Assembly (NCBI RefSeq): GCF_021532625.1
Contig: NZ_JAKGAR010000001.1
Location: 1,116,001 to 1,180,000 of the forward strand
DNA: 64,000 nt
Source of the DNA: Octadecabacter algicola
GTDB taxonomy: Bacteria; Pseudomonadota; Alphaproteobacteria; Rhodobacterales; Rhodobacteraceae
Direction: 5' to 3'
The notes below the pieces were generated by a model. That model saw only the letters and a list, made by a program, of their open reading frames with translations. It did no database searches and was not told the DNA's origin. Within the stretch, counting starts at the first letter, position 1, and each line of letters starts with the position of its first letter. The position numbers were made by a program, and so were the translations under genes. Positions 1-64,000 of the stretch are shown here, piece by piece.

Positions 1-981
1 GATGTGATCAATGACGATGATACGGGCACAATTGATGCACCTGTTGATGACGTTGAAATTGCCGAAGAAGATGAGGCTGAGGTCGACAGCTTTGAAGCTG
101 ATGCAGAAGATGATGCAACGGACGCCGATACGACAGACGTTGATACCATGGACGCCGATACCACGCTAAGCAGTGCGATTTTGGGCGTCATAGCGGACCA
201 AGACGAAGATGCTGTGGAAAGCGACGTTGAAGACAGTGTCGAAACTGCTGTCGAAGACGCGCCTGCCGCTTCTGAATTCTTCACCGAGGAACCACAGGTA
301 GATGACTCCGCCTTGGATCGTTTGATGTCTGAAACAGACGCTCAGATGCAAGAACCCGAAGGCAGCCGTCGCCGCGATGCTATCGCACAGCTAAAGGCCG
401 CTGTCGCAGCCAAAGAAGCTGCACGCATGGCTGGTGAGGATGACGACGACGACCAAGACGTCGAAAACGCATTCCGCAACGACCTCTCTGAGGTTGTTCA
501 GCCAGAAAGCAGTGCGATACGTCCACGTCCGGTTATCCGCGACAAGACTCGCACTGAACGCCCTCGCCCTGCTCCGTTGAAACTGGTTGCTGCCCAGCGC
601 GTCGACCTGCCTGAGACTGAACAACGCGATGGTCCGGTTGTCCCGCGCCGTGTTACCGCCCGTAAGGACGACGCACAGCAACAGCAGCCACAGGCCGCCG
701 GCTCATTTGCTGAATTCGCAGAAAACATGGGTGCGTCTGAATTGCCGGACCTGTTGGAAGCAGCAGCAGCTTATACGGCCTTTGTTGAAGGTGCGGATGA
801 ATTCTCTCGCCCACAGATCCTGCGCCGTGTGCGCACTGTGGCCAGTGATGAATTCAATCGCGAAGACGGGCTGCGCAGCTTTGCGGACCTGCTCAAGGCG
901 GGTCGATTTACCAAAGTGCGCAATGGTCGTTTCCAAGTGGCCGATGACAGCCGCTTTAACCCTGAGAAGCGCGCAAGCTAA
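1..981 (+). CDS. Acidic hypothetical protein, C-terminal part (5' end outside window)
   Basis: The reading frame is open from the first base of the window to a TAA stop, so this is the 3' part of a longer gene. The visible 326 residues fall into two parts. Roughly residues 1-110 are very rich in Asp and Glu, with a degenerate DADTTD/DVDTMD-type repeat, and look disordered. A middle linker with Arg/Pro-rich and Gln-rich patches follows. The last ~85 residues are compact and mixed in composition (ELPDLLEAAAAYTAF, EDGLRSFADLLKAGRF) and look like a small helical domain. I do not recognise the family. The ordered C-terminal domain is probably the conserved part, and the acidic region is a flexible tether or an interaction surface. 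No enzyme motif is visible. Confidence 0.75.
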   Translation, partial: DVINDDDTGTIDAPVDDVEIAEEDEAEVDSFEADAEDDATDADTTDVDTMDADTTLSSAILGVIADQDEDAVESDVEDSVETAVEDAPAASEFFTEEPQVDDSALDRLMSETDAQMQEPEGSRRRDAIAQLKAAVAAKEAARMAGEDDDDDQDVENAFRNDLSEVVQPESSAIRPRPVIRDKTRTERPRPAPLKLVAAQRVDLPETEQRDGPVVPRRVTARKDDAQQQQPQAAGSFAEFAENMGASELPDLLEAAAAYTAFVEGADEFSRPQILRRVRTVASDEFNREDGLRSFADLLKAGRFTKVRNGRFQVADDSRFNPEKRAS

Positions 982-995
982 TCTCTTGAAATAAG

Positions 996-1039
996 AACAC
1001 AAACGGCGCGTCGGGACATCCCGGCGCGCCGTTTGTGTT
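996..1039. terminator. Long GC-rich inverted repeat between convergent genes
   Basis: A perfect 15-base arm (996-1010) pairs with 1025-1039, closing a loop that can itself pair partly (CGGGA/TCCCG). It begins 15 bases after the stop of the acidic protein gene and faces the convergent DUF2842/purA unit. The U tract is short, so it is either a bidirectional terminator or a 3'-end stabilising hairpin. Confidence 0.7.
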
Positions 1040-1126
1040 TGAGAAGCCCTCTTGGCAGTAAAGGGCTCAGATCAGCCACAAGTTCCTGTGGAAACCGCGC
1101 CGCGCAGCGGCTCCGCTAGGATCGTG

Positions 1127-1357
1127 TCAGGCGTCAGGGTCCGCTTGGCCAATGCCCTTAAAGACGAACTTGAACGGAAAAGCCCAAAGAACCCCAAGCC
1201 CCACATAGATCGCAAAGTTCACCCAGAATGGGGGTTGATCCAACGGGTCAGGGAACAGCGTATTCATCACCGTCACCGCGATCACCAAGTAGGCAGGTAG
1301 CCCAATCAACAAGATCACCAGCGACCAGCGTTTGCGGGCTTTGTGACTTAGCGCCAT
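1127..1357 (-). CDS. DUF2842 family small membrane protein
   Basis: A 76-residue protein with two hydrophobic segments, about residues 12-33 and 43-62, and a short polar C-terminus (GIGQADPDA). The family is small, found mainly in Rhodobacterales and related alphaproteobacteria, and has no known function. I chose the internal ATG at 1357 because the conserved sequence begins MALSHKARKRW and the upstream extension would run into the purA stop codon. The gene starts 4 bases after the end of purA on the same strand and is very likely cotranscribed with it. It is probably an inner-membrane protein; no catalytic residues are apparent. Confidence 0.8.
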   Translation of the reverse strand: MALSHKARKRWSLVILLIGLPAYLVIAVTVMNTLFPDPLDQPPFWVNFAIYVGLGVLWAFPFKFVFKGIGQADPDA

Positions 1358-1361
1358 CAGA

Positions 1362-2657
1362 TCAATCCGCGAACGGGTCAGTGACGAGAATCGTATCTTC
1401 GCGTTCCGGAGACGTGGAAACAAGCGCCACAGGGCATTCGATCAGCTCTTCCACACGGCGCACATATTTGATTGCCTGAGCCGGAAGCTGCGCCCAAGAC
1501 CGCGCACCTTCGGTGCTTTCGGACCAGCCTTCCATTTCCTCGTAGATCGGCGTGCAGCGTGCCTGTGCATCTGCCGCGGTCGGCAAATAGTCCAACCGTT
1601 CGCCATCCAGATCATAGCCAACGCAGATCTTCAGCGTCTCGAACCCGTCCAGAACGTCCAGTTTCGTCAGGCAGATGCCCGTGATTCCAGATGTCGCGCA
1701 AGTTTGGCGCAGCAACGCCGCGTCAAACCAACCACAACGACGTTTGCGACCTGTGGTGGTGCCAAATTCATGGCCGCGCTCACCAAGGCGCTGGCCATCA
1801 GCGTCTTCAAGTTCAGTTGGGAACGGGCCTTCGCCAACGCGGGTTGTGTAGGCTTTTACGATACCCAGAACGTAATCAATCGCCGTAGGACCAAGGCCAA
1901 CACCAGTCGCCGCCTGCCCTGCAATCACGTTGGAACTGGTCACAAACGGATAAGTGCCGAAATCAATGTCCAGCAGTGCGCCTTGTGCACCTTCAAACAG
2001 GATGCGCTTACCGGCTTTGCGTTTCTCGGCCAGCACTTTCCAAACCGGCGCGGCATATGGCAAGATTTTCGGCGCAATCTCTTGCAACTGTGCCAAAAGT
2101 TCATCGCGGTCGATTTCGTCAAAGCCAAGACCTTTGCGCAGCGGGTTGTGGTGCTGCAATGCACGATCAACACGCGCCTCGAGCGTGGCTGCATCCGCCA
2201 AATCAGCAACGCGGATAGAACGACGGCCAACTTTATCTTCATAGGCTGGGCCGATGCCGCGGCCTGTTGTCCCGATCTTGGTGCCCTTGCTTGCGGCTTC
2301 TTCGCGTACGCGGTCCAGTTCGCCGTGGATCGGCAGGATCAGCGGTGTGTTTTCGGCGATCATCAGGTTGTCTGGGTTGATTTCAACGCCCTGCGCTTCA
2401 ATCGTGGCGATCTCTTTCATCAGGTGCCAAGGGTCGAGCACGACACCATTACCAATGACCGAAAGCTTGCCACCGCGCACAACGCCGGATGGCAAAGCGT
2501 GCAGTTTGTAGACCGCCCCATCAATAACCAACGTATGGCCTGCGTTGTGTCCTCCCTGAAAGCGCGCAATCACATCCGCCCGTTCGGACAACCAGTCCAC
2601 GATCTTGCCTTTGCCTTCGTCGCCCCATTGTGCGCCGACAACTACCACGTTCGCCAT
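1362..2657 (-). CDS. purA: Adenylosuccinate synthetase
   Basis: PurA catalyses the GTP-dependent condensation of IMP with aspartate to adenylosuccinate, the first committed step from IMP to AMP, in the cytoplasm. The 431-residue length is normal. The N-terminal phosphate loop GDEGKGK carries the catalytic base Asp13, and the GGHNAGHT motif carries His41. Further signatures are [14 protein letters not shown] for the IMP site and [10 protein letters not shown] near the C-terminal third. An AGGGGAAT ribosome-binding site precedes the ATG at 2657. The DUF2842 gene follows at 4 bases. The divergent neighbour at 2835 leaves about 180 bases for the two promoters. Identification is secure. Confidence 0.98.
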
Positions 2658-2834
2658 TTTGATTCCCCTAAGGTGCCAGAGTAATTCCAGAGTGTTCCAG
2701 TGTAAGGTCTGAAAACCCGTGCCCCTCTTAGGGCATCATGCACCGGTGTGAAAGCGGACATTTTAGCGATCCTATGGACAGATCGCCTCGCCCCCGTCAT
2801 CTTGCGCCAAAACAACGACACTCTGAGGACGATC

Positions 2835-3233
2835 ATGAGCGGTTTTGCACTACGTTGGCTATTCGCATTTATCCTGTTGGCCGCCACCTATAATCCAACC
2901 CAATGGAATTACACGTCGTGGGTTATGGAAAACGGCTCTGAAAACCTATCGATTGCCGTTCTGTGCGGGCTTCTTTTGATTGTTGGCTACATTATCTACA
3001 TGCGCGCCACGATGCGCTCTATCGGCGTGTTCGGGATGGCACTTGTGCTTGGGCTTGTCGGCGCCCTTCTTTGGGTCGCTTATGATCTGGGGTGGCTCAA
3101 TTTCGAAAACCAAACTGCCAACACATGGATCGGCCTCATCGCCATGTCCATCGTTCTGGGAATCGGCCTGTCTTGGTCCCACGTCCGCCGCCGCCTGTCT
3201 GGTCAGGCAGATATGGATGATGTGGATGAGTGA
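2835..3233 (+). CDS. Small four-helix inner-membrane protein (DUF6524-like)
   Basis: A 132-residue protein with four predicted membrane helices (about residues 7-20, 33-51, 59-80 and 89-107) and an acidic tail (QADMDDVDE). The short loop NPTQWNYTSWV after the first helix is characteristic of a small proteobacterial membrane family that I believe is DUF6524; the function is unknown. The ATG at 2835 has a GAGG sequence just upstream. A longer in-frame start at 2748 lacks this and would put a poorly conserved stretch ahead of the first helix. It is transcribed divergently from purA. Confidence 0.7.
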   Translation: MSGFALRWLFAFILLAATYNPTQWNYTSWVMENGSENLSIAVLCGLLLIVGYIIYMRATMRSIGVFGMALVLGLVGALLWVAYDLGWLNFENQTANTWIGLIAMSIVLGIGLSWSHVRRRLSGQADMDDVDE

Positions 3234-3314
3234 AGGGTCAATTTAGATGACTTTAGCCGCAAAGTAATTCCTAAAATACGTGTGTTTGGGGGCATATCGA
3301 TAGAGGAGTTTTAA

Positions 3315-3809
3315 ATGGCCAGTATTAAGGATCGCTTCTTGTTTCCGAAATTACGAAAACTGACATCACAATTTGAACAACTCGGCGCACCTAATGCCGA
3401 GTCTTGGGCGAAATCTCAGCTTCGCGAAGGATTTGACCAGATTTCACGGGCGACATTGTTAAGGTTTTTCGCTGATAAAACAGTTGAAAATGGTAAAGTA
3501 CCTCAATATTTTCGCGACGCGGAATCCGTAACAGCTCATGTAAAAAATGCAGTCGATCAAATAGACAAAGCAGGGCTAACTGACGAAGTCGAAACCGTAC
3601 TGAAGTTGGCGTTATTCAATGCGATGTCTGATGTGATGGTTGTTTTGGATGGGAATGCAGCAATCGAAAACAACCCTGAAGACATAGAAATTGGCCTATA
3701 CAAACTAGACAGCGAATTCAGTCCAGAAACACAGATTGTCGCACTCCACGAAAGTTGGAGCGAATTCGCTGCTGAATTTCTGGGTAAGGATGTAATAAAG
3801 CATTACTGA
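3315..3809 (+). CDS. Hypothetical soluble protein
   Basis: A 164-residue protein with no signal peptide or membrane segment, predicted mostly helical. A clear GAGGAG ribosome-binding site lies six to eight bases before the ATG, which supports real translation. I do not recognise a family. The base composition is visibly more AT-rich than purA or pyrG, and codon use is less GC-biased (many AAA, GAA, TTT), which suggests recent acquisition or weak expression. Neighbours (a small membrane protein and secG) give no functional clue, and the gene appears to be a single transcription unit. Confidence 0.6.
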   Translation: MASIKDRFLFPKLRKLTSQFEQLGAPNAESWAKSQLREGFDQISRATLLRFFADKTVENGKVPQYFRDAESVTAHVKNAVDQIDKAGLTDEVETVLKLALFNAMSDVMVVLDGNAAIENNPEDIEIGLYKLDSEFSPETQIVALHESWSEFAAEFLGKDVIKHY

Positions 3810-4042
3810 TTAGCTCCGCTTCCGTCTTTCCTGCCAACCTTCACTTCCTACAGGGCCGGAGGTGAGATCGCTTGGGCTCTGAAACTTGCTACCGTAGCTA
3901 TTAATTCCTTGATAGTATTCTTCACTTCACCCCTAACGTTGCGACATACTTCGACAAAGAGACCTCAAACTCTTCCGCGTATAGCCTTCAATTCCCGCTC
4001 GATTAACTTTGGAGCAAGGCTACTAATCCTGACTTTCAGGGG

Positions 4043-4071
4043 TTGCGACGCGCCCCTTTCGCTTCTAGATA
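4043..4071 (+). promoter_or_regulatory. Candidate sigma-70-type promoter for secG
   Basis: TTGCGA (4043-4048) and TAGATA (4066-4071) are separated by 17 bases and lie 30 bases before the secG ATG. Both hexamers are close to consensus, and the spacing is ideal. This is an inference from sequence only. Confidence 0.5.
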
Positions 4072-4101
4072 CCCCCTGTCTCATCGCCAAAGGTCCAATT
4101 C

Positions 4102-4467
4102 ATGGAAAACGTCGTTCTTGTTGTTCACCTCTTGCTCGCACTGTCATTGATTGGCGTTGTGCTTTTGCAGCGGTCCGAAGGCGGCGGCCTTGGTATTGGC
4201 GGCGGTGGCGGTGGTGCCCAAGGTGGGCGCCCAGGTGCGACGGCCCTTGGTAAGGTCACTTGGATCCTTGCGGTTGCGTTTATTTGTACATCGATTGCAC
4301 TGACGATCCTGTCCGCTCAGAAGGCCAGCGATGCGTCGGTCGTAGATGGCGCTGGTGTTCCTACGGAATCAATCGACGGCGAAGTTGCGCCAAGCGCAGG
4401 CGAAAGCCTGTTGCCGCCAACACCGGACGCAGCAACAGACGAACCGCTGACGCCTGACGTTGACTAA
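4102..4467 (+). CDS. secG: Preprotein translocase subunit SecG
   Basis: SecG is the small auxiliary subunit of the SecYEG channel and helps SecA-driven translocation across the inner membrane. The 121-residue protein shows the family layout: a first helix at about residues 4-22, then the conserved cytoplasmic loop LLQRSEGGGLG with a glycine-rich run, then a second helix at about 53-72. A 45-residue acidic, Pro-rich tail follows, longer than in E. coli but usual in alphaproteobacteria. The arrangement secG followed by pyrG is common in Rhodobacteraceae. A candidate promoter lies directly upstream. Confidence 0.95.
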   Translation: MENVVLVVHLLLALSLIGVVLLQRSEGGGLGIGGGGGGAQGGRPGATALGKVTWILAVAFICTSIALTILSAQKASDASVVDGAGVPTESIDGEVAPSAGESLLPPTPDAATDEPLTPDVD

Positions 4468-4478
4468 ACCGGTCCTTG

Positions 4479-4508
4479 AGCCCTCAACACCACTAAGGGT
4501 TGCGGGCT
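4479..4508 (+). terminator. Weak hairpin after secG
   Basis: AGCCC-t-CAAC (4479-4488) can pair with GTTG-c-GGGCT (4499-4508). It lies 11 bases after the secG stop and has no U tract. It could be an attenuator or 3'-end hairpin between secG and pyrG. Confidence 0.3.
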
Positions 4509-4695
4509 AAGGCATTCTATCCACAGTATATTGCGGTTTTGCCGTCTAAAGTTGTTCGGGGCTAGTTGCCAACACCACCCGAATCCGACTAGACTTAAAT
4601 CCCGTGATACATGCTTTCCTGCGGTTATCCGCCGGCAAGGTATTCACTTATTTAGCCAATTCTGGCTGGCAGGCTTCACGGGGGTTTCCTGATTT

Positions 4696-6339
4696 ATGGC
4701 GCGTTACGTATTCATCACTGGTGGTGTGGTTTCATCACTTGGCAAAGGCCTCGCGTCAGCTGCATTGGGATCCTTGCTTCAAGCCCGCGGGTTTTCCGTA
4801 CGGTTGCGCAAGCTAGACCCCTATTTGAATGTCGATCCGGGCACGATGTCCCCGTTCGAGCACGGCGAAGTGTTTGTCACTGATGACGGTGCCGAAACCG
4901 ACCTCGACCTTGGGCACTACGAACGTTTTACGGGTGTTCCGGCACGAATGACGGATTCGGTATCCTCTGGCCGTGTTTATTCAACCGTTCTGGAAAAAGA
5001 ACGTCGTGGCGATTACCTCGGGAAGACCATCCAAGTGGTTCCCCATGTGACCAATGAAATCAAAGAATTCCTGCATGTCGGCGAAGACGAAGTCGATTTC
5101 ATGCTCTGTGAGATCGGTGGCACCGTAGGCGACATTGAAGGCCTGCCCTTCTTTGAAGCCATTCGCCAATTCAGCCACGATAAGCCGCGCGGCGAATGTA
5201 TCTTTATGCACCTGACTTTGCTGCCCTACCTTGCGGCATCAGGCGAGTTGAAGACAAAGCCGACACAGCACAGCGTTAAAGAGCTGCAATCCATCGGCAT
5301 TGCGCCCGATATTCTTGTGTGCCGCTCAGAGCACCCGATCCCTGACAAAGAACGCGAAAAGATCGCGCTGTTCTGTAACGTGCGCAAAGACGCGGTTGTT
5401 GCAGCCTATGATTTGAAATCGATCTACGAAGCGCCGCTCGCCTATCATGAACAAGGTTTGGATCAGGCTGTCTTGGATGCGTTCAATATCAACCCTGCCC
5501 CGCGCCCTGATTTGTCTGTCTGGAATGATGTCAAAGACCGTATTCACCACACCGACGGTGAAGTGAATGTCGCGATTGTCGGCAAATACACGCAGCTTGA
5601 AGATGCCTATAAGTCCTTCAAAGAGGCCCTGACCCATGGTGGCATGGCCAACCGTGTTAAGGTCAACGTATCGTGGGTCGATGCGGAGGTTTTCGACTCT
5701 GAGGACGCAGCCCCGCACCTTGAAGGGTACCACGCCATTCTGGTTCCTGGCGGTTTTGGCGAACGCGGCACCGAAGGTAAAATCAAAGCAGCTGAATTCG
5801 CGCGCACACGCAAGATCCCGTACTTCGGCATCTGTTTGGGCATGCAAATGGCCGTAATTGAAGCCGCGCGCAATGTGGCCGGAATTTCATCGGCCGGATC
5901 AGAAGAATTCGACCATGAGGCTGGTAAGAAGCGTTTTGAACCCGTTGTTTACCACCTAAAGGAATGGGTACAGGGCAACGCCAAAGTTAAGCGCAAAACA
6001 GGCGATGACAAAGGCGGTACCATGCGCCTTGGCTCCTATGATGCTGTATTGACAGAAGGATCTAGAGTCGCAGAAATCTATGGATCCACCGCCATAGAAG
6101 AACGCCACCGTCACCGCTATGAAGTCGACACGAAGTACCGCGCACAGCTTGAAGAAGGTGGCCTGATTTTCTCGGGGATGTCACCGGACGGCAAACTGCC
6201 TGAGATCGTCGAATGGACGGATCACCCGTGGTTTATCGGTGTGCAATTCCACCCCGAACTGAAATCCAAACCCTTCGCACCGCACCCATTGTTCGCAGAT
6301 TTCGTGCGTGCAGCTGTCGAAGCGTCGCGTCTGGTATAA
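4696..6339 (+). CDS. pyrG: CTP synthase
   Basis: PyrG makes CTP from UTP, ATP and glutamine (or ammonia), the last step of pyrimidine nucleotide synthesis, in the cytoplasm. The 547-residue protein has the amidoligase domain first (residues 1 to about 270, opening with [12 protein letters not shown], the ATP/UTP site) and a C-terminal class I glutaminase domain. The glutaminase nucleophile is Cys380 in GICLGMQ, with His519 and Glu521 in QFHPE completing the triad. Length and motifs are complete. A GGGGTTTCC stretch lies upstream, and secG precedes it on the same strand by 228 bases, so it may have its own promoter. Confidence 0.98.
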
Positions 6340-6416
6340 ATTCGACGGGGCTGCGCCCATACGCCCTTCGCCTCTTAGGAGTGATTGGGCGCCCGATGAA
6401 CGACAAGAGGTCATAT

Positions 6417-7187
6417 ATGCTGTCTTATCAACACCTCTATCATGCGGGCAATTTGGCGGATGTTCACAAGCATTCCACCCTTGCGTGGGTGTTGGACTAC
6501 ATGACCCGCAAGGACAAACCGCTGAGTTACATTGAAACTCACGGAGGGCGTGGATTGTACGACTTGACCGCTGATGAGGCCGTCAAAACCGGAGAGGCCG
6601 AAGCAGGAATTGGCAGCGTTGGCGATTGGTTTGACGAAGGCCATCCGTATGCAGCGGCGTTGAACGCCTGTCGTGACGAATTCGGCGACAACGCCTACCC
6701 CGGGTCCCCATGGATTGCGTCCCATCTGTTGCGCGGCGATGACGTTTTGCACGTGGCAGAACTGCACCCGCAAGAACATGCCGCATTAAAACAGGCAGTT
6801 GCGGGTGCCCATATTCACGGGCAAGACGGGTTTGAAATGGCGTATTCGCTGTGTCCCCCGACCCCACGCCGTGGGTTGATGTTGGTTGATCCATCTTACG
6901 AGGTGAAGGCCGAATATATGGATATCCCACGCCATTTCGCAAAGCTTGCGAAAATCTGGCCTGTTGGGGTGTTGATGCTCTGGTATCCGATCCTTACGGA
7001 TATGCGCCATCGCGGCATGCTACGGGCCTTGCAGACGACGTTTCCTGAGGCATTGACCCACGAAGTAAGGTTTGCACCAGCACGTGACGGCCATCGCATG
7101 GTGGGATCAGGAATGTTCATCGTGAACCCGCCTTGGGGACTTGATGAGGCGTTAAAAGACCTTGGGGATGCTTTTGAGCAGCTTTGA
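6417..7187 (+). CDS. rlmJ: 23S rRNA (adenine-2030-N6)-methyltransferase
   Basis: RlmJ methylates A2030 of 23S rRNA using S-adenosylmethionine before ribosome assembly is complete. The 256-residue protein opens with the typical MLSYQHLYHAGNLADVHKH and carries the SAM-site segment IETHGGRGLYDL (about residues 39-50). The catalytic N6-adenine motif is DPSY at residues 158-161, a variant of the usual DPPY. The ATG at 6417 follows a GAGG at the right distance. An in-frame ATG further upstream would overlap pyrG and add a non-conserved stretch. The two TerB-like genes follow closely on the same strand. Confidence 0.93.
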   Translation: MLSYQHLYHAGNLADVHKHSTLAWVLDYMTRKDKPLSYIETHGGRGLYDLTADEAVKTGEAEAGIGSVGDWFDEGHPYAAALNACRDEFGDNAYPGSPWIASHLLRGDDVLHVAELHPQEHAALKQAVAGAHIHGQDGFEMAYSLCPPTPRRGLMLVDPSYEVKAEYMDIPRHFAKLAKIWPVGVLMLWYPILTDMRHRGMLRALQTTFPEALTHEVRFAPARDGHRMVGSGMFIVNPPWGLDEALKDLGDAFEQL

Positions 7188-7225
7188 GGCTTGCGAGAAT
7201 AGTTAACACGCCTAAACTACCCCTT

Positions 7226-7654
7226 ATGTTTGAAAGAATTCTTGCCCGCCTCACCGCCCCTATCGCCGATTTAACGCCAATGCCCGAGGCCGATGCGCGC
7301 CATGCACTTGGTGCGCTTTTGGTCCGTGTGGCCAAAGCCGATGGAGCGTATCTGTTCCAAGAGATCGAGGAAATCGATCACTTGCTGGCCGACCTTTACA
7401 GTTTAAACGCCATCGAAGCTGCGCGCATGCGAGCTGAATGCGAAAAACTGGAAGCTGCCATGCCTGACACCAGCGAACTGGCCAACATTCTGACATGCGA
7501 CGTGTCCACGAGTGAAAGAGACGAATTGGTCAGCGCACTTTGGAAAGTGGCGGACGCCGATGGTCAGCGCCATGACACCGAACAACAAGTTGTTGCAATT
7601 GCCACCCAGACGTTTGGAATGGCCCCCGAAGCAGCAGAAGCTTTGCGATCGTAA
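7226..7654 (+). CDS. TerB-family protein, first of a tandem pair
   Basis: A 142-residue all-helical protein of the TerB (tellurite resistance/DjlA N-terminal) family. The paired family signatures are present: LLVRVAKADGAYLFQEIEEID in the first half and ALWKVADADGQRHDTE in the second. In TerB proteins the acidic residues of such repeats bind metal. Here no ter gene is present, so tellurite resistance should not be inferred. The next gene is a paralogue with the same layout, about 40 bases downstream. I placed the start at the ATG at 7226, giving MFERILARLTAP, because the paralogue starts MFGELFKRLTAP; an earlier in-frame start overlaps rlmJ. It is probably cytoplasmic. Confidence 0.82.
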   Translation: MFERILARLTAPIADLTPMPEADARHALGALLVRVAKADGAYLFQEIEEIDHLLADLYSLNAIEAARMRAECEKLEAAMPDTSELANILTCDVSTSERDELVSALWKVADADGQRHDTEQQVVAIATQTFGMAPEAAEALRS

Positions 7655-7696
7655 TCCAGCCTTGGACTTTGTGAGAAGCGGGCCTATATCCCAATT

Positions 7697-8137
7697 ATGT
7701 TTGGTGAACTCTTTAAGCGGCTGACAGCCCCCGACCCTGTCGAATTCTCAGATACCGATGCGCGTGTCGCGCTTGGTGCGTTGTTGGTGCGCTTGGCACG
7801 TGCAGACGGCGTCTATGACAGCAATGAAATCGCACAAATTGATGCTGTGTTGATGGATCGTTATGAATTGTCGTCGCAAGACGCCCAGAATTTGCGGGCC
7901 CAATGCGAGATTGCCGAAACCGAAGCGCCAGATACGGTGCGGTTTACGAAAGCGATCAAAGAAGCTGTAGCTTATGAAGACCGAGAAGCTGTTGTAGAGG
8001 CTCTTTGGTCCGTGGCATTGGCCGACGGTGATCGCGACCATCACGAAGATGCGTTGCTGCGTATGGTTGCGCCTCTGCTCGGCGTAACGGACCAAGACAG
8101 CCACAAAGCCCGCCACCGGATCATGAACCGGAAATGA
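7697..8137 (+). CDS. TerB-family protein, second of a tandem pair
   Basis: A 146-residue paralogue of the preceding gene: the N-terminus, the LLVRLARADGVYDSNEIAQID segment and the second ALWSVALADGDRDHHED segment align throughout. The pair most likely arose by local duplication. Acidic and histidine residues in the second repeat (DGDRDHHED) fit the metal-binding side of the fold. The last four bases (ATGA) overlap the start of the next gene, a PhnD-like binding protein, so the two are translationally coupled. The function is not known; general metal or membrane-stress roles have been suggested for the family. Confidence 0.82.
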   Translation: MFGELFKRLTAPDPVEFSDTDARVALGALLVRLARADGVYDSNEIAQIDAVLMDRYELSSQDAQNLRAQCEIAETEAPDTVRFTKAIKEAVAYEDREAVVEALWSVALADGDRDHHEDALLRMVAPLLGVTDQDSHKARHRIMNRK

Positions 8138-8865
8138 TCGCACGACTGCCGATGTATGATCGCCCGGAAAATGCCGCGGCGCATGATGCACTGTGGTCGG
8201 GTGTCAGAAACATCCTTGGTTATGGGGAACCCGAGATAGATCGCAAAACCGCTTATGATGATGGCTGGGGACGCGAGGATCTATTGCTCGGGCAGATATG
8301 TAACTTCCCCTACCGTGCCAGTTTTCGCGACCGCGTGACGCGGATCGGTTGTGCGGACTATGGCCTGAAAGATACACCCGCAGGATACTATCATTCCGTA
8401 TTCGTGGTCCGCGCGGGGGAGGCTAGCCGAGGTCTCGCGCCTGCAACGTTGGGGCGGTTCGCCTATAATGACGCCCAGTCCCAATCTGGCTGGGGTGCAC
8501 CGCTGGCTCGCGTGAGCGAAATGGGCCTTACATTTCACACGACAATCAAGACAGGCGCGCACTACGACAGCATGATGGCCGTCGCCGATGGGCGTGCTGA
8601 TCTGGCCGCGATTGATGCTGTCACATGGCGCATGTTTGAAGCTTGGGAGCCGCGCGTGACTGAATTGCAGGTCATCGGCCGAACTGGGTTATCACCGGGG
8701 ATGACATTTATAACTGCGCCACAAAACGACCCAACCCCGATCCGAGAGGCGCTAAAGTCAGCGATCTCAAACCTCGCGCCAGAACACGCAAATACATTGG
8801 GCCTGCGCGGCTTGGCTGTTTTGCCAGACGCAGCCTATGATATCGCGCTTGCTTCTGCGCCCTAA
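8134..8865 (+). CDS. PhnD-like phosphate/phosphonate-type binding protein without signal peptide
   Basis: A 243-residue protein resembling the phosphate/phosphite/phosphonate periplasmic-binding family. Recognisable parts are the first strand (ARLPMYDRPENAAAH), the hinge region (YYHSVFVVRAG), and the segment GAHYDSMMAVADGRADLAAID that is typical of PhnD. Unlike transported family members, it has no N-terminal signal peptide or lipobox; its start is fixed by an ATGA overlap with the TerB gene. No permease for this class is next to it. It may therefore bind its ligand in the cytoplasm, or be a degenerate sensor. The ABC importer downstream belongs to a different family (polar amino acids) and starts after a 60-base gap. 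Confidence 0.78.
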   Translation: MIARLPMYDRPENAAAHDALWSGVRNILGYGEPEIDRKTAYDDGWGREDLLLGQICNFPYRASFRDRVTRIGCADYGLKDTPAGYYHSVFVVRAGEASRGLAPATLGRFAYNDAQSQSGWGAPLARVSEMGLTFHTTIKTGAHYDSMMAVADGRADLAAIDAVTWRMFEAWEPRVTELQVIGRTGLSPGMTFITAPQNDPTPIREALKSAISNLAPEHANTLGLRGLAVLPDAAYDIALASAP

Positions 8866-8925
8866 GGCACATTGCAATCGCCCGAAAAGTAAGCCCTAAT
8901 CGCCGCAATCTTCAAAAGAGGCCGC

Positions 8926-9696
8926 ATGACTTCTCCAGTTCTCGAAATCCGAAATCTTCACAAGGCCTATGGCACATTAGAGGTGCTCAAGGGTGTGGAT
9001 GTTTCAGCACCTGCAGGTCACGTCATCAGTTTGATCGGGTCTTCCGGTTCAGGAAAATCGACGCTGCTGCGCTGTGCGAACCTTTTGGAAGACAGTCAGC
9101 AAGGCGATATTCTGTTTTGCGGAGAGCCCGTAAAATGGAAAGGCACAGGCCTTAACCGTCAGCCAAGCGACCACGCACAAATGATCCGTATTCGCACGAA
9201 CCTGTCGATGGTGTTCCAACAGTTTAACCTTTGGGCGCATATGACCATCCTGCAGAACGTTATGGAGGCGCCCCTTACCGTGCTTAAACGGGACCGCGAC
9301 GAGGTTGAGGCAAGCGCGCGCAAATACCTCGACAAGGTTGGGATCGGTGACAAATGCGATGTTTATCCCGCGCAGCTTTCCGGTGGACAGCAACAGCGTG
9401 CGGCAATTGCACGAGCGCTGTGCATGGAACCCAAAGCCCTCTTGTTTGATGAACCTACGTCGGCGCTTGACCCCGAACTGGAACAAGAAGTCGTTAAAGT
9501 TATCAAAGACCTAGCCACCGAAGGCCGCACCATGTTGGTGGTGACGCACGATATGCGTATGGCCCATGACATTTCAGATCACGTAGTGTTCCTGCACCAG
9601 GGCATGATCGAAGAACAAGGCCCGCCAAAGGAGCTGTTCAACAATCCGCAATCGGAGCGGTTGCGAGGGTTCCTCTCAGCGACGGTGCCTGCATGA
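8926..9696 (+). CDS. Polar amino-acid-type ABC transporter, ATP-binding protein
   Basis: A 256-residue ATPase of the HisP/GlnQ class that powers amino-acid or amine uptake at the inner membrane. The Walker A motif GSSGSGKST lies at about residues 38-46, the signature LSGGQQQR at about 149-156, Walker B LLFDEPTSALD just after, and the switch histidine in VVTHDM. The insert after Walker A (EPVKWKGTGLNRQPSD) resembles HisP-type proteins. It is the first gene of a block running in the same direction to 18816. The next gene begins within its stop codon (ATGA). The substrate is best judged from the downstream gamma-glutamylation genes: probably an amine or a basic or amino-containing compound. Confidence 0.93.
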   Translation: MTSPVLEIRNLHKAYGTLEVLKGVDVSAPAGHVISLIGSSGSGKSTLLRCANLLEDSQQGDILFCGEPVKWKGTGLNRQPSDHAQMIRIRTNLSMVFQQFNLWAHMTILQNVMEAPLTVLKRDRDEVEASARKYLDKVGIGDKCDVYPAQLSGGQQQRAAIARALCMEPKALLFDEPTSALDPELEQEVVKVIKDLATEGRTMLVVTHDMRMAHDISDHVVFLHQGMIEEQGPPKELFNNPQSERLRGFLSATVPA

Positions 9697-10439
9697 AGGG
9701 GCTCGCGATTGTTCTGGCCCTGCTGGGAAGCACGGCATCGGCTGACACGTTGCGGATCGCTACGGGTGGGCATTTTCCACCCTATATTTACGACCCTGAA
9801 ACCGAACAGGCGCGCGGGTTTGACAAGGATTTGTTGGACGAAATTTGCCAACGCGGCGAATACGACTGCGTCTGGGTCGACCTCCCGATGAACGACATTT
9901 TTCAGGCCCTTGCCCGCGGAGACGTCGATGTCGTCACCGGTGGCTTTGGTTATTCATCTGAACGGGATGCGATCGTGGATTTCACCTGCCCTTACGTTTA
10001 CAGCGGCGAAAGTGCGGGCCATTTTGTCGGCGCCAGTCCCGATGTTGATTTGATCACTTCGCGGATCGGCACATTGGACGAATCTCTCTATCTTAAGGCC
10101 ATGCAGCAAGCACAACGTGATGTTCGCTCTTACCCGACTGAAGCTGCCGCATTGGATGCTTTGGCCGCGGGTGAAATCGACGTGGTGTTCGGATCGCACA
10201 ATATGGTGTCAGATTCCGAAGGACGCGGCGGCTTTTACGAGTTGGGTGAATATCCAACATTCTCAGGCGGAACTGTTCTGGGCGTTTCGGAGGACGCTAC
10301 GGCGTTGCTTGATGACCTTAATGACCTATTGGCAAAGATATCGGCGGATGGAACACTAGGTCAGTTGCAATTGCGCTGGCTTGGTCGAGATTCGGGTGAC
10401 ACGATCTCTCGATGCTTTGACCCCACCGCATTGGCATAA
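9693..10439 (+). CDS. ABC transporter substrate-binding protein (amino-acid type), first
   Basis: A 248-residue periplasmic binding protein of the bacterial extracellular solute-binding family 3. A signal peptide occupies about residues 1-17, with probable cleavage after TASA, and the mature protein starts DTLRIATGG. Typical parts are GFDKDLLDEI, DIFQALARGDVDVVTGG and the ERDAIVDFTCPY segment that forms the ligand pocket. Four cysteines (in EICQRGEYDC, FTCPY and SRCF) could form disulfides. It overlaps the ATPase gene by four bases and is followed 30 bases later by a second binding protein of the same class, so one importer may use two receptors. Confidence 0.88.
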   Translation: MKGLAIVLALLGSTASADTLRIATGGHFPPYIYDPETEQARGFDKDLLDEICQRGEYDCVWVDLPMNDIFQALARGDVDVVTGGFGYSSERDAIVDFTCPYVYSGESAGHFVGASPDVDLITSRIGTLDESLYLKAMQQAQRDVRSYPTEAAALDALAAGEIDVVFGSHNMVSDSEGRGGFYELGEYPTFSGGTVLGVSEDATALLDDLNDLLAKISADGTLGQLQLRWLGRDSGDTISRCFDPTALA

Positions 10440-10469
10440 GAAACAAACTAACCAACTTGGAGTAATCAA

Positions 10470-11195
10470 ATGAAAAATATTGTTCTGGCGACGGCTGCTG
10501 TCGCACTGACATCCACAATGGCACTGGCTGACGGCCACTCTGTTGTACGCATGGGGACTGAAGGCGCATATGCACCTTGGAACTTCATCAACGACGCCGG
10601 CGAAGTTGACGGCTTTGAGCGTGAACTCGGTGACGAACTCTGCGCCCGTGCTGAACTGACCTGCGAATGGGTCACAAACGAGTGGGACAGCATTATCCCG
10701 AACCTCGTGTCTGGCAACTATGACACCATCATCGCTGGTATGTCTGTGACAGCTGAACGCGACGAAATCATTGATTTCACACAAGCTTATACACCTGCTG
10801 ACCCATCCGCTTACCTTGCTCTGGATGCTGATCTGGACATTGAAGGCGCTGTTGTGGCAGCTCAAACGGGTACAATTCAGGCGTCTTTCATCGCTGACCA
10901 AGGTTGGACAGTTGTTGAATTCGCAACACCGGAAGAAACTCTTGCCGCGGTTCGCGGTGGCGAAGCTGATGCCGTTCTGGCCGATCAGTCTTTCCTTGCC
11001 GGTGCTTTAGAAGGCCAATCCGAATTGGTCATGCTTGAGCGCAAAGAAGTTCTCGGCGGCGGCGTTGGCATGGGTATCCGCGAAAGCGATACTGAGCTGC
11101 GCGAAACATTCGACGCGGCAATCCAGTCCATGAAAGACGACGGCACACTGAACGAATTGATCGTGAAGTGGGAAGTTGCTTCTACTTTCGAATAA
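10470..11195 (+). CDS. ABC transporter substrate-binding protein (amino-acid type), second
   Basis: A 241-residue family 3 binding protein. The signal peptide is residues 1 to about 21 (cleavage after MALA), and the mature part begins DGHSVVRMGTEGAYAPWNF. The family signature GFERELGDELCARAELTCEWV and the ERDEIIDFTQAY pocket segment are present. It has its own Shine-Dalgarno sequence (TTGGAG). It is about the same size as the preceding receptor but distinct in sequence, which suggests a different ligand or affinity. A GC-rich hairpin follows its stop codon, an arrangement often seen when the binding protein must be made in excess over the permeases. Confidence 0.9.
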   Translation: MKNIVLATAAVALTSTMALADGHSVVRMGTEGAYAPWNFINDAGEVDGFERELGDELCARAELTCEWVTNEWDSIIPNLVSGNYDTIIAGMSVTAERDEIIDFTQAYTPADPSAYLALDADLDIEGAVVAAQTGTIQASFIADQGWTVVEFATPEETLAAVRGGEADAVLADQSFLAGALEGQSELVMLERKEVLGGGVGMGIRESDTELRETFDAAIQSMKDDGTLNELIVKWEVASTFE

Positions 11196-11212
11196 GACAC
11201 TAAGAAACCAAC

Positions 11213-11243
11213 GTGCCCGCCCTGATCGACAGGGCGGGCGCAC
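11213..11243 (+). terminator. GC-rich hairpin between binding protein and permease genes
   Basis: GTG(C)CCGCCCTG at 11213-11224 pairs with CAGGGCGGG(CG)CAC at 11230-11243, with a small bulge and a five-base loop. No U tract follows, so it looks like an mRNA-stabilising or partial-termination element rather than a full terminator. It would raise the level of the upstream binding-protein message relative to the permeases. Confidence 0.5.
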
Positions 11244-11345
11244 TCCTAACCTTGGATCGAACACCCTATCTTTGAATTTTGCGCAGATCCCGACGTCCTG
11301 AGGACGTTCCAATGGCTCAGCTGCTACCTGACCACAGGCAAGCAT

Positions 11346-12152
11346 ATGGGGTTCTATTGGTCATTCTTAACAGTTTTGACGTTGTTGGCGATCACTGCCC
11401 CGCTCGCATTATCTTTCGGCTTTGGCGGCGCGATGGCCGCCCGCAGCAAAATCGCGCCCCTATCGTGGTTTGGCAAAGGCTACATCGCAATCGTGCGCGG
11501 TGTGCCTGACATTGCGTTTTTTCTGTTTTTCGTGATCGCGCTCGATCAAGGCATCGAATACCTACGCCACCAGATAAAATGCCCTGACTGGCCGGATGCT
11601 ATCCGCCAAGGCAATGACTTTATCGTCTGCACGGCAGCTAAAATGCCGCTCGGCAATGCTCCGCAATGGGTCCATGAGACCTACGGTTTCTTTATTGCCG
11701 TATTCACCTTTGCCATCGTTTTTGGCGCCTTTGCGGCCAACGTTTTGTTTGGCGCGATGAAGGCTGTCCCCAAGCCTCAAATTGAAACCGCGCACGCCTA
11801 TGGCATGAACACCCGTCAAACATTCTGGCGCATTGTTGTGCCGCAAATGTGGGTCTATGCCCTGCCCGGTCTTGGAAATCTTTGGATGGTGCTGATCAAA
11901 GCGACCCCATTGTTATTTCTTCTTGGTGTTGAAGACATCGTTTATTGGGCGCGTGAACTTGGCGCGACAAAGACACCGCAGTTCACCAGCTACCCCCATG
12001 GCGACTGGCGCATGTGGTATTTCTTGGCGTTGTTGGTGTTTTACCTTGCGTTTACCCGCGTTTCCGAAATCGTTCTGGATCGCACTATGCGCCGCTTAAC
12101 CCGTGGCCAAGCCACGGCAGGTGGCGAAGCCCAACGTAAGGTGGCTGGCTGA
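11346..12152 (+). CDS. Amino-acid-type ABC transporter permease, first subunit
   Basis: An inner-membrane permease of the HisM/HisQ class, 268 residues from the ATG at 11346. The first membrane helix (FLTVLTLLAITAPLALSFG) starts right after this ATG. The conserved cytoplasmic EAA loop, which contacts the ATPase, is ETAHAYGMNTRQTFWRIVVPQ at about residues 139-159. An unusual insertion of about 50 residues with two cysteines (IKCPDWPD, FIVCTAA) sits between the second and third helices. The frame stays open upstream to 11250 and encodes a plausible extension (EFCADPDVLRTF) without ATG, GTG or TTG, so the start is uncertain. The stop overlaps the start of the next permease by one base (TGATG). 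Confidence 0.87.
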   Translation: MGFYWSFLTVLTLLAITAPLALSFGFGGAMAARSKIAPLSWFGKGYIAIVRGVPDIAFFLFFVIALDQGIEYLRHQIKCPDWPDAIRQGNDFIVCTAAKMPLGNAPQWVHETYGFFIAVFTFAIVFGAFAANVLFGAMKAVPKPQIETAHAYGMNTRQTFWRIVVPQMWVYALPGLGNLWMVLIKATPLLFLLGVEDIVYWARELGATKTPQFTSYPHGDWRMWYFLALLVFYLAFTRVSEIVLDRTMRRLTRGQATAGGEAQRKVAG

Positions 12153-12964
12153 TGGAAGAATGCATCCAAACCATTACTGACTATGCCTTCCGCTCGATCG
12201 GGTTTGGCGAAAGGCTATTACCACGCAGTGATTTTACGCTGTGCCAACAATTCACGTTGATCGGATCAGGCATGATTTGGAACGTGTATTTCGGCGTTCT
12301 TGCATTGGTCTCGGGCTTCTTTTTGGCAACGGCGGTGGCACTTGGAAAGGCGGCGAAGAACCCAGTGATCCGCAAAGCCTCTGAATGGTTCATCTTTATC
12401 TTCCGTGGCTCGCCGCTGTTCATCCAATTCTTCTTTGCCTACTTCTTCTTTCTTTCCCTCAAGGGGCAGTTCGCCTTTTTCAGCCCCTTCACCGCCGCAT
12501 GGCTTGGGGCTTTGATCGTGTTGTTCCTCAACACAGCCGCCTACTCGGGCGAGATATTCTATGGTGCGTTGCAATGCATCCCCAAAGGCGACACCGAAGC
12601 CGCCGACGCCTATGGGCTGTCCGGTTGGACCCGTTTTCGACGTGTGATCTGGCCGACAATGCTACGCCTTGCGTGGCCAGCCTACACCAATGAAGCAATC
12701 TTTCTGTTCCACTCAACCACGTTGGTCTATTTCAGCGGGTTTCCAGCGTGGCAGCAAAAGGGCGATGCGCTGTATTACGCGAGCTTCTTTGCGGACAAGA
12801 CGTTCAACCCTTTCGTCCCTTACCCCATTTTGGCCTTCTATTTCATTCTGGTAACGCTCGTAATCATCGCAATCATGGGACGCATTGGCCGACGTTTGAA
12901 CCGTCACCTGCCGCAAGATGCCCCCCGCCCCAAGTTCCGTTTTCGTCCTCAAATCATTAGGTAA
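12152..12964 (+). CDS. Amino-acid-type ABC transporter permease, second subunit
   Basis: A 270-residue inner-membrane permease, partner of the preceding subunit; its start codon overlaps the stop of the first by one base. The N-terminal 35 residues are cytoplasmic or periplasmic and unusually long. Five membrane helices follow, with the sequences FGVLALVSGFFLATAVAL and IFIFRGSPLFIQFFFAYFFF prominent. The EAA loop is EAADAYGLSGWTRFRRVIWP. The C-terminus is basic (RRLNRHLPQDAPRPKFRFR). It completes a five-component importer, and a glutamine-synthetase-like gene begins only seven bases later, which ties uptake directly to metabolism. Confidence 0.92.
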   Translation: MEECIQTITDYAFRSIGFGERLLPRSDFTLCQQFTLIGSGMIWNVYFGVLALVSGFFLATAVALGKAAKNPVIRKASEWFIFIFRGSPLFIQFFFAYFFFLSLKGQFAFFSPFTAAWLGALIVLFLNTAAYSGEIFYGALQCIPKGDTEAADAYGLSGWTRFRRVIWPTMLRLAWPAYTNEAIFLFHSTTLVYFSGFPAWQQKGDALYYASFFADKTFNPFVPYPILAFYFILVTLVIIAIMGRIGRRLNRHLPQDAPRPKFRFRPQIIR

Positions 12965-12970
12965 CACCCT

Positions 12971-14299
12971 ATGTCATGGCTTCATGAAAACCCCGATATC
13001 AAAACAATCCGCGTTGCCGCTGCAGACCTGAATGGCATCGCGCGCGGCAAGCGTATTCCGGTGCGGTTTGCTGACAAGATCGAAGAAGACGGAACACGGC
13101 TTCCGCTGTCAGTTCTGAACTTGGATATCTGGGGCGAAGACATCGACGACAGCCCTTTGGTATTTGAAGCAGGCGATCCCGACGGCGTATGCTTGCCAAC
13201 AGATCGCGGTTTCATCCCGATGCCATGGCTCGATAGCCCATCGGCGCTTTTGCCAATGTGGATGCACCGCGAAGATGGCCGCCCCTTTGAGGGCGACCCC
13301 CGCCATGCGCTGGCTGCCGTTTTGAAACGCTACAAAGACCGTGGACTTACGCCAATCTGCGGCACGGAACTTGAATTTTACCTTGTGGATGACAGCGGCA
13401 AGGACCTTGCTGTGGTCCCGTCCCCTCGGTCTGGCAAACGGCGCCCGGGTGCGGAAATCCTGTCCCTGCGCGCACTCGATGCCTTCGATAACTTCTTCAC
13501 GGCGTTTTATGATGGCGCAGAGGCCATGGATATCCCCGCCGAGACAGCCATTTCCGAGGCCGGTCTTGGCCAATTTGAAATCAACCTGTCTCATGGCGGC
13601 GCGATGAAAGCTGCGGATGATACATGGCTGTTCAAACTTCTGATGCGCGGGCTTGCGCGCCAGCACGGGTTCGCTGCCAGCTTTATGGCGAAACCCTATC
13701 CCGAATATTCCGGCAATGGTCTGCATGTGCATTTCTCGGTGCTTGATGCGGACGGAAACAACATCTTTGACAACGGCGGCGACGAAGGCACCCCAGCTTT
13801 GCATCATGCCATTGCTGGCTGCATGTCGGCCCTGCCCGCGTCGGCGCTAATCCTTGCCCCACACGGCAATTCGTATGACCGTTTGGTCCCGAATGCACAC
13901 GCGCCCACATCGATTTGCTGGGCTTATGAAAACCGCACAGCTGCGATCCGTGTACCCGGTGGTCACCACAAAGGCCGCCGCATTGAACACCGGGTCGCGG
14001 GCGGGGACGTAAACCCTTACTTGATGTTGGCAGCCGTCCTGGGTGCAGCATTGAATGGTATAGAAGATGGTGTGGAACCACCCGCACCGATCACGGGTAA
14101 CGCCTATGACCAAGGCCTACCGCAACTGCCCGCCAGCTGGGCCGAGGCCATTGACCGGTTTGAAACGGATCCTGAAATCGCCCGCATCTTTCCCGCTGAA
14201 CTGATCAACAATTTCGTCGCGACCAAACGGCAGGAATTAAAGGCCTTTGCAGACCTGTCCGCGGAAGAACAGGTTGATCTGTATTTGGACACTGTCTAG
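12971..14299 (+). CDS. Glutamine-synthetase-like gamma-glutamyl ligase, first copy
   Basis: A 442-residue member of the glutamine synthetase superfamily, closer to PuuA-type gamma-glutamyl-amine ligases than to assimilatory GlnA. The metal- and glutamate-binding signatures are visible: GTELEFYLV, SEAGLGQFEINL, GNGLHVHFS, ENRTAAIRVPG and RIEHRVAGGDVNPYL. The family uses ATP to join glutamate to an amine through its gamma-carboxyl. Position in an importer operon with an amidotransferase and a PuuB-like oxidase supports a role in amine breakdown. It is a distant paralogue of the gene at 15040. The tail lacks the GlnA adenylylation tyrosine motif. The exact amine is unknown. Confidence 0.88.
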   Translation: MSWLHENPDIKTIRVAAADLNGIARGKRIPVRFADKIEEDGTRLPLSVLNLDIWGEDIDDSPLVFEAGDPDGVCLPTDRGFIPMPWLDSPSALLPMWMHREDGRPFEGDPRHALAAVLKRYKDRGLTPICGTELEFYLVDDSGKDLAVVPSPRSGKRRPGAEILSLRALDAFDNFFTAFYDGAEAMDIPAETAISEAGLGQFEINLSHGGAMKAADDTWLFKLLMRGLARQHGFAASFMAKPYPEYSGNGLHVHFSVLDADGNNIFDNGGDEGTPALHHAIAGCMSALPASALILAPHGNSYDRLVPNAHAPTSICWAYENRTAAIRVPGGHHKGRRIEHRVAGGDVNPYLMLAAVLGAALNGIEDGVEPPAPITGNAYDQGLPQLPASWAEAIDRFETDPEIARIFPAELINNFVATKRQELKAFADLSAEEQVDLYLDTV

Positions 14300-14365
14300 C
14301 GCGGCACGGGTTGTGCGGCGTGCCCCCTCGGACTAAGTTAAACCCAAGCTAAATACTGGTGTTTC

Positions 14366-15043
14366 ATGAAAATCGGCATATTACAGACTGGCCACTCCCC
14401 GGACGAACTCCGGGATGTATTGGGCGACTACTCAAACTTGTTTGAACGCCTTCTTGATGGTCAGGGATTTGACTTTGAGACATTCAACATTGTTGACGGA
14501 GTTTTCCCTGAGGGAGTGGACGTCTGTGGCGGTTGGCTGATTACGGGCTCTAAACACGGTGCCTACGAAGACCACCCTTGGATTCCGCCACTGGAAACGC
14601 TGATCCGCGACATTTACGAAGCGGGCCGGCCTTTGGTTGGTATTTGCTTTGGCCACCAAATCATCGCGCAGGCGTTAGGCGGTAAGGTTGAAAAGTTCAA
14701 AGATGGCTGGGCCGTTGGGCACCAAACCTACGACTGGCAGGGCGAACAAGTTTCCTTGAACGCTTGGCATCAGGATCAGGTTACGCGGCTTCCTGACGGG
14801 GCGCGGCCCATTGCATCCAACAGTTTTTGCGAAAACGCTGCTTTGGTTTATGGCGACAAGGCCTTTACCGTTCAGGCCCACCCTGAATTTGGATCTGATG
14901 TCATCGAAGGGTTGATCCGCACACGCGGTGGTGCTGTCCCACCCGAACTTATCGCGCAGGCACAAGAGCGTCTCAACGCCGATGTGGAAAATGCCCGACT
15001 GGCGGCCCAAATCGGGGCATTCCTGAAAGGCCAATCCGTATGA
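14366..15043 (+). CDS. Class I glutamine amidotransferase-like protein
   Basis: A 225-residue single-domain amidotransferase. The catalytic triad is visible: Cys94 in GICFGHQ, and His172 and Glu174 in QAHPEF. The N-terminal strand is MKIGILQTG. Fold and length resemble stand-alone GMP-synthase-like or YfeJ-type amidotransferases more than the PuuD hydrolase, but in this operon it could hydrolyse a gamma-glutamyl product, releasing glutamate, or supply ammonia. The last four bases (ATGA) overlap the next ligase gene, so the two are translationally coupled. A 66-base gap separates it from the first ligase. Confidence 0.85.
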   Translation: MKIGILQTGHSPDELRDVLGDYSNLFERLLDGQGFDFETFNIVDGVFPEGVDVCGGWLITGSKHGAYEDHPWIPPLETLIRDIYEAGRPLVGICFGHQIIAQALGGKVEKFKDGWAVGHQTYDWQGEQVSLNAWHQDQVTRLPDGARPIASNSFCENAALVYGDKAFTVQAHPEFGSDVIEGLIRTRGGAVPPELIAQAQERLNADVENARLAAQIGAFLKGQSV

Positions 15044-16392
15044 GCTGGATGACCAAAATCCCACAAGCCGCCCGCGACTATCTGGAAGCCAATCGGCTGG
15101 ATGAAGTTGAATGCATGATTTCCGACCTGCCCGGCATTGCCCGCGGCAAGGCGGTTCCGGCTGGGAAATGGGAAAAACAAACACAGTTCCACTTGCCAGA
15201 AAGCATCTTCTTTCAGACCCTCACGGGCGGTTGGGGCGAAGCGGCTGGCGATGCGGGCTTCACCGAACCTGATATGATCCTCAAGCCGGATTACAACACG
15301 GCGACAGCGGCCCCATGGGCCGAGGACGGAACATTGCAGGTGATCCACGACGCGTTTGCGACCAACGGTGATCCGATCCAGTTTTCGCCGCGCAACGTAC
15401 TGAAACGTGTAGTCGCTCTTTACGAAGCCGAAGGCTGGACGCCCGTCGTCGCGCCCGAGATGGAATTTTTCCTCGTCGCGCCGAACACAGACCCCGCCAA
15501 ACCGATCGAACCCATGATCGGCCGCTCTGGACGCCCCGCTGCTGCGCGTCAGGCCTATTCCATGACAGCCGTGGACGACTACGGCCCCGTCATCGATGAC
15601 ATTTATGAATTTGCCGAGATCCAAGGCTTTGAGATCGACGGCATTACCCAAGAAGGTGGCGCAGGTCAGCTTGAGATCAATCTCAACCACGGTGATCCTG
15701 TTGAACTCGCCGATCAGGTTTTCTTCTTCAAACGTCTGCTCAAAGAAGCCGCGCTTAAACACAATTGCTTTGCCACCTTTATGGCCAAGCCGATTGAAGA
15801 CGAGCCCGGTAGCGCGATGCACATCCACCACTCGATCCTTGATCAAGACGGGAACAATATCTTCACGGGCCCTCAGGGTGGGGAAACGGATGCGTTCTTC
15901 CAGTTCATTGGTGGCATGCAGGAATATCTGCCAAGTGTCGTCGCGATTATGGCCCCCTACGTGAACAGCTACCGTCGCTACGTGAAAGACCACGCGGCCC
16001 CTATCAACCTTGAATGGGCGCGCGACAATCGCACGACGGGCCTGCGCGTTCCACTGTCCGACCCCAAGGCACGTCGGATCGAAAACCGCCTCGCAGGGAT
16101 GGATTGTAATCCATATCTTTGCATCGCGGCGTCACTGGCCTGCGGGTACCTTGGCATTAAGAACGAACGCTGGGCAGACAAACGCTTTAGCGGCGATGCC
16201 TATGAAGGCGACGGAGAACTGCCTCAAGGGTTGTTCACTGCGCTTGACCTGTTTGATGCAAATACTGAAATGCACGAAATTTTAGGCCCCGACTTCGCGC
16301 GTGTTTATTCAATCGTCAAACGCGCCGAATACGAAGAATTTCTGCAAGTCATCAGCCCGTGGGAGCGTGAACACCTCCTGTTAAACGTATGA
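15040..16392 (+). CDS. Glutamine-synthetase-like gamma-glutamyl ligase (PuuA-like), second copy
   Basis: A 450-residue glutamine-synthetase-fold ligase that most resembles gamma-glutamylputrescine synthetase. Signatures are MISDLPGIARGKAVP near the N-terminus, APEMEFFLV, QEGGAGQLEINLNHGDP, GSAMHIHHSILD, DNRTTGLRVP and RIENRLAGMDCNPYL. It would ATP-dependently couple glutamate to an imported amine, making a gamma-glutamyl-amine for the oxidase encoded at 17509. It overlaps the amidotransferase gene by four bases upstream and the unknown membrane-anchored gene by four bases downstream. Two divergent ligases in one operon suggest two substrates or two successive steps. Confidence 0.9.
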   Translation: MSWMTKIPQAARDYLEANRLDEVECMISDLPGIARGKAVPAGKWEKQTQFHLPESIFFQTLTGGWGEAAGDAGFTEPDMILKPDYNTATAAPWAEDGTLQVIHDAFATNGDPIQFSPRNVLKRVVALYEAEGWTPVVAPEMEFFLVAPNTDPAKPIEPMIGRSGRPAAARQAYSMTAVDDYGPVIDDIYEFAEIQGFEIDGITQEGGAGQLEINLNHGDPVELADQVFFFKRLLKEAALKHNCFATFMAKPIEDEPGSAMHIHHSILDQDGNNIFTGPQGGETDAFFQFIGGMQEYLPSVVAIMAPYVNSYRRYVKDHAAPINLEWARDNRTTGLRVPLSDPKARRIENRLAGMDCNPYLCIAASLACGYLGIKNERWADKRFSGDAYEGDGELPQGLFTALDLFDANTEMHEILGPDFARVYSIVKRAEYEEFLQVISPWEREHLLLNV

Positions 16393-17504
16393 TCCGCTTA
16401 GCTTTTACCGCAGTTCTGTTGCTCGCTGGCGTTCTAGCGTTCTCAGCGTTTTACCTTGCAAAGGGGAGCGAGGGGCAACCGACCGAAATCACCACAGGCA
16501 CCCCCGATGGCCCCAGCCCAGCCGCACAAGCTCCAGACACGCCAGAGGTTGAAAAACTGTTCTTCCTTCGCGGGATCGATTTCGAAAACGGGGAAATTTC
16601 CTTGGTCTTGTTTCAACCAGGAACCGAACACGAACGCCTGATCATTCGCGACCAGGCGGCCCTTCTTGAGGCCCAAGACAAAGCCTTCGTAAACACCACG
16701 ACACCAGATGGTGAAGAAGCCGGTAGTTTGCTTCTAAATATGATGGGTGCCCCGTCAGAAGAAACCATCGCACAGATTTTTCGTGATGATGTACTTATTG
16801 CTGCGGTGAACTGCCCCAATTCATCTTGCGGGCATTTTGCTGACAGCTCGGATATCGATTACGCAGGGCTGACGGATTTCAGCGTGCCGCACCAGACTAT
16901 CAACGACGAATTTAGTACTTATGAAGCCTACATCGCGACCATCGAAGGCATCGCAGACGATCCGAATTATATGCTGTTGGATCAACGCCCGCTGGTCGAT
17001 TTCCCATTGGCGCAAAGACCTGCCCATCTGATCGTTGAGCTGCCCAATGTGATCACTGATGACGCCTCGTTTGACCCGTCGTTGCACGAAGCATTGGTGC
17101 AATCCGCGATTGTTCCACTGCTGCCAGATGGGGCCGATCTGGACTGGGTGCAAGTGACCGACCAAGGGCCTGCCGTTCTGGCGGACAAAGACAACAATCA
17201 GCCTGTCTTGGCAGGAGGAGCGCCTATCGTCTTTACAGGTGCGCAGTTCTATTCGGTGCGCGCCCGCATCAACGGTGTCACGACCCTGCCGACAGATGTC
17301 TATAACGCCTTGACCCAAGCCAGCCTGCGTCAGGTCGACATCGACGCAGCCTTTCCAGATTTCGTGACAAGCCGCCTGCAAACCGATTGCGTCGACTGCT
17401 ATTTCCTAAAGGTTGAGGGCGGTTATTCCGATGAAGCCCATGCGTTTGATTGGCGTAGCGAAGCCTATTACCTGAATTACTACGACCTACGCGAGGCACC
17501 GTAA
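16389..17504 (+). CDS. Unknown membrane-anchored protein with paired cysteines
   Basis: A 371-residue protein that I do not recognise. One hydrophobic helix at about residues 3-24 is a signal anchor. A Pro/Thr-rich linker follows, and then a large soluble part that should lie in the periplasm. Two cysteine pairs stand out: CPNSSC at about 139-144 and CVDC near residue 337, as expected for disulfides or a metal site. The C-terminus ends in a Tyr-rich segment (EAYYLNYYDLREAP). It overlaps the ligase gene by four bases and is followed four bases later by the oxidase, so it is surely part of the operon. A periplasmic sensor or assembly role is possible but unproven. Confidence 0.7.
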   Translation: MIRLAFTAVLLLAGVLAFSAFYLAKGSEGQPTEITTGTPDGPSPAAQAPDTPEVEKLFFLRGIDFENGEISLVLFQPGTEHERLIIRDQAALLEAQDKAFVNTTTPDGEEAGSLLLNMMGAPSEETIAQIFRDDVLIAAVNCPNSSCGHFADSSDIDYAGLTDFSVPHQTINDEFSTYEAYIATIEGIADDPNYMLLDQRPLVDFPLAQRPAHLIVELPNVITDDASFDPSLHEALVQSAIVPLLPDGADLDWVQVTDQGPAVLADKDNNQPVLAGGAPIVFTGAQFYSVRARINGVTTLPTDVYNALTQASLRQVDIDAAFPDFVTSRLQTDCVDCYFLKVEGGYSDEAHAFDWRSEAYYLNYYDLREAP

Positions 17505-17508
17505 CATC

Positions 17509-18816
17509 ATGTCAAATGCTCTGTATCGCAATGACCGTCCCGGCGAGTTCCCCAAAAGTTGGTATGCAGCTACAGCAGACATTCCAGCCCAAAGGCCCGC
17601 CCTAAAGGGCCAACATACGGCGGACGTCTGTATAGTCGGGGCTGGGTTTACAGGATTGATAGCGGCTTTGGATCTTGCAGAGGCAGGCATGAAAGTCATC
17701 GTTCTGGACGCGCATCGTGCGGGATGGGGCGCGTCGGGGCGCAATGGCGGTCAGGTTGGCAGCGGATTCAACAAAGACCAGCGCTGGCTGTCTGCACGTT
17801 TGGGCAAAGGCCCCGCCAAAGCACTGTGGGACATGACCGAAGAGGCCAAGGACCTGCTCAAGGCGAAGGTAGAAAAACACGCGCCAGAAGCCCGTTTTCG
17901 TTCTGGTGTTGCCCATGGCGCCTATGACGCTGTGGAGGCCCGAGAGCTGCGCGATGAGGCTGAATTCCTTCGCCGCACGTACAATTACGACGACGTTGAG
18001 GGCCTGACCCGTGATCCGTTCCAAGCCATTGTTAAATCACCCCATTATCAGGGTGGTTTGATCGACCGCGGCGCAGGGCACATCCACCCGCTCCGCTATG
18101 CGCTTGGGCTTGCGAAGGCCGCTGAACATGCCGGTGCCGAGATTTATGAACGATCCGAAGTGCACCACATCGAAGACGGGGCCACTGTGACCGTCGCAAC
18201 AGGCCAAGGCCGTGTGCAGGCGCCCTTCGTGATCTTGGCGGGCAACGGATATCTGCCCAATCTTAAGCGCAAAGTCGCGGCCCGCACGATGCCGATCAAT
18301 TCTTTTATCGCGGCCACTGAACCCTTGGGCGATCGTGCCAAGGACGTGTTGACGCAAGATATCGCGGTCGCAGACAGCAAATTCGTCGTAAACTACTTCC
18401 GCCTTTCCGAGGACAATCGCCTGTTGTTCGGGGGTCGTGAAAACTACGGCGTAGGATTCCCGCAAAACATCGAACCTGCCCTGCGCAAACGGATGGAACA
18501 CATGTTTCCGCAACTTGAGGGCATTGGCATTGATTACACGTGGGGCGGCACACTTGGCATTACGCCATCACGGCTGCCACTTGTCACACGGGTCGCGCCA
18601 AACATCGTAAGTGCTGGCGGATTTTCTGGCCATGGCGTTGCCCATTCAGGGTTTGCTGGCCGCCTAATGGCGGAAGCTGTGCGCGGACAGGCCGAACGGT
18701 TTGACGTCTTTTCAAGCCTTCCTACACCAGCCTTTCCAGGCGGGACGATGCTGCGGGCCCCGCTGCTGGCGGCGGCGATGTCGTGGTATTCCTTAAGGGA
18801 TCGCTTGGGCATCTGA
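17509..18816 (+). CDS. FAD-dependent oxidoreductase, gamma-glutamylputrescine oxidase-like
   Basis: A 435-residue DAO-family flavoprotein. The dinucleotide-binding motif is VGAGFTGL with glycines 44, 46 and 49, followed by the acidic residue of VIVLDA. A conserved WGASGRNGGQV segment, typical of PuuB and sarcosine/glycine-type oxidases, follows. GGFSGHGVAHSGFAGRLMAE near the C-terminus contacts FAD. The expected reaction is O2-dependent oxidation of a gamma-glutamyl-amine (or secondary amine) to an aldehyde, with release of ammonia and peroxide. It lies four bases after the unknown membrane-anchored gene and closes the operon. No aldehyde dehydrogenase for the next step is in this window. Confidence 0.88.
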   Translation: MSNALYRNDRPGEFPKSWYAATADIPAQRPALKGQHTADVCIVGAGFTGLIAALDLAEAGMKVIVLDAHRAGWGASGRNGGQVGSGFNKDQRWLSARLGKGPAKALWDMTEEAKDLLKAKVEKHAPEARFRSGVAHGAYDAVEARELRDEAEFLRRTYNYDDVEGLTRDPFQAIVKSPHYQGGLIDRGAGHIHPLRYALGLAKAAEHAGAEIYERSEVHHIEDGATVTVATGQGRVQAPFVILAGNGYLPNLKRKVAARTMPINSFIAATEPLGDRAKDVLTQDIAVADSKFVVNYFRLSEDNRLLFGGRENYGVGFPQNIEPALRKRMEHMFPQLEGIGIDYTWGGTLGITPSRLPLVTRVAPNIVSAGGFSGHGVAHSGFAGRLMAEAVRGQAERFDVFSSLPTPAFPGGTMLRAPLLAAAMSWYSLRDRLGI

Positions 18817-18839
18817 TCAACCGGGATATCAATGCAACG

Positions 18840-18856
18840 TTACATTTGAAATGTAA
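18840..18856. promoter_or_regulatory. Perfect palindrome upstream of the DegT-type gene
   Basis: TTACATTTGAAATGTAA is a perfect inverted repeat with 8-base arms around one central base. It lies 80 bases before the aminotransferase start and 24 bases after the oxidase stop, in an AT-rich patch. It looks like the operator of a dimeric repressor; no regulator gene is adjacent, so the binding protein is unknown. Confidence 0.5.
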
Positions 18857-18936
18857 TACTTGCAAAACTACCGTAGCATTTGCCTTGCTTCGCACCTATA
18901 AGGTTGGGAAAACGCAACTAAGTAAAGTCGAGCGAG

Positions 18937-20118
18937 ATGACCCAGATCCCTAATGTATACGACGCTGAACCCATTCCCGCCGCCGCCCTAGATGAGGTTA
19001 TGAAACTTCTTACATCCGCGGACCTGTTTCGTTACACGGCTGCCGAAAATGCGCCCGTTTCCTTGCTGGAACAAGAGTTCGCCGCGATGATGGGCACCAA
19101 ATACGCATTGGCCGTGTCCAGCTGTTCCGCCGCCTTGTTCCTATCGCTAAAGGCCTTGGACCTGCCCCGCGGCGCGCGTGTTTTGATCCCGGCATTCACA
19201 TTCGCGGCTGTACCGTCATCGGTTGTCCATGCGGATCTTGTCCCATTATTGGTGGAATGCGGCGAAAATTACCGTATCAACATGGACGATTTCGCGGCCA
19301 AACTGCCGCAAGCCGATGCCGTTTTGATTTCACACATGCGCGGCCACACCTCGGATATGGATGCGATCATGACGCTGTGCGATGCCGCTGGCATTCCTGT
19401 GATCGAAGACGCGGCGCATAGCCTTGGCACAACGTGGAACGGCCGCAAGATCGGCACGATCGGGCGTATCGGTTGCTTTAGCTTCCAAAGCTATAAGATG
19501 ATCAACGCGGGCGAAGGCGGTATCTTGGTTACAGATGACGCCGATTTGGTAGCACGGGCGATCATTATGTCCGGCGCTTATGAACATACCTGGATGAAGC
19601 ATGCAGTGCCGCAAAAGGCGATGCAGCACTGGCAAAACAAGCTGCCGCTTTACAACTTGCGGCTCTCGAACCTGTCCGCAGCGATCATCCGGCCGCAATT
19701 GGATGAACTCCCGCGTCGCGTTCGCGATGGCTTGCGCAACCATGACCACGTGGCAGCGCAGCTTAATCGTTCGCCCTACCTGGATGTCCCTGCACCACTA
19801 TCAGGTGAGGCGCGCGCACCAGATTCCATCCAGTTTAACCTTGTAAATATGACGGATGCCCAAACCCAGACCTTTGCTGCCCAAGCGGCGGATCTGGGTC
19901 TCAAGGTACAGATTTTCGGCCAGTCGAGCGACAATGCCCGGGCCTTCTGGAATTGGGAATTCTTGGGAGAGGCACCAAAACTGCCAATGACCCGCTCCAT
20001 GCTGATGCGGGCCTGCGATGTACGCCTCCCTGCCCGTCTAACGCTGGAAGACTGCGACGTCATCGCACAAACGCTCGTTGCAGCGGCGCAGAACGCGACA
20101 TCGCAAAAGGCCGCTTAA
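18937..20118 (+). CDS. DegT/DnrJ/EryC1/StrS-family PLP aminotransferase
   Basis: A 393-residue sugar-aminotransferase-fold enzyme. The PLP lysine is Lys187 in CFSFQSYKMINAGEGG, and the PLP ring is contacted by Asp158 in VIEDAAHS. The cofactor phosphate segment is SSCSAALFLSLKAL. The family usually aminates keto-sugars for surface polysaccharides or antibiotics, or makes related amino compounds. There are no sugar-nucleotide genes nearby, so the substrate is unknown. Preceded by a perfect palindrome, it seems to be separately regulated from the amine operon. It ends eight bases before the convergent phaR gene. Confidence 0.88.
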   Translation: MTQIPNVYDAEPIPAAALDEVMKLLTSADLFRYTAAENAPVSLLEQEFAAMMGTKYALAVSSCSAALFLSLKALDLPRGARVLIPAFTFAAVPSSVVHADLVPLLVECGENYRINMDDFAAKLPQADAVLISHMRGHTSDMDAIMTLCDAAGIPVIEDAAHSLGTTWNGRKIGTIGRIGCFSFQSYKMINAGEGGILVTDDADLVARAIIMSGAYEHTWMKHAVPQKAMQHWQNKLPLYNLRLSNLSAAIIRPQLDELPRRVRDGLRNHDHVAAQLNRSPYLDVPAPLSGEARAPDSIQFNLVNMTDAQTQTFAAQAADLGLKVQIFGQSSDNARAFWNWEFLGEAPKLPMTRSMLMRACDVRLPARLTLEDCDVIAQTLVAAAQNATSQKAA

Positions 20119-20126
20119 CGGGTCGA

Positions 20127-20696
20127 TTACTTACCGAGCTTCGAAAGCTTGTCCTGCAGTGCGGCAAGTTCAGCTTTAATGTCATCAAGATCTTCGGCTT
20201 TGTCAGTAGTCTCGCTGGCCGCGCTTTCGGGTGCGGCCTCTTCAGCTTGACTAGTCGGCATCATGCCACCTGTCATCGCTTTCATGAACGCTTCCTGCTG
20301 GGTTTTCATCGCGTCAAAACCTGGCATAGACGCCAATGGGTTCATGGCGCCCATGTTTTCCATCATCTTGGACTGACGATCCCGCAACAGATCAAAAGAC
20401 TGCGCCAAGAACTGTGGAACAACGGAAATGCTTTGGGATGTGTAAGAGCGAACCAAATCTGTAAGCACATCGACCGGAAGCACACTTTCGCCACGGCTTT
20501 CGTGTTCCGCAATGATTTGTAGAAGGTATTGGCGGGTAAGATCATCACCAGATTTCAGATCGACGATCTGAACCTCGCGCCCTTCGCGAATGAAGGCTGC
20601 GATGTCTTCCAAAGTCACGTAGTCGCTGGTTTCAGTATTATAAAGCCGCCGACTTGCGTAGCGCTTGATGAGTAAGGGCTGTGATGTGTTGGCCAA
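20127..20696 (-). CDS. phaR: Polyhydroxyalkanoate synthesis repressor PhaR
   Basis: PhaR binds DNA and PHA granules, repressing phasin and its own gene until polymer appears. The 189-residue protein has the DNA-binding PHB_acc_N domain at its start (LIKRYASRRLYNTETSDYVTLEDIA), the PHB accumulation regulatory domain after it, and a flexible acidic tail ending in a short coiled coil (DIKAELAALQDKLSKL). The start codon is TTG at 20696, set by an AGGGAG sequence upstream and by conservation of the N-terminus. A near-perfect copy of the PhaR-type box lies just upstream, consistent with autoregulation. Confidence 0.93.
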   Translation of the reverse strand: MANTSQPLLIKRYASRRLYNTETSDYVTLEDIAAFIREGREVQIVDLKSGDDLTRQYLLQIIAEHESRGESVLPVDVLTDLVRSYTSQSISVVPQFLAQSFDLLRDRQSKMMENMGAMNPLASMPGFDAMKTQQEAFMKAMTGGMMPTSQAEEAAPESAASETTDKAEDLDDIKAELAALQDKLSKLGK

Positions 20697-20718
20697 CGCG
20701 TGCTCTCCCTAGCAAATG

Positions 20719-20729
20719 TTGCAGTGCAG
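20719..20729 (-). promoter_or_regulatory. PhaR-box-like site upstream of phaR
   Basis: On the minus strand the sequence reads CTGCACTGCAA, one mismatch from the CTGC-N3-GCAG element reported for PhaR in Rhodobacter and Paracoccus. It lies 23-33 bases before the phaR start codon, where it would block transcription or initiation. Confidence 0.5.
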
Positions 20730-20800
20730 AGAAGCCTATGCCGCATGTGCGCAAATGGAAAGGCCCCTGTGAAAACAGCTTATTTGCGTCAAAGACAAAA

Positions 20801-20834
20801 AAGCCGCACTGCCGGGAGATGAGCAGTGCGGCTT
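20801..20834 (-). terminator. Rho-independent terminator of phaP
   Basis: Read on the minus strand, AAGCCGCACTGC and GCAGTGCGGCTT form a perfect 12-base stem with a ten-base loop, followed by a run of T (the A-rich stretch ending at 20802). It lies about 50 bases beyond the phaP stop. Confidence 0.9.
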
Positions 20835-20886
20835 CTTTCTAACCGCCGCGTTTAGGGAGGAGGAAACGCGCGGTCTATTCAGTCAC

Positions 20887-21333
20887 TTACTTAGCAGTGG
20901 CTTTTTTGGCAGCAGCAGTAACGTCGTCAGTTGCTTTTTTAGCAGCAGCGGACATGTCTTCGCCCATGTCTTTGCCAGCAGCCATCAGCAGCTCAAGTGT
21001 TTCTGTCTGAACTTTTTTCGCGATTTCAGCGAATGCAGCCATGTTTTCAGCAGCAGCTTCTGCAGAAGCGGATGCAAAATCAGTTACGGACTTAGCGTAG
21101 TCAGCTGGCTCTGCTTTAGCGGAAGCAACTGTTGTGATTTTAGACAGCGTGTCCTGAGCCCATTTCGCGGAAATCTCAGTGGATTTCTTTGCAGCGTCGA
21201 TGGAAACAGCGGACAACTTTTCGGAAAGTGTTGTCTGTGTTTTGTACGCATCTTCGAATGCTTTTGTGTCTACTGGCAGTGCACCCATAACGTCTTTGAG
21301 TACGGCGGTGAAATCTTGTGTCTTAGCAGCCAT
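20887..21333 (-). CDS. phaP: Phasin, PHA-granule surface protein
   Basis: A 148-residue Ala- and Lys-rich helical protein that coats polyhydroxyalkanoate granules and limits their size. Typical features are long amphipathic helices, absence of cysteine, a conserved phasin segment (SAEAAAENMAAFAEIAKKVQTE, split here as SAEAAAENMAAF and AEIAKKVQTE), and a Lys/Ala-rich tail (KKATDDVTAAAKKATAK). Two PhaR-type boxes lie upstream and a strong terminator lies downstream, so it is a monocistronic, highly expressed, PhaR-controlled gene between phaC and phaR. Codon use is biased as in abundant proteins. Confidence 0.92.
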   Translation of the reverse strand: MAAKTQDFTAVLKDVMGALPVDTKAFEDAYKTQTTLSEKLSAVSIDAAKKSTEISAKWAQDTLSKITTVASAKAEPADYAKSVTDFASASAEAAAENMAAFAEIAKKVQTETLELLMAAGKDMGEDMSAAAKKATDDVTAAAKKATAK

Positions 21334-21398
21334 TGCGGTGCTCCTTGAATGTGTGCCGGATCAACCCAGCGTTTCTGCGTCTGCAAACAACTTAGATG

Positions 21399-21435
21399 CT
21401 GCAGCGCAGCAAATCAAGCTTTTTCTGCACTGCAG
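21399..21435 (-). promoter_or_regulatory. Two PhaR-type operators upstream of phaP
   Basis: Two exact CTGC-N3-GCAG elements occur: CTGCAGCGCAG at 21399-21409 and CTGCACTGCAG at 21425-21435, 26 bases apart centre to centre. They lie 66-102 bases upstream of the phasin start. The element matches the published PhaR binding motif of Rhodobacter sphaeroides; binding here is an inference. Confidence 0.7.
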
Positions 21436-21541
21436 CATAAATCAAAATATCGTAACTTAACGCCCTGATTAAAAATGATAATCACGGGAATTCTCGCAAC
21501 CTATGCGAGAAAGTTAGATGAATTTTTCATGACAACTCGCC

Positions 21542-23356
21542 TCAGTCGCGGCCGACATAGGTCCCTGGAGCGGGTGAAATTGGCTGGTGAGTCGCACTTC
21601 CTGGCGCACGTGCCTCAACCTTCTTACCGGATTTCTTGGCCAACCACTTACCCCACATCGGCCACCATGATCCCTCATGGGCCGTTGCACCCGCCTGCCA
21701 GTCTTCCGGAGAAAGAGTTAGGTCTGCGTTCGTCCAGTGGCCATACTTCTTTTTGGACGGTGGGTTCACGATACCTGCAATGTGGCCAGACCCTGAAAGG
21801 ACGAATGTTTTATCCTTAGAGCCAAACTTCTGCACACCACGGAACGACGATTTCCAAGCCGCGATATGATCACTTTCGCAGGCAATGGCGAACAATGGGA
21901 CATCGACGTCACTGATTTTCGCCACACAACCTGCCACATCAAACCCATCTGTCGCGAATTTGTCGCCCTGACACAGCCCGCGCAGATATTCGACGGTCAT
22001 CTTACCCGGTAGGTTCGTGCCATCACCGTTCCAATAGAGCAAATCAAAAGCGGGTGGTGCTTCGCCTAACATATAGCTGCGGATTGCGGGCTGATAGATA
22101 AGGTCGTTGGATCGCAAGAAACTGAATGTCCGGCTCATGTAGAAGCTATCCAAAATCCCTGTTTCAGAAATCTCGGCTTCGATGCCATCGACGAAATCGT
22201 CCTGCAAGAAAACCCCAACTTCGCCGCGATCAGAAAAGTCAGTTAGGGTTGTGAACAAGGTGGCCGAGTTCACATAATCAAGGCCACGCTGCTTCATTAC
22301 CGAAAGCGTCAAAGACAGAGTCGTGCCGGCAATACAGTATCCAACCGCATTTACCTTCTTGGTTCCGCAAATCTCTCGGACAGTTTCAAACGCTGTTAGA
22401 TATCCATCCTCGATGTAATCGGTCATTCCGATATCGCGGTAAGATGAATCCGGATTGATCCAAGACACCACGAACAACGTGAACCCTTGGTCAACGACCC
22501 ATTTGATCAGCGAATTCTGCTCTTTTAGGTCGAGAATGTAGAACTTGTTAATCCAAGGCGGAAAAATGATGAGCGGCGTGCTGTGCACTTGTTCTGTGGT
22601 TGGCGTGTACTGGATGAGCTCGAACATATGGTTGCGGAAAACCACTTCGCCGGGCGTAGTTGCAAGGTTCTCCCCCACCGTAAACGCATCCTCATCGGCC
22701 AAGGACACAACGAGGTCGCCCCCATGGGCTTCCATATCCGCGATCATGTTCTCCAAGCCCCGCACAAGGCTTTCACCTTCGGTTTCGACAGCTTTTGCCA
22801 AAGCATCAGGGTTGGTCGCCAAGAAATTCGTCGGCGCGAGCATGTCAACGATCTGGCCGCTGAAGTATTCCAACCGCTTGCGTTCCTCATCGTCCAGACC
22901 GTCCATTTCAGCCACGGTCTTGGAGATTGCTTCGGAATTCAGCATGTATTGCTGCTTTAGAAAGTTGAAATAGGGGTGTGTTTCCCAAAGTTCGTTTTTG
23001 AAACGGCGATCTGTCTTGGTGTTATCTGCAGGCGCTTCGAGCTTACCGCCAGCGAGGGCCTGTTGCGCGTCCACGAAGTGTTGCAACGTTTTGCCCCAGT
23101 ACCCCACCTGCTGTTCAATGATCTTTGACGGGTTGCGGAACAAGTCATTCAAATATGACGACGTCGCTTTTGCATAAAGCTCCGGTGCTGGTCCCTGCAA
23201 ATCCTGCGGCACTTTGCGGGCATGCGACATCGTTTTGACTAAACGTTTGGTCAGCTCTTGAATTCGTTCAAGATTTGCCTCCAACTTAGGTAGAGCGGCG
23301 TCTTGTCCAACGTTTTCGCCCGTTGGTTCGTCATTCGTCGAGTCTTTGACCGTCAT
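21542..23356 (-). CDS. phaC: Class I polyhydroxyalkanoate synthase
   Basis: PhaC polymerises (R)-3-hydroxyacyl-CoA into polyhydroxyalkanoate at the granule surface. The 604-residue length fits class I. The lipase-like box is GYCIAG with the nucleophile Cys341. The other catalytic residues lie in CESDHIAAW (Asp) and GSGHIAGIVNPP (His). The N-terminal poly-hydroxybutyrate synthase domain includes RRFKNELWETHPYFNFLKQQ (about residues 117-136) and precedes the alpha/beta-hydrolase core. It is divergent from phaZ, with 173 bases between start codons, and is followed on its strand by phaP and phaR. Confidence 0.97.
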   Translation of the reverse strand: MTVKDSTNDEPTGENVGQDAALPKLEANLERIQELTKRLVKTMSHARKVPQDLQGPAPELYAKATSSYLNDLFRNPSKIIEQQVGYWGKTLQHFVDAQQALAGGKLEAPADNTKTDRRFKNELWETHPYFNFLKQQYMLNSEAISKTVAEMDGLDDEERKRLEYFSGQIVDMLAPTNFLATNPDALAKAVETEGESLVRGLENMIADMEAHGGDLVVSLADEDAFTVGENLATTPGEVVFRNHMFELIQYTPTTEQVHSTPLIIFPPWINKFYILDLKEQNSLIKWVVDQGFTLFVVSWINPDSSYRDIGMTDYIEDGYLTAFETVREICGTKKVNAVGYCIAGTTLSLTLSVMKQRGLDYVNSATLFTTLTDFSDRGEVGVFLQDDFVDGIEAEISETGILDSFYMSRTFSFLRSNDLIYQPAIRSYMLGEAPPAFDLLYWNGDGTNLPGKMTVEYLRGLCQGDKFATDGFDVAGCVAKISDVDVPLFAIACESDHIAAWKSSFRGVQKFGSKDKTFVLSGSGHIAGIVNPPSKKKYGHWTNADLTLSPEDWQAGATAHEGSWWPMWGKWLAKKSGKKVEARAPGSATHQPISPAPGTYVGRD

Positions 23357-23383
23357 AATCTTAGTTGCCCCAAACGTTTATTC

Positions 23384-23396
23384 GTGCATTATGCAC
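23384..23396. promoter_or_regulatory. Palindrome in the phaC-phaZ intergenic region
   Basis: GTGCATTATGCAC is a perfect 6-1-6 palindrome 28 bases before the phaC start codon, followed by CTGCAGCA. The TGC-rich content resembles sites bound by PhaR, but it is not an exact CTGC-N3-GCAG element. Confidence 0.4.
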
Positions 23397-23529
23397 CTGC
23401 AGCATTTTCAATCCCCACCTCCAAGTTTTTGGGGTTGGGCGAAAGTGACCAAATCGTCGCGCTTCGAGGCTTGGGTTATTCAGACCCATCAAAAGTCAGG
23501 TAGCGGCACAAGCTTCGGGACGCGAACAC

Positions 23530-24828
23530 ATGAAGTATATGGCAACATATGACGTTATGGAAACTATTCGGAACACTAATGAATGGTTAGGTGCTTCCGC
23601 ACGCGCCATGGCATCGTATCCCGCCGTCGCAATGTGGCCCGGTCCCGGAATGGAAATGTTGCGCGCATGGGGTGAAGTCACCGAGCGTAGTTTTGCACGA
23701 ATGGTCACAAAACCTGACTGGGGTATCGACAGCGTTCCCGCAGAAGATGGCAAAGATCACGTTATTCTTGTGCGCAAGGTTGTCGAAAAGCCATTTGGCG
23801 ATCTCATCCATTTCTGCGCGGTTGGCCGTCAGGAACGCAAACGCAAGGTCTTGTTGGTTGCGCCAATGTCCGGCCACTATGCAACGCTGCTTCGCAAAAC
23901 GGTTTTGTCCTTGCTCCCAGATTGCGAAGTTTACACAACCGATTGGCACAACGCCCGTGATATCCCCGTCTCTAAAGGCAAATTCGACGTAGAAGATTAC
24001 ACTCTCTACCTTTCTGAATTCATGAAAGAAATGGGCCCAGACACGCATGTTATTGCGGTATGTCAGCCGGTTCCTTTGACCCTTGCGGCGACGGCCTATT
24101 TGGCCGAGCAAGACCCAGAGGCGCAACCCCGTTCACTGACGCTGATCGGTGGTCCGGTCGACCCCGAAGCGAACCACACCGAAGTCACCGACTTTGGCCG
24201 TTCAGTTACGATGGGTCAGCTCGAAGAAACCATGATCCAGCGAGTTGGCTTTAAGTACCCAGGCGTGGGCCGCATGGTTTATCCGGGTCTATTGCAATTG
24301 GCATCGTTCATTTCAATGAACGGCGAAATGCACAGCAAAGCCTTCCAAAACCAAATCATGGCCGTTGCAAAGGGCGAAGGCTCTGAGCACGACAAACACA
24401 ATGCGTTCTACGACGAATACCTTGCCGTCATGGATATGACTGCGGAATTCTACCTCTCTACGGTTGAACGGATCTTCAAGAACCGCGAGATCGCGACGAA
24501 CTCCTTTACGGTAGAGGGCCACAAAGTCGATTTCGCCAAGATAACCACAGTTGCGGTTAAGATCGTTGAAGGTGAAAATGATGACATTTCCGCGCCGGGC
24601 CAATGTTTGGCCGCGCTAGACCTTCTGACCGGCTTGCCGGACAGCAAGAAAGCGTCTCACCTTGAGCCGGGTGCAGGTCATTACGGGATTTTCGCAGGCC
24701 GAAGCTGGCGCAACAATATCCGCCCGCTGGTCTTGGACTTCATTGACGCCAATTCTGAAGCCCCCGCGAAGCCCGCGAAAGCTGTCAAAAAACCCGCCAA
24801 TAAGAACGCTATCAATAAAGCGAGCTAA
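23530..24828 (+). CDS. phaZ: Intracellular polyhydroxyalkanoate depolymerase
   Basis: PhaZ hydrolyses stored PHA to hydroxyacids in the cytoplasm. The 432-residue protein belongs to the intracellular PHB depolymerase family of alpha/beta hydrolases. The lipase-like box holds Cys178 in IAVCQPVPL, a cysteine in place of serine as is usual for this family. The acid residue lies in VEGENDDISAPGQ and the histidine in EPGAGHYGIFAGRSW. A Lys/Ala/Pro-rich tail (AKPAKAVKKPANK) may help granule binding. It is transcribed divergently from phaC and followed at three bases by the DUF6151 gene. Confidence 0.95.
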   Translation: MKYMATYDVMETIRNTNEWLGASARAMASYPAVAMWPGPGMEMLRAWGEVTERSFARMVTKPDWGIDSVPAEDGKDHVILVRKVVEKPFGDLIHFCAVGRQERKRKVLLVAPMSGHYATLLRKTVLSLLPDCEVYTTDWHNARDIPVSKGKFDVEDYTLYLSEFMKEMGPDTHVIAVCQPVPLTLAATAYLAEQDPEAQPRSLTLIGGPVDPEANHTEVTDFGRSVTMGQLEETMIQRVGFKYPGVGRMVYPGLLQLASFISMNGEMHSKAFQNQIMAVAKGEGSEHDKHNAFYDEYLAVMDMTAEFYLSTVERIFKNREIATNSFTVEGHKVDFAKITTVAVKIVEGENDDISAPGQCLAALDLLTGLPDSKKASHLEPGAGHYGIFAGRSWRNNIRPLVLDFIDANSEAPAKPAKAVKKPANKNAINKAS

Positions 24829-24831
24829 CCC

Positions 24832-25413
24832 ATGTCAAAGGACGTCCCCTTTAACTGTTCTTGCGGAGCAGTGAGTGGCATTTTGCGCGATATTCGTCCA
24901 AGGTCGGGTGGCCATTTGCGTTGCTATTGTGCCGATTGCAAACAAGCTGCCGTCTGGTCAGGAGATGTGACGCCGACTCCAGATGGCATACACTACTATC
25001 AGACCACACCAGACCGGATAGATTTCATTGCAGGGCTGGCGGACCTACGTGTGTTCAAATGGAAAGAGGGGCGCTTGCTGCGTTGGTATGCGCCCTGTTG
25101 TGGCTCTCCGATGTTCAACACCCTCGACAGTCCCCAATGGGCCTTTGCTAGCATCAATACCGAACGTTTTAACGACCCTGACGCACTTGGCCCTGCTATT
25201 GCTTATGCATTCAAGCCTATGCCCGACGGCAAATCAAAAACCAAAGGGTACGGACGTTTCATTATTGGATTCACCCGTCGTACAATATGGGCACGTATTT
25301 CAGGAGCTTGGCGCAATACGCCGTTCTTTGAGGCAACTGGTGAAACAATCACCCCCATCAAACAGCTAACCGAGCAAGACCGCTCAGGCGTACGACAGCC
25401 CAAGCCCGTTTAA
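24832..25413 (+). CDS. DUF6151 family protein, GFA-like zinc-binding fold
   Basis: A 193-residue cytoplasmic protein with the cysteine pattern of the glutathione-dependent formaldehyde-activating (GFA) fold: CSCG near residue 9, CYCADC at about 32-37 and a CC pair at about 88-89. These would hold structural zinc. The family is found in many proteobacteria, and its reaction is unknown. It begins three bases after the phaZ stop codon, so it is probably cotranscribed with the depolymerase. Its end overlaps by four bases the stop of the convergent hydrolase. Confidence 0.75.
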   Translation: MSKDVPFNCSCGAVSGILRDIRPRSGGHLRCYCADCKQAAVWSGDVTPTPDGIHYYQTTPDRIDFIAGLADLRVFKWKEGRLLRWYAPCCGSPMFNTLDSPQWAFASINTERFNDPDALGPAIAYAFKPMPDGKSKTKGYGRFIIGFTRRTIWARISGAWRNTPFFEATGETITPIKQLTEQDRSGVRQPKPV

Positions 25414-26120
25414 CGCAGAACCAGCGGTTGGCGCATCCAAGTAAACAGCGCCTCTGTGGTCCCTTCTGGGTCTTCTAGCATTGTCATATGCCCCACCCCT
25501 TCGAGCACGGCCAGTTTTGCATACGGGATAAGCTCGGCGAGAAACTCTTGGCGTTTCAACGGTACGATCTTGTCGTCACGCCCCGCGAGAACCAGCGTCG
25601 GCTGGGTAATGCGCCGCAAGGTCGACTGTTGATCACGGCGCCGTTGCATGGCCCTTTCCTGACGGGCATACACATCAGGGCCCAGCGACAACGCCATTTC
25701 CTGCAGTTCTGCCATGGCATGGCCCCGTAGCGGCCCCTGCCCGACATGGCTCGGCAATATATCCGTTTCCAATAGTTTTTCGAACCGTCCGGCTTTCGCG
25801 CCAATCATGCGAGGTTCGCGATCTGCAGCTTCTTGCGGGGTGTCTGACAACGGGTTCGCACCAATCAATGCCAACCGGATAACCCGTTCAGGAGCACGGC
25901 GCACCAATTCGAGGGCAATGACGCCGCCCAAACCGTGCCCACAAAGTGCAAATTTTGCCGGAAGCGAGGACAGCAGTCCTGACGCGATCTCTTCTATTCG
26001 ATCCCCAACACAGACAGGCGCAATCGTGACGGGACGTTCATAGCTCATCACTGTCAATTGCGTCGCCCAAACGCGCGCGTCCGACATCATACCCGGTAAT
26101 AAAATAAGGGGTTCGGCCAT
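25410..26120 (-). CDS. Alpha/beta hydrolase-fold protein lacking the nucleophile serine
   Basis: A 236-residue alpha/beta-hydrolase protein with the oxyanion strand LILLPGMMSD, the acid strand LVLAGRDDKIVP and the histidine segment VGHMTMLEDPEG. The nucleophile elbow reads CGHGLGG, with Gly63 (codon GGT) where the family has serine (GHSxGG). This single AGT-to-GGT-type change removes the usual nucleophile, so ordinary esterase activity is doubtful. It may be a binding protein, an inactive relative, or an enzyme that does not use a serine. It converges with the phaZ-DUF6151 unit, and its stop overlaps the DUF6151 stop. Confidence 0.83.
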   Translation of the reverse strand: MAEPLILLPGMMSDARVWATQLTVMSYERPVTIAPVCVGDRIEEIASGLLSSLPAKFALCGHGLGGVIALELVRRAPERVIRLALIGANPLSDTPQEAADREPRMIGAKAGRFEKLLETDILPSHVGQGPLRGHAMAELQEMALSLGPDVYARQERAMQRRRDQQSTLRRITQPTLVLAGRDDKIVPLKRQEFLAELIPYAKLAVLEGVGHMTMLEDPEGTTEALFTWMRQPLVLR

Positions 26121-26192
26121 AGCTTCTTTCTGTCTATCCGGTTGCCTGTTTGGGATGATTGTTCATGCCAAGCGGCCAGACGCAACCCAAAT

Positions 26193-27059
26193 CTACAGTT
26201 CACGCAACCAAGTGATGATGCGATCCGCCAAAGGAGCGGTTTGCCGCGGACTCATGACGTCACCGGCCATGACATGCCCGTCGGTGTCGTCGTCGGGGCC
26301 ATGGACAAGAACGTCTTGTTTCGTCGGGCCCGCCCAGCGCGCCATTACGGCCCGCGTCTTTGCCGGACTGACGACACGATCGGCATCGCAGAATGCAAAA
26401 TAAGCGGGTGTTGTGATAGTTTCGATGGGCTGGCGAAGCGCATCACGCACTGAATCGTCCATCGTGAACACAGCCTGCGTGTCATATTTGATCGTCCAGA
26501 ATTGGGCGTGTGCATCTGAACGAGCGTCGAACGAGATGTTCTTTCCAACTACAAAACGACCCCATTTGCGAATTCCGGGCATCCGCAAAAGCATCCGTGC
26601 GAAAATATTGCGCATGCCGTAATTGGGCGAGAGATGAACAACCGCTTTCACTTTCGCGCCCTTTGCCAGCGCGCTCGTGAGCAAGGTACATCCGGTCGAA
26701 CAGCCAATGACAACGACCTCATCCCCGATAGCTGCGCCGATCTCCAACGCCTCGGCAACGTCCGCGTGCCATTCATCGACCGTCGCGCGGCCCATCGCGG
26801 CCCCATCTTGCCCGTGTCCGGTCAGCCGCGTGTAAAACAAGTTCGCTCCAAAGGCGTTCGCAATCAGATCCGGAAGCGGGCGCACTTCGCCCAAACTGGC
26901 CGAAAACCCATGAACATAGACCACACTGACCTTCGTCTTCTTGGGTCTATCTGCCCAGATGATCTGTTTCTCGCAACCCGTTCGAATACCACCCACCGCG
27001 GTTTCGTTCTGGCTGAGATAAGCATCAAGACCGGTAAGCTCTGGCAGTTCAAACGACAT
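26193..27059 (-). CDS. Alpha/beta hydrolase (esterase/monoacylglycerol lipase-like)
   Basis: A 288-residue serine hydrolase. The oxyanion strand is VVYVHGFSASLGE, the nucleophile elbow is GCSTG with Ser121, the acid lies in FCDADRVVSPAKT, and the histidine in DTDGHVMAG. Length and cap region fit small carboxylesterases or lysophospholipases. No signal peptide is present. The gene overlaps the end of the MFS carrier gene by 11 bases on the same strand, which suggests that the carrier imports the compound it hydrolyses. Confidence 0.87.
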   Translation of the reverse strand: MSFELPELTGLDAYLSQNETAVGGIRTGCEKQIIWADRPKKTKVSVVYVHGFSASLGEVRPLPDLIANAFGANLFYTRLTGHGQDGAAMGRATVDEWHADVAEALEIGAAIGDEVVVIGCSTGCTLLTSALAKGAKVKAVVHLSPNYGMRNIFARMLLRMPGIRKWGRFVVGKNISFDARSDAHAQFWTIKYDTQAVFTMDDSVRDALRQPIETITTPAYFAFCDADRVVSPAKTRAVMARWAGPTKQDVLVHGPDDDTDGHVMAGDVMSPRQTAPLADRIITWLREL

Positions 27060-28392
27060 CTAAGACCCTTTTCGCTTTGGGACGATAAAACCCCCAAAGC
27101 AAAACAACTGAAAGGGCCAATATCGCTGCAGGCACCAATGTGACAGCCCAACGCAATGCATTCAGGGCTGCCTCGGGTTGATCTGCAACGCCTTGTGTCG
27201 TTTCGACCCACCCGTAGGCGCCGACAATCAAGCCAAGGATAAGTGGGGCGATTGCATTGGCAGCCTTTTGACCAAAAAGCCAAATGGCGGAAAATGCACC
27301 CTCGATAGCTTCGCCTGTTTGATTGCTCGTGACATCCATAAGGTCTGGGTACATCGCCCAAGGGATTTGCTGATACGATCCGTTCGTCATCCCAGCCAGC
27401 ACGAACATCCCAGCCACGGCCGTAACGTTCACGGAAGGAAGCACCAAAAACAGGCCGTAAAGCAGCGTAATATATAGGCAAAGCCCAAGGACCAAAGCGC
27501 CTACTTTTCCAAGCTTGGCTGACGCAAAGACCCAACCAGCTTGGCTGAGAATCGACCCCACCGTAAAGGCCGCAAACATAAGGCTGAGCACACTCAACGC
27601 CTTAGCCGCACCCGACAAAAGCGTGTCACCTGTGTCTGTCACCAAATAGATGGCCGCAAATGGCAAGCCCGCAGTGATCAACGCGATAGCCAATGTCATA
27701 ACCCCATAAAGGACTGCAAGGATCACAAATGCGCGGTTGGACGCAACCAACGACAGCATACGGATCGGACTAACACTGGACGGTTTGGAAACCCGAGGAG
27801 CGCGGCGCGTCGCAAATACTGACAGCCAAATCGCACCGATAATCAAAGGGCTCACTTTCAATGCGGCAACCGAATACCCTTCGTTGGCGGCAATGCCAGG
27901 GATAAGCGCGCCACCGATCAAGATACCAACTGAGGCAAACCCCATTCGCCACGCCGTCATTGCCGATCGTTCGGTCGGGTCTTTCGTGACCTCGCCTGCC
28001 ATCGCACCATAAGGAATAGATACCATCGTGAATCCCAAGGTTGCCAACACGAAGAACCCTAAAACCCAAGGGAGGGACGCGACCCCAGTCAGACCGTCCG
28101 GAACCGAAAACAGCCCCACCATTCCGACCGACATCACCACTGCGCCTACAACCATCCAAGGTGCACGCCTGCCCCAGCGACTGTGCGTGCGGTCACTAAG
28201 ATAGCCGATCAACGGGTCGGTAATCATGTCAAATATCAACACGCCTGTCGTCGCTAAACCGGCTATTTCTACAGGGACACCCAAAACGGACGTCAAATAA
28301 GCAAATACCAAAAGCTGTTTGACCACGACGAAAACGACAACGCCCATGTCTGCCAGACCCCAGCCCGCCTTTTGCCCGAGTGATAATGCCAT
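27049..28392 (-). CDS. MFS transporter, glycoside-pentoside-hexuronide (GPH) class
   Basis: A 447-residue inner-membrane carrier with about 12 helices. The family signature between helices 2 and 3, DMITDPLIGYLSDRTHSRWGRRAPW, is intact (given here as DMITDPLIGYLSD plus RTHSRWGRRAPW), with the acidic and arginine residues that couple cation and sugar. GPH carriers take up glycosides or related organic solutes with H+ or Na+. The gene overlaps a hydrolase downstream by 11 bases and lies 50 bases after another hydrolase upstream, so the three are likely one unit. A hairpin sequesters the ribosome-binding site. Confidence 0.88.
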   Translation of the reverse strand: MALSLGQKAGWGLADMGVVVFVVVKQLLVFAYLTSVLGVPVEIAGLATTGVLIFDMITDPLIGYLSDRTHSRWGRRAPWMVVGAVVMSVGMVGLFSVPDGLTGVASLPWVLGFFVLATLGFTMVSIPYGAMAGEVTKDPTERSAMTAWRMGFASVGILIGGALIPGIAANEGYSVAALKVSPLIIGAIWLSVFATRRAPRVSKPSSVSPIRMLSLVASNRAFVILAVLYGVMTLAIALITAGLPFAAIYLVTDTGDTLLSGAAKALSVLSLMFAAFTVGSILSQAGWVFASAKLGKVGALVLGLCLYITLLYGLFLVLPSVNVTAVAGMFVLAGMTNGSYQQIPWAMYPDLMDVTSNQTGEAIEGAFSAIWLFGQKAANAIAPLILGLIVGAYGWVETTQGVADQPEAALNALRWAVTLVPAAILALSVVLLWGFYRPKAKRVLDVV

Positions 28393-28396
28393 GTGC

Positions 28397-28425
28397 TGTC
28401 CCCTCCCAAGGATTGTTGGGGGACA
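28397..28425 (-). promoter_or_regulatory. Hairpin enclosing the ribosome-binding site of the MFS gene
   Basis: Read on the minus strand, TGTCCCC and GGGGACA (7-base arms) enclose 15 bases that also pair in part (CCAA/TTGG). The 3' arm contains the GGGAGGGGA ribosome-binding site, and the ATG follows after CAGCAC. Such a structure would lower translation until it melts or a factor binds; this is inferred from pairing only. Confidence 0.5.
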
Positions 28426-28442
28426 TTAGGCCGATGACTCGA

Positions 28443-29192
28443 TCAATCCATAGCGAAACGTAAGGTCACATCCTCGATGGCTTGGGTGATCAGTGGCAAA
28501 CAGTCTGGCGCGGAAAACGAATGATCCGCACCGTCCACAAGCGTGAGCCGCATATCAGGGCTGTCCGCGTGATCCAAAAGCTGGATCGCCGTCGCTGTCG
28601 TAACCGATGTATCGGCTGTGCCTTGTAAGAACCTAACGGCAAACGGCAGCGACAATGGAGTGCGTAGAACCAACCTGTCACGGCCTTCGTCGATCAGGCG
28701 TTTAGTGATGATATAAGGGTCACCGTAGTCTGACGGCAGCGCGACCTTACCCTCGTGGGCCAATTCTGCCTTTTGCTCCGGTGTGAAATTTGCCCAGAAA
28801 CCGTCTTCTGTAAAATCAGGCGCAGCAGCGATCCCGACCAGCCCCGCCACTCGTTCGGGATGCGCACGCGCAATTTGCAATGAAATCCAGCCACCCATGC
28901 TGGAACCTACCAAAACCAACGGACCATCGATCAGCTCGATCGCTTCACAGGCATCCTCAAACCAATCACCGATGCAACCATCCTCAAAGGCTTCGCTGCT
29001 TTCTCCGTGGCCCGAATAGTCGAATCGCAGAAACGCGCGGCCCTGATTCTTTGCCCAATCTTCGAGAAAAACAGCCTTTGTGCCGGCCATATCCGACTTG
29101 AAACCACCCAAGAACACCACGGCTGGGCCCTGTCCTTCAGTCAGATTATAGGCAATCTTGCGCCCCTTGGTGGTGGTGAATGTATCAGTCAT
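28443..29192 (-). CDS. Alpha/beta hydrolase (small serine esterase-like)
   Basis: A 249-residue hydrolase. Motifs: VVFLGGFKSDMAG (oxyanion side), FDYSGHGES, nucleophile elbow GSSMGG with Ser98, and the histidine in VDGADHSFSAPD. Similar to palmitoyl-protein-thioesterase-like or YbbA-type bacterial hydrolases; the substrate is unknown. It has no signal peptide, so it acts in the cytoplasm. It is the first gene of a hydrolase-carrier-hydrolase unit on the minus strand and is divergent from the ArsR-SRPBCC fusion gene. Confidence 0.87.
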   Translation of the reverse strand: MTDTFTTTKGRKIAYNLTEGQGPAVVFLGGFKSDMAGTKAVFLEDWAKNQGRAFLRFDYSGHGESSEAFEDGCIGDWFEDACEAIELIDGPLVLVGSSMGGWISLQIARAHPERVAGLVGIAAAPDFTEDGFWANFTPEQKAELAHEGKVALPSDYGDPYIITKRLIDEGRDRLVLRTPLSLPFAVRFLQGTADTSVTTATAIQLLDHADSPDMRLTLVDGADHSFSAPDCLPLITQAIEDVTLRFAMD

Positions 29193-29246
29193 TTCAAAGC
29201 TCTACTTATTATCACGGCGATCCTAACGCAGACTTAGCACGAGGTA

Positions 29247-29274
29247 AATCACGTTACCCTATTGTCACGTGATT
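29247..29274. promoter_or_regulatory. Inverted repeat upstream of the ArsR-SRPBCC gene
   Basis: AATCACGT (29247-29254) and ACGTGATT (29267-29274) are perfect 8-base arms separated by 12 bases, ending 23 bases before the start of the ArsR fusion gene. The position and dyad form suit an operator for autoregulation by a winged-helix dimer. Confidence 0.55.
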
Positions 29275-29297
29275 AAACACTCACATATAAGAGCCCC

Positions 29298-30041
29298 ATG
29301 GAAAACATCTTCAAAGCCCTCTCCGATCCAACCCGCCGCGAATTGCTTGATGCACTTCGCCGTCGCGATGGTCAGACTCTCACTGAGCTCGAAGCCTCTT
29401 TGTCGATGTCGCGGTTCGGGGTGATGAAACACCTCAAGCTGCTGGAGGATGCGAACCTCATCGTCACGCGCAAATCCGGTCGGTTCAAGCATCATTACCT
29501 CAACGCGCTGCCCCTGCAGGATGTCATGGACCGCTGGGTCGCGCCCTTTCTGCAACCCCAAGCCAAGGCCCTAAGCGATCTGAAAACCAAACTTGAAAAG
29601 GACACTTCGATGTCAAAACCCGATTTTATGATGCAAACCTTTATACGCTGCACCCAAGACGCCCTTTGGGATGCCCTAACCCAAGCCGATGACATGGCGC
29701 GTTACCACTTCGCTTGTAACACCGTGCAAGGCAACGCCACTGTGGGCGAGGAAACGACCTTTATCCTGCCGCATGGCGAAGCGATGTTGCGACAGGTCAC
29801 AACCGCCCTCGATCCTAAATCCAAAATCGCGATGACATTTGAACCGCTGTTCATGGGTCCCGACGCCCCGCCCAGCCACATGGTGTATTTGATCGAACCG
29901 CAGGGCGACACCTGCAAGCTGACAATCGAACACTACGATATGGCACCGGGCCAAGAAGGCTTTGCCGAAGGTTGGGCGCGTTTGGCGGCCTCCCTCAAAT
30001 CATTTCTTGAAACCGGTGAACCGCTTAAGGCGGCAATGTAA
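29298..30041 (+). CDS. ArsR-type regulator fused to an SRPBCC (AHSA1-like) domain
   Basis: A 247-residue two-domain protein. Residues 1-90 are a winged-helix ArsR-type domain (FKALSDPTRRELLDALR; SLSMSRFGVMKHLKLLEDANLI; RKSGRFKHHYLN). After a short linker, residues 104-245 form an SRPBCC/AHSA1-like domain with a hydrophobic ligand cavity (MMQTFIRCTQDALWDALTQ at its start). The two parts are often separate adjacent genes in other bacteria. Residue 104 is an internal ATG preceded by GAAAAGGA, so a free SRPBCC domain could also be made. It likely senses a small hydrophobic compound. MAPEG follows at 12 bases. Confidence 0.87.
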   Translation: MENIFKALSDPTRRELLDALRRRDGQTLTELEASLSMSRFGVMKHLKLLEDANLIVTRKSGRFKHHYLNALPLQDVMDRWVAPFLQPQAKALSDLKTKLEKDTSMSKPDFMMQTFIRCTQDALWDALTQADDMARYHFACNTVQGNATVGEETTFILPHGEAMLRQVTTALDPKSKIAMTFEPLFMGPDAPPSHMVYLIEPQGDTCKLTIEHYDMAPGQEGFAEGWARLAASLKSFLETGEPLKAAM

Positions 30042-30053
30042 GGACCTAAACTC

Positions 30054-30464
30054 ATGGAAAACTTCCCAACCGAACTTGGCATATTGACCTGCCTTATGAT
30101 CCTTGCGGCGTCGCTGTGGATTCCGTTTATTGTCGGCTCAAACAATGACGAAGGCGCAGTCGACGGGTTCACCCGCCCTCATGACGTCACAAAGATGAAA
30201 CCGTGGGTGCACCGCGCGTTTCGGGCACACCTCAACCTGTTGGAACAGGCGTTCCCCTTTGCGATCCTCGTGCTGATCATCGACCGTTTGGATGGCTTCA
30301 CCGCCCTGACCTACTGGACGGCCATCGCATTTTTCTGGCTGCGCATCGCCCATGCTGTCGGCATGATCACAGGTCTTGCGAAGCTGCCGTTGCGACCAAT
30401 CATCTTTGTGCTTGGGTATGTCTGCGTCCTAATCATGGCTTATTCGGTGTTCGCTGCAGCGTAA
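30054..30464 (+). CDS. MAPEG-family membrane protein
   Basis: A 136-residue membrane-associated eicosanoid/glutathione (MAPEG) family protein with four hydrophobic helices. The family signature is HRAFRAHLNLLEQAFPFAIL, containing the Arg-Ala-His-x-Asn-x-x-Glu core that in relatives binds glutathione. Bacterial members of this branch are mostly uncharacterised and may act on hydrophobic electrophiles. An AAGGA ribosome-binding site precedes the ATG. It directly follows the ArsR-SRPBCC gene and is presumably under its control. Confidence 0.87.
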   Translation: MENFPTELGILTCLMILAASLWIPFIVGSNNDEGAVDGFTRPHDVTKMKPWVHRAFRAHLNLLEQAFPFAILVLIIDRLDGFTALTYWTAIAFFWLRIAHAVGMITGLAKLPLRPIIFVLGYVCVLIMAYSVFAAA

Positions 30465-30613
30465 GAAGCTCTGATGTCCTGATGGCAGCCCGTCAGGACA
30501 TCACTACATCCCACTCAAACGTCCGCTGTGCGGACGAAGCCGACCTTGGCCGAGTTTGCGCTGATAACCGCTTGATCCTATAATGAACGGCAAGTCTTAT
30601 AGGGTTGCATGCC

Positions 30614-30853
30614 ATGATCATTCCAAAACTGAAGCGGATAAAAGTCTCATCAGAACTGGAGCTTCGGAACTGGCTCGCTAAGAATTCCGAGCAACAGCAG
30701 GAAGTGATGATTGTCACCTGCAATAAAAAGTCCCATGACAAACACATCAGCGGCGATCAGGTACGGGATGCTCTTAGTGAAAAGGGCTGGGCTGCTGGTC
30801 AAAGTTATACTCTCGACGGAAACCTTGTCGGATACGTCGTCAGCCACACCTGA
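30614..30853 (+). CDS. Small hypothetical protein
   Basis: A 79-residue protein with no signal peptide or membrane helix; it begins IIPKLKRIKVSSELELRNWLAKN and ends GNLVGYVVSHT. An AGGG sequence lies upstream of the ATG at 30614; the in-frame TTG at 30605 is too close to that AGGG to be preferred. The fold looks alpha+beta, with a basic N-terminus. I recognise it only as a small conserved-looking protein of Rhodobacteraceae. It stands alone between MAPEG and the convergent glycosylase gene. Confidence 0.55.
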   Translation: MIIPKLKRIKVSSELELRNWLAKNSEQQQEVMIVTCNKKSHDKHISGDQVRDALSEKGWAAGQSYTLDGNLVGYVVSHT

Positions 30854-30970
30854 TTCAGCTAGGCGTCCATGGGCCACTCATGTCCTGCATGTATCGAGGA
30901 CATTGGTTCAGCCCGCAGCATCGGTTTGGCAGGGGTCAAACCTGCCGTTCTCTGCATGTGCAATCTTCTT

Positions 30971-31630
30971 CTAGCTATCAATACTACATGCCAAAACGCG
31001 GCTCACTTCCGTCAAGCTGCGACCGGACTGGTCGACCCACGTATTGAACGCGCCTTGGACCGCTGACATTGCTTTCAGGGATGTCGGGGCTTTGTCGATT
31101 ACACCTTCGGCGACCAGCCGAGCGACCACATCACGCGACAACAAGAAGCTGTCGGCACCAAGGCGGCGCAGCGCATAAGCGCCCACGGATCCGCCCAAAC
31201 GCGATCCATTCTTCTTTAGCCAAATCATCAAACCCGCAAAGTCATCCTTGGGCCAGTCGGCGATAAAGGCGCCAAAGTCGCCTGCCTCTTGGATCATCAC
31301 AGCATTTTCCTGAATGGCGCGGATTTTCGGGGCGCTGCGGATCACCCGCGTGTCGGTGATCAATTCGTCGAACCAGTCAGGCGACATGAACGCAATCCGC
31401 CCAACGTCAAACCCGTGAAAGGCTTCCAAAATGCCCGGCCACTTGTTTTGCACGACAGTCCACGCCAAGCCGGTTTGGAATATTCCTTCCGCGAAAGCGG
31501 CCAGCCATTGTTCACCCGGAATAGCGGCGATTGCATCACGAGATTTGGGCAGGCTCATGCCTTCCCACACAACGGCTTCGCCCCCTTTACGATCAGCGGA
31601 AATGGCGAGGATCTCGTCGAAGTGTCGCAT
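30971..31630 (-). CDS. DNA-3-methyladenine glycosylase I-like protein
   Basis: A 219-residue protein of the Tag/COG2818 helix-hairpin-helix glycosylase group, which removes 3-methyladenine from DNA in base excision repair. The best matching segment is EGIFQTGLAWTVVQNKWPGILEAF (Tag has EGxQAGLSW, with Glu as the base-recognition residue) and the following FDVGRIAFMSPDWFDELITD. The N-terminal Cys and His that bind zinc in E. coli Tag are not present here, so this is a diverged member and substrate scope could differ. It is transcribed divergently from thrS. Confidence 0.8.
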   Translation of the reverse strand: MRHFDEILAISADRKGGEAVVWEGMSLPKSRDAIAAIPGEQWLAAFAEGIFQTGLAWTVVQNKWPGILEAFHGFDVGRIAFMSPDWFDELITDTRVIRSAPKIRAIQENAVMIQEAGDFGAFIADWPKDDFAGLMIWLKKNGSRLGGSVGAYALRRLGADSFLLSRDVVARLVAEGVIDKAPTSLKAMSAVQGAFNTWVDQSGRSLTEVSRVLACSIDS

Positions 31631-31784
31631 TGGATTGTCTCCTGATTTGCGGCGAGATTGCCACGCGCTTGGCCGCGAAACAAACAGGTCTTGACCCAGA
31701 CCGCAAAAGTCCCCATTTCAAGCGCGAACACATAACCCGCAACCGGGCGCTTTGTAGGCGCCAAACTGACGAGGAGCCCATAGC

Positions 31785-33731
31785 ATGGCCCAGATCTCCC
31801 TTACATTTCCTGACGGCAATTCACGTGACTACGACGCAGGCGTAACCCCTGCTGAGGTTGCTGCATCTATTGCATCGTCCCTCGCGAAAAAGGCAATCTC
31901 TGCGACTGTAAACGGTCAGCACTGGGATATGCAGTGGCCGATCGATGCCGATGCATCCATTGCCATCAACACTATGAAGGACCAAGAACCTGCGCTGGAA
32001 TTGATCCGTCACGACCTCGCGCACATCATGGCGCGCGCGGTGCAGGAACTTTGGCCTGATACTCAGGTGACCATTGGACCCGTTATCAAAGACGGCTGGT
32101 ATTACGACTTTGATCGTAAGGAACCCTTCACACCAGAAGACCTCGCGGTGATCGAAAAGAAAATGAAAGAGATCATCAACAAACGCGACGCCGTCCGCAC
32201 CGAAGTGTGGGACCGCGATGTTGCAATCCAGCATTATAAAGACAAGGGCGAACCCTATAAGGTCGAACTGATCGACGCCATTCCAGGCGACGAGCCATTG
32301 CGCATGTATTGGCACGGCGATTGGCAGGACCTGTGCCGCGGTCCTCACTTGCAAAACACGGGCCAAGTTCCGGGCGATTCATGGAAACTGATGTCCATCG
32401 CTGGCGCCTACTGGCGTGGCGATAGCGACCGCGCGATGTTGCAACGGATCTACGGTGTGGCATTCCAGAATAAAGAACAGCTCAAGGCCCACATGAACAT
32501 GTTGGAGGAAGCGGCCAAACGCGACCACCGCAAGCTGGGTAAAGAAATGGGCTTGTTCCACATGCAAGAAGAAGCCCCCGGTCAGGTGTTCTGGCATCCG
32601 AACGGCTGGAAGGTTTATACAACCCTGCAAGATTACATGCGACGCAAACAAGAGGCTGGCGACTATGTAGAGGTGAACACTCCACAGGTTGTGGATCGTA
32701 AGCTTTGGGAAGCGTCCGGCCACTGGGACAAGTACCAAGAGAACATGTTTATCGTCGAAGTGGACGAAGATCACGCACGTGAGAAAGCGGTCAACGCGCT
32801 TAAGCCAATGAACTGCCCGTGCCACGTGCAGGTGTTTAACCAAGGTTTGAAATCTTACCGCGACCTGCCTTTGCGCATGGCCGAGTTTGGATCATGCGCA
32901 CGTTACGAGCCATCTGGTGCCTTGCACGGTATCATGCGTGTACGTGGCTTTACGCAAGACGATGGCCACATCTTCTGTTCTGAAGATCAGATCACGGACG
33001 AAACCAAAACCTTCATCGACTTCCTGTCCACGGTCTACTCTGACCTTGGCTTTGACAACTGGAGCATCAAACTGTCCACCCGCCCTGAAAAGCGGATTGG
33101 TTCGGATGAGGTCTGGGACCGGATGGAAGAAGCCTTGGGAGATGCCTGTAAGGCCGCTGGCCACGACTTCGAAATCCTTGAAGGCGAAGGCGCGTTCTAT
33201 GGTCCGAAGTTGGAATTCACTTTGACCGATGCAATTGGTCGAGAGTGGCAGTGCGGTACTTTGCAGGTTGATAGCAACCTGCCTGAACGGTTGGATGCGA
33301 ACTATATCGGCAAGGATGGCGAAAAGCACCGCCCTGTTATGTTGCACCGTGCGACGCTCGGGTCCTTCGAGCGATTCATCGGTATCTTGATCGAAGAGCA
33401 CGCAGGAAAGCTACCGTTCTGGCTTGCACCGCGTCAGGTTGTTGTGGCGTCCATCATCTCGGACGCGGATGATTATGTGCAAGAAGTCGTCGCTGCCTTG
33501 AGAGCCGTTGGCGTGCGGGCCGAGGCCGACATCCGCAACGAGAAGATCAACTATAAGGTCCGTGAACACAGCTTGGGCAAGGTTCCGGTGATTCTGGCAT
33601 GCGGTGCACGCGAGGTTGAAGAGCGTACAGTCTCAGTTCGCCGCCTTGGTGAGAAGCAAACATCTGTAACATCTATGGATGCGATCCTTGAAGACCTGCA
33701 AAAATCGGCCACACCACCCGATCTTTTGTAA
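31785..33731 (+). CDS. thrS: Threonyl-tRNA synthetase
   Basis: ThrS charges tRNA-Thr in the cytoplasm. The 648-residue protein has the full domain order: TGS domain at about residues 1-62, editing domain with [11 protein letters not shown] (the HxxxH editing motif) at about 75-240, class II catalytic core with the zinc cysteine in [11 protein letters not shown] and motif 2 at [21 protein letters not shown], motif 3 at [19 protein letters not shown], and the anticodon domain at the C-terminus. A clear GAGGAG precedes the ATG, and a strong terminator follows. It is monocistronic. Confidence 0.98.
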
Positions 33732-33756
33732 CATTCTGCACCGCAGCAGTGTTACA

Positions 33757-33791
33757 GGCCCGATCGTCTTTGACGGTCGGGCCTTATTTTT
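33757..33791 (+). terminator. Rho-independent terminator of thrS
   Basis: GGCCCGATCGTC (33757-33768) pairs with GACGGTCGGGCC (33772-33783), with one wobble pair, followed by TTATTTTT. It begins 26 bases after the thrS stop codon and separates it from the bufferin operon. Confidence 0.9.
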
Positions 33792-33939
33792 ATGGAAATC
33801 CGAACCGCTACGTTCTGACATCAGATAACGCACACGCGATACACGCGCCCGTGAATGGCTTGTTAAGCCAGCTCCAGCATAAAGTTAGGAAGTCGCCAAT
33901 CACGGCGCATATCTGCAACTGAACAACAGGAATTATCCC

Positions 33940-34242
33940 ATGTCCAAGACAACAACTACACTCGCACTCGCAGCTTCCGTAGCAACAGCAATCGCTGGCC
34001 TGTCCACAGCAGCTCACGCTCAGGAAAACGAAAAGTGCTTCGGTATTTCCCTTGCTGGTGAAAACGACTGTGCAGCTGGCCCAGGCACAACATGCGCCGG
34101 TACATCCACTGTTGATTACCAAGGCAACGCTTGGACATTCGTTCCAGCGGGCACATGTGAAACAACAACAATCGAAGCTATGGGCGACTCCCCAGAGCGC
34201 ATGGGTTCATTGACTGAGCTGGACCGCGACATCCCAGCATAA
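33940..34242 (+). CDS. bufA1: Bufferin precursor peptide, DUF2282 family (BufA1-like)
   Basis: A 100-residue secreted RiPP precursor. Residues 1 to about 27 form a Sec-type signal peptide (cleavage after AHA). The core carries four cysteines at positions 33, 44, 52 and 73, the pattern of DUF2282 bufferins (KCFG, NDCAAG, TTCAG, GTCE). In characterised Caulobacter bufferin, the MNIO enzyme turns central cysteines into thiooxazoles that bind copper in the periplasm. The C-terminal 25 residues are acidic. It is the first gene of the bufA-bufB-bufC-DoxX operon, and a hairpin follows its stop codon. The maturation state here is inferred from family and context. Confidence 0.88.
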
Positions 34243-34267
34243 GCTGATCCAGATCGTTTCATGACTT

Positions 34268-34297
34268 TGGCGCCCATCCGCATTAGGGTGGGCGCCA
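34268..34297 (+). terminator. Intercistronic hairpin between bufA and bufB
   Basis: TGGCGCCCATCC (34268-34279) pairs with GGGTGGGCGCCA (34286-34297), 12 base pairs with one wobble and a six-base loop. No U tract follows; the bufB ribosome-binding site (AAGGAG) lies just after it. It probably stabilises or partly terminates the message so that the precursor exceeds the maturation enzymes. Confidence 0.6.
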
Positions 34298-34317
34298 TAC
34301 CTTAAAGGAGCCTGACC

Positions 34318-35169
34318 ATGCTTGATGCCACGCGACACCCCTCCCTGCCCAATCGCCCAGGTGTCGGCTACAAGGCCCAGCACTTTAATGACATCATGAA
34401 AGACGCAGGCCCCGTCGGCTGGCTCGAAATTCATGCTGAAAACTATATGGGCATGGGTGGCCGTCCACTCGCGCAATTGCGCCACCTCTCCGAACAATTT
34501 CCGTTTTCCGTCCACGGTGTAGGTCTAAGCATTGGCGGCGAAGGCCGCTTGGATGCCGACCACCTTGCACGTTTGAAAACCCTGTGTGACTGGCTGAACC
34601 CTGCCAGTTTTTCCGAACACCTTGCGTGGTCGACCCACGAAAGCGCGTTTCTGAACGACCTTCTGCCCCTGCCCTACACGGCGGCAACCGTCACCCGCGT
34701 TGCCGATCACATTGACGAAGTGCAATCTGTGCTTGGACGCCAGATGCTTCTTGAAAACCCGTCCAGCTACCTCGCCTTCGCCGAAAGCGACATGTCCGAA
34801 ACAGATTTCCTTTCTGAAATCGTGACGCGAACGGGCTGTGGGCTGTTGTTGGATGTGAACAACGTTTTCGTGTCCGCCGTGAACCTTGGCTATTCCCCGC
34901 AAGGCTACATCGACGACTACCCCCTTAATGCTGTTAAGGAAATTCACCTTGGCGGCCACGATGAGGATGAAGATGAAACAGGTGCGCCCATGCTTATCGA
35001 CAGCCACGGCGCTGAAGTCGTCGATCCTGTTTGGGCACTGCTTGACTACACCTTGGCCAAATCCGGCCCCAAGCCATTGTTGATCGAATGGGACACCGAT
35101 GTCCCTGAATGGTCTGTTCTGGTCGAAGAAACCAAACGCGCTGACGCCGCCCTTTCGGTGCTCGCATGA
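34318..35169 (+). CDS. bufB: DUF692 family multinuclear non-haem iron oxidase (BufB, MNIO)
   Basis: A 283-residue TIM-barrel-fold iron enzyme of the MNIO/DUF692 family that modifies cysteines of the bufferin precursor. Metal-ligand and family segments visible are WLEIHAENYMG (about residues 36-46), HGVGLSIGG (about 64-72), SEHLAW (about 100-105), LLDVNNVFVSA (about 178-188), EIHLGGHDEDE (about 206-216), DSHGAEV, and LIEWDTDVPEW. The AAGGAG ribosome-binding site is well placed. The last four bases (ATGA) overlap bufC, so it is translationally coupled to its partner protein. Confidence 0.93.
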   Translation: MLDATRHPSLPNRPGVGYKAQHFNDIMKDAGPVGWLEIHAENYMGMGGRPLAQLRHLSEQFPFSVHGVGLSIGGEGRLDADHLARLKTLCDWLNPASFSEHLAWSTHESAFLNDLLPLPYTAATVTRVADHIDEVQSVLGRQMLLENPSSYLAFAESDMSETDFLSEIVTRTGCGLLLDVNNVFVSAVNLGYSPQGYIDDYPLNAVKEIHLGGHDEDEDETGAPMLIDSHGAEVVDPVWALLDYTLAKSGPKPLLIEWDTDVPEWSVLVEETKRADAALSVLA

Positions 35170-35900
35170 TCACGACGCAGACGGAATTTCGGACGGCCCT
35201 TCTGGACCCTGCTAGCCCACCGCCAGAAGGTGTGCGAAACCCTGACGGTGTACAGGCCATCAAACGGTTTGACGTATACCGCAACAATGTCGCGGTGAGC
35301 CTGACAGACGCATTGGGGGCTGCCTTTCCCGTCGTTGCCAAGCTCGTCGGCGATGACTTTTTTCGCGCAATGGCAGGGGTTTATCTGCGGGCACACCCAC
35401 CGACTTCACCTGTGATGATGTTTTACGGCGAAGAGATGCCGGAATTCCTTGCGGGGTTCGGCCCAGCACAATCCGTGCCCTATTTGCCAGATGTGGCCCG
35501 TCTTGAGCTGGCCTTGCGCCACAGCTATCACGCCAGCGATGCGACCCCGATTGCAGCGGATGCATTGGCCCAAATCGCCCCTGACAGCCTGCCGCAGGTG
35601 ACTTTCGCCTTTGCGCCTTCTGTTTACCTGATCCCGTCGCGTTACCCGCTACAGTCCATTTGGGCGGCCAATACATCGGGCGGCGATATCGCAAAAGTCG
35701 CGCAACCAGCACTGGTAACGCGCCCCGAATTTGACCCAATGGTCGATGCGTTGACGCAAGAACAAGCCGCCGTCACCCAAGCCCTGATCGGCGGACAACC
35801 GTTGGGCCAAGCCCTCCAAAGTGGCGACGCTGGCTTTGATCTTGGCCCGCTTCTCGGCCTTCTTTTATCCCGCAATGCACTGATTTCCCTCAAGACCTGA
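35166..35900 (+). CDS. bufC: DUF2063 family MNIO partner protein (BufC)
   Basis: A 244-residue protein whose N-terminal half is the DUF2063 domain (FDVYRNNVAVSLTDALGAAFPVVAKLVG, with the family YRNN motif), followed by a more variable C-terminal domain. In characterised RiPP pathways, such partners recognise the precursor peptide and bring it to the MNIO enzyme. The older name as a DNA-binding domain is not supported by function. It overlaps bufB by four bases and is followed at 12 bases by the DoxX gene. It is cytoplasmic, like its enzyme partner. Confidence 0.9.
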   Translation: MITTQTEFRTALLDPASPPPEGVRNPDGVQAIKRFDVYRNNVAVSLTDALGAAFPVVAKLVGDDFFRAMAGVYLRAHPPTSPVMMFYGEEMPEFLAGFGPAQSVPYLPDVARLELALRHSYHASDATPIAADALAQIAPDSLPQVTFAFAPSVYLIPSRYPLQSIWAANTSGGDIAKVAQPALVTRPEFDPMVDALTQEQAAVTQALIGGQPLGQALQSGDAGFDLGPLLGLLLSRNALISLKT

Positions 35901-35912
35901 AAGACCAATACC

Positions 35913-36446
35913 ATGTTCGCAACTTATGACCGCATCACCCAATCCCTAAACGCCTCTGCAGCGGCGATCCTACCTACTTTGGCCCGTTTCGTCTTTGCTG
36001 CGACGTTGTTGTTCTATTTCTGGAACTCCGCGAACACTAAATGGGATGGTACGCCGTTTTCACCCGGCGTCGGCGGCTACGCGCAGATCTTCCCAAAGGC
36101 GATGGAGGCCGTTGGCTATGACATCAGCCAAATGTCGACCTTCCATTGGGCGGTCGTTGTTGCAGGTACCTTGGCAGAATACATCTTGCCCCTGCTGATC
36201 GTGATCGGGTTGTTCACCCGCTTTGCGGCACTCGGCATGATTGGCTTTGTAGTCGTTCAATCCCTTACCGACCTGTACGGCCACGGCGGGATTGCGCATA
36301 CCGAAACGCTGGGCAAATGGTTTGACGGGCTGCCAACCGGCGCGATCTTGGACCAACGTGCGTTCTGGATGGTTGTTCTGGTGACGCTGGTGCTAAAAGG
36401 TGGCGGCCCATTGTCCGTGGACCGCCTGCTCAGCAAAAACCGTTAA
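35913..36446 (+). CDS. DoxX family membrane protein, bufferin-operon member
   Basis: A 177-residue inner-membrane protein with four helices. The family hallmarks are the first helix FVFAATLLFYFWNSA, the loop GTLAEYILPLLIVIGLFTRFAALG (the conserved Glu of DoxX) and the final helix near WMVVLVTLVLKGGG. DoxX genes recur in bufferin operons, where they may pass electrons or help redox balance during maturation; the role is not proven. It ends four bases past the stop of the convergent small membrane-protein gene. Confidence 0.88.
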   Translation: MFATYDRITQSLNASAAAILPTLARFVFAATLLFYFWNSANTKWDGTPFSPGVGGYAQIFPKAMEAVGYDISQMSTFHWAVVVAGTLAEYILPLLIVIGLFTRFAALGMIGFVVVQSLTDLYGHGGIAHTETLGKWFDGLPTGAILDQRAFWMVVLVTLVLKGGGPLSVDRLLSKNR

Positions 36447-36808
36447 AAGTGCGCGACGTCTTCATCCGGCTTGCCGGCGGCTATCGCTAGGATGCCGCCC
36501 AAGCCGGCGAACCCGATCGGGAACATCGTCGCCACATTAAAACCAAAGGCGGCATAGAACAGCCCTGCACCAATCAGCAGGGCGATCCCGCCCCACAGCG
36601 CGCGCGCCTTGGCCATCGCACCACCCGCGATGCAGGCCAGCGGCGCGGCAAAACTTGCGAATTGAACAAATCCGGGGCGTTCAAACATGCCTAATTGGCT
36701 TGCTTCGGGCACCTCATTGGTCAGGCTGACCCAGCCGTAGCCGAACAAGCCGACGAAGATGCCCATGATCCCTGCAATGATGCCTAAGATGGCTGCTGCG
36801 TTACGCAT
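36443..36808 (-). CDS. Small four-helix membrane protein
   Basis: A 121-residue protein made almost entirely of hydrophobic helices (about residues 5-26, 49-66, 70-85 and 92-108), with a short acidic C-terminus (KPDEDVAHF). I do not recognise the family with confidence. The start is the ATG at 36808, whose A is shared with the last base of the upstream stop codon (TAATG), coupling it to the Spx/ArsC-like gene. It converges with the DoxX gene and overlaps its end by four bases. Confidence 0.68.
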   Translation of the reverse strand: MRNAAAILGIIAGIMGIFVGLFGYGWVSLTNEVPEASQLGMFERPGFVQFASFAAPLACIAGGAMAKARALWGGIALLIGAGLFYAAFGFNVATMFPIGFAGLGGILAIAAGKPDEDVAHF

Positions 36809-37152
36809 TATTCTACTCCTATTTCGGCCTTGGTAGCAGGTGTCCAACCTTGATACCATGCGCCATCAACCTCGATCATAGGACGTTTCATCAAGGTCGG
36901 GTGGGCCGCCAAAAGCGCGGCTGGATCGCGGGCACGGTCTTCTTCACTTAATCCCCGCCACGTTGTGGATCGGGTGTTAAGAACCCCTGCCCCAAACGCA
37001 TTGATCATTGCTGCTTGATCTGCAGCACTTACGCCATCGGCACGAACGTCGATGACTTCGACCTCGCGGTCAGCAAGCTGCTTGAGTGCCTTGCGACACG
37101 TATCACATGTTTTTAAGCCAAAGAACCGCAAGACTGCCTCCGTTTTAATCAT
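36808..37152 (-). CDS. Spx/ArsC/MgsR-family protein (YffB-like)
   Basis: A 114-residue thioredoxin-fold protein with the CxxC motif in FFGLKTCDTCRKAL. The Arg of the family (near KRPMIEV) is present. Members include arsenate reductases, the Spx regulator and YffB-like glutathione-dependent reductases; the CxxC pair and operon context do not decide between them, and no ars genes are nearby. Start sites at 37188 and 37164 are also possible; I prefer 37152 because the fold begins there, although its ribosome-binding site is no better. It is coupled (TAATG) to the next membrane-protein gene. Confidence 0.78.
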   Translation of the reverse strand: MIKTEAVLRFFGLKTCDTCRKALKQLADREVEVIDVRADGVSAADQAAMINAFGAGVLNTRSTTWRGLSEEDRARDPAALLAAHPTLMKRPMIEVDGAWYQGWTPATKAEIGVE

Positions 37153-37222
37153 TTTTCGTATCATCCCCTGATTTCTCAGGATTGTCATTTGCCTTTTTCA
37201 TTCAAGTCTTAACGGTAGCGCA

Positions 37223-37244
37223 AGGGCTCGCCGTGCGGCGCCCT
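37223..37244 (+). promoter_or_regulatory. Leader hairpin upstream of the cold-shock gene
   Basis: AGGG(CT)CGCCG pairs with CGGCG-CCCT around a two-base loop, just 24 bases before the cold-shock start codon, leaving the AAGGAGAAG ribosome-binding site free. Cold-shock mRNAs often carry structured leaders; here only the pairing is seen. Confidence 0.45.
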
Positions 37245-37268
37245 AAAGACAATATTAAGGAGAAGAAA

Positions 37269-37475
37269 ATGGCCAAAGGCACAGTAAAATGGTTCAACAC
37301 AACCAAAGGCTTTGGATTTATCGCACCTGAGACAGGCGGTGCAGATGTGTTTGTACACATCTCTGCTGTAGAGCAGTCCGGACTAACAGGTTTGGCGGAT
37401 GATATGCCTATCGAATATGACCTGATTGAAGGTCGTGACGGGCGTCAGATGGCAGGCAACTTGCAAGCAGGCTAA
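37269..37475 (+). CDS. CspA-family cold-shock protein
   Basis: A 68-residue single OB-fold protein. RNP1 is KGFGFIAP and RNP2 is VFVHISA, the two RNA-binding motifs of the family; GTVKWFN opens the fold. It binds single-stranded RNA and keeps messages unfolded, typically at low temperature or in stationary phase. An AAGGAGAAG ribosome-binding site precedes the ATG at 37269. Its 3' end overlaps the last codons of a small minus-strand gene (37472-37585). It is divergent from the Spx/ArsC-like gene. Confidence 0.96.
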   Translation: MAKGTVKWFNTTKGFGFIAPETGGADVFVHISAVEQSGLTGLADDMPIEYDLIEGRDGRQMAGNLQAG

Positions 37476-37585
37476 GCCTTCTTCGCTTCCTGATCTATCA
37501 GTTTTCTGAATAAATCTCGTACCTGCTGGGGCGTCAGCGGGTACAATGGGTTGTGCTGTGTTGTTTGATTTTTCATGCAATACAT
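37472..37585 (-). CDS. 37-residue protein overlapping the cold-shock gene tail
   Basis: A 37-codon frame starts at the ATG at 37585, with a strong GAGGAGG ribosome-binding site (37593-37599 on the complement) seven bases upstream, and ends at a TAG that overlaps the cold-shock stop codon. The product is MYCMKNQTTQ..., ending LIDQEAKKA, with a probable amphipathic helix at the C-terminus (TPQQVRDLFRKLIDQEAKK). No known family is recognised. The strong ribosome-binding site and compact, charged helix argue for a real small protein. Confidence 0.55.
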   Translation of the reverse strand: MYCMKNQTTQHNPLYPLTPQQVRDLFRKLIDQEAKKA

Positions 37586-38147
37586 ATGACAACCTCCTCG
37601 TTACAATATCAGGGGAGAATGGATTTCCCATTCCCCGCACCTGATACATTTCAAATCAGTGGAAGAACCACCGCTTCTTAACAGGCGCAGGCGGATCGTT
37701 CTTTACAAGTCCGTCGGCAGTGTCGGACAGGCGGTCCAAAAGATCCGTACGGATTTTAGGAAAAGTATGTGTTGGTTTCGAACTCGTTAATGTCGTTTTC
37801 ACTTTAGCCCCCATAGGTTTTTGGTGATGCAACCTTTCTACAGGGCGAAACGACTGACCAAAGCGGGAACAATAAATATCCATTCCCCAAAGCACGTAGC
37901 GTCACATGTATTGACTCTCCGATTCGGAAAACGGTTTTCTTTTGTTTTCAGTGACTTATAAAAAACGTCGGAAAAGTGCCAATTACCGCAAAAAACGAAA
38001 CAAATTGAATAATTTTCGCTTATTGCTTCCCAAAAACGGCTGAATAGTTAACAAATTTGGCCGCGAGCAGGCAGGTGCCGCCTCATTTTTGCGCGAATCG
38101 ACGTGGCATCGTGCAATTCGTTAACGAATTTCAGCGATCTGTGCGCA
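37586..38147. other. Long AT-rich interval with at most one weak small frame
   Basis: Between the 37-residue gene and the second Spx-like gene lie about 560 bases. The part from 37900 to 38100 is clearly AT-rich, without a convincing ribosome-binding site or frame. A weak minus-strand frame lies at 37656-37814. No tRNA or clear RNA structure was recognised; promoters for the flanking minus-strand genes are expected here. Confidence 0.4.
37656..37814 (-). CDS. Possible small basic protein (weak)
   Basis: A 52-residue frame from an ATG at 37814, rich in Lys, Thr and Asp (MGAKVKTTLTSSKPTHTF at the start, PAPVKKRWFFH at the end). No good ribosome-binding site precedes this ATG; longer in-frame starts up to 37895 also lack one. 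The C-terminus looks protein-like (RTDLLDRLSDTADGLV could be a helix). I list it as only possible. Confidence 0.25.
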   Translation of the reverse strand: MGAKVKTTLTSSKPTHTFPKIRTDLLDRLSDTADGLVKNDPPAPVKKRWFFH

Positions 38148-38471
38148 CTAGAGCCATTCTGCTTTCGTGGCTTCGCCCCACCCCACCGTAAACTTGGTTC
38201 CGTCCGTTATGACTGGCCGCGCCATGACGGCTGGAGTATCGGCCAGCTGGGCCTCGGCTTCGCTTTCTTTCATCCAAGCGTTTAAGTTGCGAAAGGCTTG
38301 GGATTTCCGATCCACCAGATTGTCACCGAACTCAGCTATCAGGGCTGCCCACTCTTCTTCTGAAAGTGGCTCTGCCCGCACATCACGGAAGGTGACCTTG
38401 ATCCCCTCGTCCTCAAACGCCTTAAGCGCTTTCTTACAGTCGGTGCACGTTGGTAGGCCGTAAAGGATCAT
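38148..38471 (-). CDS. Spx/ArsC-family thioredoxin-fold protein, second copy
   Basis: A 107-residue protein with the CxxC motif in YGLPTCTDCKKAL and the conserved Arg near VMARPVIT, the same family as the gene at 36808. The two share family layout but are not close duplicates. The ATG at 38471 follows AACC-rich sequence without a strong ribosome-binding site, but earlier in-frame starts lie in non-conserved sequence. Likely cytoplasmic thiol chemistry (glutathione-linked reductase or regulator); the exact substrate is unknown. Confidence 0.8.
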   Translation of the reverse strand: MILYGLPTCTDCKKALKAFEDEGIKVTFRDVRAEPLSEEEWAALIAEFGDNLVDRKSQAFRNLNAWMKESEAEAQLADTPAVMARPVITDGTKFTVGWGEATKAEWL

Positions 38472-38578
38472 GAGGTTTGGCTTTCTGTTGTTTGAGGGAC
38501 TGTGCCCAAAATTCATCTGAAAAACCACCACCCTATCGGCTAGCGACGCCCCTGACCCGCCATCGGGAGGCAGCAACT

Positions 38579-38797
38579 CTATGCGCTTTCCGAGCCCGTG
38601 TTACGATTTTTCGCATCTTTGGCCAATCTAGCAAGTCGCTGGTTCGGCTGCGCAGAGCGAGTTTCAAAATTAAGAGTCACTTTTCCCGTGTCACGGGACC
38701 GAGCGGTGATTTTATCAAAGTGCTTCCTGTCATATTTTTTTTCCGTTTGAGGCGTCGATTTATTTGCTTCGCCAGACTCCGTTTCTTCATCGCTCAT
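38579..38797 (-). CDS. Small hydrophilic protein coupled to a membrane protein
   Basis: A 72-residue, highly charged protein (MSDEETESGEANKSTP at the start; RLARLAKDAKNRNTGSESA at the end) with no hydrophobic stretch. A GGAGAAATATT ribosome-binding site precedes the ATG, and the first four bases overlap the stop codon of the upstream membrane-protein gene. The family is unknown. The tight coupling suggests that the two products work together, for example a membrane protein with a cytosolic partner. It is probably disordered or all helical. Confidence 0.5.
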   Translation of the reverse strand: MSDEETESGEANKSTPQTEKKYDRKHFDKITARSRDTGKVTLNFETRSAQPNQRLARLAKDAKNRNTGSESA

Positions 38798-39321
38798 AAT
38801 ATTTCTCCAATAATCCAAAATAACATTTGGCAAAAAACCAGTATCGCCGCGAATAAGAAAAGAGACTGAAGCGCTGTCAGCTTTCCCTCGTTTAATTTGT
38901 AGTGGTCGAACCTCATTAGTGAGACCATAGCTTTACTTTCAAGCTCATCAACTTCCTCGTCTACGAAAACGTACTTTTCCAAGAAGTCCTTCGTTGAGTT
39001 GGAAAAAACCCATCCTCCCTTAGGGATAAGTATCATTATGCAAAGCACAACAGCAACGACGGCGAAGCCGATGGCAATCCAACCGATTAGCAAAGAATCA
39101 CTCTGTTCAGCGTTGTTAGTGGCCACTCGACCTATTGAAAAGAAATCTCGCGCAAAGAATGATAATACAAGGCCATTGAGTGTGAGCAGGTATGATGTTC
39201 TAATTCGCAAATTATGAAGCGTACTACTTTGATCGCGTAGAGCATTTTCCACATCGGCCAATGCATAATTTACCAGTTGAAGTTTCGCTTCACTCACCTC
39301 CACAAGCTCCCATAGTCTCAC
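38794..39321 (-). CDS. Three-helix membrane protein with a coiled-coil N-terminus
   Basis: A 175-residue inner-membrane protein. Residues 10-35 look like a coiled coil or amphipathic helix; hydrophobic segments follow at about 43-60, 77-99 and 151-173, with a charged loop (FVDEEVDELESK) between the second and third. The start is uncertain: the open frame begins at a GTG at 39321, but the GTG eight codons later has a better ribosome-binding site (GGGAG). No family was recognised. Base composition is more AT-rich than the flanking thyA-folA unit. The stop overlaps the start of the small hydrophilic gene. Confidence 0.6.
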   Translation of the reverse strand: MRLWELVEVSEAKLQLVNYALADVENALRDQSSTLHNLRIRTSYLLTLNGLVLSFFARDFFSIGRVATNNAEQSDSLLIGWIAIGFAVVAVVLCIMILIPKGGWVFSNSTKDFLEKYVFVDEEVDELESKAMVSLMRFDHYKLNEGKLTALQSLFLFAAILVFCQMLFWIIGEIL

Positions 39322-39372
39322 GCTGCTCGCTTTTTCTCATCCCTGTAGCCTCCCGCGCATCTTCACTCATCT

Positions 39373-39421
39373 TTAAGTATTGACCAAAAGCAGTCAATCT
39401 ACTTAAGGGGTGGTTTCACCC
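39373..39421. terminator. Two hairpins after folA
   Basis: GGGTG-GTTT-CACCC (39408-39421) lies immediately beyond the folA stop. A longer imperfect dyad, TTAAGTA-TTGAC with GTCAA-TC-TACTTAA (39373-39406), follows. Neither has a U tract on the minus strand. The long dyad could equally be an operator for the membrane-protein gene downstream. Confidence 0.4.
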
Positions 39422-39425
39422 TCTT

Positions 39426-39905
<480 letters not shown>

Positions 39906-40739
39906 CTAAACCGCCACTGGTGCGCGAATTGCAGGATCAGGGTCGTAGCCAATGATATCGAAATCCTCATAGCGGAAATCGAAGATCGAGGTCACGTCGC
40001 GATTGATCTTGATCTCAGGCAACGCTTTGGGGGTACGGGACAGCTGCAATTGCACTTGCTCCATGTGGTTGGAATAGATGTGGGCATCCCCCAAGGTGTG
40101 CACGAAATCGCCAGGCTCATAGCCTGTCACATGGGCCAGCATCACCTGCAAAAGCGCATAAGAAGCGATGTTAAACGGTACACCCAAGAACATGTCGGCT
40201 GAACGTTGGTACAATTGCAGGTGCAGTTTGTTGTTAATGATACGGACCTGCCACATCGTATGACATGGCGGCAAAGCCATGCGCGGCACATCACCAGGGT
40301 TCCATGCCGAAACGATAAGACGGCGGCTGTCTGGCGACGTTTTGATCATCTCTACGAGATTGGAAATCTGGTCGATCTCGCGACCTTTAAACAACGGTTC
40401 ACCGTCGAGTCGCTGATCTGTCGGTTCAAGCGCGGGAAAAGAGCGCCACTGATGGCCGTACACTGGGCCAAGGTCTCCATTTTCATCGGCCCATTCATCC
40501 CAGATCGAAACGCCGTTTTCTTTCAGGTATTTGATGTTCGTATCACCAGACAAGAACCACAGAAGTTCATGTATAATGGAGCGCAGGTGCAGTTTCTTCG
40601 TTGTGACCAACGGAAATCCGTCCGCGAGACGATAGCGCGATTGCAGCCCAAAATAAGACAGCGTCCCCGTCCCAGTCCGATCCGAGGACTCTTCGCCGTT
40701 CTCCAGAATCGTGTTCAATGCTTCGTGGTATTGCCGCAC
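39906..40739 (-). CDS. thyA: Thymidylate synthase
   Basis: ThyA methylates dUMP to dTMP, using methylene-tetrahydrofolate as both carbon donor and reductant. The 277-residue protein has the DRTGTGT start segment, WRSFPAL, and the nucleophile Cys159 in LPPCHTMWQ, followed by the dUMP-binding [19 protein letters not shown] (split here as RSADMFLGV and [10 protein letters not shown]). It is about a dozen residues longer than the E. coli enzyme owing to a small insertion near residues 95-110. folA follows at three bases. Confidence 0.98.
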
Positions 40740-41088
40740 TTTAGTCCTCGTTTCTTATGTTTTCACCCGGCCATCATGCCGAGGATTAGATCGATACGCC
40801 ATCCGATTATCGCCCCCTTTGGGCAGCAAAAATGCTGCCTGACAGAACGCGCAGCCCGCCAACGGGAGGGAAAGTCATATGAAAGTGGTTGTCCCCTGTT
40901 TTGAAACAAATCGCAGGCAGTGATTCTGCCCTGAAGCACCTCACATACTATATCTACGCAATATTGTGGCGAAAACCGCCACATGCGGTGGAGTTTCTCG
41001 TCAACCACGCGTTGACTTGGGCGCGTCAATTTCGGACTATGCTCGATAAGAACGCAAACAGCGCAGCATTGATCCGGGGACGGCCGTT
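40740..41088. other. Divergent intergenic region with possible promoters
   Basis: About 350 bases separate thyA (minus) from the surface lipoprotein gene (plus). It holds a perfect inverted repeat (40822-40839, listed separately), a TTGACT at 41012-41017 with GACTAT 17 bases downstream as a weak promoter candidate for the lipoprotein-Slam unit, and a GGCAG-N5-CTGCC dyad near 40917. No convincing gene was seen. Confidence 0.4.
40822..40839. promoter_or_regulatory. Perfect inverted repeat upstream of thyA
   Basis: GGCAGCA-AAAA-TGCTGCC: perfect 7-base arms around four A residues, 83 bases before the thyA start codon. It could be an operator or a hairpin; its partner is unknown. Confidence 0.4.
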
Positions 41089-42237
41089 ATGAGCAGAATT
41101 ATTACCGCACTTTCGATAGCGGCCCTCTTGGCAGGGTGTGATGGGAAGAATCCGTTTCAAGATGACATCGTGGCAACGAACGAGGATACTGGCGAAACTG
41201 AACTGGTGGATGCCAATGATCCCAATACATCCGTAGACAACAAGTTTGCTTATGAACCCACTCGGAACTTGACCATGAATTCGGTCGATTACGATGACAA
41301 CGACACCCCAAATGACCCGACCGATGATACGCTGGTTATCAACAACCTGCCTTTTGACGGACCCGATGGCGTCTACGATGATATAGCGGGTGCGAGCACA
41401 ACCAATGCCGATGGTCAAACCACTAACATTTTCCAAAACACCGAAGAAACGATCAGCGGCGAAATGCAGTACTACGCCGTTATGGTCAGAAGCGACTACC
41501 TAGAAGCGACGTCCGCTGCTGGCCAGGACTGGGCCAATTTCGGATTTGCTGGCGCCAATGTTAATAGAGATGAATACGACACACCTGACGATTTTCAGGG
41601 GTCTTATACCTATGTCGGCGTCTACGCCGGCACGCGTACATATGACGAACGCGGTGGCATTGAGTTGATCCGCGGTGACGTGACGCTCTTTCTCGATGTT
41701 CCGGATATTGACCCTCTTGAGGGCCAGCAGGGTACAATCGTAGGCTATGTTGAAAACCGGACGCGGGACGCAAATGGCGATCAAATGGTCGGCGACTTGC
41801 CTGATATCTCGATTGAATCCGTGACCTTTGATACCGACACCGGCGTTTGGGCGGATGGCCAGGCCTCGACTTACTACGATGGTTCAGTCCGCGATAACGG
41901 AACTCATGACGGCTTGATCGCAGGACCGAACGCCGAAGAGATGGGTGGATATCTCATCATCGAAGGTGTGGCCGACATTCAAACTGTCCAATTCGAAGTT
42001 GTTGTCTGGGAAGACTTAGATGGCAATTTGAATGAAACAAATGGCTATGACGTTGCAGATGCCGACACTATCCAAGCGCAAGTCAACGCTGGGATTGACG
42101 TAGGTCTTTTGACAGTGACTGCGGCGGATTTGCCGATTGGTGCAAATATTCGCGGCACCTCAACAGAAAGCGTCGATATCGAAACTGAATACCAAGCGCG
42201 CGAAATCGGCGTTTATGTCACCGACCTGCAGCCCTAA
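41089..42237 (+). CDS. Surface lipoprotein, TbpB-like Slam substrate candidate
   Basis: A 382-residue lipoprotein. The N-terminal 16 residues are a lipoprotein signal with lipobox LLAGC (Cys17). The mature protein is very rich in Asp, Asn and Thr, with a beta-rich C-terminal half (GSYTYVGVYAGTRTYDERGG; GTIVGYVENRTRDA) resembling the barrel/handle domains of transferrin-binding TbpB-like lipoproteins. Many Asp/Asn-rich turns could bind calcium. It lies three bases before the Slam gene and is very likely its substrate, displayed on the outer face of the outer membrane. The ligand is unknown. Confidence 0.8.
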   Translation: MSRIITALSIAALLAGCDGKNPFQDDIVATNEDTGETELVDANDPNTSVDNKFAYEPTRNLTMNSVDYDDNDTPNDPTDDTLVINNLPFDGPDGVYDDIAGASTTNADGQTTNIFQNTEETISGEMQYYAVMVRSDYLEATSAAGQDWANFGFAGANVNRDEYDTPDDFQGSYTYVGVYAGTRTYDERGGIELIRGDVTLFLDVPDIDPLEGQQGTIVGYVENRTRDANGDQMVGDLPDISIESVTFDTDTGVWADGQASTYYDGSVRDNGTHDGLIAGPNAEEMGGYLIIEGVADIQTVQFEVVVWEDLDGNLNETNGYDVADADTIQAQVNAGIDVGLLTVTAADLPIGANIRGTSTESVDIETEYQAREIGVYVTDLQP

Positions 42238-42240
42238 CCC

Positions 42241-43653
42241 ATGATCAAGCCGCGTTTTTCTATCGTGGCTGGGGCGCGGGCCGCCTTTGTCGCTTTGGTG
42301 TTGTGTGTTGGCGGGATGCCGACTGACACAACGGCACAGACCACGGGACAACGGATTACACCGCAAGAAGCGCGAACCTTGGCGGGTCAATTGATCGACG
42401 CGCGTCAGCCAGCTGCCGCGCGTGAGATCGCATTGAGCCTTGTGAACGCGAACCCAAACGATGTCGCATCGCTGGTCGCACTGGCACGGGCAGAAATTGC
42501 GCTTGGCAATCAAGATGCGGCAATAGCGGCGGCTCGCTCTGCCAAAACCGCAGCGCAAACACCGGCACAGAACTACCTCGCCTCTCTCGCCATGGCGGAT
42601 GTCTTGGCACAATCTGAACGGTTCACGCGATCACAATTTTGGTTACGACGCGCGATCCAGTTCGCACCAAATACCCAAGCCGAACAGGTCGCCGTGCAGG
42701 CATTTCGCCGCGTGCGGCGCGCAAACCCTCTTGCCGTAGAACTTAGCTTCGGGCTCGCCCCATCGAGCAATGTAAATTCGGGTAATGCAAATCAAACCAT
42801 CAGCTTTGCTTATTTACCGGGTGTTTTGGGGGAAATCGAATGGCTAGTCCCAGCCGATGAACGCCCCCTAGCGGGGTTGGAACTGTCGCTCCAGACTGAC
42901 CTACGCTACCGCATCGCCCAATCGGAAACCAACCGCACATCGCTCGAGTTTGGCTTGTTTGGCCGCACTTACATCATGTCATCTGAGGCACGGGACACTG
43001 CGCCCGACGTCACCGGCGAAAGCCTGTCTTACTATAAGGTCTCGACCGGCATATTGCATGAATGGCGCCCACAAGGATCCGCTAACCCTTATTTCGCAAG
43101 ATTGAGCCTCTCAAACGCTTGGTCGGGGGGGGATCCTTACCAATTCGAAGTCGATGCGACCCTTGGAACAGGTTTTACCTTAGCCAATGAGGACCGCCTG
43201 TCCTTCTCTGGCGGGCTGCGCCACACGTCACGCCACGGGAGCGATACGGAAATTTTGACCTATTCAATACGCAGCCGTTGGTCGCGTACGCTGGGCAATA
43301 GCGACGTGCTTGGCCTCAATGCGCAACTCGCCCGTGCAACATCCGATACCACCGATCTTGCATATCGCGACACCACGATTGGGGTGAGGTATGACTTCGG
43401 TGATATCATCGAAGGGATCGACCTAGAAACTAGCTATTCCGAACAGTTCCGCGTCTATGAAACCTCCGCCTATGACCCCGCAGGTCGCGAAGATCGGATT
43501 TCGTCGCTCCGGTTTGACGTCGGCGTTAACAAAGTAGATTTCTTCGGATTCCAACCCGTGGTCACAGTTCTAGGTCGGCGCACAGATTCATCCGTGCCAC
43601 GGTTTGACACTGAAGGCGTGCAAGTTGGATTAAATTTCCGATCCAGCTTCTAA
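42241..43653 (+). CDS. Slam-type surface lipoprotein assembly modifier (DUF560)
   Basis: A 470-residue outer-membrane protein. A signal peptide occupies about residues 1-32. Residues 35-165 contain TPR-like helical repeats (ALARAEIALGNQDAAIAAARSA is typical). From about residue 180 the protein is a beta-barrel that opens with the Slam signature LSFGLAPSSNVNSG and ends in Phe (NFRSSF), as required by the Bam complex. Slam proteins move particular lipoproteins to the cell surface. It starts three bases after the adjacent lipoprotein gene, which strongly suggests that the two form a pair. Confidence 0.87.
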   Translation: MIKPRFSIVAGARAAFVALVLCVGGMPTDTTAQTTGQRITPQEARTLAGQLIDARQPAAAREIALSLVNANPNDVASLVALARAEIALGNQDAAIAAARSAKTAAQTPAQNYLASLAMADVLAQSERFTRSQFWLRRAIQFAPNTQAEQVAVQAFRRVRRANPLAVELSFGLAPSSNVNSGNANQTISFAYLPGVLGEIEWLVPADERPLAGLELSLQTDLRYRIAQSETNRTSLEFGLFGRTYIMSSEARDTAPDVTGESLSYYKVSTGILHEWRPQGSANPYFARLSLSNAWSGGDPYQFEVDATLGTGFTLANEDRLSFSGGLRHTSRHGSDTEILTYSIRSRWSRTLGNSDVLGLNAQLARATSDTTDLAYRDTTIGVRYDFGDIIEGIDLETSYSEQFRVYETSAYDPAGREDRISSLRFDVGVNKVDFFGFQPVVTVLGRRTDSSVPRFDTEGVQVGLNFRSSF

Positions 43654-43709
43654 CGACTGGTCGTCTGTTACATCCATGATAGGTTCCGACTAATAACCTA
43701 GGAGGTCAC

Positions 43710-44144
43710 ATGTCCCTAAAGTATCTACACACGATGGTCCGCGTCAAAGACTTGGACGCTTCAATTGCATTCTACAAACTGCTCGGACTTGTTGAACGAA
43801 AACGAACAGACCATGAGGGCGGGCGGTTTACGCTGGTCTTTTTGTGCCCGCCGGATCAGGCTGACGGTCATGCCGACGTAGAATTAACTTACAACTGGGA
43901 CGGTGATGATGCGCTGCCGTCCGACAGCCGACACTTTGGTCATCTCGCCTATACATGCGAAAATATTTACGATCTTTGTCAAACACTTATGGACAATGGC
44001 GTCACCATCAACCGCCCGCCACGCGATGGCCATATGGCATTTGTCCGCAGCCCAGACAACGTATCGATTGAGCTCTTGCAAGAGGGTGACAGACTCGCCC
44101 CTGCGGAACCTTGGGCAAGTATGGAAAACACAGGTCACTGGTAA
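43710..44144 (+). CDS. gloA: Lactoylglutathione lyase (glyoxalase I)
   Basis: GloA isomerises the hemithioacetal of methylglyoxal and glutathione to lactoylglutathione, detoxifying methylglyoxal. The 144-residue protein is a VOC-fold enzyme starting LKYLHTMVRVKDLDASIAFYKLLG, where the first His and later Glu (in VELTYNW), His (in GHLAYTC) and Glu (in SIELLQ) are the expected metal ligands. An AGGAGG ribosome-binding site is well placed. A GC-rich inverted repeat lies downstream, before the convergent ldtR-like gene. Confidence 0.94.
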   Translation: MSLKYLHTMVRVKDLDASIAFYKLLGLVERKRTDHEGGRFTLVFLCPPDQADGHADVELTYNWDGDDALPSDSRHFGHLAYTCENIYDLCQTLMDNGVTINRPPRDGHMAFVRSPDNVSIELLQEGDRLAPAEPWASMENTGHW

Positions 44145-44196
44145 GTTCCAAAAGGCTATTCATAGCTGACATCGACCACCGTCAGATCAAGCCCTG

Positions 44197-44235
44197 AGGC
44201 GCCCCCGAACCATGTTTGGTTTCGTGTGGGCGCCT
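44197..44235. terminator. Bidirectional inverted repeat between gloA and the MarR gene
   Basis: AGGCGCCC (44197-44204) pairs with GGGCGCCT (44228-44235); inner bases (CGAACCA/TGGTTTCG) extend the stem with one bulge. It lies between two convergent genes. The U tracts are poor. Confidence 0.55.
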
Positions 44236-44241
44236 AAAGCC

Positions 44242-44757
44242 CTAGTAGATATAGCGAATTTGGTCGGTCCAATATCGCTCAACGCGGCGCAACGCCGTGG
44301 CAATCTCATCGAGGCCATTCATATCTAATACACCACGTTCTTGCAGCCCCGTTGCGTGATTTGCAAAGAGGCGCGACACGACATCACGGACACCTCGCCC
44401 CTTTTCGGTGAGACGAACACGCACTGAACGGCGGTCAATCTCGCAGCGTTGATGGTGCATGTAGCCCATTTCGACCAACTTCTTGAGATTGTAACTCACA
44501 TTGCTGCCTTGATAGTACCCCCGGCTTTTCAATTCCCCGGCGGTGACTTCGTTGTCGCCGATATTGAACAGCAACAATGCCTGAACAGCATTGATTTCCA
44601 ATACGCCAACCCGTTCGAATTCGTCTTTGATCACGTCCAACAGCAGTCGATGCAACCGCTCGACCAAGGTCAAGGCATCGAGATAGGTCGTCATGAATTC
44701 AGCCTCAGCCCCGCTGGGGGCCGTGCTGGAATTAGGCGGCAGCGAATGCAGGCTCAT
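44242..44757 (-). CDS. LdtR-like MarR-family transcriptional regulator
   Basis: A 171-residue winged-helix protein of the MarR family, close in layout to LdtR, which controls L,D-transpeptidase and osmotic responses in alphaproteobacteria. The dimerisation helices carry DALTLVERLHRLLLDVIKDEF; the recognition region is ELKSRGYYQGSNVSYNLKKLVEMGYMH; the wing holds IDRRSVRVRLTEKG. The start is the ATG at 44757, with GGAG six bases upstream; a GTG five codons earlier has none. No transpeptidase gene is adjacent. It probably binds a small aromatic ligand or responds to oxidation. Confidence 0.88.
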   Translation of the reverse strand: MSLHSLPPNSSTAPSGAEAEFMTTYLDALTLVERLHRLLLDVIKDEFERVGVLEINAVQALLLFNIGDNEVTAGELKSRGYYQGSNVSYNLKKLVEMGYMHHQRCEIDRRSVRVRLTEKGRGVRDVVSRLFANHATGLQERGVLDMNGLDEIATALRRVERYWTDQIRYIY

Positions 44758-44860
44758 CTTAAACTCCGTCACAAAATTGTCTGCGACTCGATTGCCATGC
44801 GGAGGTAAAATATTCCGTTAAATTGCTGGAAATTCGATATGATCGATAGAGGGCTTCGAA

Positions 44861-45126
44861 CTAGGGTTTGGTCAGGCCAACGGCACCTTCACGGATCTTC
44901 TCCATCAAACCCGAATAGTGGTCCGGCTCTACCACCTGCCCCGTAACCCATTGATATAAATCATGATCGTTTTCTGATAGCAGCGCATCATATTGCTGCA
45001 ACTGCGGTTCACCCAGATCTGCCAAATGCGCCTCAGAGAAAGCCGTTAAAATGATATCCATTTCTTTGATGCCGCGCCGGATAGACCGCATGTGCAGCCG
45101 TTTTCGCATTACGTCCAATTCTTCGC

Positions 45127-45130
<4 letters not shown>
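44861..45130 (-). CDS. sdhE: FAD assembly factor SdhE
   Basis: SdhE promotes covalent attachment of FAD to succinate dehydrogenase subunit A. The 89-residue helical protein carries the family motif RRGIKEMDIIL (RGxxEMD, the flavinylation contact) at about residues 18-28, and the later segment DHDLYQWVTGQ. Size and motif are typical. Its start overlaps by four bases the stop of the upstream XRE-type regulator, so the two are coupled. No sdh gene is in the window. Confidence 0.95.
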
Positions 45131-46813
<1,683 letters not shown>

Positions 46814-46873
46814 ACCCTAGCGACATCACATTCGCGCTGCTAACATACCGCAAACCAGTGAGTAGGCCCCACC

Positions 46874-47290
46874 ATGAGTGCAGAGCTTCCCGACTATTAT
46901 TTCCGTGTCCGTGAGAACGGCGCAGCGGTGTTTCGTGTGGACACGGAAAACCGGCAGCGACGCATTGAGATGGACCAGATTGCGGTCATCAACATCAAAA
47001 ACGGCGAAGTGAAACCACACGGGGATCGCACGCTAAGCGATGAAGACATCGCAGAAATCGAAAGCTGGATGACGGATCGTAAAGCCCTGCTGGCACGCCG
47101 CGATATTGACGACATCCACCGTGCTGTGGATTACCTCAATATTACGACACAGTGGGTGCAATCAAAGGCCGAAGACGACCAGTTGGAGGAGGTGACTGAC
47201 GACCTGCTTTTGGCAATGCATGACCTGCGCTCGCTGCTTGTGCGCAAAAAGGCTGACCGCCTGATGAAGGCGCAAGATGCCGCTGAATAA
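46874..47290 (+). CDS. Conserved-looking hypothetical protein
   Basis: A 138-residue cytoplasmic protein with no signal, membrane helix or catalytic motif. The N-terminal part is beta-rich (YYFRVRENGAAVFRVDTENRQRR; VINIKNGEVKPHG) and the C-terminal half is helical and charged (MHDLRSLLVRKKADRLMKAQDAAE). The sequence is composed like normal genes of the window, and similar short proteins occur in Rhodobacteraceae, but I know no function. It lies between the aminotransferase and the convergent MATE gene. Confidence 0.68.
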   Translation: MSAELPDYYFRVRENGAAVFRVDTENRQRRIEMDQIAVINIKNGEVKPHGDRTLSDEDIAEIESWMTDRKALLARRDIDDIHRAVDYLNITTQWVQSKAEDDQLEEVTDDLLLAMHDLRSLLVRKKADRLMKAQDAAE

Positions 47291-47303
47291 ACAACGCGCG
47301 CAC

Positions 47304-48656
47304 TTAGCCGGTGCTGCGCGTTGTTCGCGCCCAAAACCTTAAGCCAAGCAGAATAGCAGCGATTCCCAAGCCCACGGTCAGCCCCAACCACAAGCCCACA
47401 GGCCCGACCCCAAATGTGAACGCGAGCAGGTAACTCGACGGAATGCCGATCACCCAATAGCTGACAATCGCCAGCCACATAGGAACGCGCGTGTCTTGCA
47501 CGCCGCGCAATACGGACAGCGCCACAATCTGCCCTGCATCCACAAACTGAAACAACGCCGACACGATAATCAGCGATATGCCGAGCGTCAAAACGGCATC
47601 ACGGGCCGGATCGGTCGGGTCAATGAACATGGACACCAAGGTACCTGGCATCGCGAGGTAAACCAAGACGACCAGCAGGCCAAAGGTCAGCGAAACGCCA
47701 TAGGCTGCGTATGCTCCACGTTTCAAATCAACTTCGTTGCGGGCACCAAAATGACGGCTGGCGCGGATCGTTGCGGCCTCGCACATGCCGACGTGGAACA
47801 TGAACATGAACGCCGTCAATTGCAGCGCGATTCCGTGGGCCGCTAATTCCACTTCACCGATCCAGCCCATCATGATTGAGGACCCAACGAACAAGCCGCC
47901 CTCTGCAAAGGACGTCAGCCCAATCGGTAGGCCAAGCCGGAACACTTCGCCCATTGCTTCGGCGTCGCTGCGCCAAATACGGCGAAACAATTCGGCCTCT
48001 GGTTTGGTGCGCTGTGTATAGATCATGAGGGCGATCATCTGGAGCAACTGGATCACAACGGACGCAATCGCCGCCCCTTCGATGCCAAGTTCAGGTGCGC
48101 CCAAATTACCGAAGATCAAAGCGTAATTGACCAAGGCATTGGCCGCGAGTGCGATCAGAGTGATCCACAATTGCACGGCTGTCAGTTCCATCGCACCCAG
48201 ATAGGACCGCATCACTTGCGCGCCCATGGCGGGGAACATGCCTAGCACTGCGATCCGCAGGTACAGCCCACCCTCGGCGGCAACGCTCGGTTCCTGCCCG
48301 ATCAGCAGCAGCACCTGTTCTCCATACATGAACGGAACGATCAACAGCGTCGAATATATTGCCGAAAGCCACAACGCCATGCGTGTCACGCGGCGCGCGC
48401 GAGTCTCATCACCCTGCTCTATGGCTTCGGCAACCATTGGTGTTACCGCACGACCAAACCCTGCGCCGATGATAAAGATCACGAACCACAGCCCGGTCGC
48501 CACAGTCGCGGCAGCTAGGGACGAAACCGAATACCACCCAAGCATGATCGTATCCGTCATATGGATCGAAAAGCCTGCAACGTTGGCCCCGACCAAAGGC
48601 AGACCCAGTTTCAGCAATCGCGAGACATGCGTTTGATATGACATTGGTGTAGACAT
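47304..48656 (-). CDS. MATE-family efflux transporter
   Basis: A 450-residue inner-membrane multidrug and toxin extrusion protein with 12 helices in two repeats. The conserved start is HVSRLLKLGLPLVGANVAGF, with MTDTIMLGWYSVSSLAAATVATGLWF following. The second half repeats the layout (EVFRLGLPIGLTSFAEGGLF; ELAAHGIALQLTAFMF). Such pumps export cationic drugs or metabolites in exchange for Na+ or H+. An alternative start is the in-frame ATG four codons downstream. It is transcribed divergently from the DUF2461 gene. Confidence 0.92.
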   Translation of the reverse strand: MSTPMSYQTHVSRLLKLGLPLVGANVAGFSIHMTDTIMLGWYSVSSLAAATVATGLWFVIFIIGAGFGRAVTPMVAEAIEQGDETRARRVTRMALWLSAIYSTLLIVPFMYGEQVLLLIGQEPSVAAEGGLYLRIAVLGMFPAMGAQVMRSYLGAMELTAVQLWITLIALAANALVNYALIFGNLGAPELGIEGAAIASVVIQLLQMIALMIYTQRTKPEAELFRRIWRSDAEAMGEVFRLGLPIGLTSFAEGGLFVGSSIMMGWIGEVELAAHGIALQLTAFMFMFHVGMCEAATIRASRHFGARNEVDLKRGAYAAYGVSLTFGLLVVLVYLAMPGTLVSMFIDPTDPARDAVLTLGISLIIVSALFQFVDAGQIVALSVLRGVQDTRVPMWLAIVSYWVIGIPSSYLLAFTFGVGPVGLWLGLTVGLGIAAILLGLRFWARTTRSTG

Positions 48657-48718
48657 GATATCGGCATAGGCTCAATCTTAGCTTGGGTCTAGCCAATGTC
48701 TGTTAACCGGAGCACACA

Positions 48719-49369
48719 ATGTTTGATACTTTGATTAACGACGCGCAGACCTTTCTACGCGCCCTGTCACGCGACAACACCCGTGACTGGTTCCACGCCC
48801 ATAAGGCCGAGTATGACAATAAGTTGCGTGATCCCGCCAAAGCGCTGCTCGACACGATGTCACCAAGGCTAAAGTCTCTGACGGGGTTCGACGTCACGCC
48901 AAAACTGTTCCGCGCGCATCGCGACGTCCGGTTTTCCAAAGACAAGACACCCTACACGACCCATTTACATATGATGTGGGCCGTTGAGGCTGGCGCGCGC
49001 CAGAACCCCGTCGTGTTCTTTGGTATCAATCTGACTGAGGTCACCGTTGGCACCGGAATGATGGAGTTTAGCAAGGACGTGCTGATGGATTGGCGTAAGA
49101 TGGTCGACCTTGATGGTGATCACATGGCTGGTCGCATCCGCTCCGTCACTGATAAGGGCTACACCCTTTGGGAGCCCAAATTAAAACGAGTGCCGCCGCC
49201 CTTTGACAAAGATCACCCTTATGCTGACCTTTTGCGCCAAAAAGGCCTGGTCGCCACGGGGCAGCCAGAAATGTCGGGCGATCTGGTCGAACGTTTGGAT
49301 GGCGCCTTTGCTGACCTTTGGCCCCTGTCAGACATGCTGATCGGCGTCGCTGAAACGCCGACGCTATAG
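48719..49369 (+). CDS. DUF2461 family protein
   Basis: A 216-residue protein of the DUF2461 family (also called TIGR02453). Family features visible are FLRALSRDNTRDWFHAHKAEYD near the N-terminus and FRAHRDVRFSKDKTPYTTHL in the middle, with WDWRKM-type residues further on (MDWRKMVDLDGD). The family is widespread and uncharacterised. GGAG stands just before the ATG. It is divergent from the MATE gene and convergent with the aminotransferase gene, which begins one base after its stop. Confidence 0.87.
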   Translation: MFDTLINDAQTFLRALSRDNTRDWFHAHKAEYDNKLRDPAKALLDTMSPRLKSLTGFDVTPKLFRAHRDVRFSKDKTPYTTHLHMMWAVEAGARQNPVVFFGINLTEVTVGTGMMEFSKDVLMDWRKMVDLDGDHMAGRIRSVTDKGYTLWEPKLKRVPPPFDKDHPYADLLRQKGLVATGQPEMSGDLVERLDGAFADLWPLSDMLIGVAETPTL

Positions 49370-49370
49370 C

Positions 49371-50498
49371 CTAGAGGACCTGATCAGCGACGTCCTTGAA
49401 TGCTTTTAACGTCGCATCTACGTCGCGCAGTTTATCAATGCCAAACAATCCAATACGGAACGTGCGGAAATCGGCGGGCTCATCGACGGCCAATGGCACG
49501 CCAGCTGCGATCTGCATCCCAGCACCAGCGAATTTTGAACCGTTCTGAATGTCTGGATCATCCGTATAACCGACCACCACACCCGGTGCGCCGAACCCGT
49601 CAGCGGCAACGGATTTAATGCCTTTGCTTGCGAAATAGGCCCGCACACCGTCGCCTAGTTTCCATTGGGCGTCGCGCAAGGCGTCAAAGCCCATTTCTTC
49701 GGTTTCTTGCATGGTATCGCGGAAATCGCGCAGGGCATCTGTCGGCATTGTCGCGTGGTAGGCGTGCCCACCGTTCAGATAAGCCTGCATGATCGAATAC
49801 CACTTCTTCAGATCAACTGCGAAGCTGTCAGAATTCGTCGCCTCTAACCTTTCCAAAGCGCGCTCGGACATCATGACCAAGCCAGCGGACGGGCTGGACG
49901 ACCAGCCTTTTTGCGGCGCCGAGATCAGAACATCAACGCCTGTCGCCTTCATATCAACCCACGCGCAACCAGATGCAATGCAATCCAGAACCATCAACGC
50001 GCCAACCTCGTGTGCGGCTTCGGCAAGGGCGGTCACATAATCATCCGGAAGGATAATTCCCGCACTGGTTTCCACATGCGGCGCAAAGACCACAACAGGC
50101 TTTGCCTCACGGATGGCGGCGGTGACGTCTTCAATTGGTGCCGGCGCGAATGGGGCGCGGCTGTCGTTGCCAGTTTGGCGAGCCTTATGAACCGTCTGCT
50201 TGGCCGCAAAATCGCCCGCGTCGAAAATCTGGCTCCAACGGTACGAAAACCAGCCGTTGCGCACGATCATCGCATGCGCCCCTGCCCCGAACTGTCGTGC
50301 AACAGCTTCCATCGCGTAAGTGCCGCCTCCTGGAACAATCGCCACGCCGTCCGCGTTATAAACCTTCGCCAACATCCCGTTCAGATCGCGCATGACGCCC
50401 TGAAACACCTTTGACATGTGGTTCAACGAGCGATCGGTGAAAACGACGGAAAATTCCATCAAGCCATCGGGATCAACTGGGGAATGATTAGCAGTCAT
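49371..50498 (-). CDS. Class V PLP aminotransferase (alanine-glyoxylate type)
   Basis: A 375-residue class V aminotransferase of the serine-pyruvate/alanine-glyoxylate aminotransferase group. The PLP lysine is Lys197 in SAPQKGWSSSPSAG; Asp172 in LDCIASG contacts the pyridine. The first part carries the glycine-rich phosphate segment VPGGGTYAME. The AAGGA ribosome-binding site lies seven bases before the ATG. Likely substrates are alanine, serine, glyoxylate or 2-aminoethylphosphonate; the sequence does not decide. Lrp-type genes follow upstream on the same strand. Confidence 0.86.
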   Translation of the reverse strand: MTANHSPVDPDGLMEFSVVFTDRSLNHMSKVFQGVMRDLNGMLAKVYNADGVAIVPGGGTYAMEAVARQFGAGAHAMIVRNGWFSYRWSQIFDAGDFAAKQTVHKARQTGNDSRAPFAPAPIEDVTAAIREAKPVVVFAPHVETSAGIILPDDYVTALAEAAHEVGALMVLDCIASGCAWVDMKATGVDVLISAPQKGWSSSPSAGLVMMSERALERLEATNSDSFAVDLKKWYSIMQAYLNGGHAYHATMPTDALRDFRDTMQETEEMGFDALRDAQWKLGDGVRAYFASKGIKSVAADGFGAPGVVVGYTDDPDIQNGSKFAGAGMQIAAGVPLAVDEPADFRTFRIGLFGIDKLRDVDATLKAFKDVADQVL

Positions 50499-50601
50499 CT
50501 GAATATCCTTTACATGTTAAGGCAACGACACTGTGCCCCAACTGGTTGTGCAAAGTCTTTCGCAGAATACTGGAAACTGTCTAGCCCAAATCCGACTTGG
50601 C

Positions 50602-51054
50602 CTAAATGGGACCGGGCCTGCGTTCATCGCTCAACAACACGTTGGCCTCGACATCGCCAACACCAGGCAAGGTCATGACACGGCGCCGCAAGACCCGTTC
50701 GAAATCTGCCAGATCACGGGCGACGACACGAATGCGGTAATCATAAAGCCCCAGAACATGTTCAACCAACTGCACTTCGGGGATTGCCGTGACGGCGCGT
50801 TCGAAATCATCAAGACTAACGCGCCCTTTCGTCGCCAGCTTTACCCCCAAAAAGACAGTAACCCCAAACCCGAGCGCTTGTGCGTCCAGCGACACCCGTT
50901 GTCCCGCAAGAACTCCAGCCTCGCGCAGGCGTTTTATCCGTCGCCATGTCGCAGGTTGGCTTAACCCAATGCGCCCCCCAACAGCCGCAGCGGTCTGCGT
51001 GGCGTCTCTTTGTAGTGCTGCCAAAATGGCGCGATCCATGTCATCCAGCGTCAT
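50602..51054 (-). CDS. Lrp/AsnC-family regulator, second of an overlapping pair
   Basis: A 150-residue Lrp/AsnC regulator. The helix-turn-helix is at about residues 17-45 (TAAAVGGRIGLSQPATWRRIKRLREAGVL), and the C-terminal RAM ligand-binding domain follows (LVEHVLGLYDYRIRVVARDL). The gene overlaps the upstream Lrp gene by four bases, so the two are translated together. Its neighbour ilvC is divergent. Members bind amino acids and form octamers or other oligomers. It may regulate ilvC or the nearby aminotransferase. Confidence 0.92.
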   Translation of the reverse strand: MTLDDMDRAILAALQRDATQTAAAVGGRIGLSQPATWRRIKRLREAGVLAGQRVSLDAQALGFGVTVFLGVKLATKGRVSLDDFERAVTAIPEVQLVEHVLGLYDYRIRVVARDLADFERVLRRRVMTLPGVGDVEANVLLSDERRPGPI

Positions 51055-51506
51055 AACGGCAGGCTTTCGTCATTGAGCAGAGTCGCCACGGTCATCAAGG
51101 CTTCGATGTCAGCGATATGGGGCAGCGCTAGAATTTGATCGCGGTAAATTTGCTGATAATGCGCCATGTCACGGGCGATCACGCTCAGACGCACATCGAC
51201 CCGTCCTAGAAACGTCTGGATTTCGGTCACTTCGGCTATACCGCGAGCCGCTTCCATGAATTCGTCAAACGCACGGACTTGGGTTTTGTCCAAGGTGATC
51301 CGCAACGAAACCCCGACCGCATAGCCCAACGCTGCCCAATCGATTACGGCATGTTGCCCCTTTAGAATGCCCTGTTCTTGCAATCGTCCTAAACGGCGCG
51401 TGGCTTTTAGGGCAGACACGCCAGCGCGCTGCGCCAATTCGGCGGCAGTCAAAGTAGGTTCGGCCTGCAACTGGCGCAGTAAACGGCGATCGGTATCGTC
51501 AAGCAT
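51051..51506 (-). CDS. Lrp/AsnC-family regulator, first of an overlapping pair
   Basis: A 151-residue Lrp/AsnC protein with an N-terminal helix-turn-helix (TAAELAQRAGVSALKATRRLGRLQEQGIL, about residues 20-48) and a C-terminal RAM effector domain (VTEIQTFLGRVDVRLSVIARDM). The start is set by the frame and by the divergent ilvC region (135 bases apart). It shares the family fold with the next gene but is clearly different in sequence, so heteromeric complexes are possible. The pair probably senses branched-chain amino acids, given the position beside ilvC. Confidence 0.92.
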   Translation of the reverse strand: MLDDTDRRLLRQLQAEPTLTAAELAQRAGVSALKATRRLGRLQEQGILKGQHAVIDWAALGYAVGVSLRITLDKTQVRAFDEFMEAARGIAEVTEIQTFLGRVDVRLSVIARDMAHYQQIYRDQILALPHIADIEALMTVATLLNDESLPL

Positions 51507-51619
51507 GATAATCTCAATTTATCTACAAATCACGAATAACAACTTCATCAAATGAAATAAACCCATAAGAACGCCACTCGCATCCATCCAAAACCTGCGC
51601 CATAAGGACCGCAATCTAA

Positions 51620-52663
<1,044 letters not shown>

Positions 52664-52687
52664 GTTCTAAGCATTTAGAACGCGATA

Positions 52688-52720
52688 GGCCGCCCCATAT
52701 GTGGGCGGCCTTTTGTTTTT
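52688..52720 (+). terminator. Rho-independent terminator of ilvC
   Basis: GGCCGCCC (52688-52695) pairs with GGGCGGCC (52703-52710), followed by TTTTGTTTTT. It begins 25 bases after the ilvC stop. Confidence 0.93.
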
Positions 52721-52754
52721 CAGGTTCTGTTCACGCCAGATGATGGCCTGCAGT

Positions 52755-53057
52755 TCAGAGGTTTTGGCGCACATAACCCGGATTGGTGTAAGTGACCCCC
52801 TCTTGGTATCCCGTACGCAAGTGAATGCGACCGGCATCAAACAAGGCCCTGCAATCATTTGCATCTGCATATGCATCCTCAGGCAGTAAGACTGTATGCG
52901 CACCTGGGCCATCGAAACGCGGGTCATCACAATCACCGTCATTTGCCCACTGGCTTTCATTGGTGCCCCAAACGACCCCCTCAGGAACCGTCATACAGCC
53001 AGAAACGGCCCCCAAAAGACAAACCCCAACAATCATCTTCCCAACACTTCCAGCCAT
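52755..53057 (-). CDS. Small lipoprotein with a DGDCDDPRFDGPG motif
   Basis: A 100-residue lipoprotein. The signal covers about residues 1-20 and ends in the lipobox VSGC (Cys21). The mature part carries the acidic segment NDGDCDDPRFDGPGAH (about 45-60) and a second cysteine region (DANDCRALFDAG); the segments are common in secreted Rhodobacteraceae proteins and may form a disulfide and bind calcium. A GGAG sequence stands nine bases before the ATG at 53057; a later ATG (53036) is possible. Convergent with ilvC and divergent from the EamA gene. Confidence 0.75.
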   Translation of the reverse strand: MAGSVGKMIVGVCLLGAVSGCMTVPEGVVWGTNESQWANDGDCDDPRFDGPGAHTVLLPEDAYADANDCRALFDAGRIHLRTGYQEGVTYTNPGYVRQNL

Positions 53058-53234
53058 TTCGCGAAACTCCAATTCGATAATAATATCACCCAACAGCGGG
53101 TGGTTCTTAAGGCCACTCTGCGGAACTCTTTGCGAAGAGACAAGGCAGCTGATCTCCGTCGCCTCGGTCTGAACCGCGCAATCAAAGGTACATGGCAACT
53201 GGACACGCCCCTGTCCATCTGTTCCAAGACGGCC

Positions 53235-54131
53235 ATGACATCCCACCCCACGACAACAAATTGGCTCTCTATCTTTTTGCTCGGCCTCATTTGGGGCGGA
53301 ACTTTTATGGTCGTGGCCATTGCATTGGAAGGGTATGGCCCCCTGACGGTGGCCTGTGCGCGCACGACCTTGGGTGCCGTGACTTTGCTACTGCTTGTGC
53401 GGCTGTTGAACCGGCCCTTTCCGCGCGGGCGCGCTGTTTTTGCCTACCTCGGGATCATCGGCGTTTTGAATACGGCCCTGCCCTTTGCGCTGCTGTCTTG
53501 GGGTCAGCAGTATGTCCCGTCGGCCTTTGCCGGTATTTCAATGGCCGCACTGCCCCTGTTCGTGCTGCCCTTGGCCCATATTTTTACCGACGAGAAACTG
53601 TCTTCCCGTAAACTGCTCGGCGTCATGCTTGGCTTTCTCGGGGCGGCTGTCCTAATTGGGCCAACCGCGTTTGACTTCTCCGAAGGGTCACTCGCTCTGC
53701 CACAACTGGCCTGTATCGGAGCGTCTTTCAGCTATGCGATCTCGAGTGTGTTAACCCGTCGCTGCCCGCCGATCGACAGCATCACCATGGCCGCACTGAC
53801 ACTTGTTGTCGGCGCGTTCTGTTTGATACCGGCGATGTTGGTGTTTGAGGGTATTCCCGAATGGACTGGCACGCGTTCCAGCTACGCCATTGTCTTTCTT
53901 GGGCTCGTTCCAACGGCGTTCGCGGCCCTGTTGCGGGTCGCGACGATCCGAACCGCAGGCGCCGTCTTTATGACGATGGTCAACTACCAAGTCCCTGTTT
54001 GGTCCATGGTCTTCGGCGCGTGGGTCCTGTCCGAAGTCCTTCCGTTGCGCTTCTTCGTGGCACTCGCGATCATTCTCATCGGTTTGGCCATCAGCCAATG
54101 GAACAGCCTAAAGGCTATGTTCAGGCACTGA
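53235..54131 (+). CDS. EamA-family (DMT) inner-membrane transporter
   Basis: A 298-residue drug/metabolite-type transporter with ten helices in two EamA repeats (starting [22 protein letters not shown] and [19 protein letters not shown]). Typical of exporters for amino acids or related metabolites; the substrate cannot be read from sequence. The ATG at 53235 fits the first helix; an upstream extension in frame lacks similarity. Its last 11 bases overlap the stop region of the convergent glmM gene. Confidence 0.9.
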
Positions 54132-55476
54132 CGGTTGCCACAGCTTCGACCTCGGCGACGATACTATCGACAACCTTTTCCAACAGTGCATCATCTACAC
54201 ATTCCGCCATGACACGGATCAGTGGTTCTGTTCCTGATTTGCGGATCAGCAAGCGGCCTTTACCCACAAGGGCTTCCTCAGCAGATGCAATAGCGGCCTT
54301 TACTGAAAGCTCGCCAAGTGGATCGGCTCCGTCACCGTAACGCACGTTTTTCAGCATTTGAGGTACTGTTTCGAAAACGCGGCACAACTCGGACGCGCGC
54401 TTACCGGTTTCGATCATCGCCGCAAGGAATTGAAGACCCGCCAGCAGGCCATCGCCCGTGGTCGCGAAATCGGACATGACGATATGGCCGGATTGCTCTC
54501 CGCCAAGGTTAAAGCCACCTGCACGCATACCTTCGACCACATAACGATCCCCGACCGAAGTGCGCAGAAGCTTTAGACCTTTATCTTCCAAGTGGCGTTC
54601 AAGCCCAAGATTGGACATGACCGTGGCCACCAGAGTGCCACCGTTCAAACGCCCTTGCTCGGCCCAACGGGTCGCAAAGAGGCCCATGATCTGATCACCG
54701 TCCGCGACCTCTCCGTTTTCATCTAAAATCATCACGCGGTCTGCATCGCCATCAAGACAAATGCCAACATCTGCACCGTGGGTTACAATGGTCTCAGCCG
54801 CCGTGCGTGGTGATGTCGACCCGCACCCTTCGTTGATGTTGAACCCGTCTGGCGCAGTTCCGACAGGAATAACTGTTGCGCCAAGCTCCCAAAGGACTTC
54901 CGGGGCGACTTTATAGCCTGCCCCGTTGGCGCAATCGATGACCACTTTAAGACCATCAAGGCGCATGCCTGCTGGAAAGGTACCTTTCAGACGTTCCGCA
55001 TAGCGGAAACGACCATCATCAATGCGCTTTGCGCGGCCAATGTTGTTCGCCTGCGCTGGTTCAATTTCGCTTTCCATTAGACGCTCGATTTCGGCCTCGG
55101 CTTCGTCGGACAATTTGAAACCGTCAGGGCCAAAGAACTTGATGCCATTGTCCATCGCCGGATTGTGGCTAGCAGAAATCATAATACCGAGGTCAGCGCG
55201 CATTGACGTTGTTAGCAAGCCAACGGCCGGCGTCGGGATAGGCCCCAGTAACAGCACATTCATGCCCGTGCTTGTGAGCCCCGCCGTCAGCGCGTTTTCA
55301 AACATATATCCAGAAAGGCGTGTGTCTTTGCCGATAACAACGCGGTGGCCGTTGGACCCGTCATTGCGGAAATATCGCCCTGCAGCCGCGCCAATCTTGA
55401 GCGCCATGTCGGCTGTCATTGGGTATTTGTTAGCTGTGCCCCGAACGCCATCGGTTCCGAAAAATTTACGCGCCAT
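54121..55476 (-). CDS. glmM: Phosphoglucosamine mutase
   Basis: GlmM converts glucosamine-6-phosphate to glucosamine-1-phosphate for peptidoglycan and lipopolysaccharide synthesis. The 451-residue enzyme has the phosphoserine loop [10 protein letters not shown] with Ser103, the metal-binding loop DGDADRVMI, the sugar-binding GGEQSGH and the C-terminal phosphate site [14 protein letters not shown]. The start overlaps the folP stop by 11 bases, so folB-folP-glmM form one operon on the minus strand. Confidence 0.98.
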
Positions 55477-56491
55477 CTATGTCTACTCCGCTCAGTGCCT
55501 TTTGCAGGCTTAGCGCCTGTCTGGTTTCCTTTGTATCATGGACCCGCAGTATCTGAACACCCTGTGCGGCTCCATGTAGCGCTACGGCAACCGAACCCGC
55601 CATACGATCGGCGGCAACATCCGTTTCAGAGATGGTTCCGATGAACCGCTTGCGCGAAGCCCCCAACAAGATCGGCAAGCCAAGGTCATGATAGATCGCC
55701 AAGTGGCGAAGTAACGTCACATTGTGTTGCAGTGTCTTACCAAACCCGATGCCAGGGTCCGTGATAATCAAATCGTGCGAAATCCCTGCTGAGACGGCGC
55801 ATTCAATGCGTTCTGCAAGGTGATCAAAGACGTCCAACACCACGTCGTCGTACTTTGGATCGTCCTGCATGGTCACTGGCGTCTCAACGGAATGCATCAA
55901 GCAAACGGGCACCGCAGCATCCGCGACCACCGCCGCCATATCTGGATCGAACCGCAATGCAGTTACGTCGTTCACCATATCCGCCCCCGCCGCGAGGGCC
56001 GCAGCAGCAACAGCGGCTTTCCGCGTATCAATCGAGATCGGTGTGGTAATTCCAGCGTCGCGGATCGCCCGAATAACAGGTGCCGTGCGAGTAACTTCTT
56101 CTTGAACGTCAACTTCAACCGCACCGGGGCGGGTACTCTCTCCGCCAATGTCAAGAATGTCGGCGTCTTGCGCCATCAGCCGTGCACGAGCTACGGCCTG
56201 GTTCACCGTTGCCAGATCCCCGCCATCCGAAAAGCTGTCTGGCGTGACATTCAGAATTCCCATGATACGTGGACGATCCAATGTAAGGCCACAAAGTGGC
56301 GTACGCGGTGCGCTTATCCGTTCGCGGACATCTTGCGGTACGTCCTGAAGACGCAGCTCAGTTGGGCTTTCCCCAAGAACGATCTGCTCCAACCGATCAA
56401 AATGAACATAGCCACTGCCGCCCAAACCACAGAATTGGGCTTGAGATGCGCCTTGAAAGGTCTCAGGGATCGCGCGACGGTATATGGTCAC
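55466..56491 (-). CDS. folP: Dihydropteroate synthase
   Basis: FolP joins dihydropterin pyrophosphate to p-aminobenzoate, making dihydropteroate in folate synthesis. The 341-residue protein is longer than the usual 280 owing to an N-terminal extension of about 70 residues before the first family motif, [15 protein letters not shown]. The second motif is [11 protein letters not shown], and [11 protein letters not shown] and ASRKRFIG follow. It overlaps folB by four bases (ATGA) and glmM by 11. The target of sulfonamides in other bacteria. Confidence 0.96.
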
Positions 56492-57405
56492 ACGGTTTCT
56501 CCTGCGGCCATAACTCGCACGGGAAAACCCACATCAGGTGCATCTGCCCCGATTACGATCATTTCGGCCGCCTGCATTTCGCCTGCAAACCACGCCGCCA
56601 ACGCCACAGCATCATTCGGCCCTGCATCGGGGCCATCAACGGCATCCAGCACAATCTTGGACGGGGCCCAAACACTGATTTGGCCATTCTTCATAGCCCA
56701 ATCAAGCTCGGTGCGGGTCCCGACCACAACACAGCGTTTATCGCGCCCTGCAAGCACCCATGCGTTTTGCTCAATGGCCAGCAGATCAATGCGACGCTGC
56801 GCTTGTGGGATACTTGAACGAGGTGCGGTAGTGTCGCCAGCCCCAAGACAAAAGATCAATGGCGTCTCATCCTGTAGAAGCTCGTCAATCGTTCGCGCCA
56901 GATCATCAGAGGCAATGGTCTCATTGGACAAGAACACCAAGCGCGGATGTGGGGCCTCTACGGTTTGAACAGCGGCATCCAGATTTCCGCCCTTTTCGCG
57001 GGCGATCTCAACCCCAAGCGAATACGGCCCACGGTCAATCTTTTCGATGCGCACAAAAACCCGCAACGCCTGTGGTTCCAGCAGAATACGTTCAGCCACG
57101 CGGGCCGCCAGTGTTTCAAGGAGGTTCAGCCGTTCATCACCAAGTTCAGCGTCGATTGCTTCTGTAACGCGGTCATAGGACAGGATGCGATCCACATCAT
57201 CGTCAATGGCACCTGTAAGGGGTTCAACCTCGACAACCACATTAAATTTGATGCGTTGAAGCGTTCCGCGTTCCTGTTGAAATGCTCCGATTTCGACTTC
57301 GCGCGTATAATCGCGCAAGGAAATCCGGTCACGTAGCCCGCTCGGGGCAGTTGCCTCTGCCCTCTCGGATGGGTGGGCGAATGCCAATTTGGTGTCACTG
57401 CTCAT
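56488..57405 (-). CDS. folB: Dihydroneopterin aldolase fused to an amino-acid-kinase-like domain
   Basis: A 305-residue protein, much longer than the usual 120-residue FolB. Residues 25-140 form the dihydroneopterin aldolase domain (ISLRDYTREVEIGAFQQERG; LLETLAARVAERIL), which makes 6-hydroxymethyl-dihydropterin. The rest (about 150-305) resembles an amino-acid-kinase fold: LVFLSNETIASDD, IPQAQRRIDLLAIEQ and the segment GPNDAVALAAWFAGEMQ, reminiscent of MfnE-type kinases. The ATG at 57405 is preceded by AAGGG; upstream sequence is not conserved. First gene of the folB-folP-glmM operon. Confidence 0.82.
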   Translation of the reverse strand: MSSDTKLAFAHPSERAEATAPSGLRDRISLRDYTREVEIGAFQQERGTLQRIKFNVVVEVEPLTGAIDDDVDRILSYDRVTEAIDAELGDERLNLLETLAARVAERILLEPQALRVFVRIEKIDRGPYSLGVEIAREKGGNLDAAVQTVEAPHPRLVFLSNETIASDDLARTIDELLQDETPLIFCLGAGDTTAPRSSIPQAQRRIDLLAIEQNAWVLAGRDKRCVVVGTRTELDWAMKNGQISVWAPSKIVLDAVDGPDAGPNDAVALAAWFAGEMQAAEMIVIGADAPDVGFPVRVMAAGETV

Positions 57406-57494
57406 GTCGTCGCCCTTATTGTACCCGATACGGGATACTAAGCGCACAGCGCAACAGCAAGCGCCTGTTGCGGCAGGTTGCCTAGGGGACGCGA

Positions 57495-58160
57495 CTAGCT
57501 TTGTCGGTAAAAGTGATGCGACCCGATGGTGGTCGTGCGTGGAAATACACTTGCCCAACGTGGGTTCACGGCACGTGTGTGATAATGCGTTGCGCCGTCC
57601 GTCAACGTGCGCGGTGCGCCATCGACCAACAACCGAGCGACCTTACCAACACGGGCCCAAGCGGCAGGTTCATGGATGACCTCAGCGGCACCATCGCAGG
57701 TATAAGTGAACTGGCAGGCGTATTGGCGGCCTGTTCCTTGGTTGATCACACCACACAGCGTATTCGGGAAGCGGCCGGAATCGACACGGTTCATGATAAC
57801 TTCGCCAACTGCGAACAACCCGCGCACGCTTTCACCGCGGGCCTCAAAGTAGAGCGCTTCCGCAAGGCAACGCCATTGGTCGCCACCAGAAGCAGTTGGC
57901 TGTTCCGCAAGAAACGCATTGTCGTAAGTAATGACATCAGGAGCGGTCGGGATATTGCGCACGGAGGCAGGAGGCACAGACGTCAACGCCGCGAGGCTCG
58001 AGTCTGGCACCTGTTGGATCGCAGCACGTTCTTGCCCAAGCAATGCACCTAAACGGGCAGCTAAGACCTCATCTGCGTTCGCAGGTGCCAATGCCGCAAA
58101 TCCCATGCTCGTGGCCAAAACAGCCGTCGCACAAATACGCAATCCCAGTCGCTTAATCAT
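57495..58160 (-). CDS. SleB-type cell wall hydrolase
   Basis: A 221-residue secreted hydrolase of the Hydrolase_2 (SleB/CwlJ) family, likely a lytic transglycosylase-like enzyme acting on peptidoglycan. A signal peptide covers about residues 1-30 (cleavage after ANA). The catalytic domain starts at about residue 95, with the family segment CLAEALYFEARGES (Glu as catalytic acid), GEVIMNRV and the closing TTTIGSHHFYRQ. Four cysteines may pair in the periplasm. The start is the ATG at 58160; the TTG before it is less likely. Confidence 0.9.
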   Translation of the reverse strand: MIKRLGLRICATAVLATSMGFAALAPANADEVLAARLGALLGQERAAIQQVPDSSLAALTSVPPASVRNIPTAPDVITYDNAFLAEQPTASGGDQWRCLAEALYFEARGESVRGLFAVGEVIMNRVDSGRFPNTLCGVINQGTGRQYACQFTYTCDGAAEVIHEPAAWARVGKVARLLVDGAPRTLTDGATHYHTRAVNPRWASVFPRTTTIGSHHFYRQS

Positions 58161-58343
58161 CAATCAGTCCAGATCGGCACATGGCAAGCCCCATGCAAGC
58201 GCCCCGCCTTTAAGGGAAACTTAACCAACAGTCTAGGATGTCTGATGCGTCAGGAACGCGCACTGCTGTGGTTAAGACACTAGGTAAACTATGACTCACA
58301 AGATATTGCGGAATCACAATAATCCCAATCAAGGGATGGACGC

Positions 58344-60896
58344 TTAGCGAGGATCTTTTTTATCCTCGATTGCCAATTGAGCGGCGGAAAGTCGCGCGAC
58401 TGGAACACGAAACGGTGAACAAGACACATAATCAAACTTTTGCGCGCGGCAAAATGCGATGGCGTTGGTATCCCCGCCATGCTCACCACAGATCGACAAT
58501 GTCACGTCCGGGCGGCCTTGTCGGCCCCTCTCAGCGCCAAGCTGTAACAGCTCTCCGACGCCTTCAAGGTCAAGGGTATGAAAGGGATCTTCGGCATATA
58601 CATGCTGATTGACATAGTCCGACATGAACTTCCCTGCGTCATCGCGCGACAACCCATAGGTCATCTGGGTCAAATCGTTTGTCCCGAACGACAAGAACGC
58701 TGCATGCTCGGCAATATCCGCCGCCCGCAACGCGGCACGCGGTGTTTCGACCATGACACCAAGACGGTAGTCAAATTCAACACCGGTTTCTGCATGCACA
58801 GCCGCAGCGACAGAATCCACCCGCGACTGAACAAGTTCGACTTCACGCATCGCACTGACCAGCGGGATCATAATTTCAGGAACGACGGCCTCGGCCTCAG
58901 CGTTGATAGCCACCGTCGCTTCAAAAATCGCGCGCGCCTGCATTTCATAGATTTCAGGGACAGTGATCCCCAACCGCACGCCACGCATCCCCAACATAGG
59001 GTTATACTCGGACAGATCATCAACACGCGCTGTAACCTGCGCCAAAGGCACATCCAATAACTCAGCAAGTTCACGCATGCCCGCTTTGCCCACAGGAAGA
59101 AATTCATGCAGAGGTGGGTCAAACAGGCGAATGCAAACTGGCTGGCCTTGCATGATACGGAACAATTCCGTGAAATCGGATCTTTGAAGTGGCAGCAGGC
59201 GTTCCAAGACGGCCGCACGACCTTCTGAAGTTTCTGCAAAGATCATCTCGCGCATTAGATCGATACGATCCCCGTCAAAGAACATGTGTTCCGTCCGGCA
59301 CAACCCTATACCTTCAGCGGCAAAGTTGCGTGCTGTCTGCGCATCTGCAGGCGTGTCTGCATTCGCACGGATGCCGATATCACGCACCTCATCCGCCCAA
59401 GACAGCAAGGTTTGGAACCCATCATCGAGAGCCGCTTCCAACATCGCCGTTTCGCCTGCCAGTAATTGGCCTGTCGTACCATCGACAGTCACCATGTCAC
59501 CGGCGGAAAAGCTGCGTCCATCAGGTACTTTGATGCAGCGTTTGCGTTCATCGACGTCAAGATCCGCTGCACCCACGATACAAGGCAAACCAATGCCGCG
59601 CCCAATCACGGCCGCGTGGCTTGTTACTCCGCCGCGCAAAGTTACCACGGCTGCGGATGCATGCATTCCACGAATGTCTTCAGGTGTTGTCTCACGCCGC
59701 ACAAGAACGCAGGCTTCGCCACGGGCCGCACTGGCTTGTGCTTCACTGCCTGAAAAGACAAGACGACCACTTGCGGCACCTGGGCTGGCGGCAATGCCGC
59801 GCACCAAGAAATCTCGTTTCGCACTGCTGTCGACCTGACGGTGCAAGAGTTCTGATAAAGCCGCAGGTTTGACCCGCATCACGGCCTCTTCTTTGGCGAT
59901 AACGCCGGTTTCCGCTAAATCCACAGCAATCCGCACCGCTGCGCGGCTGGATCGCGGCAATCGAATACCATCCAAAATGGACAGCGCGCCATCACGCACA
60001 ACGAACTTGATCTCCATCTCTTCGCGCAAGCGCGTGCGAACCAGTTCCCCGTATTCAATGAGTTTTTGATAGGCCTCTGGCGCTTGTTCTTCCAAAGACG
60101 GTCCGCGCTTATCGCGCGATAGGAATTCGGCGTTCTTGCTGTCCCGCAAAGATGCGGTTGGCGCTGCCTGCGGGACAAACCGGCCAATGACCTGTTTGCA
60201 TCCAGTGGTTCCGTCGACGAATTGCACCACGCCAGACCCTGACACCCCTGCCCCTAAGGCCAACGCCATTTCCTGCACCACAAGGCCAAGCCCTGCGTCA
60301 GCAGGCGCGCCCTTTGCCTGACGGAGCAACCGCGCAGTCGTTCCCTCCCATGCACGGGCCATGGAACGCAGCACTTCGCTTAACTGTTCACCTGCATCTT
60401 GCGGGAACTCTGCATCCATTTCCGACTCATATGTGGCCAACATTGCCTTCAAAGCATCCTGAGACGGGTGATCGGGCAAGTAAAACTCTTCAGGGTCCAG
60501 CCGCGCAACTTCGACCGCAAAGGACTGGATGTGGCGCATATAAAGGCGTGTCGCGACGTCTTCGCCCAAGCTTTGGCAGAGTTCTGCGTGCTTGGCATCG
60601 TTCAGACCGATGTTAAGCATTGCGCCCGGTCCACCCCAATCGGGATCCATGCTGCTGGGCCGTACGGATAAAAGTGGGGTTTCCTCAAAGTGGCGCAGAA
60701 TTTGAGGAATATCAGCACCTTGACCAGCGGCAATTGCACGAACTGCATCAAATGAAATCGCAACAGTCGTCGGCACAGGCATGTCCAGACGGATCAACCG
60801 CTGAAGACATTTTGCCCGTCCACCATGAATGTCCGCGGCCATCGGCGCGGTCTTGGTGACAAGACATAAGTCTTTTAGCGTAATAACCTTCTGCAC
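58344..60896 (-). CDS. ppdK: Pyruvate phosphate dikinase-like enzyme
   Basis: An 850-residue PEP-utilising enzyme. Domain order: an N-terminal ATP-grasp-like nucleotide domain (HGGRAKCLQRLIRLDMPVP; LSVRPSSMDPDWGGPGAML), the swivelling phosphohistidine domain with His427 in RGGVTSHAAVIGRG, and the C-terminal PEP/pyruvate TIM barrel with Cys803 in SICGEHGG. It is about 20-40 residues shorter than classical PpdK, mostly at the N-terminus, so activity as a dikinase is likely but not certain. It lies 68 bases after glyS on the same strand, a layout common in Rhodobacteraceae. Confidence 0.9.
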   Translation of the reverse strand: MQKVITLKDLCLVTKTAPMAADIHGGRAKCLQRLIRLDMPVPTTVAISFDAVRAIAAGQGADIPQILRHFEETPLLSVRPSSMDPDWGGPGAMLNIGLNDAKHAELCQSLGEDVATRLYMRHIQSFAVEVARLDPEEFYLPDHPSQDALKAMLATYESEMDAEFPQDAGEQLSEVLRSMARAWEGTTARLLRQAKGAPADAGLGLVVQEMALALGAGVSGSGVVQFVDGTTGCKQVIGRFVPQAAPTASLRDSKNAEFLSRDKRGPSLEEQAPEAYQKLIEYGELVRTRLREEMEIKFVVRDGALSILDGIRLPRSSRAAVRIAVDLAETGVIAKEEAVMRVKPAALSELLHRQVDSSAKRDFLVRGIAASPGAASGRLVFSGSEAQASAARGEACVLVRRETTPEDIRGMHASAAVVTLRGGVTSHAAVIGRGIGLPCIVGAADLDVDERKRCIKVPDGRSFSAGDMVTVDGTTGQLLAGETAMLEAALDDGFQTLLSWADEVRDIGIRANADTPADAQTARNFAAEGIGLCRTEHMFFDGDRIDLMREMIFAETSEGRAAVLERLLPLQRSDFTELFRIMQGQPVCIRLFDPPLHEFLPVGKAGMRELAELLDVPLAQVTARVDDLSEYNPMLGMRGVRLGITVPEIYEMQARAIFEATVAINAEAEAVVPEIMIPLVSAMREVELVQSRVDSVAAAVHAETGVEFDYRLGVMVETPRAALRAADIAEHAAFLSFGTNDLTQMTYGLSRDDAGKFMSDYVNQHVYAEDPFHTLDLEGVGELLQLGAERGRQGRPDVTLSICGEHGGDTNAIAFCRAQKFDYVSCSPFRVPVARLSAAQLAIEDKKDPR

Positions 60897-60964
60897 TGCA
60901 GCATTCCTTTTTCCCGCACCTTAGTCAGGTAGACGGGTTGAGCAAGGATAACCTTAATACGTCC

Positions 60965-63190
60965 CTAGCCGGCAAGTTTTCTCAAGTCGGCAACACTCAG
61001 GCAAATCGTGCGGATGCGGTGCAACAGGTTCAAACGGTTGCGGCGCAACAAATCACTTTCTGCATTGATCTGAACCGTCTCAAAAAATGCATCGATCGGT
61101 GTGCGCAAATCAGCCATCGCAGACATAGCGGCCGCAAAGTCCTCGGCCTCCATTGCGGGGGCGATTTTAGCATCTGCAGCATCCAACGCGGCGAACAGCG
61201 CTTTTTCCTCATCGGAGTCAGCGAACTTAATGTCTGCCCCAAATGAGTACTCAACACCGTCCTTTTCTTCGGCTTGGGACAGGATGTTGTTCGCCCGCTT
61301 AAAGCCTTGGATCAAGTTTTCACCGTCGTCCGTTTTGAGGAACGCAGCTAAAGCTTCGGCGCGGTTCACCAGCAAAAGCAAATCGTCGTTGCCCGGCATC
61401 GCGAGAGACGCATCAATCACGTCGTGGCTGATGCCCTCATCACGAAGGTAAACCTTCAAACGGTCGTGGAAGAACGCCAATAGCTCAACAGACTTGTCAG
61501 GAACGGACTGTTCAAGCGCACCAAAGCCATCAGACAAGACTTTGTCGGCATTGCCCCATACTTCCTTCATAGTGCGATAGGCGGCGCCAAACACGCCGTG
61601 CTTGGCGATCAGTTCAACAAGTTCGTTCACTTCGTCGTTGGTAAGGCTGTCTTCGACTTTAACTTTGTGACGAACCAATTGCGCGTCGATGAACCGATCA
61701 AGGCTCAGCCGCAGATCGTTATCAAGCACTAATCTGATAACACCAAGCGCCGCGCGGCGCAGGGCGAACGGGTCTTTGGACCCCGTCGGCTTTTCATCGA
61801 TCGCCCAAAATCCGGTAAGCTTGTCGATTTTCTCAGCCAAAGCGACAGAGACGGACACAGGCGCAGTTGGCACATCATCGGACGGGCCAAGCGGCGAATA
61901 GTGATCCTGCGCGGCCGCAGCAATCGCGTCAGACAGGCCCGCCTCTTTGGCGTAATAACGGCCCATGAGCCCCTGAAGGTCAGGAAATTCATAGATCATT
62001 TCAGACGACAGGTCCGCCTTGGCAAAACGCGCAGCGGCTGCGGCTTCGGATGCGTCTGCATTTACCAACGGCGCAAAGTCAGCGCTAAGGGCGGCCATAC
62101 GGTTGACCAATTCAGCGACAGTTCCAAGCTTATTGTGGAACGTCACATTGCCAAGCGCGTTAAGCCATTCAGCCCCACCTGTCTTGGCAATCCGAAGATC
62201 GTTTTCCCAAAAGAATTTCGCATCCGACAGACGGGCGAAAAGCACTTTTTGGTTACCTGCCAAAATCGTCTTGCCGTGGTCTTTGGTTTCACGGTTGGCG
62301 ACCGTCACAAAGCGCACGACTTGGCCTGTCTTATCACGCACAGAGAAAAATTTCTGGTGTTCTTTCATAGAGGCCGTCAGCACCTCAGGCGGCAAGCCCA
62401 AGAAGTCGTCCGCGATGGTTCCCATCAACACAACGGGCCATTCAACAAGGCCCGAGACCTCAGCCAACAATCCCTTATCTTCTACCAGTTCCAAACCAGC
62501 AGCAAAGGCTTGGTTCGAAGCTTCCGACCAAATCATGTCAGCGCGCTCATCGGCACGCAAAACGACTTTAGCACGCTTTAGCTTTGACTCGTAATCGTCG
62601 AAGGACGTTACAGAAAACGCATTCGGAGCCATGAACCGGTGACCTTGAGTTGCATCACCAGATTTGATGCCATCGATATCAAAAGACACAATTTCAGCGC
62701 CAGCTTCATCGGTAAGAATGCAGACAATAGAATGCAACGGCCGCACCCATTTCAGAGAGCCACTGCCCCAGCGCATCGATTTGGGCCAAGGGAAGTTTCG
62801 GATCGCATCCTCAAGTACTTCGGCAATGATTTCGGCAGCTTTGCGGCCCGGCTTTTCGATTACGGCAAAATAGACTTCGCCCTTACCAGTGTCTCGCGCT
62901 TCAAGGGTTTCGCGTGCAATACCGGCACCACGGCAGAACCCTTCGATCGCCTTCTCGGGCGCACCAACTTTGGGGCCTTTGCGTTCTTCGCGCGTGTCAG
63001 GGGATTCAGCCGTCAAACCCTCAACCGACAAAGCCAAGCGGCGTGGCGTAGAGAACGCGCCAGCACCTGAATAAGTCAGGCCTGCTTCAACCAGTCCATT
63101 CGTCACAAGCCGTTGCAAATCGGACGCGGCTTTTGCCTGCATTCGTGCAGGAATTTCTTCGGAAAACAATTCAATCAGAAGATCAGGCAT
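60965..63190 (-). CDS. glyS: Glycyl-tRNA synthetase beta subunit
   Basis: GlyS is the large subunit of the alpha2beta2 glycyl-tRNA synthetase and carries tRNA recognition. The 741-residue protein starts PDLLIELFSEEIPARMQ, has an HD-like region and the anticodon domain in the last third (ALRRAALGVIRLVLDN), and ends NLLHRIRTICLSVADLRKLAG. The ATG at 63190 has GGAGG seven bases upstream and shares one base with the stop codon of the DUF6446 gene (TGATG). Part of glyQ-DUF6446-glyS. Confidence 0.97.
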   Translation of the reverse strand: MPDLLIELFSEEIPARMQAKAASDLQRLVTNGLVEAGLTYSGAGAFSTPRRLALSVEGLTAESPDTREERKGPKVGAPEKAIEGFCRGAGIARETLEARDTGKGEVYFAVIEKPGRKAAEIIAEVLEDAIRNFPWPKSMRWGSGSLKWVRPLHSIVCILTDEAGAEIVSFDIDGIKSGDATQGHRFMAPNAFSVTSFDDYESKLKRAKVVLRADERADMIWSEASNQAFAAGLELVEDKGLLAEVSGLVEWPVVLMGTIADDFLGLPPEVLTASMKEHQKFFSVRDKTGQVVRFVTVANRETKDHGKTILAGNQKVLFARLSDAKFFWENDLRIAKTGGAEWLNALGNVTFHNKLGTVAELVNRMAALSADFAPLVNADASEAAAAARFAKADLSSEMIYEFPDLQGLMGRYYAKEAGLSDAIAAAAQDHYSPLGPSDDVPTAPVSVSVALAEKIDKLTGFWAIDEKPTGSKDPFALRRAALGVIRLVLDNDLRLSLDRFIDAQLVRHKVKVEDSLTNDEVNELVELIAKHGVFGAAYRTMKEVWGNADKVLSDGFGALEQSVPDKSVELLAFFHDRLKVYLRDEGISHDVIDASLAMPGNDDLLLLVNRAEALAAFLKTDDGENLIQGFKRANNILSQAEEKDGVEYSFGADIKFADSDEEKALFAALDAADAKIAPAMEAEDFAAAMSAMADLRTPIDAFFETVQINAESDLLRRNRLNLLHRIRTICLSVADLRKLAG

Positions 63191-63750
63191 CAAGTTTCCT
63201 CCGCTGAGATTTCAGGAACATCGGGGCAGCCTTCTGGGTTACTCTCTCCGTCGAAAACCGCTTCGCCGCAGGCGTTCAGCTGATGCCAAACAAAGCCGCG
63301 CCCGTCCGGAAGAACCGCAACAACACGATCAACGCCAAACGAAATATTCTCTTCGCTCAGAAAGGCAATTGCGGCGCCCTCTTCTAGGGCAAGGCCGATT
63401 TCTTGGGCATTAAAACAGTCAAACCAAGGCGGCGCATTCAGCGGCACGGCATCATCAAAGATCACGAATGTTTCGGACAACATTGCCTGACTGTGCGGTG
63501 TGTCAAAGCAGGCGCGGAAAGAAATTGCGCCAGACAGGCGAACACCGTCTTCGACAGTATCAATGGCCTTTAGATTATCCAACATAATCGGTTCGGATTC
63601 ACCGGAAACAACACTAACAAGTTGGATTTCTCCAACCTCAGAGCGGGTGAGTTCAGCGTAGCCGGCATAGACCAGCTGATAATACATCAAGACAGCGGCA
63701 ATCAAAGCGGACCCCAATATAGCAACGATAGCAAGGCGAGTCGCATTCAT
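63190..63750 (-). CDS. DUF6446 family single-pass membrane protein
   Basis: A 186-residue protein with one N-terminal hydrophobic helix (about residues 5-27; [19 protein letters not shown]) and a periplasmic soluble domain with four cysteines (FRACFDT, WFDCFN, LNACGE, EGCPD). The family is nearly restricted to Rhodobacteraceae and sits between glyQ and glyS, but its role is unknown. The ATG at 63750 follows a G-rich ribosome-binding site and overlaps the glyQ stop by four bases; the glyS start shares a base with its own stop. Confidence 0.85.
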
Positions 63751-64000
63751 GCTGCCCCCCCCGCTGCGGTCTGCACAAAGGCATCCGCGCAAAGTTTCGA
63801 AAGTGTACGCACACGACCAATATAGGCCTGACGTTCAGTGACAGAGATCACTCCTCGAGCGTCCAGCAAGTTGAACAAATGGCTGGCCTTGATCGCTTGG
63901 TCATAAGCAGGCTGCGCCATAACGATCTTGTGCCCTGTTTTCGGGTCGATCTGTTCATGGCTAAGGATCGCAGCACACTCTTTTTCTGCATCCTCAAAGT
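63747..64000 (-). CDS. glyQ: Glycyl-tRNA synthetase alpha subunit, C-terminal part
   Basis: Only the last 83 codons are in the window; the gene continues beyond base 64000. Read on the minus strand, the end is [31 protein letters not shown] and [20 protein letters not shown], the typical C-terminus of GlyQ, which holds the catalytic site of the alpha2beta2 enzyme. The TGA stop overlaps the DUF6446 start by four bases (ATGA), so the three genes are translated as a unit. Confidence 0.95.

Follow-up and report, generated by a model that had tools for sequence, protein, structure and literature searches.

In 31 of the 45 family genomes (Rhodobacteraceae) that carry a bufferin gene, one conserved DNA element appears to replace the sigma-factor switch of Caulobacter. 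We describe it here from Octadecabacter algicola, in a window of 64,000 nucleotides (the whole stretch of DNA that was analysed), where it precedes a four-gene operon of the Buf1 type, for a bufferin, a modified peptide that takes up surplus copper in related bacteria. In our overall reading, to which we give about an even chance, a possibly single-target copper regulator acting on this tandem-palindrome element replaces the SigF/NrsF system of other lineages of the family in the roseobacter buf operon, and an intercistronic hairpin and ribosomal-protein-like codons on bufA alone would yield a large surplus of the peptide, to act as a stoichiometric buffer. Were this true, the element would be a lead to a new copper sensor. 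The genes themselves are one more well-conserved marine member of a large known class and are ordinary for it; what is new is the noncoding control part. The element, its mutual exclusivity with NrsF and the pattern of precursor excess may not be what a specialist would expect.

A sequence-only reading had described this region as a complete bufferin operon in a roseobacter host, with a precursor, a DUF692 enzyme, a DUF2063 partner and a DoxX protein. Our reading-frame check bore out the four ORFs (Table 1), their common strand and positions, and the four bases (35166-35169) that bufB and bufC share. Each product exceeded the curated cut-off of its Pfam family (DUF2282, 84.5 bits; MbnB_TglH_ChrH, 348.8 bits; DUF2063, 92.8 bits; DoxX, 32.6 bits), and BufB also passed the NCBIfam model NF050167, "MNIO family bufferin maturase", with 370 bits (cut-off 310). 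BufC and DoxX each scored 36 bits against their Hvf equivalog models in NCBIfam, under the cut-offs of 142 and 80, respectively, and no NCBIfam model matched BufA. The genome contains a single MNIO match and a single DUF2282 match at an E value of 0.001. The Ka/Ks ratios of the four genes, measured against three related loci (L082, L033 and L034), are 0.03-0.15. An Rfam search gave one chance-level match, in bufB (15.4 bits, E 0.18). The assignment to a complete Buf1 operon holds in both the sequence and the fold tests, and positions 33940-36446 very probably constitute an intact operon of this type; chance falls well short of explaining such a set of matches.

Table 1. Features of the buf locus in O. 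algicola, numbered from the first base of the window
Feature	Position	Strand	Basis
thrS hairpin resembling a terminator (13 pairs, with T-run)	33756..33784	+	Terminator scan
Conserved upstream element	33826..33861	+	Shared by bufA leaders; matrix and pattern scans
-10-like hexamer TAAAGT	33880..33885	+	Spacing conserved among loci
Small hairpin at predicted 5' end of message	33892..33908	+	Stem counts across loci
bufA, Buf1 (DUF2282) precursor, 100 aa	33940..34242	+	ORF; Pfam; Cys 33/44/52/73
Intercistronic bufA/bufB hairpin, 12 bp, no T-run	34268..34297	+	Folding, z -4.0
bufB, MNIO maturase, 283 aa	34318..35169	+	Pfam; NCBIfam; solved relatives
bufC, DUF2063 partner protein, 244 aa	35166..35900	+	Pfam; structure model
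doxX, DoxX-family membrane protein, 177 aa	35913..36446	+	ORF; Pfam

The locus was compared with the best 80 of 258 BufB relatives from a scan of genome contigs. Judged by BufB, the nearest relative with a name is Octadecabacter sp. B2R22 (97%; L082). Among these best 80 loci the order bufA-bufB-bufC is invariant, doxX is found in 79 (partial in L043; the contig of L094 ends before it), and thrS lies upstream in 78. Of 101 whole genomes, that of O. algicola and those of 100 relatives, 61 have bufA, namely 16 of the 19 genus genomes, 29 of the 42 from elsewhere in the family and 16 of the 40 from elsewhere in the class. Downstream of the operon, two minus-strand genes close to each other (36808-37188 and 38148-38576) encode ArsC-family proteins, and relatives of the type at 38148-38576 lie downstream in many related loci.

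We aligned 85 precursors, comprising that of the window, 79 others that lead their operons and five second copies. All 85 have Cys33, Cys44 and Cys73 and 84 have Cys52, so that 84 precursors have all four; the 100-residue length and the four cysteines of the earlier reading stand. In the precursor of L094 (1563-1784, a Planktotalea MAG contig) an internal deletion takes out Cys52, which may be an assembly error, the record title giving a coverage of 1.9. By eye, the N-terminus of BufA has a positive and hydrophobic stretch and the residues AHA before Gln28, as a putative Sec signal peptide would; Ala27 is invariant in 32 sequences. Residues 78-100 (34171-34239) form a conserved C-terminal tail outside the Pfam domain, ending like LDRDLPA, in which Arg87, Ser90, Leu91, Arg96, Asp97 and Pro99 are kept in at least 95% of the 85 sequences. 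The structure model of BufA (pLDDT 55) is too poor for reading the disulphide. A search of solved sequences with BufA gave nothing, at the thresholds applied, beyond two chance-level matches. The second copies come from tandem bufA pairs in L093, L099, L109, L110 and L112, in which the upstream element precedes the first copy and is missing before the second, which adjoins bufB. By eye, the two copies in L109 and L110 have a GC-rich hairpin between them.

The closest solved relatives of BufB are 3bww, TglH and MbnB. For BufC, no solved sequence came out as a relative at the thresholds applied. Its structure model, built from 45 sequences, has a pLDDT of 93, and its top structural matches are 8hci_A (E 1e-5) and 8hi7_A (E 2e-5), from the TglHI complex; we took chain A of these entries to be TglI because another chain bears the DUF692 name. 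The match to NGO1945 (3dee) has an E value of 5e-3, and that to chain C of the MbnABC complex is far weaker (E 0.4). Superposition on 8hci_A, 8hi7_A and 3dee gave TM scores of 0.49-0.58 and rmsd values of 6.0-6.8. As modelled, BufC resembles the known MNIO partner proteins and is a type-1 partner, with DUF2063 and an RRE-type domain.

Thiooxazole chemistry, export and copper binding are here read across from relatives. In Buf1 bufferins, according to the portions of PMC12452194 used here, modification falls on the two central cysteines, with a disulphide joining the first to the last. A mass loss should therefore appear at Cys44 and Cys52 and not at all four cysteines. In the cytoplasm, BufB and BufC would convert Cys44 and Cys52 to 5-thiooxazoles. 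The peptide would then be exported by Sec and cut after Ala27, the Cys33-Cys73 disulphide would close, and the exported peptide would bind copper in the periplasm, with an accessory role for DoxX. The copper role, carried over from the Caulobacter Buf1, is likely, and taken together we have good confidence in a working Buf1 operon with a copper function. The same gene set is also known as the gold-induced gig operons, MerC fusions exist and doxX could be a sign of oxidative or sulphur stress (all from portions of PMC12452194), and the peptide could accordingly serve another metal or stress (gold, mercury or oxidative), or copper uptake instead of copper protection. We consider this improbable, given that the sole Buf1 with a published function in the portions of PMC12452194 cited protects against copper, and that loss of sigF makes Caulobacter copper-sensitive (PMC8224329, in part).

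The upstream element has the consensus TcACGcacgCGtGAtgCACGgccCcGTGAATGGc, a block of about 33-36 bp of CACG/CGTGA repeats. It is built from two TnACG-N4-CGTGA palindromes with a 15-bp period, followed by ATGG. Many loci also have the sequence CTCAC 10 bp upstream of the element, which the window does not have at that place. Over 79 loci, conservation is 0.99 bits per column in the element versus 0.19 in the next 20 bases. A matrix trained on 13 genus sequences was tested on 67 operon leaders outside the training set, a number that omits the five second precursor copies, which have no element, and L079, in which bufA begins at the contig end. All but one of the 67 (L100) scored higher than any of 335 dinucleotide shuffles, a count that, like those for the hairpins below, is inflated by shared descent because this is largely one syntenic locus with thrS upstream.

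The element is single-copy in the O. algicola genome, where the next-best match has three mismatches, and a stricter pattern gave 19 matches in 61 genomes, all 19 of them beside bufA by coordinates, while the reversed control pattern gave none. Within the genus, the element is found in all 16 genomes with bufA and in none of the three without it, two of which are incomplete (88% and 79%). Outside the genus the strict pattern gave 3 matches versus 15 for the matrix, and the strict form thus misses most of the element-bearing genomes there. A literature search covering titles and the beginnings of abstracts in one library returned nothing on the element, on its exclusivity with NrsF, on an excess of precursor or on the control of bufferin genes in roseobacters, nor do the words promoter, operator, Rhodobacter or Roseo occur in the main text of PMC12452194.

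The Caulobacter buf operons depend on SigF and are controlled by it together with the anti-sigma factor NrsF, according to portions of PMC3511200 and PMC8224329. A SigF/NrsF-type ECF sigma system could control the O. algicola operon in the same way, and eight of the 45 family genomes with bufA do have NrsF, each with a GTAAC...CG site 75-89 nt before bufA. We regard such control in O. algicola as scarcely credible: it is contradicted by the absence of NrsF from its own genome and from 18 other genus genomes, and of any SigF-like site before its bufA. Across the family, the element and NrsF are mutually exclusive among the 45 genomes with bufA that were searched. The element occurs in 31 genomes, NrsF in 8, neither in 6 and both in none, so that NrsF is present in 0 of 31 element-bearing genomes versus 8 of 14 element-less ones (Fisher's p 1e-5, or 7e-4 without the genus, with relatedness ignored). 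The element was called in these genomes at matrix scores of at least 19.5, the next score being -4.6; the training loci overlap some of the family genomes, and the clean test of the matrix is the set of 67 held-out leaders. By eye, two of the six genomes with neither (G025 and G035) have a shifted or partial element. The GTAAC...CG site occurs once among the 31 element genomes, at -231. NrsF is found in 10 family genomes altogether, two of which are without bufA. One NrsF genome (G028) has thrS upstream too, so the exchange of control could have happened at one locus.

Bufferin operons also occur on plasmids. There are 356 plasmid records with a BufB relative, of which we examined three, from Tritonibacter, Pseudorhodobacter and Paracoccus. 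The bufferin operon of Tritonibacter mobilis plasmid p2 (a 1.19-Mb record; L170) has the element, with 23.8 bits, and the ORF upstream fits thrS by size and place. The Pseudorhodobacter and Paracoccus records had element matrix scores below 0, and in the Paracoccus record a sigma-70 factor and a DUF1109 protein are encoded downstream of the operon. DUF1109 is used as a label for the SigF anti-sigma factor in the portion of PMC3511200 cited.

The O. algicola genome encodes a CueR above its cut-off, adjoining a copper ATPase gene; a second copper ATPase is encoded elsewhere. A copper sensor is therefore at hand, and CueR could control the operon directly. Before the CueR-adjacent ATPase we identified by eye a dyad between TTGACC and TATAT, an arrangement that we take to be the CueR geometry. 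The dyads of the buf promoter instead lie upstream, and the 20 bases past the element are unconserved. On this comparison of geometry, direct control by CueR looks very unlikely. We lean towards a regulator other than SigF or CueR.

No regulator was found directly beside the operon among the 45 largest ORF clusters listed for the 80 loci (best of 258), with clusters judged by sequence start, size and position. An ArsR-like HTH fused to an AHSA1 domain is encoded about 4 kb upstream (29298-30041, plus strand) and belongs to a cluster of 26 loci. We rejected this protein as the regulator: element genomes such as G006, G011, G015, G020 and G021, which are 99-100% complete, have no close relative of it, and the bufA-less genomes G019 and G050 do have one.

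The terminator-like hairpin of thrS separates that gene from the buf operon, one of three such sites across the region, which is no excess over the shuffle mean of 3.6. An inverted repeat, TGTAACA...TGTTACA, lies at the thrS stop codon (33727-33756); it is nearly constant by eye in 13 genus sequences, and the end of the thrS coding sequence constrains part of it. A promoter scan found no sigma-70 consensus promoter in the region. A -10-like TAnnnT hexamer lies 21 nt past the element in 54 of 79 loci, 20 nt past it in 7 and 25 nt past it in 1, and is missing in the searched range in the other 17. We infer a transcription start near 33892, which places the element at about -66 to -34. The transcript would thus start some 50 nt ahead of bufA, at a promoter in which no -35 box follows the sigma-70 consensus, and a putative regulator binding the CACG/CGTGA element would most likely switch the operon on. 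The predicted position is the place of an activator, and a repressor would fit too. The element could be the operator of a repressor, with copper or some other stress lifting the repression, for which its two palindromes are equally suitable and its extension to about -34, touching the -35 region, is apt; the absent sigma-70 consensus promoter is weak evidence that suits an activator better, and we think a repressor somewhat unlikely.

The second part of our reading concerns dosage. We calculated a codon adaptation index from 20 translation genes of the same genome, chosen by eye. When left out in turn, these reference genes have indices of 0.67-0.85 (median 0.74). The index of bufA is 0.845 and those of bufB, bufC and doxX are 0.53-0.59, so that bufA alone of the four genes has a codon usage like that of ribosomal genes. 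Among 53 ORFs of the window the median is 0.50 and the maximum, for ketol-acid reductoisomerase, 0.83, and only 0.7% of 5000 length-matched pieces reach the index of bufA. Synonymous divergence is lowest in bufA in all three comparisons (0.26, 0.30 and 0.57 versus 0.41-1.93 for the other genes).

Between bufA and bufB lies a hairpin of -30.9 kcal/mol. The intergenic region is at least 30 nt long in 76 of 81 sequences, and in 74 of these 76 it has a stem of at least 8 pairs, with z at or below -2 in 68. The stems differ in sequence across genera, which speaks for conservation of structure. A further 34 loci, 32 of them measurable, gave such a stem in 25, z at or below -2 in 20 and a T-rich tail in 5. 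The three measurable loci outside the family (L157-L159) had no such stem, and in L160 and L161 the gap is too short. The hairpin could be an ordinary terminator that limits bufB, bufC and doxX, with no stabilised bufA message, and this is a serious if less probable alternative. A strong hairpin can slow the polymerase, and five of the 76 loci do show 5 or more T among the 8 bases that follow; such a tail is missing in the other 71, that of the window included, and this hairpin is not among the sites reported by the terminator scan. We somewhat prefer the view, drawn from codons and hairpin, that the BufA precursor is made in excess over its modifying enzymes. Both the message and the protein of bufA would be in excess: bufA has the codons of the most-expressed genes, and the strong hairpin after it would probably protect a short bufA message or trim read-through. 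The pattern suggests a chelator made in stoichiometric amounts and enzymes made in catalytic amounts from one operon.

The message may begin with a further, smaller hairpin at its predicted 5' end. Here 36 of 62 loci have a stem of 5 or more pairs, versus a maximum of 21 in shuffles that keep single-base content only. By segment, the count is 38 of 62 versus 13 of 61 in the next segment, and segments upstream reach up to 30 of 62. The copy in the window is weak (4 pairs, z -0.8). RNAalifold found no common structure in the 62 sequences, in which MAFFT misplaces the 3' arms of the hairpin.

Three known systems can be compared with the O. algicola operon. The gig operons, named for their induction by gold, are bufferin clusters too according to portions of PMC12452194. 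The captophorins fontiphorin, oxazolin and gonophorin, which are 5-thiooxazole peptides, are likewise made with an MNIO and a DUF2063 partner, and DUF2282 precursors form one of the three captophorin precursor groups (PMC13097082, in part). These three differ from our operon in that the precursor here is of the DUF2282 type and not an EGKCG repeat, and in that BufC and DoxX fall under the Hvf equivalog cut-offs. In gene content our operon is like the Caulobacter Buf1 operon CC3254-CC3257, which encodes DUF2282, DUF692 (MNIO), DUF2063 and DoxX proteins in the identical order (PMC3511200, in part); the four conserved cysteines are a further likeness. Unlike Caulobacter, O. algicola is without NrsF and without a SigF-like site, and has the single-copy element instead.
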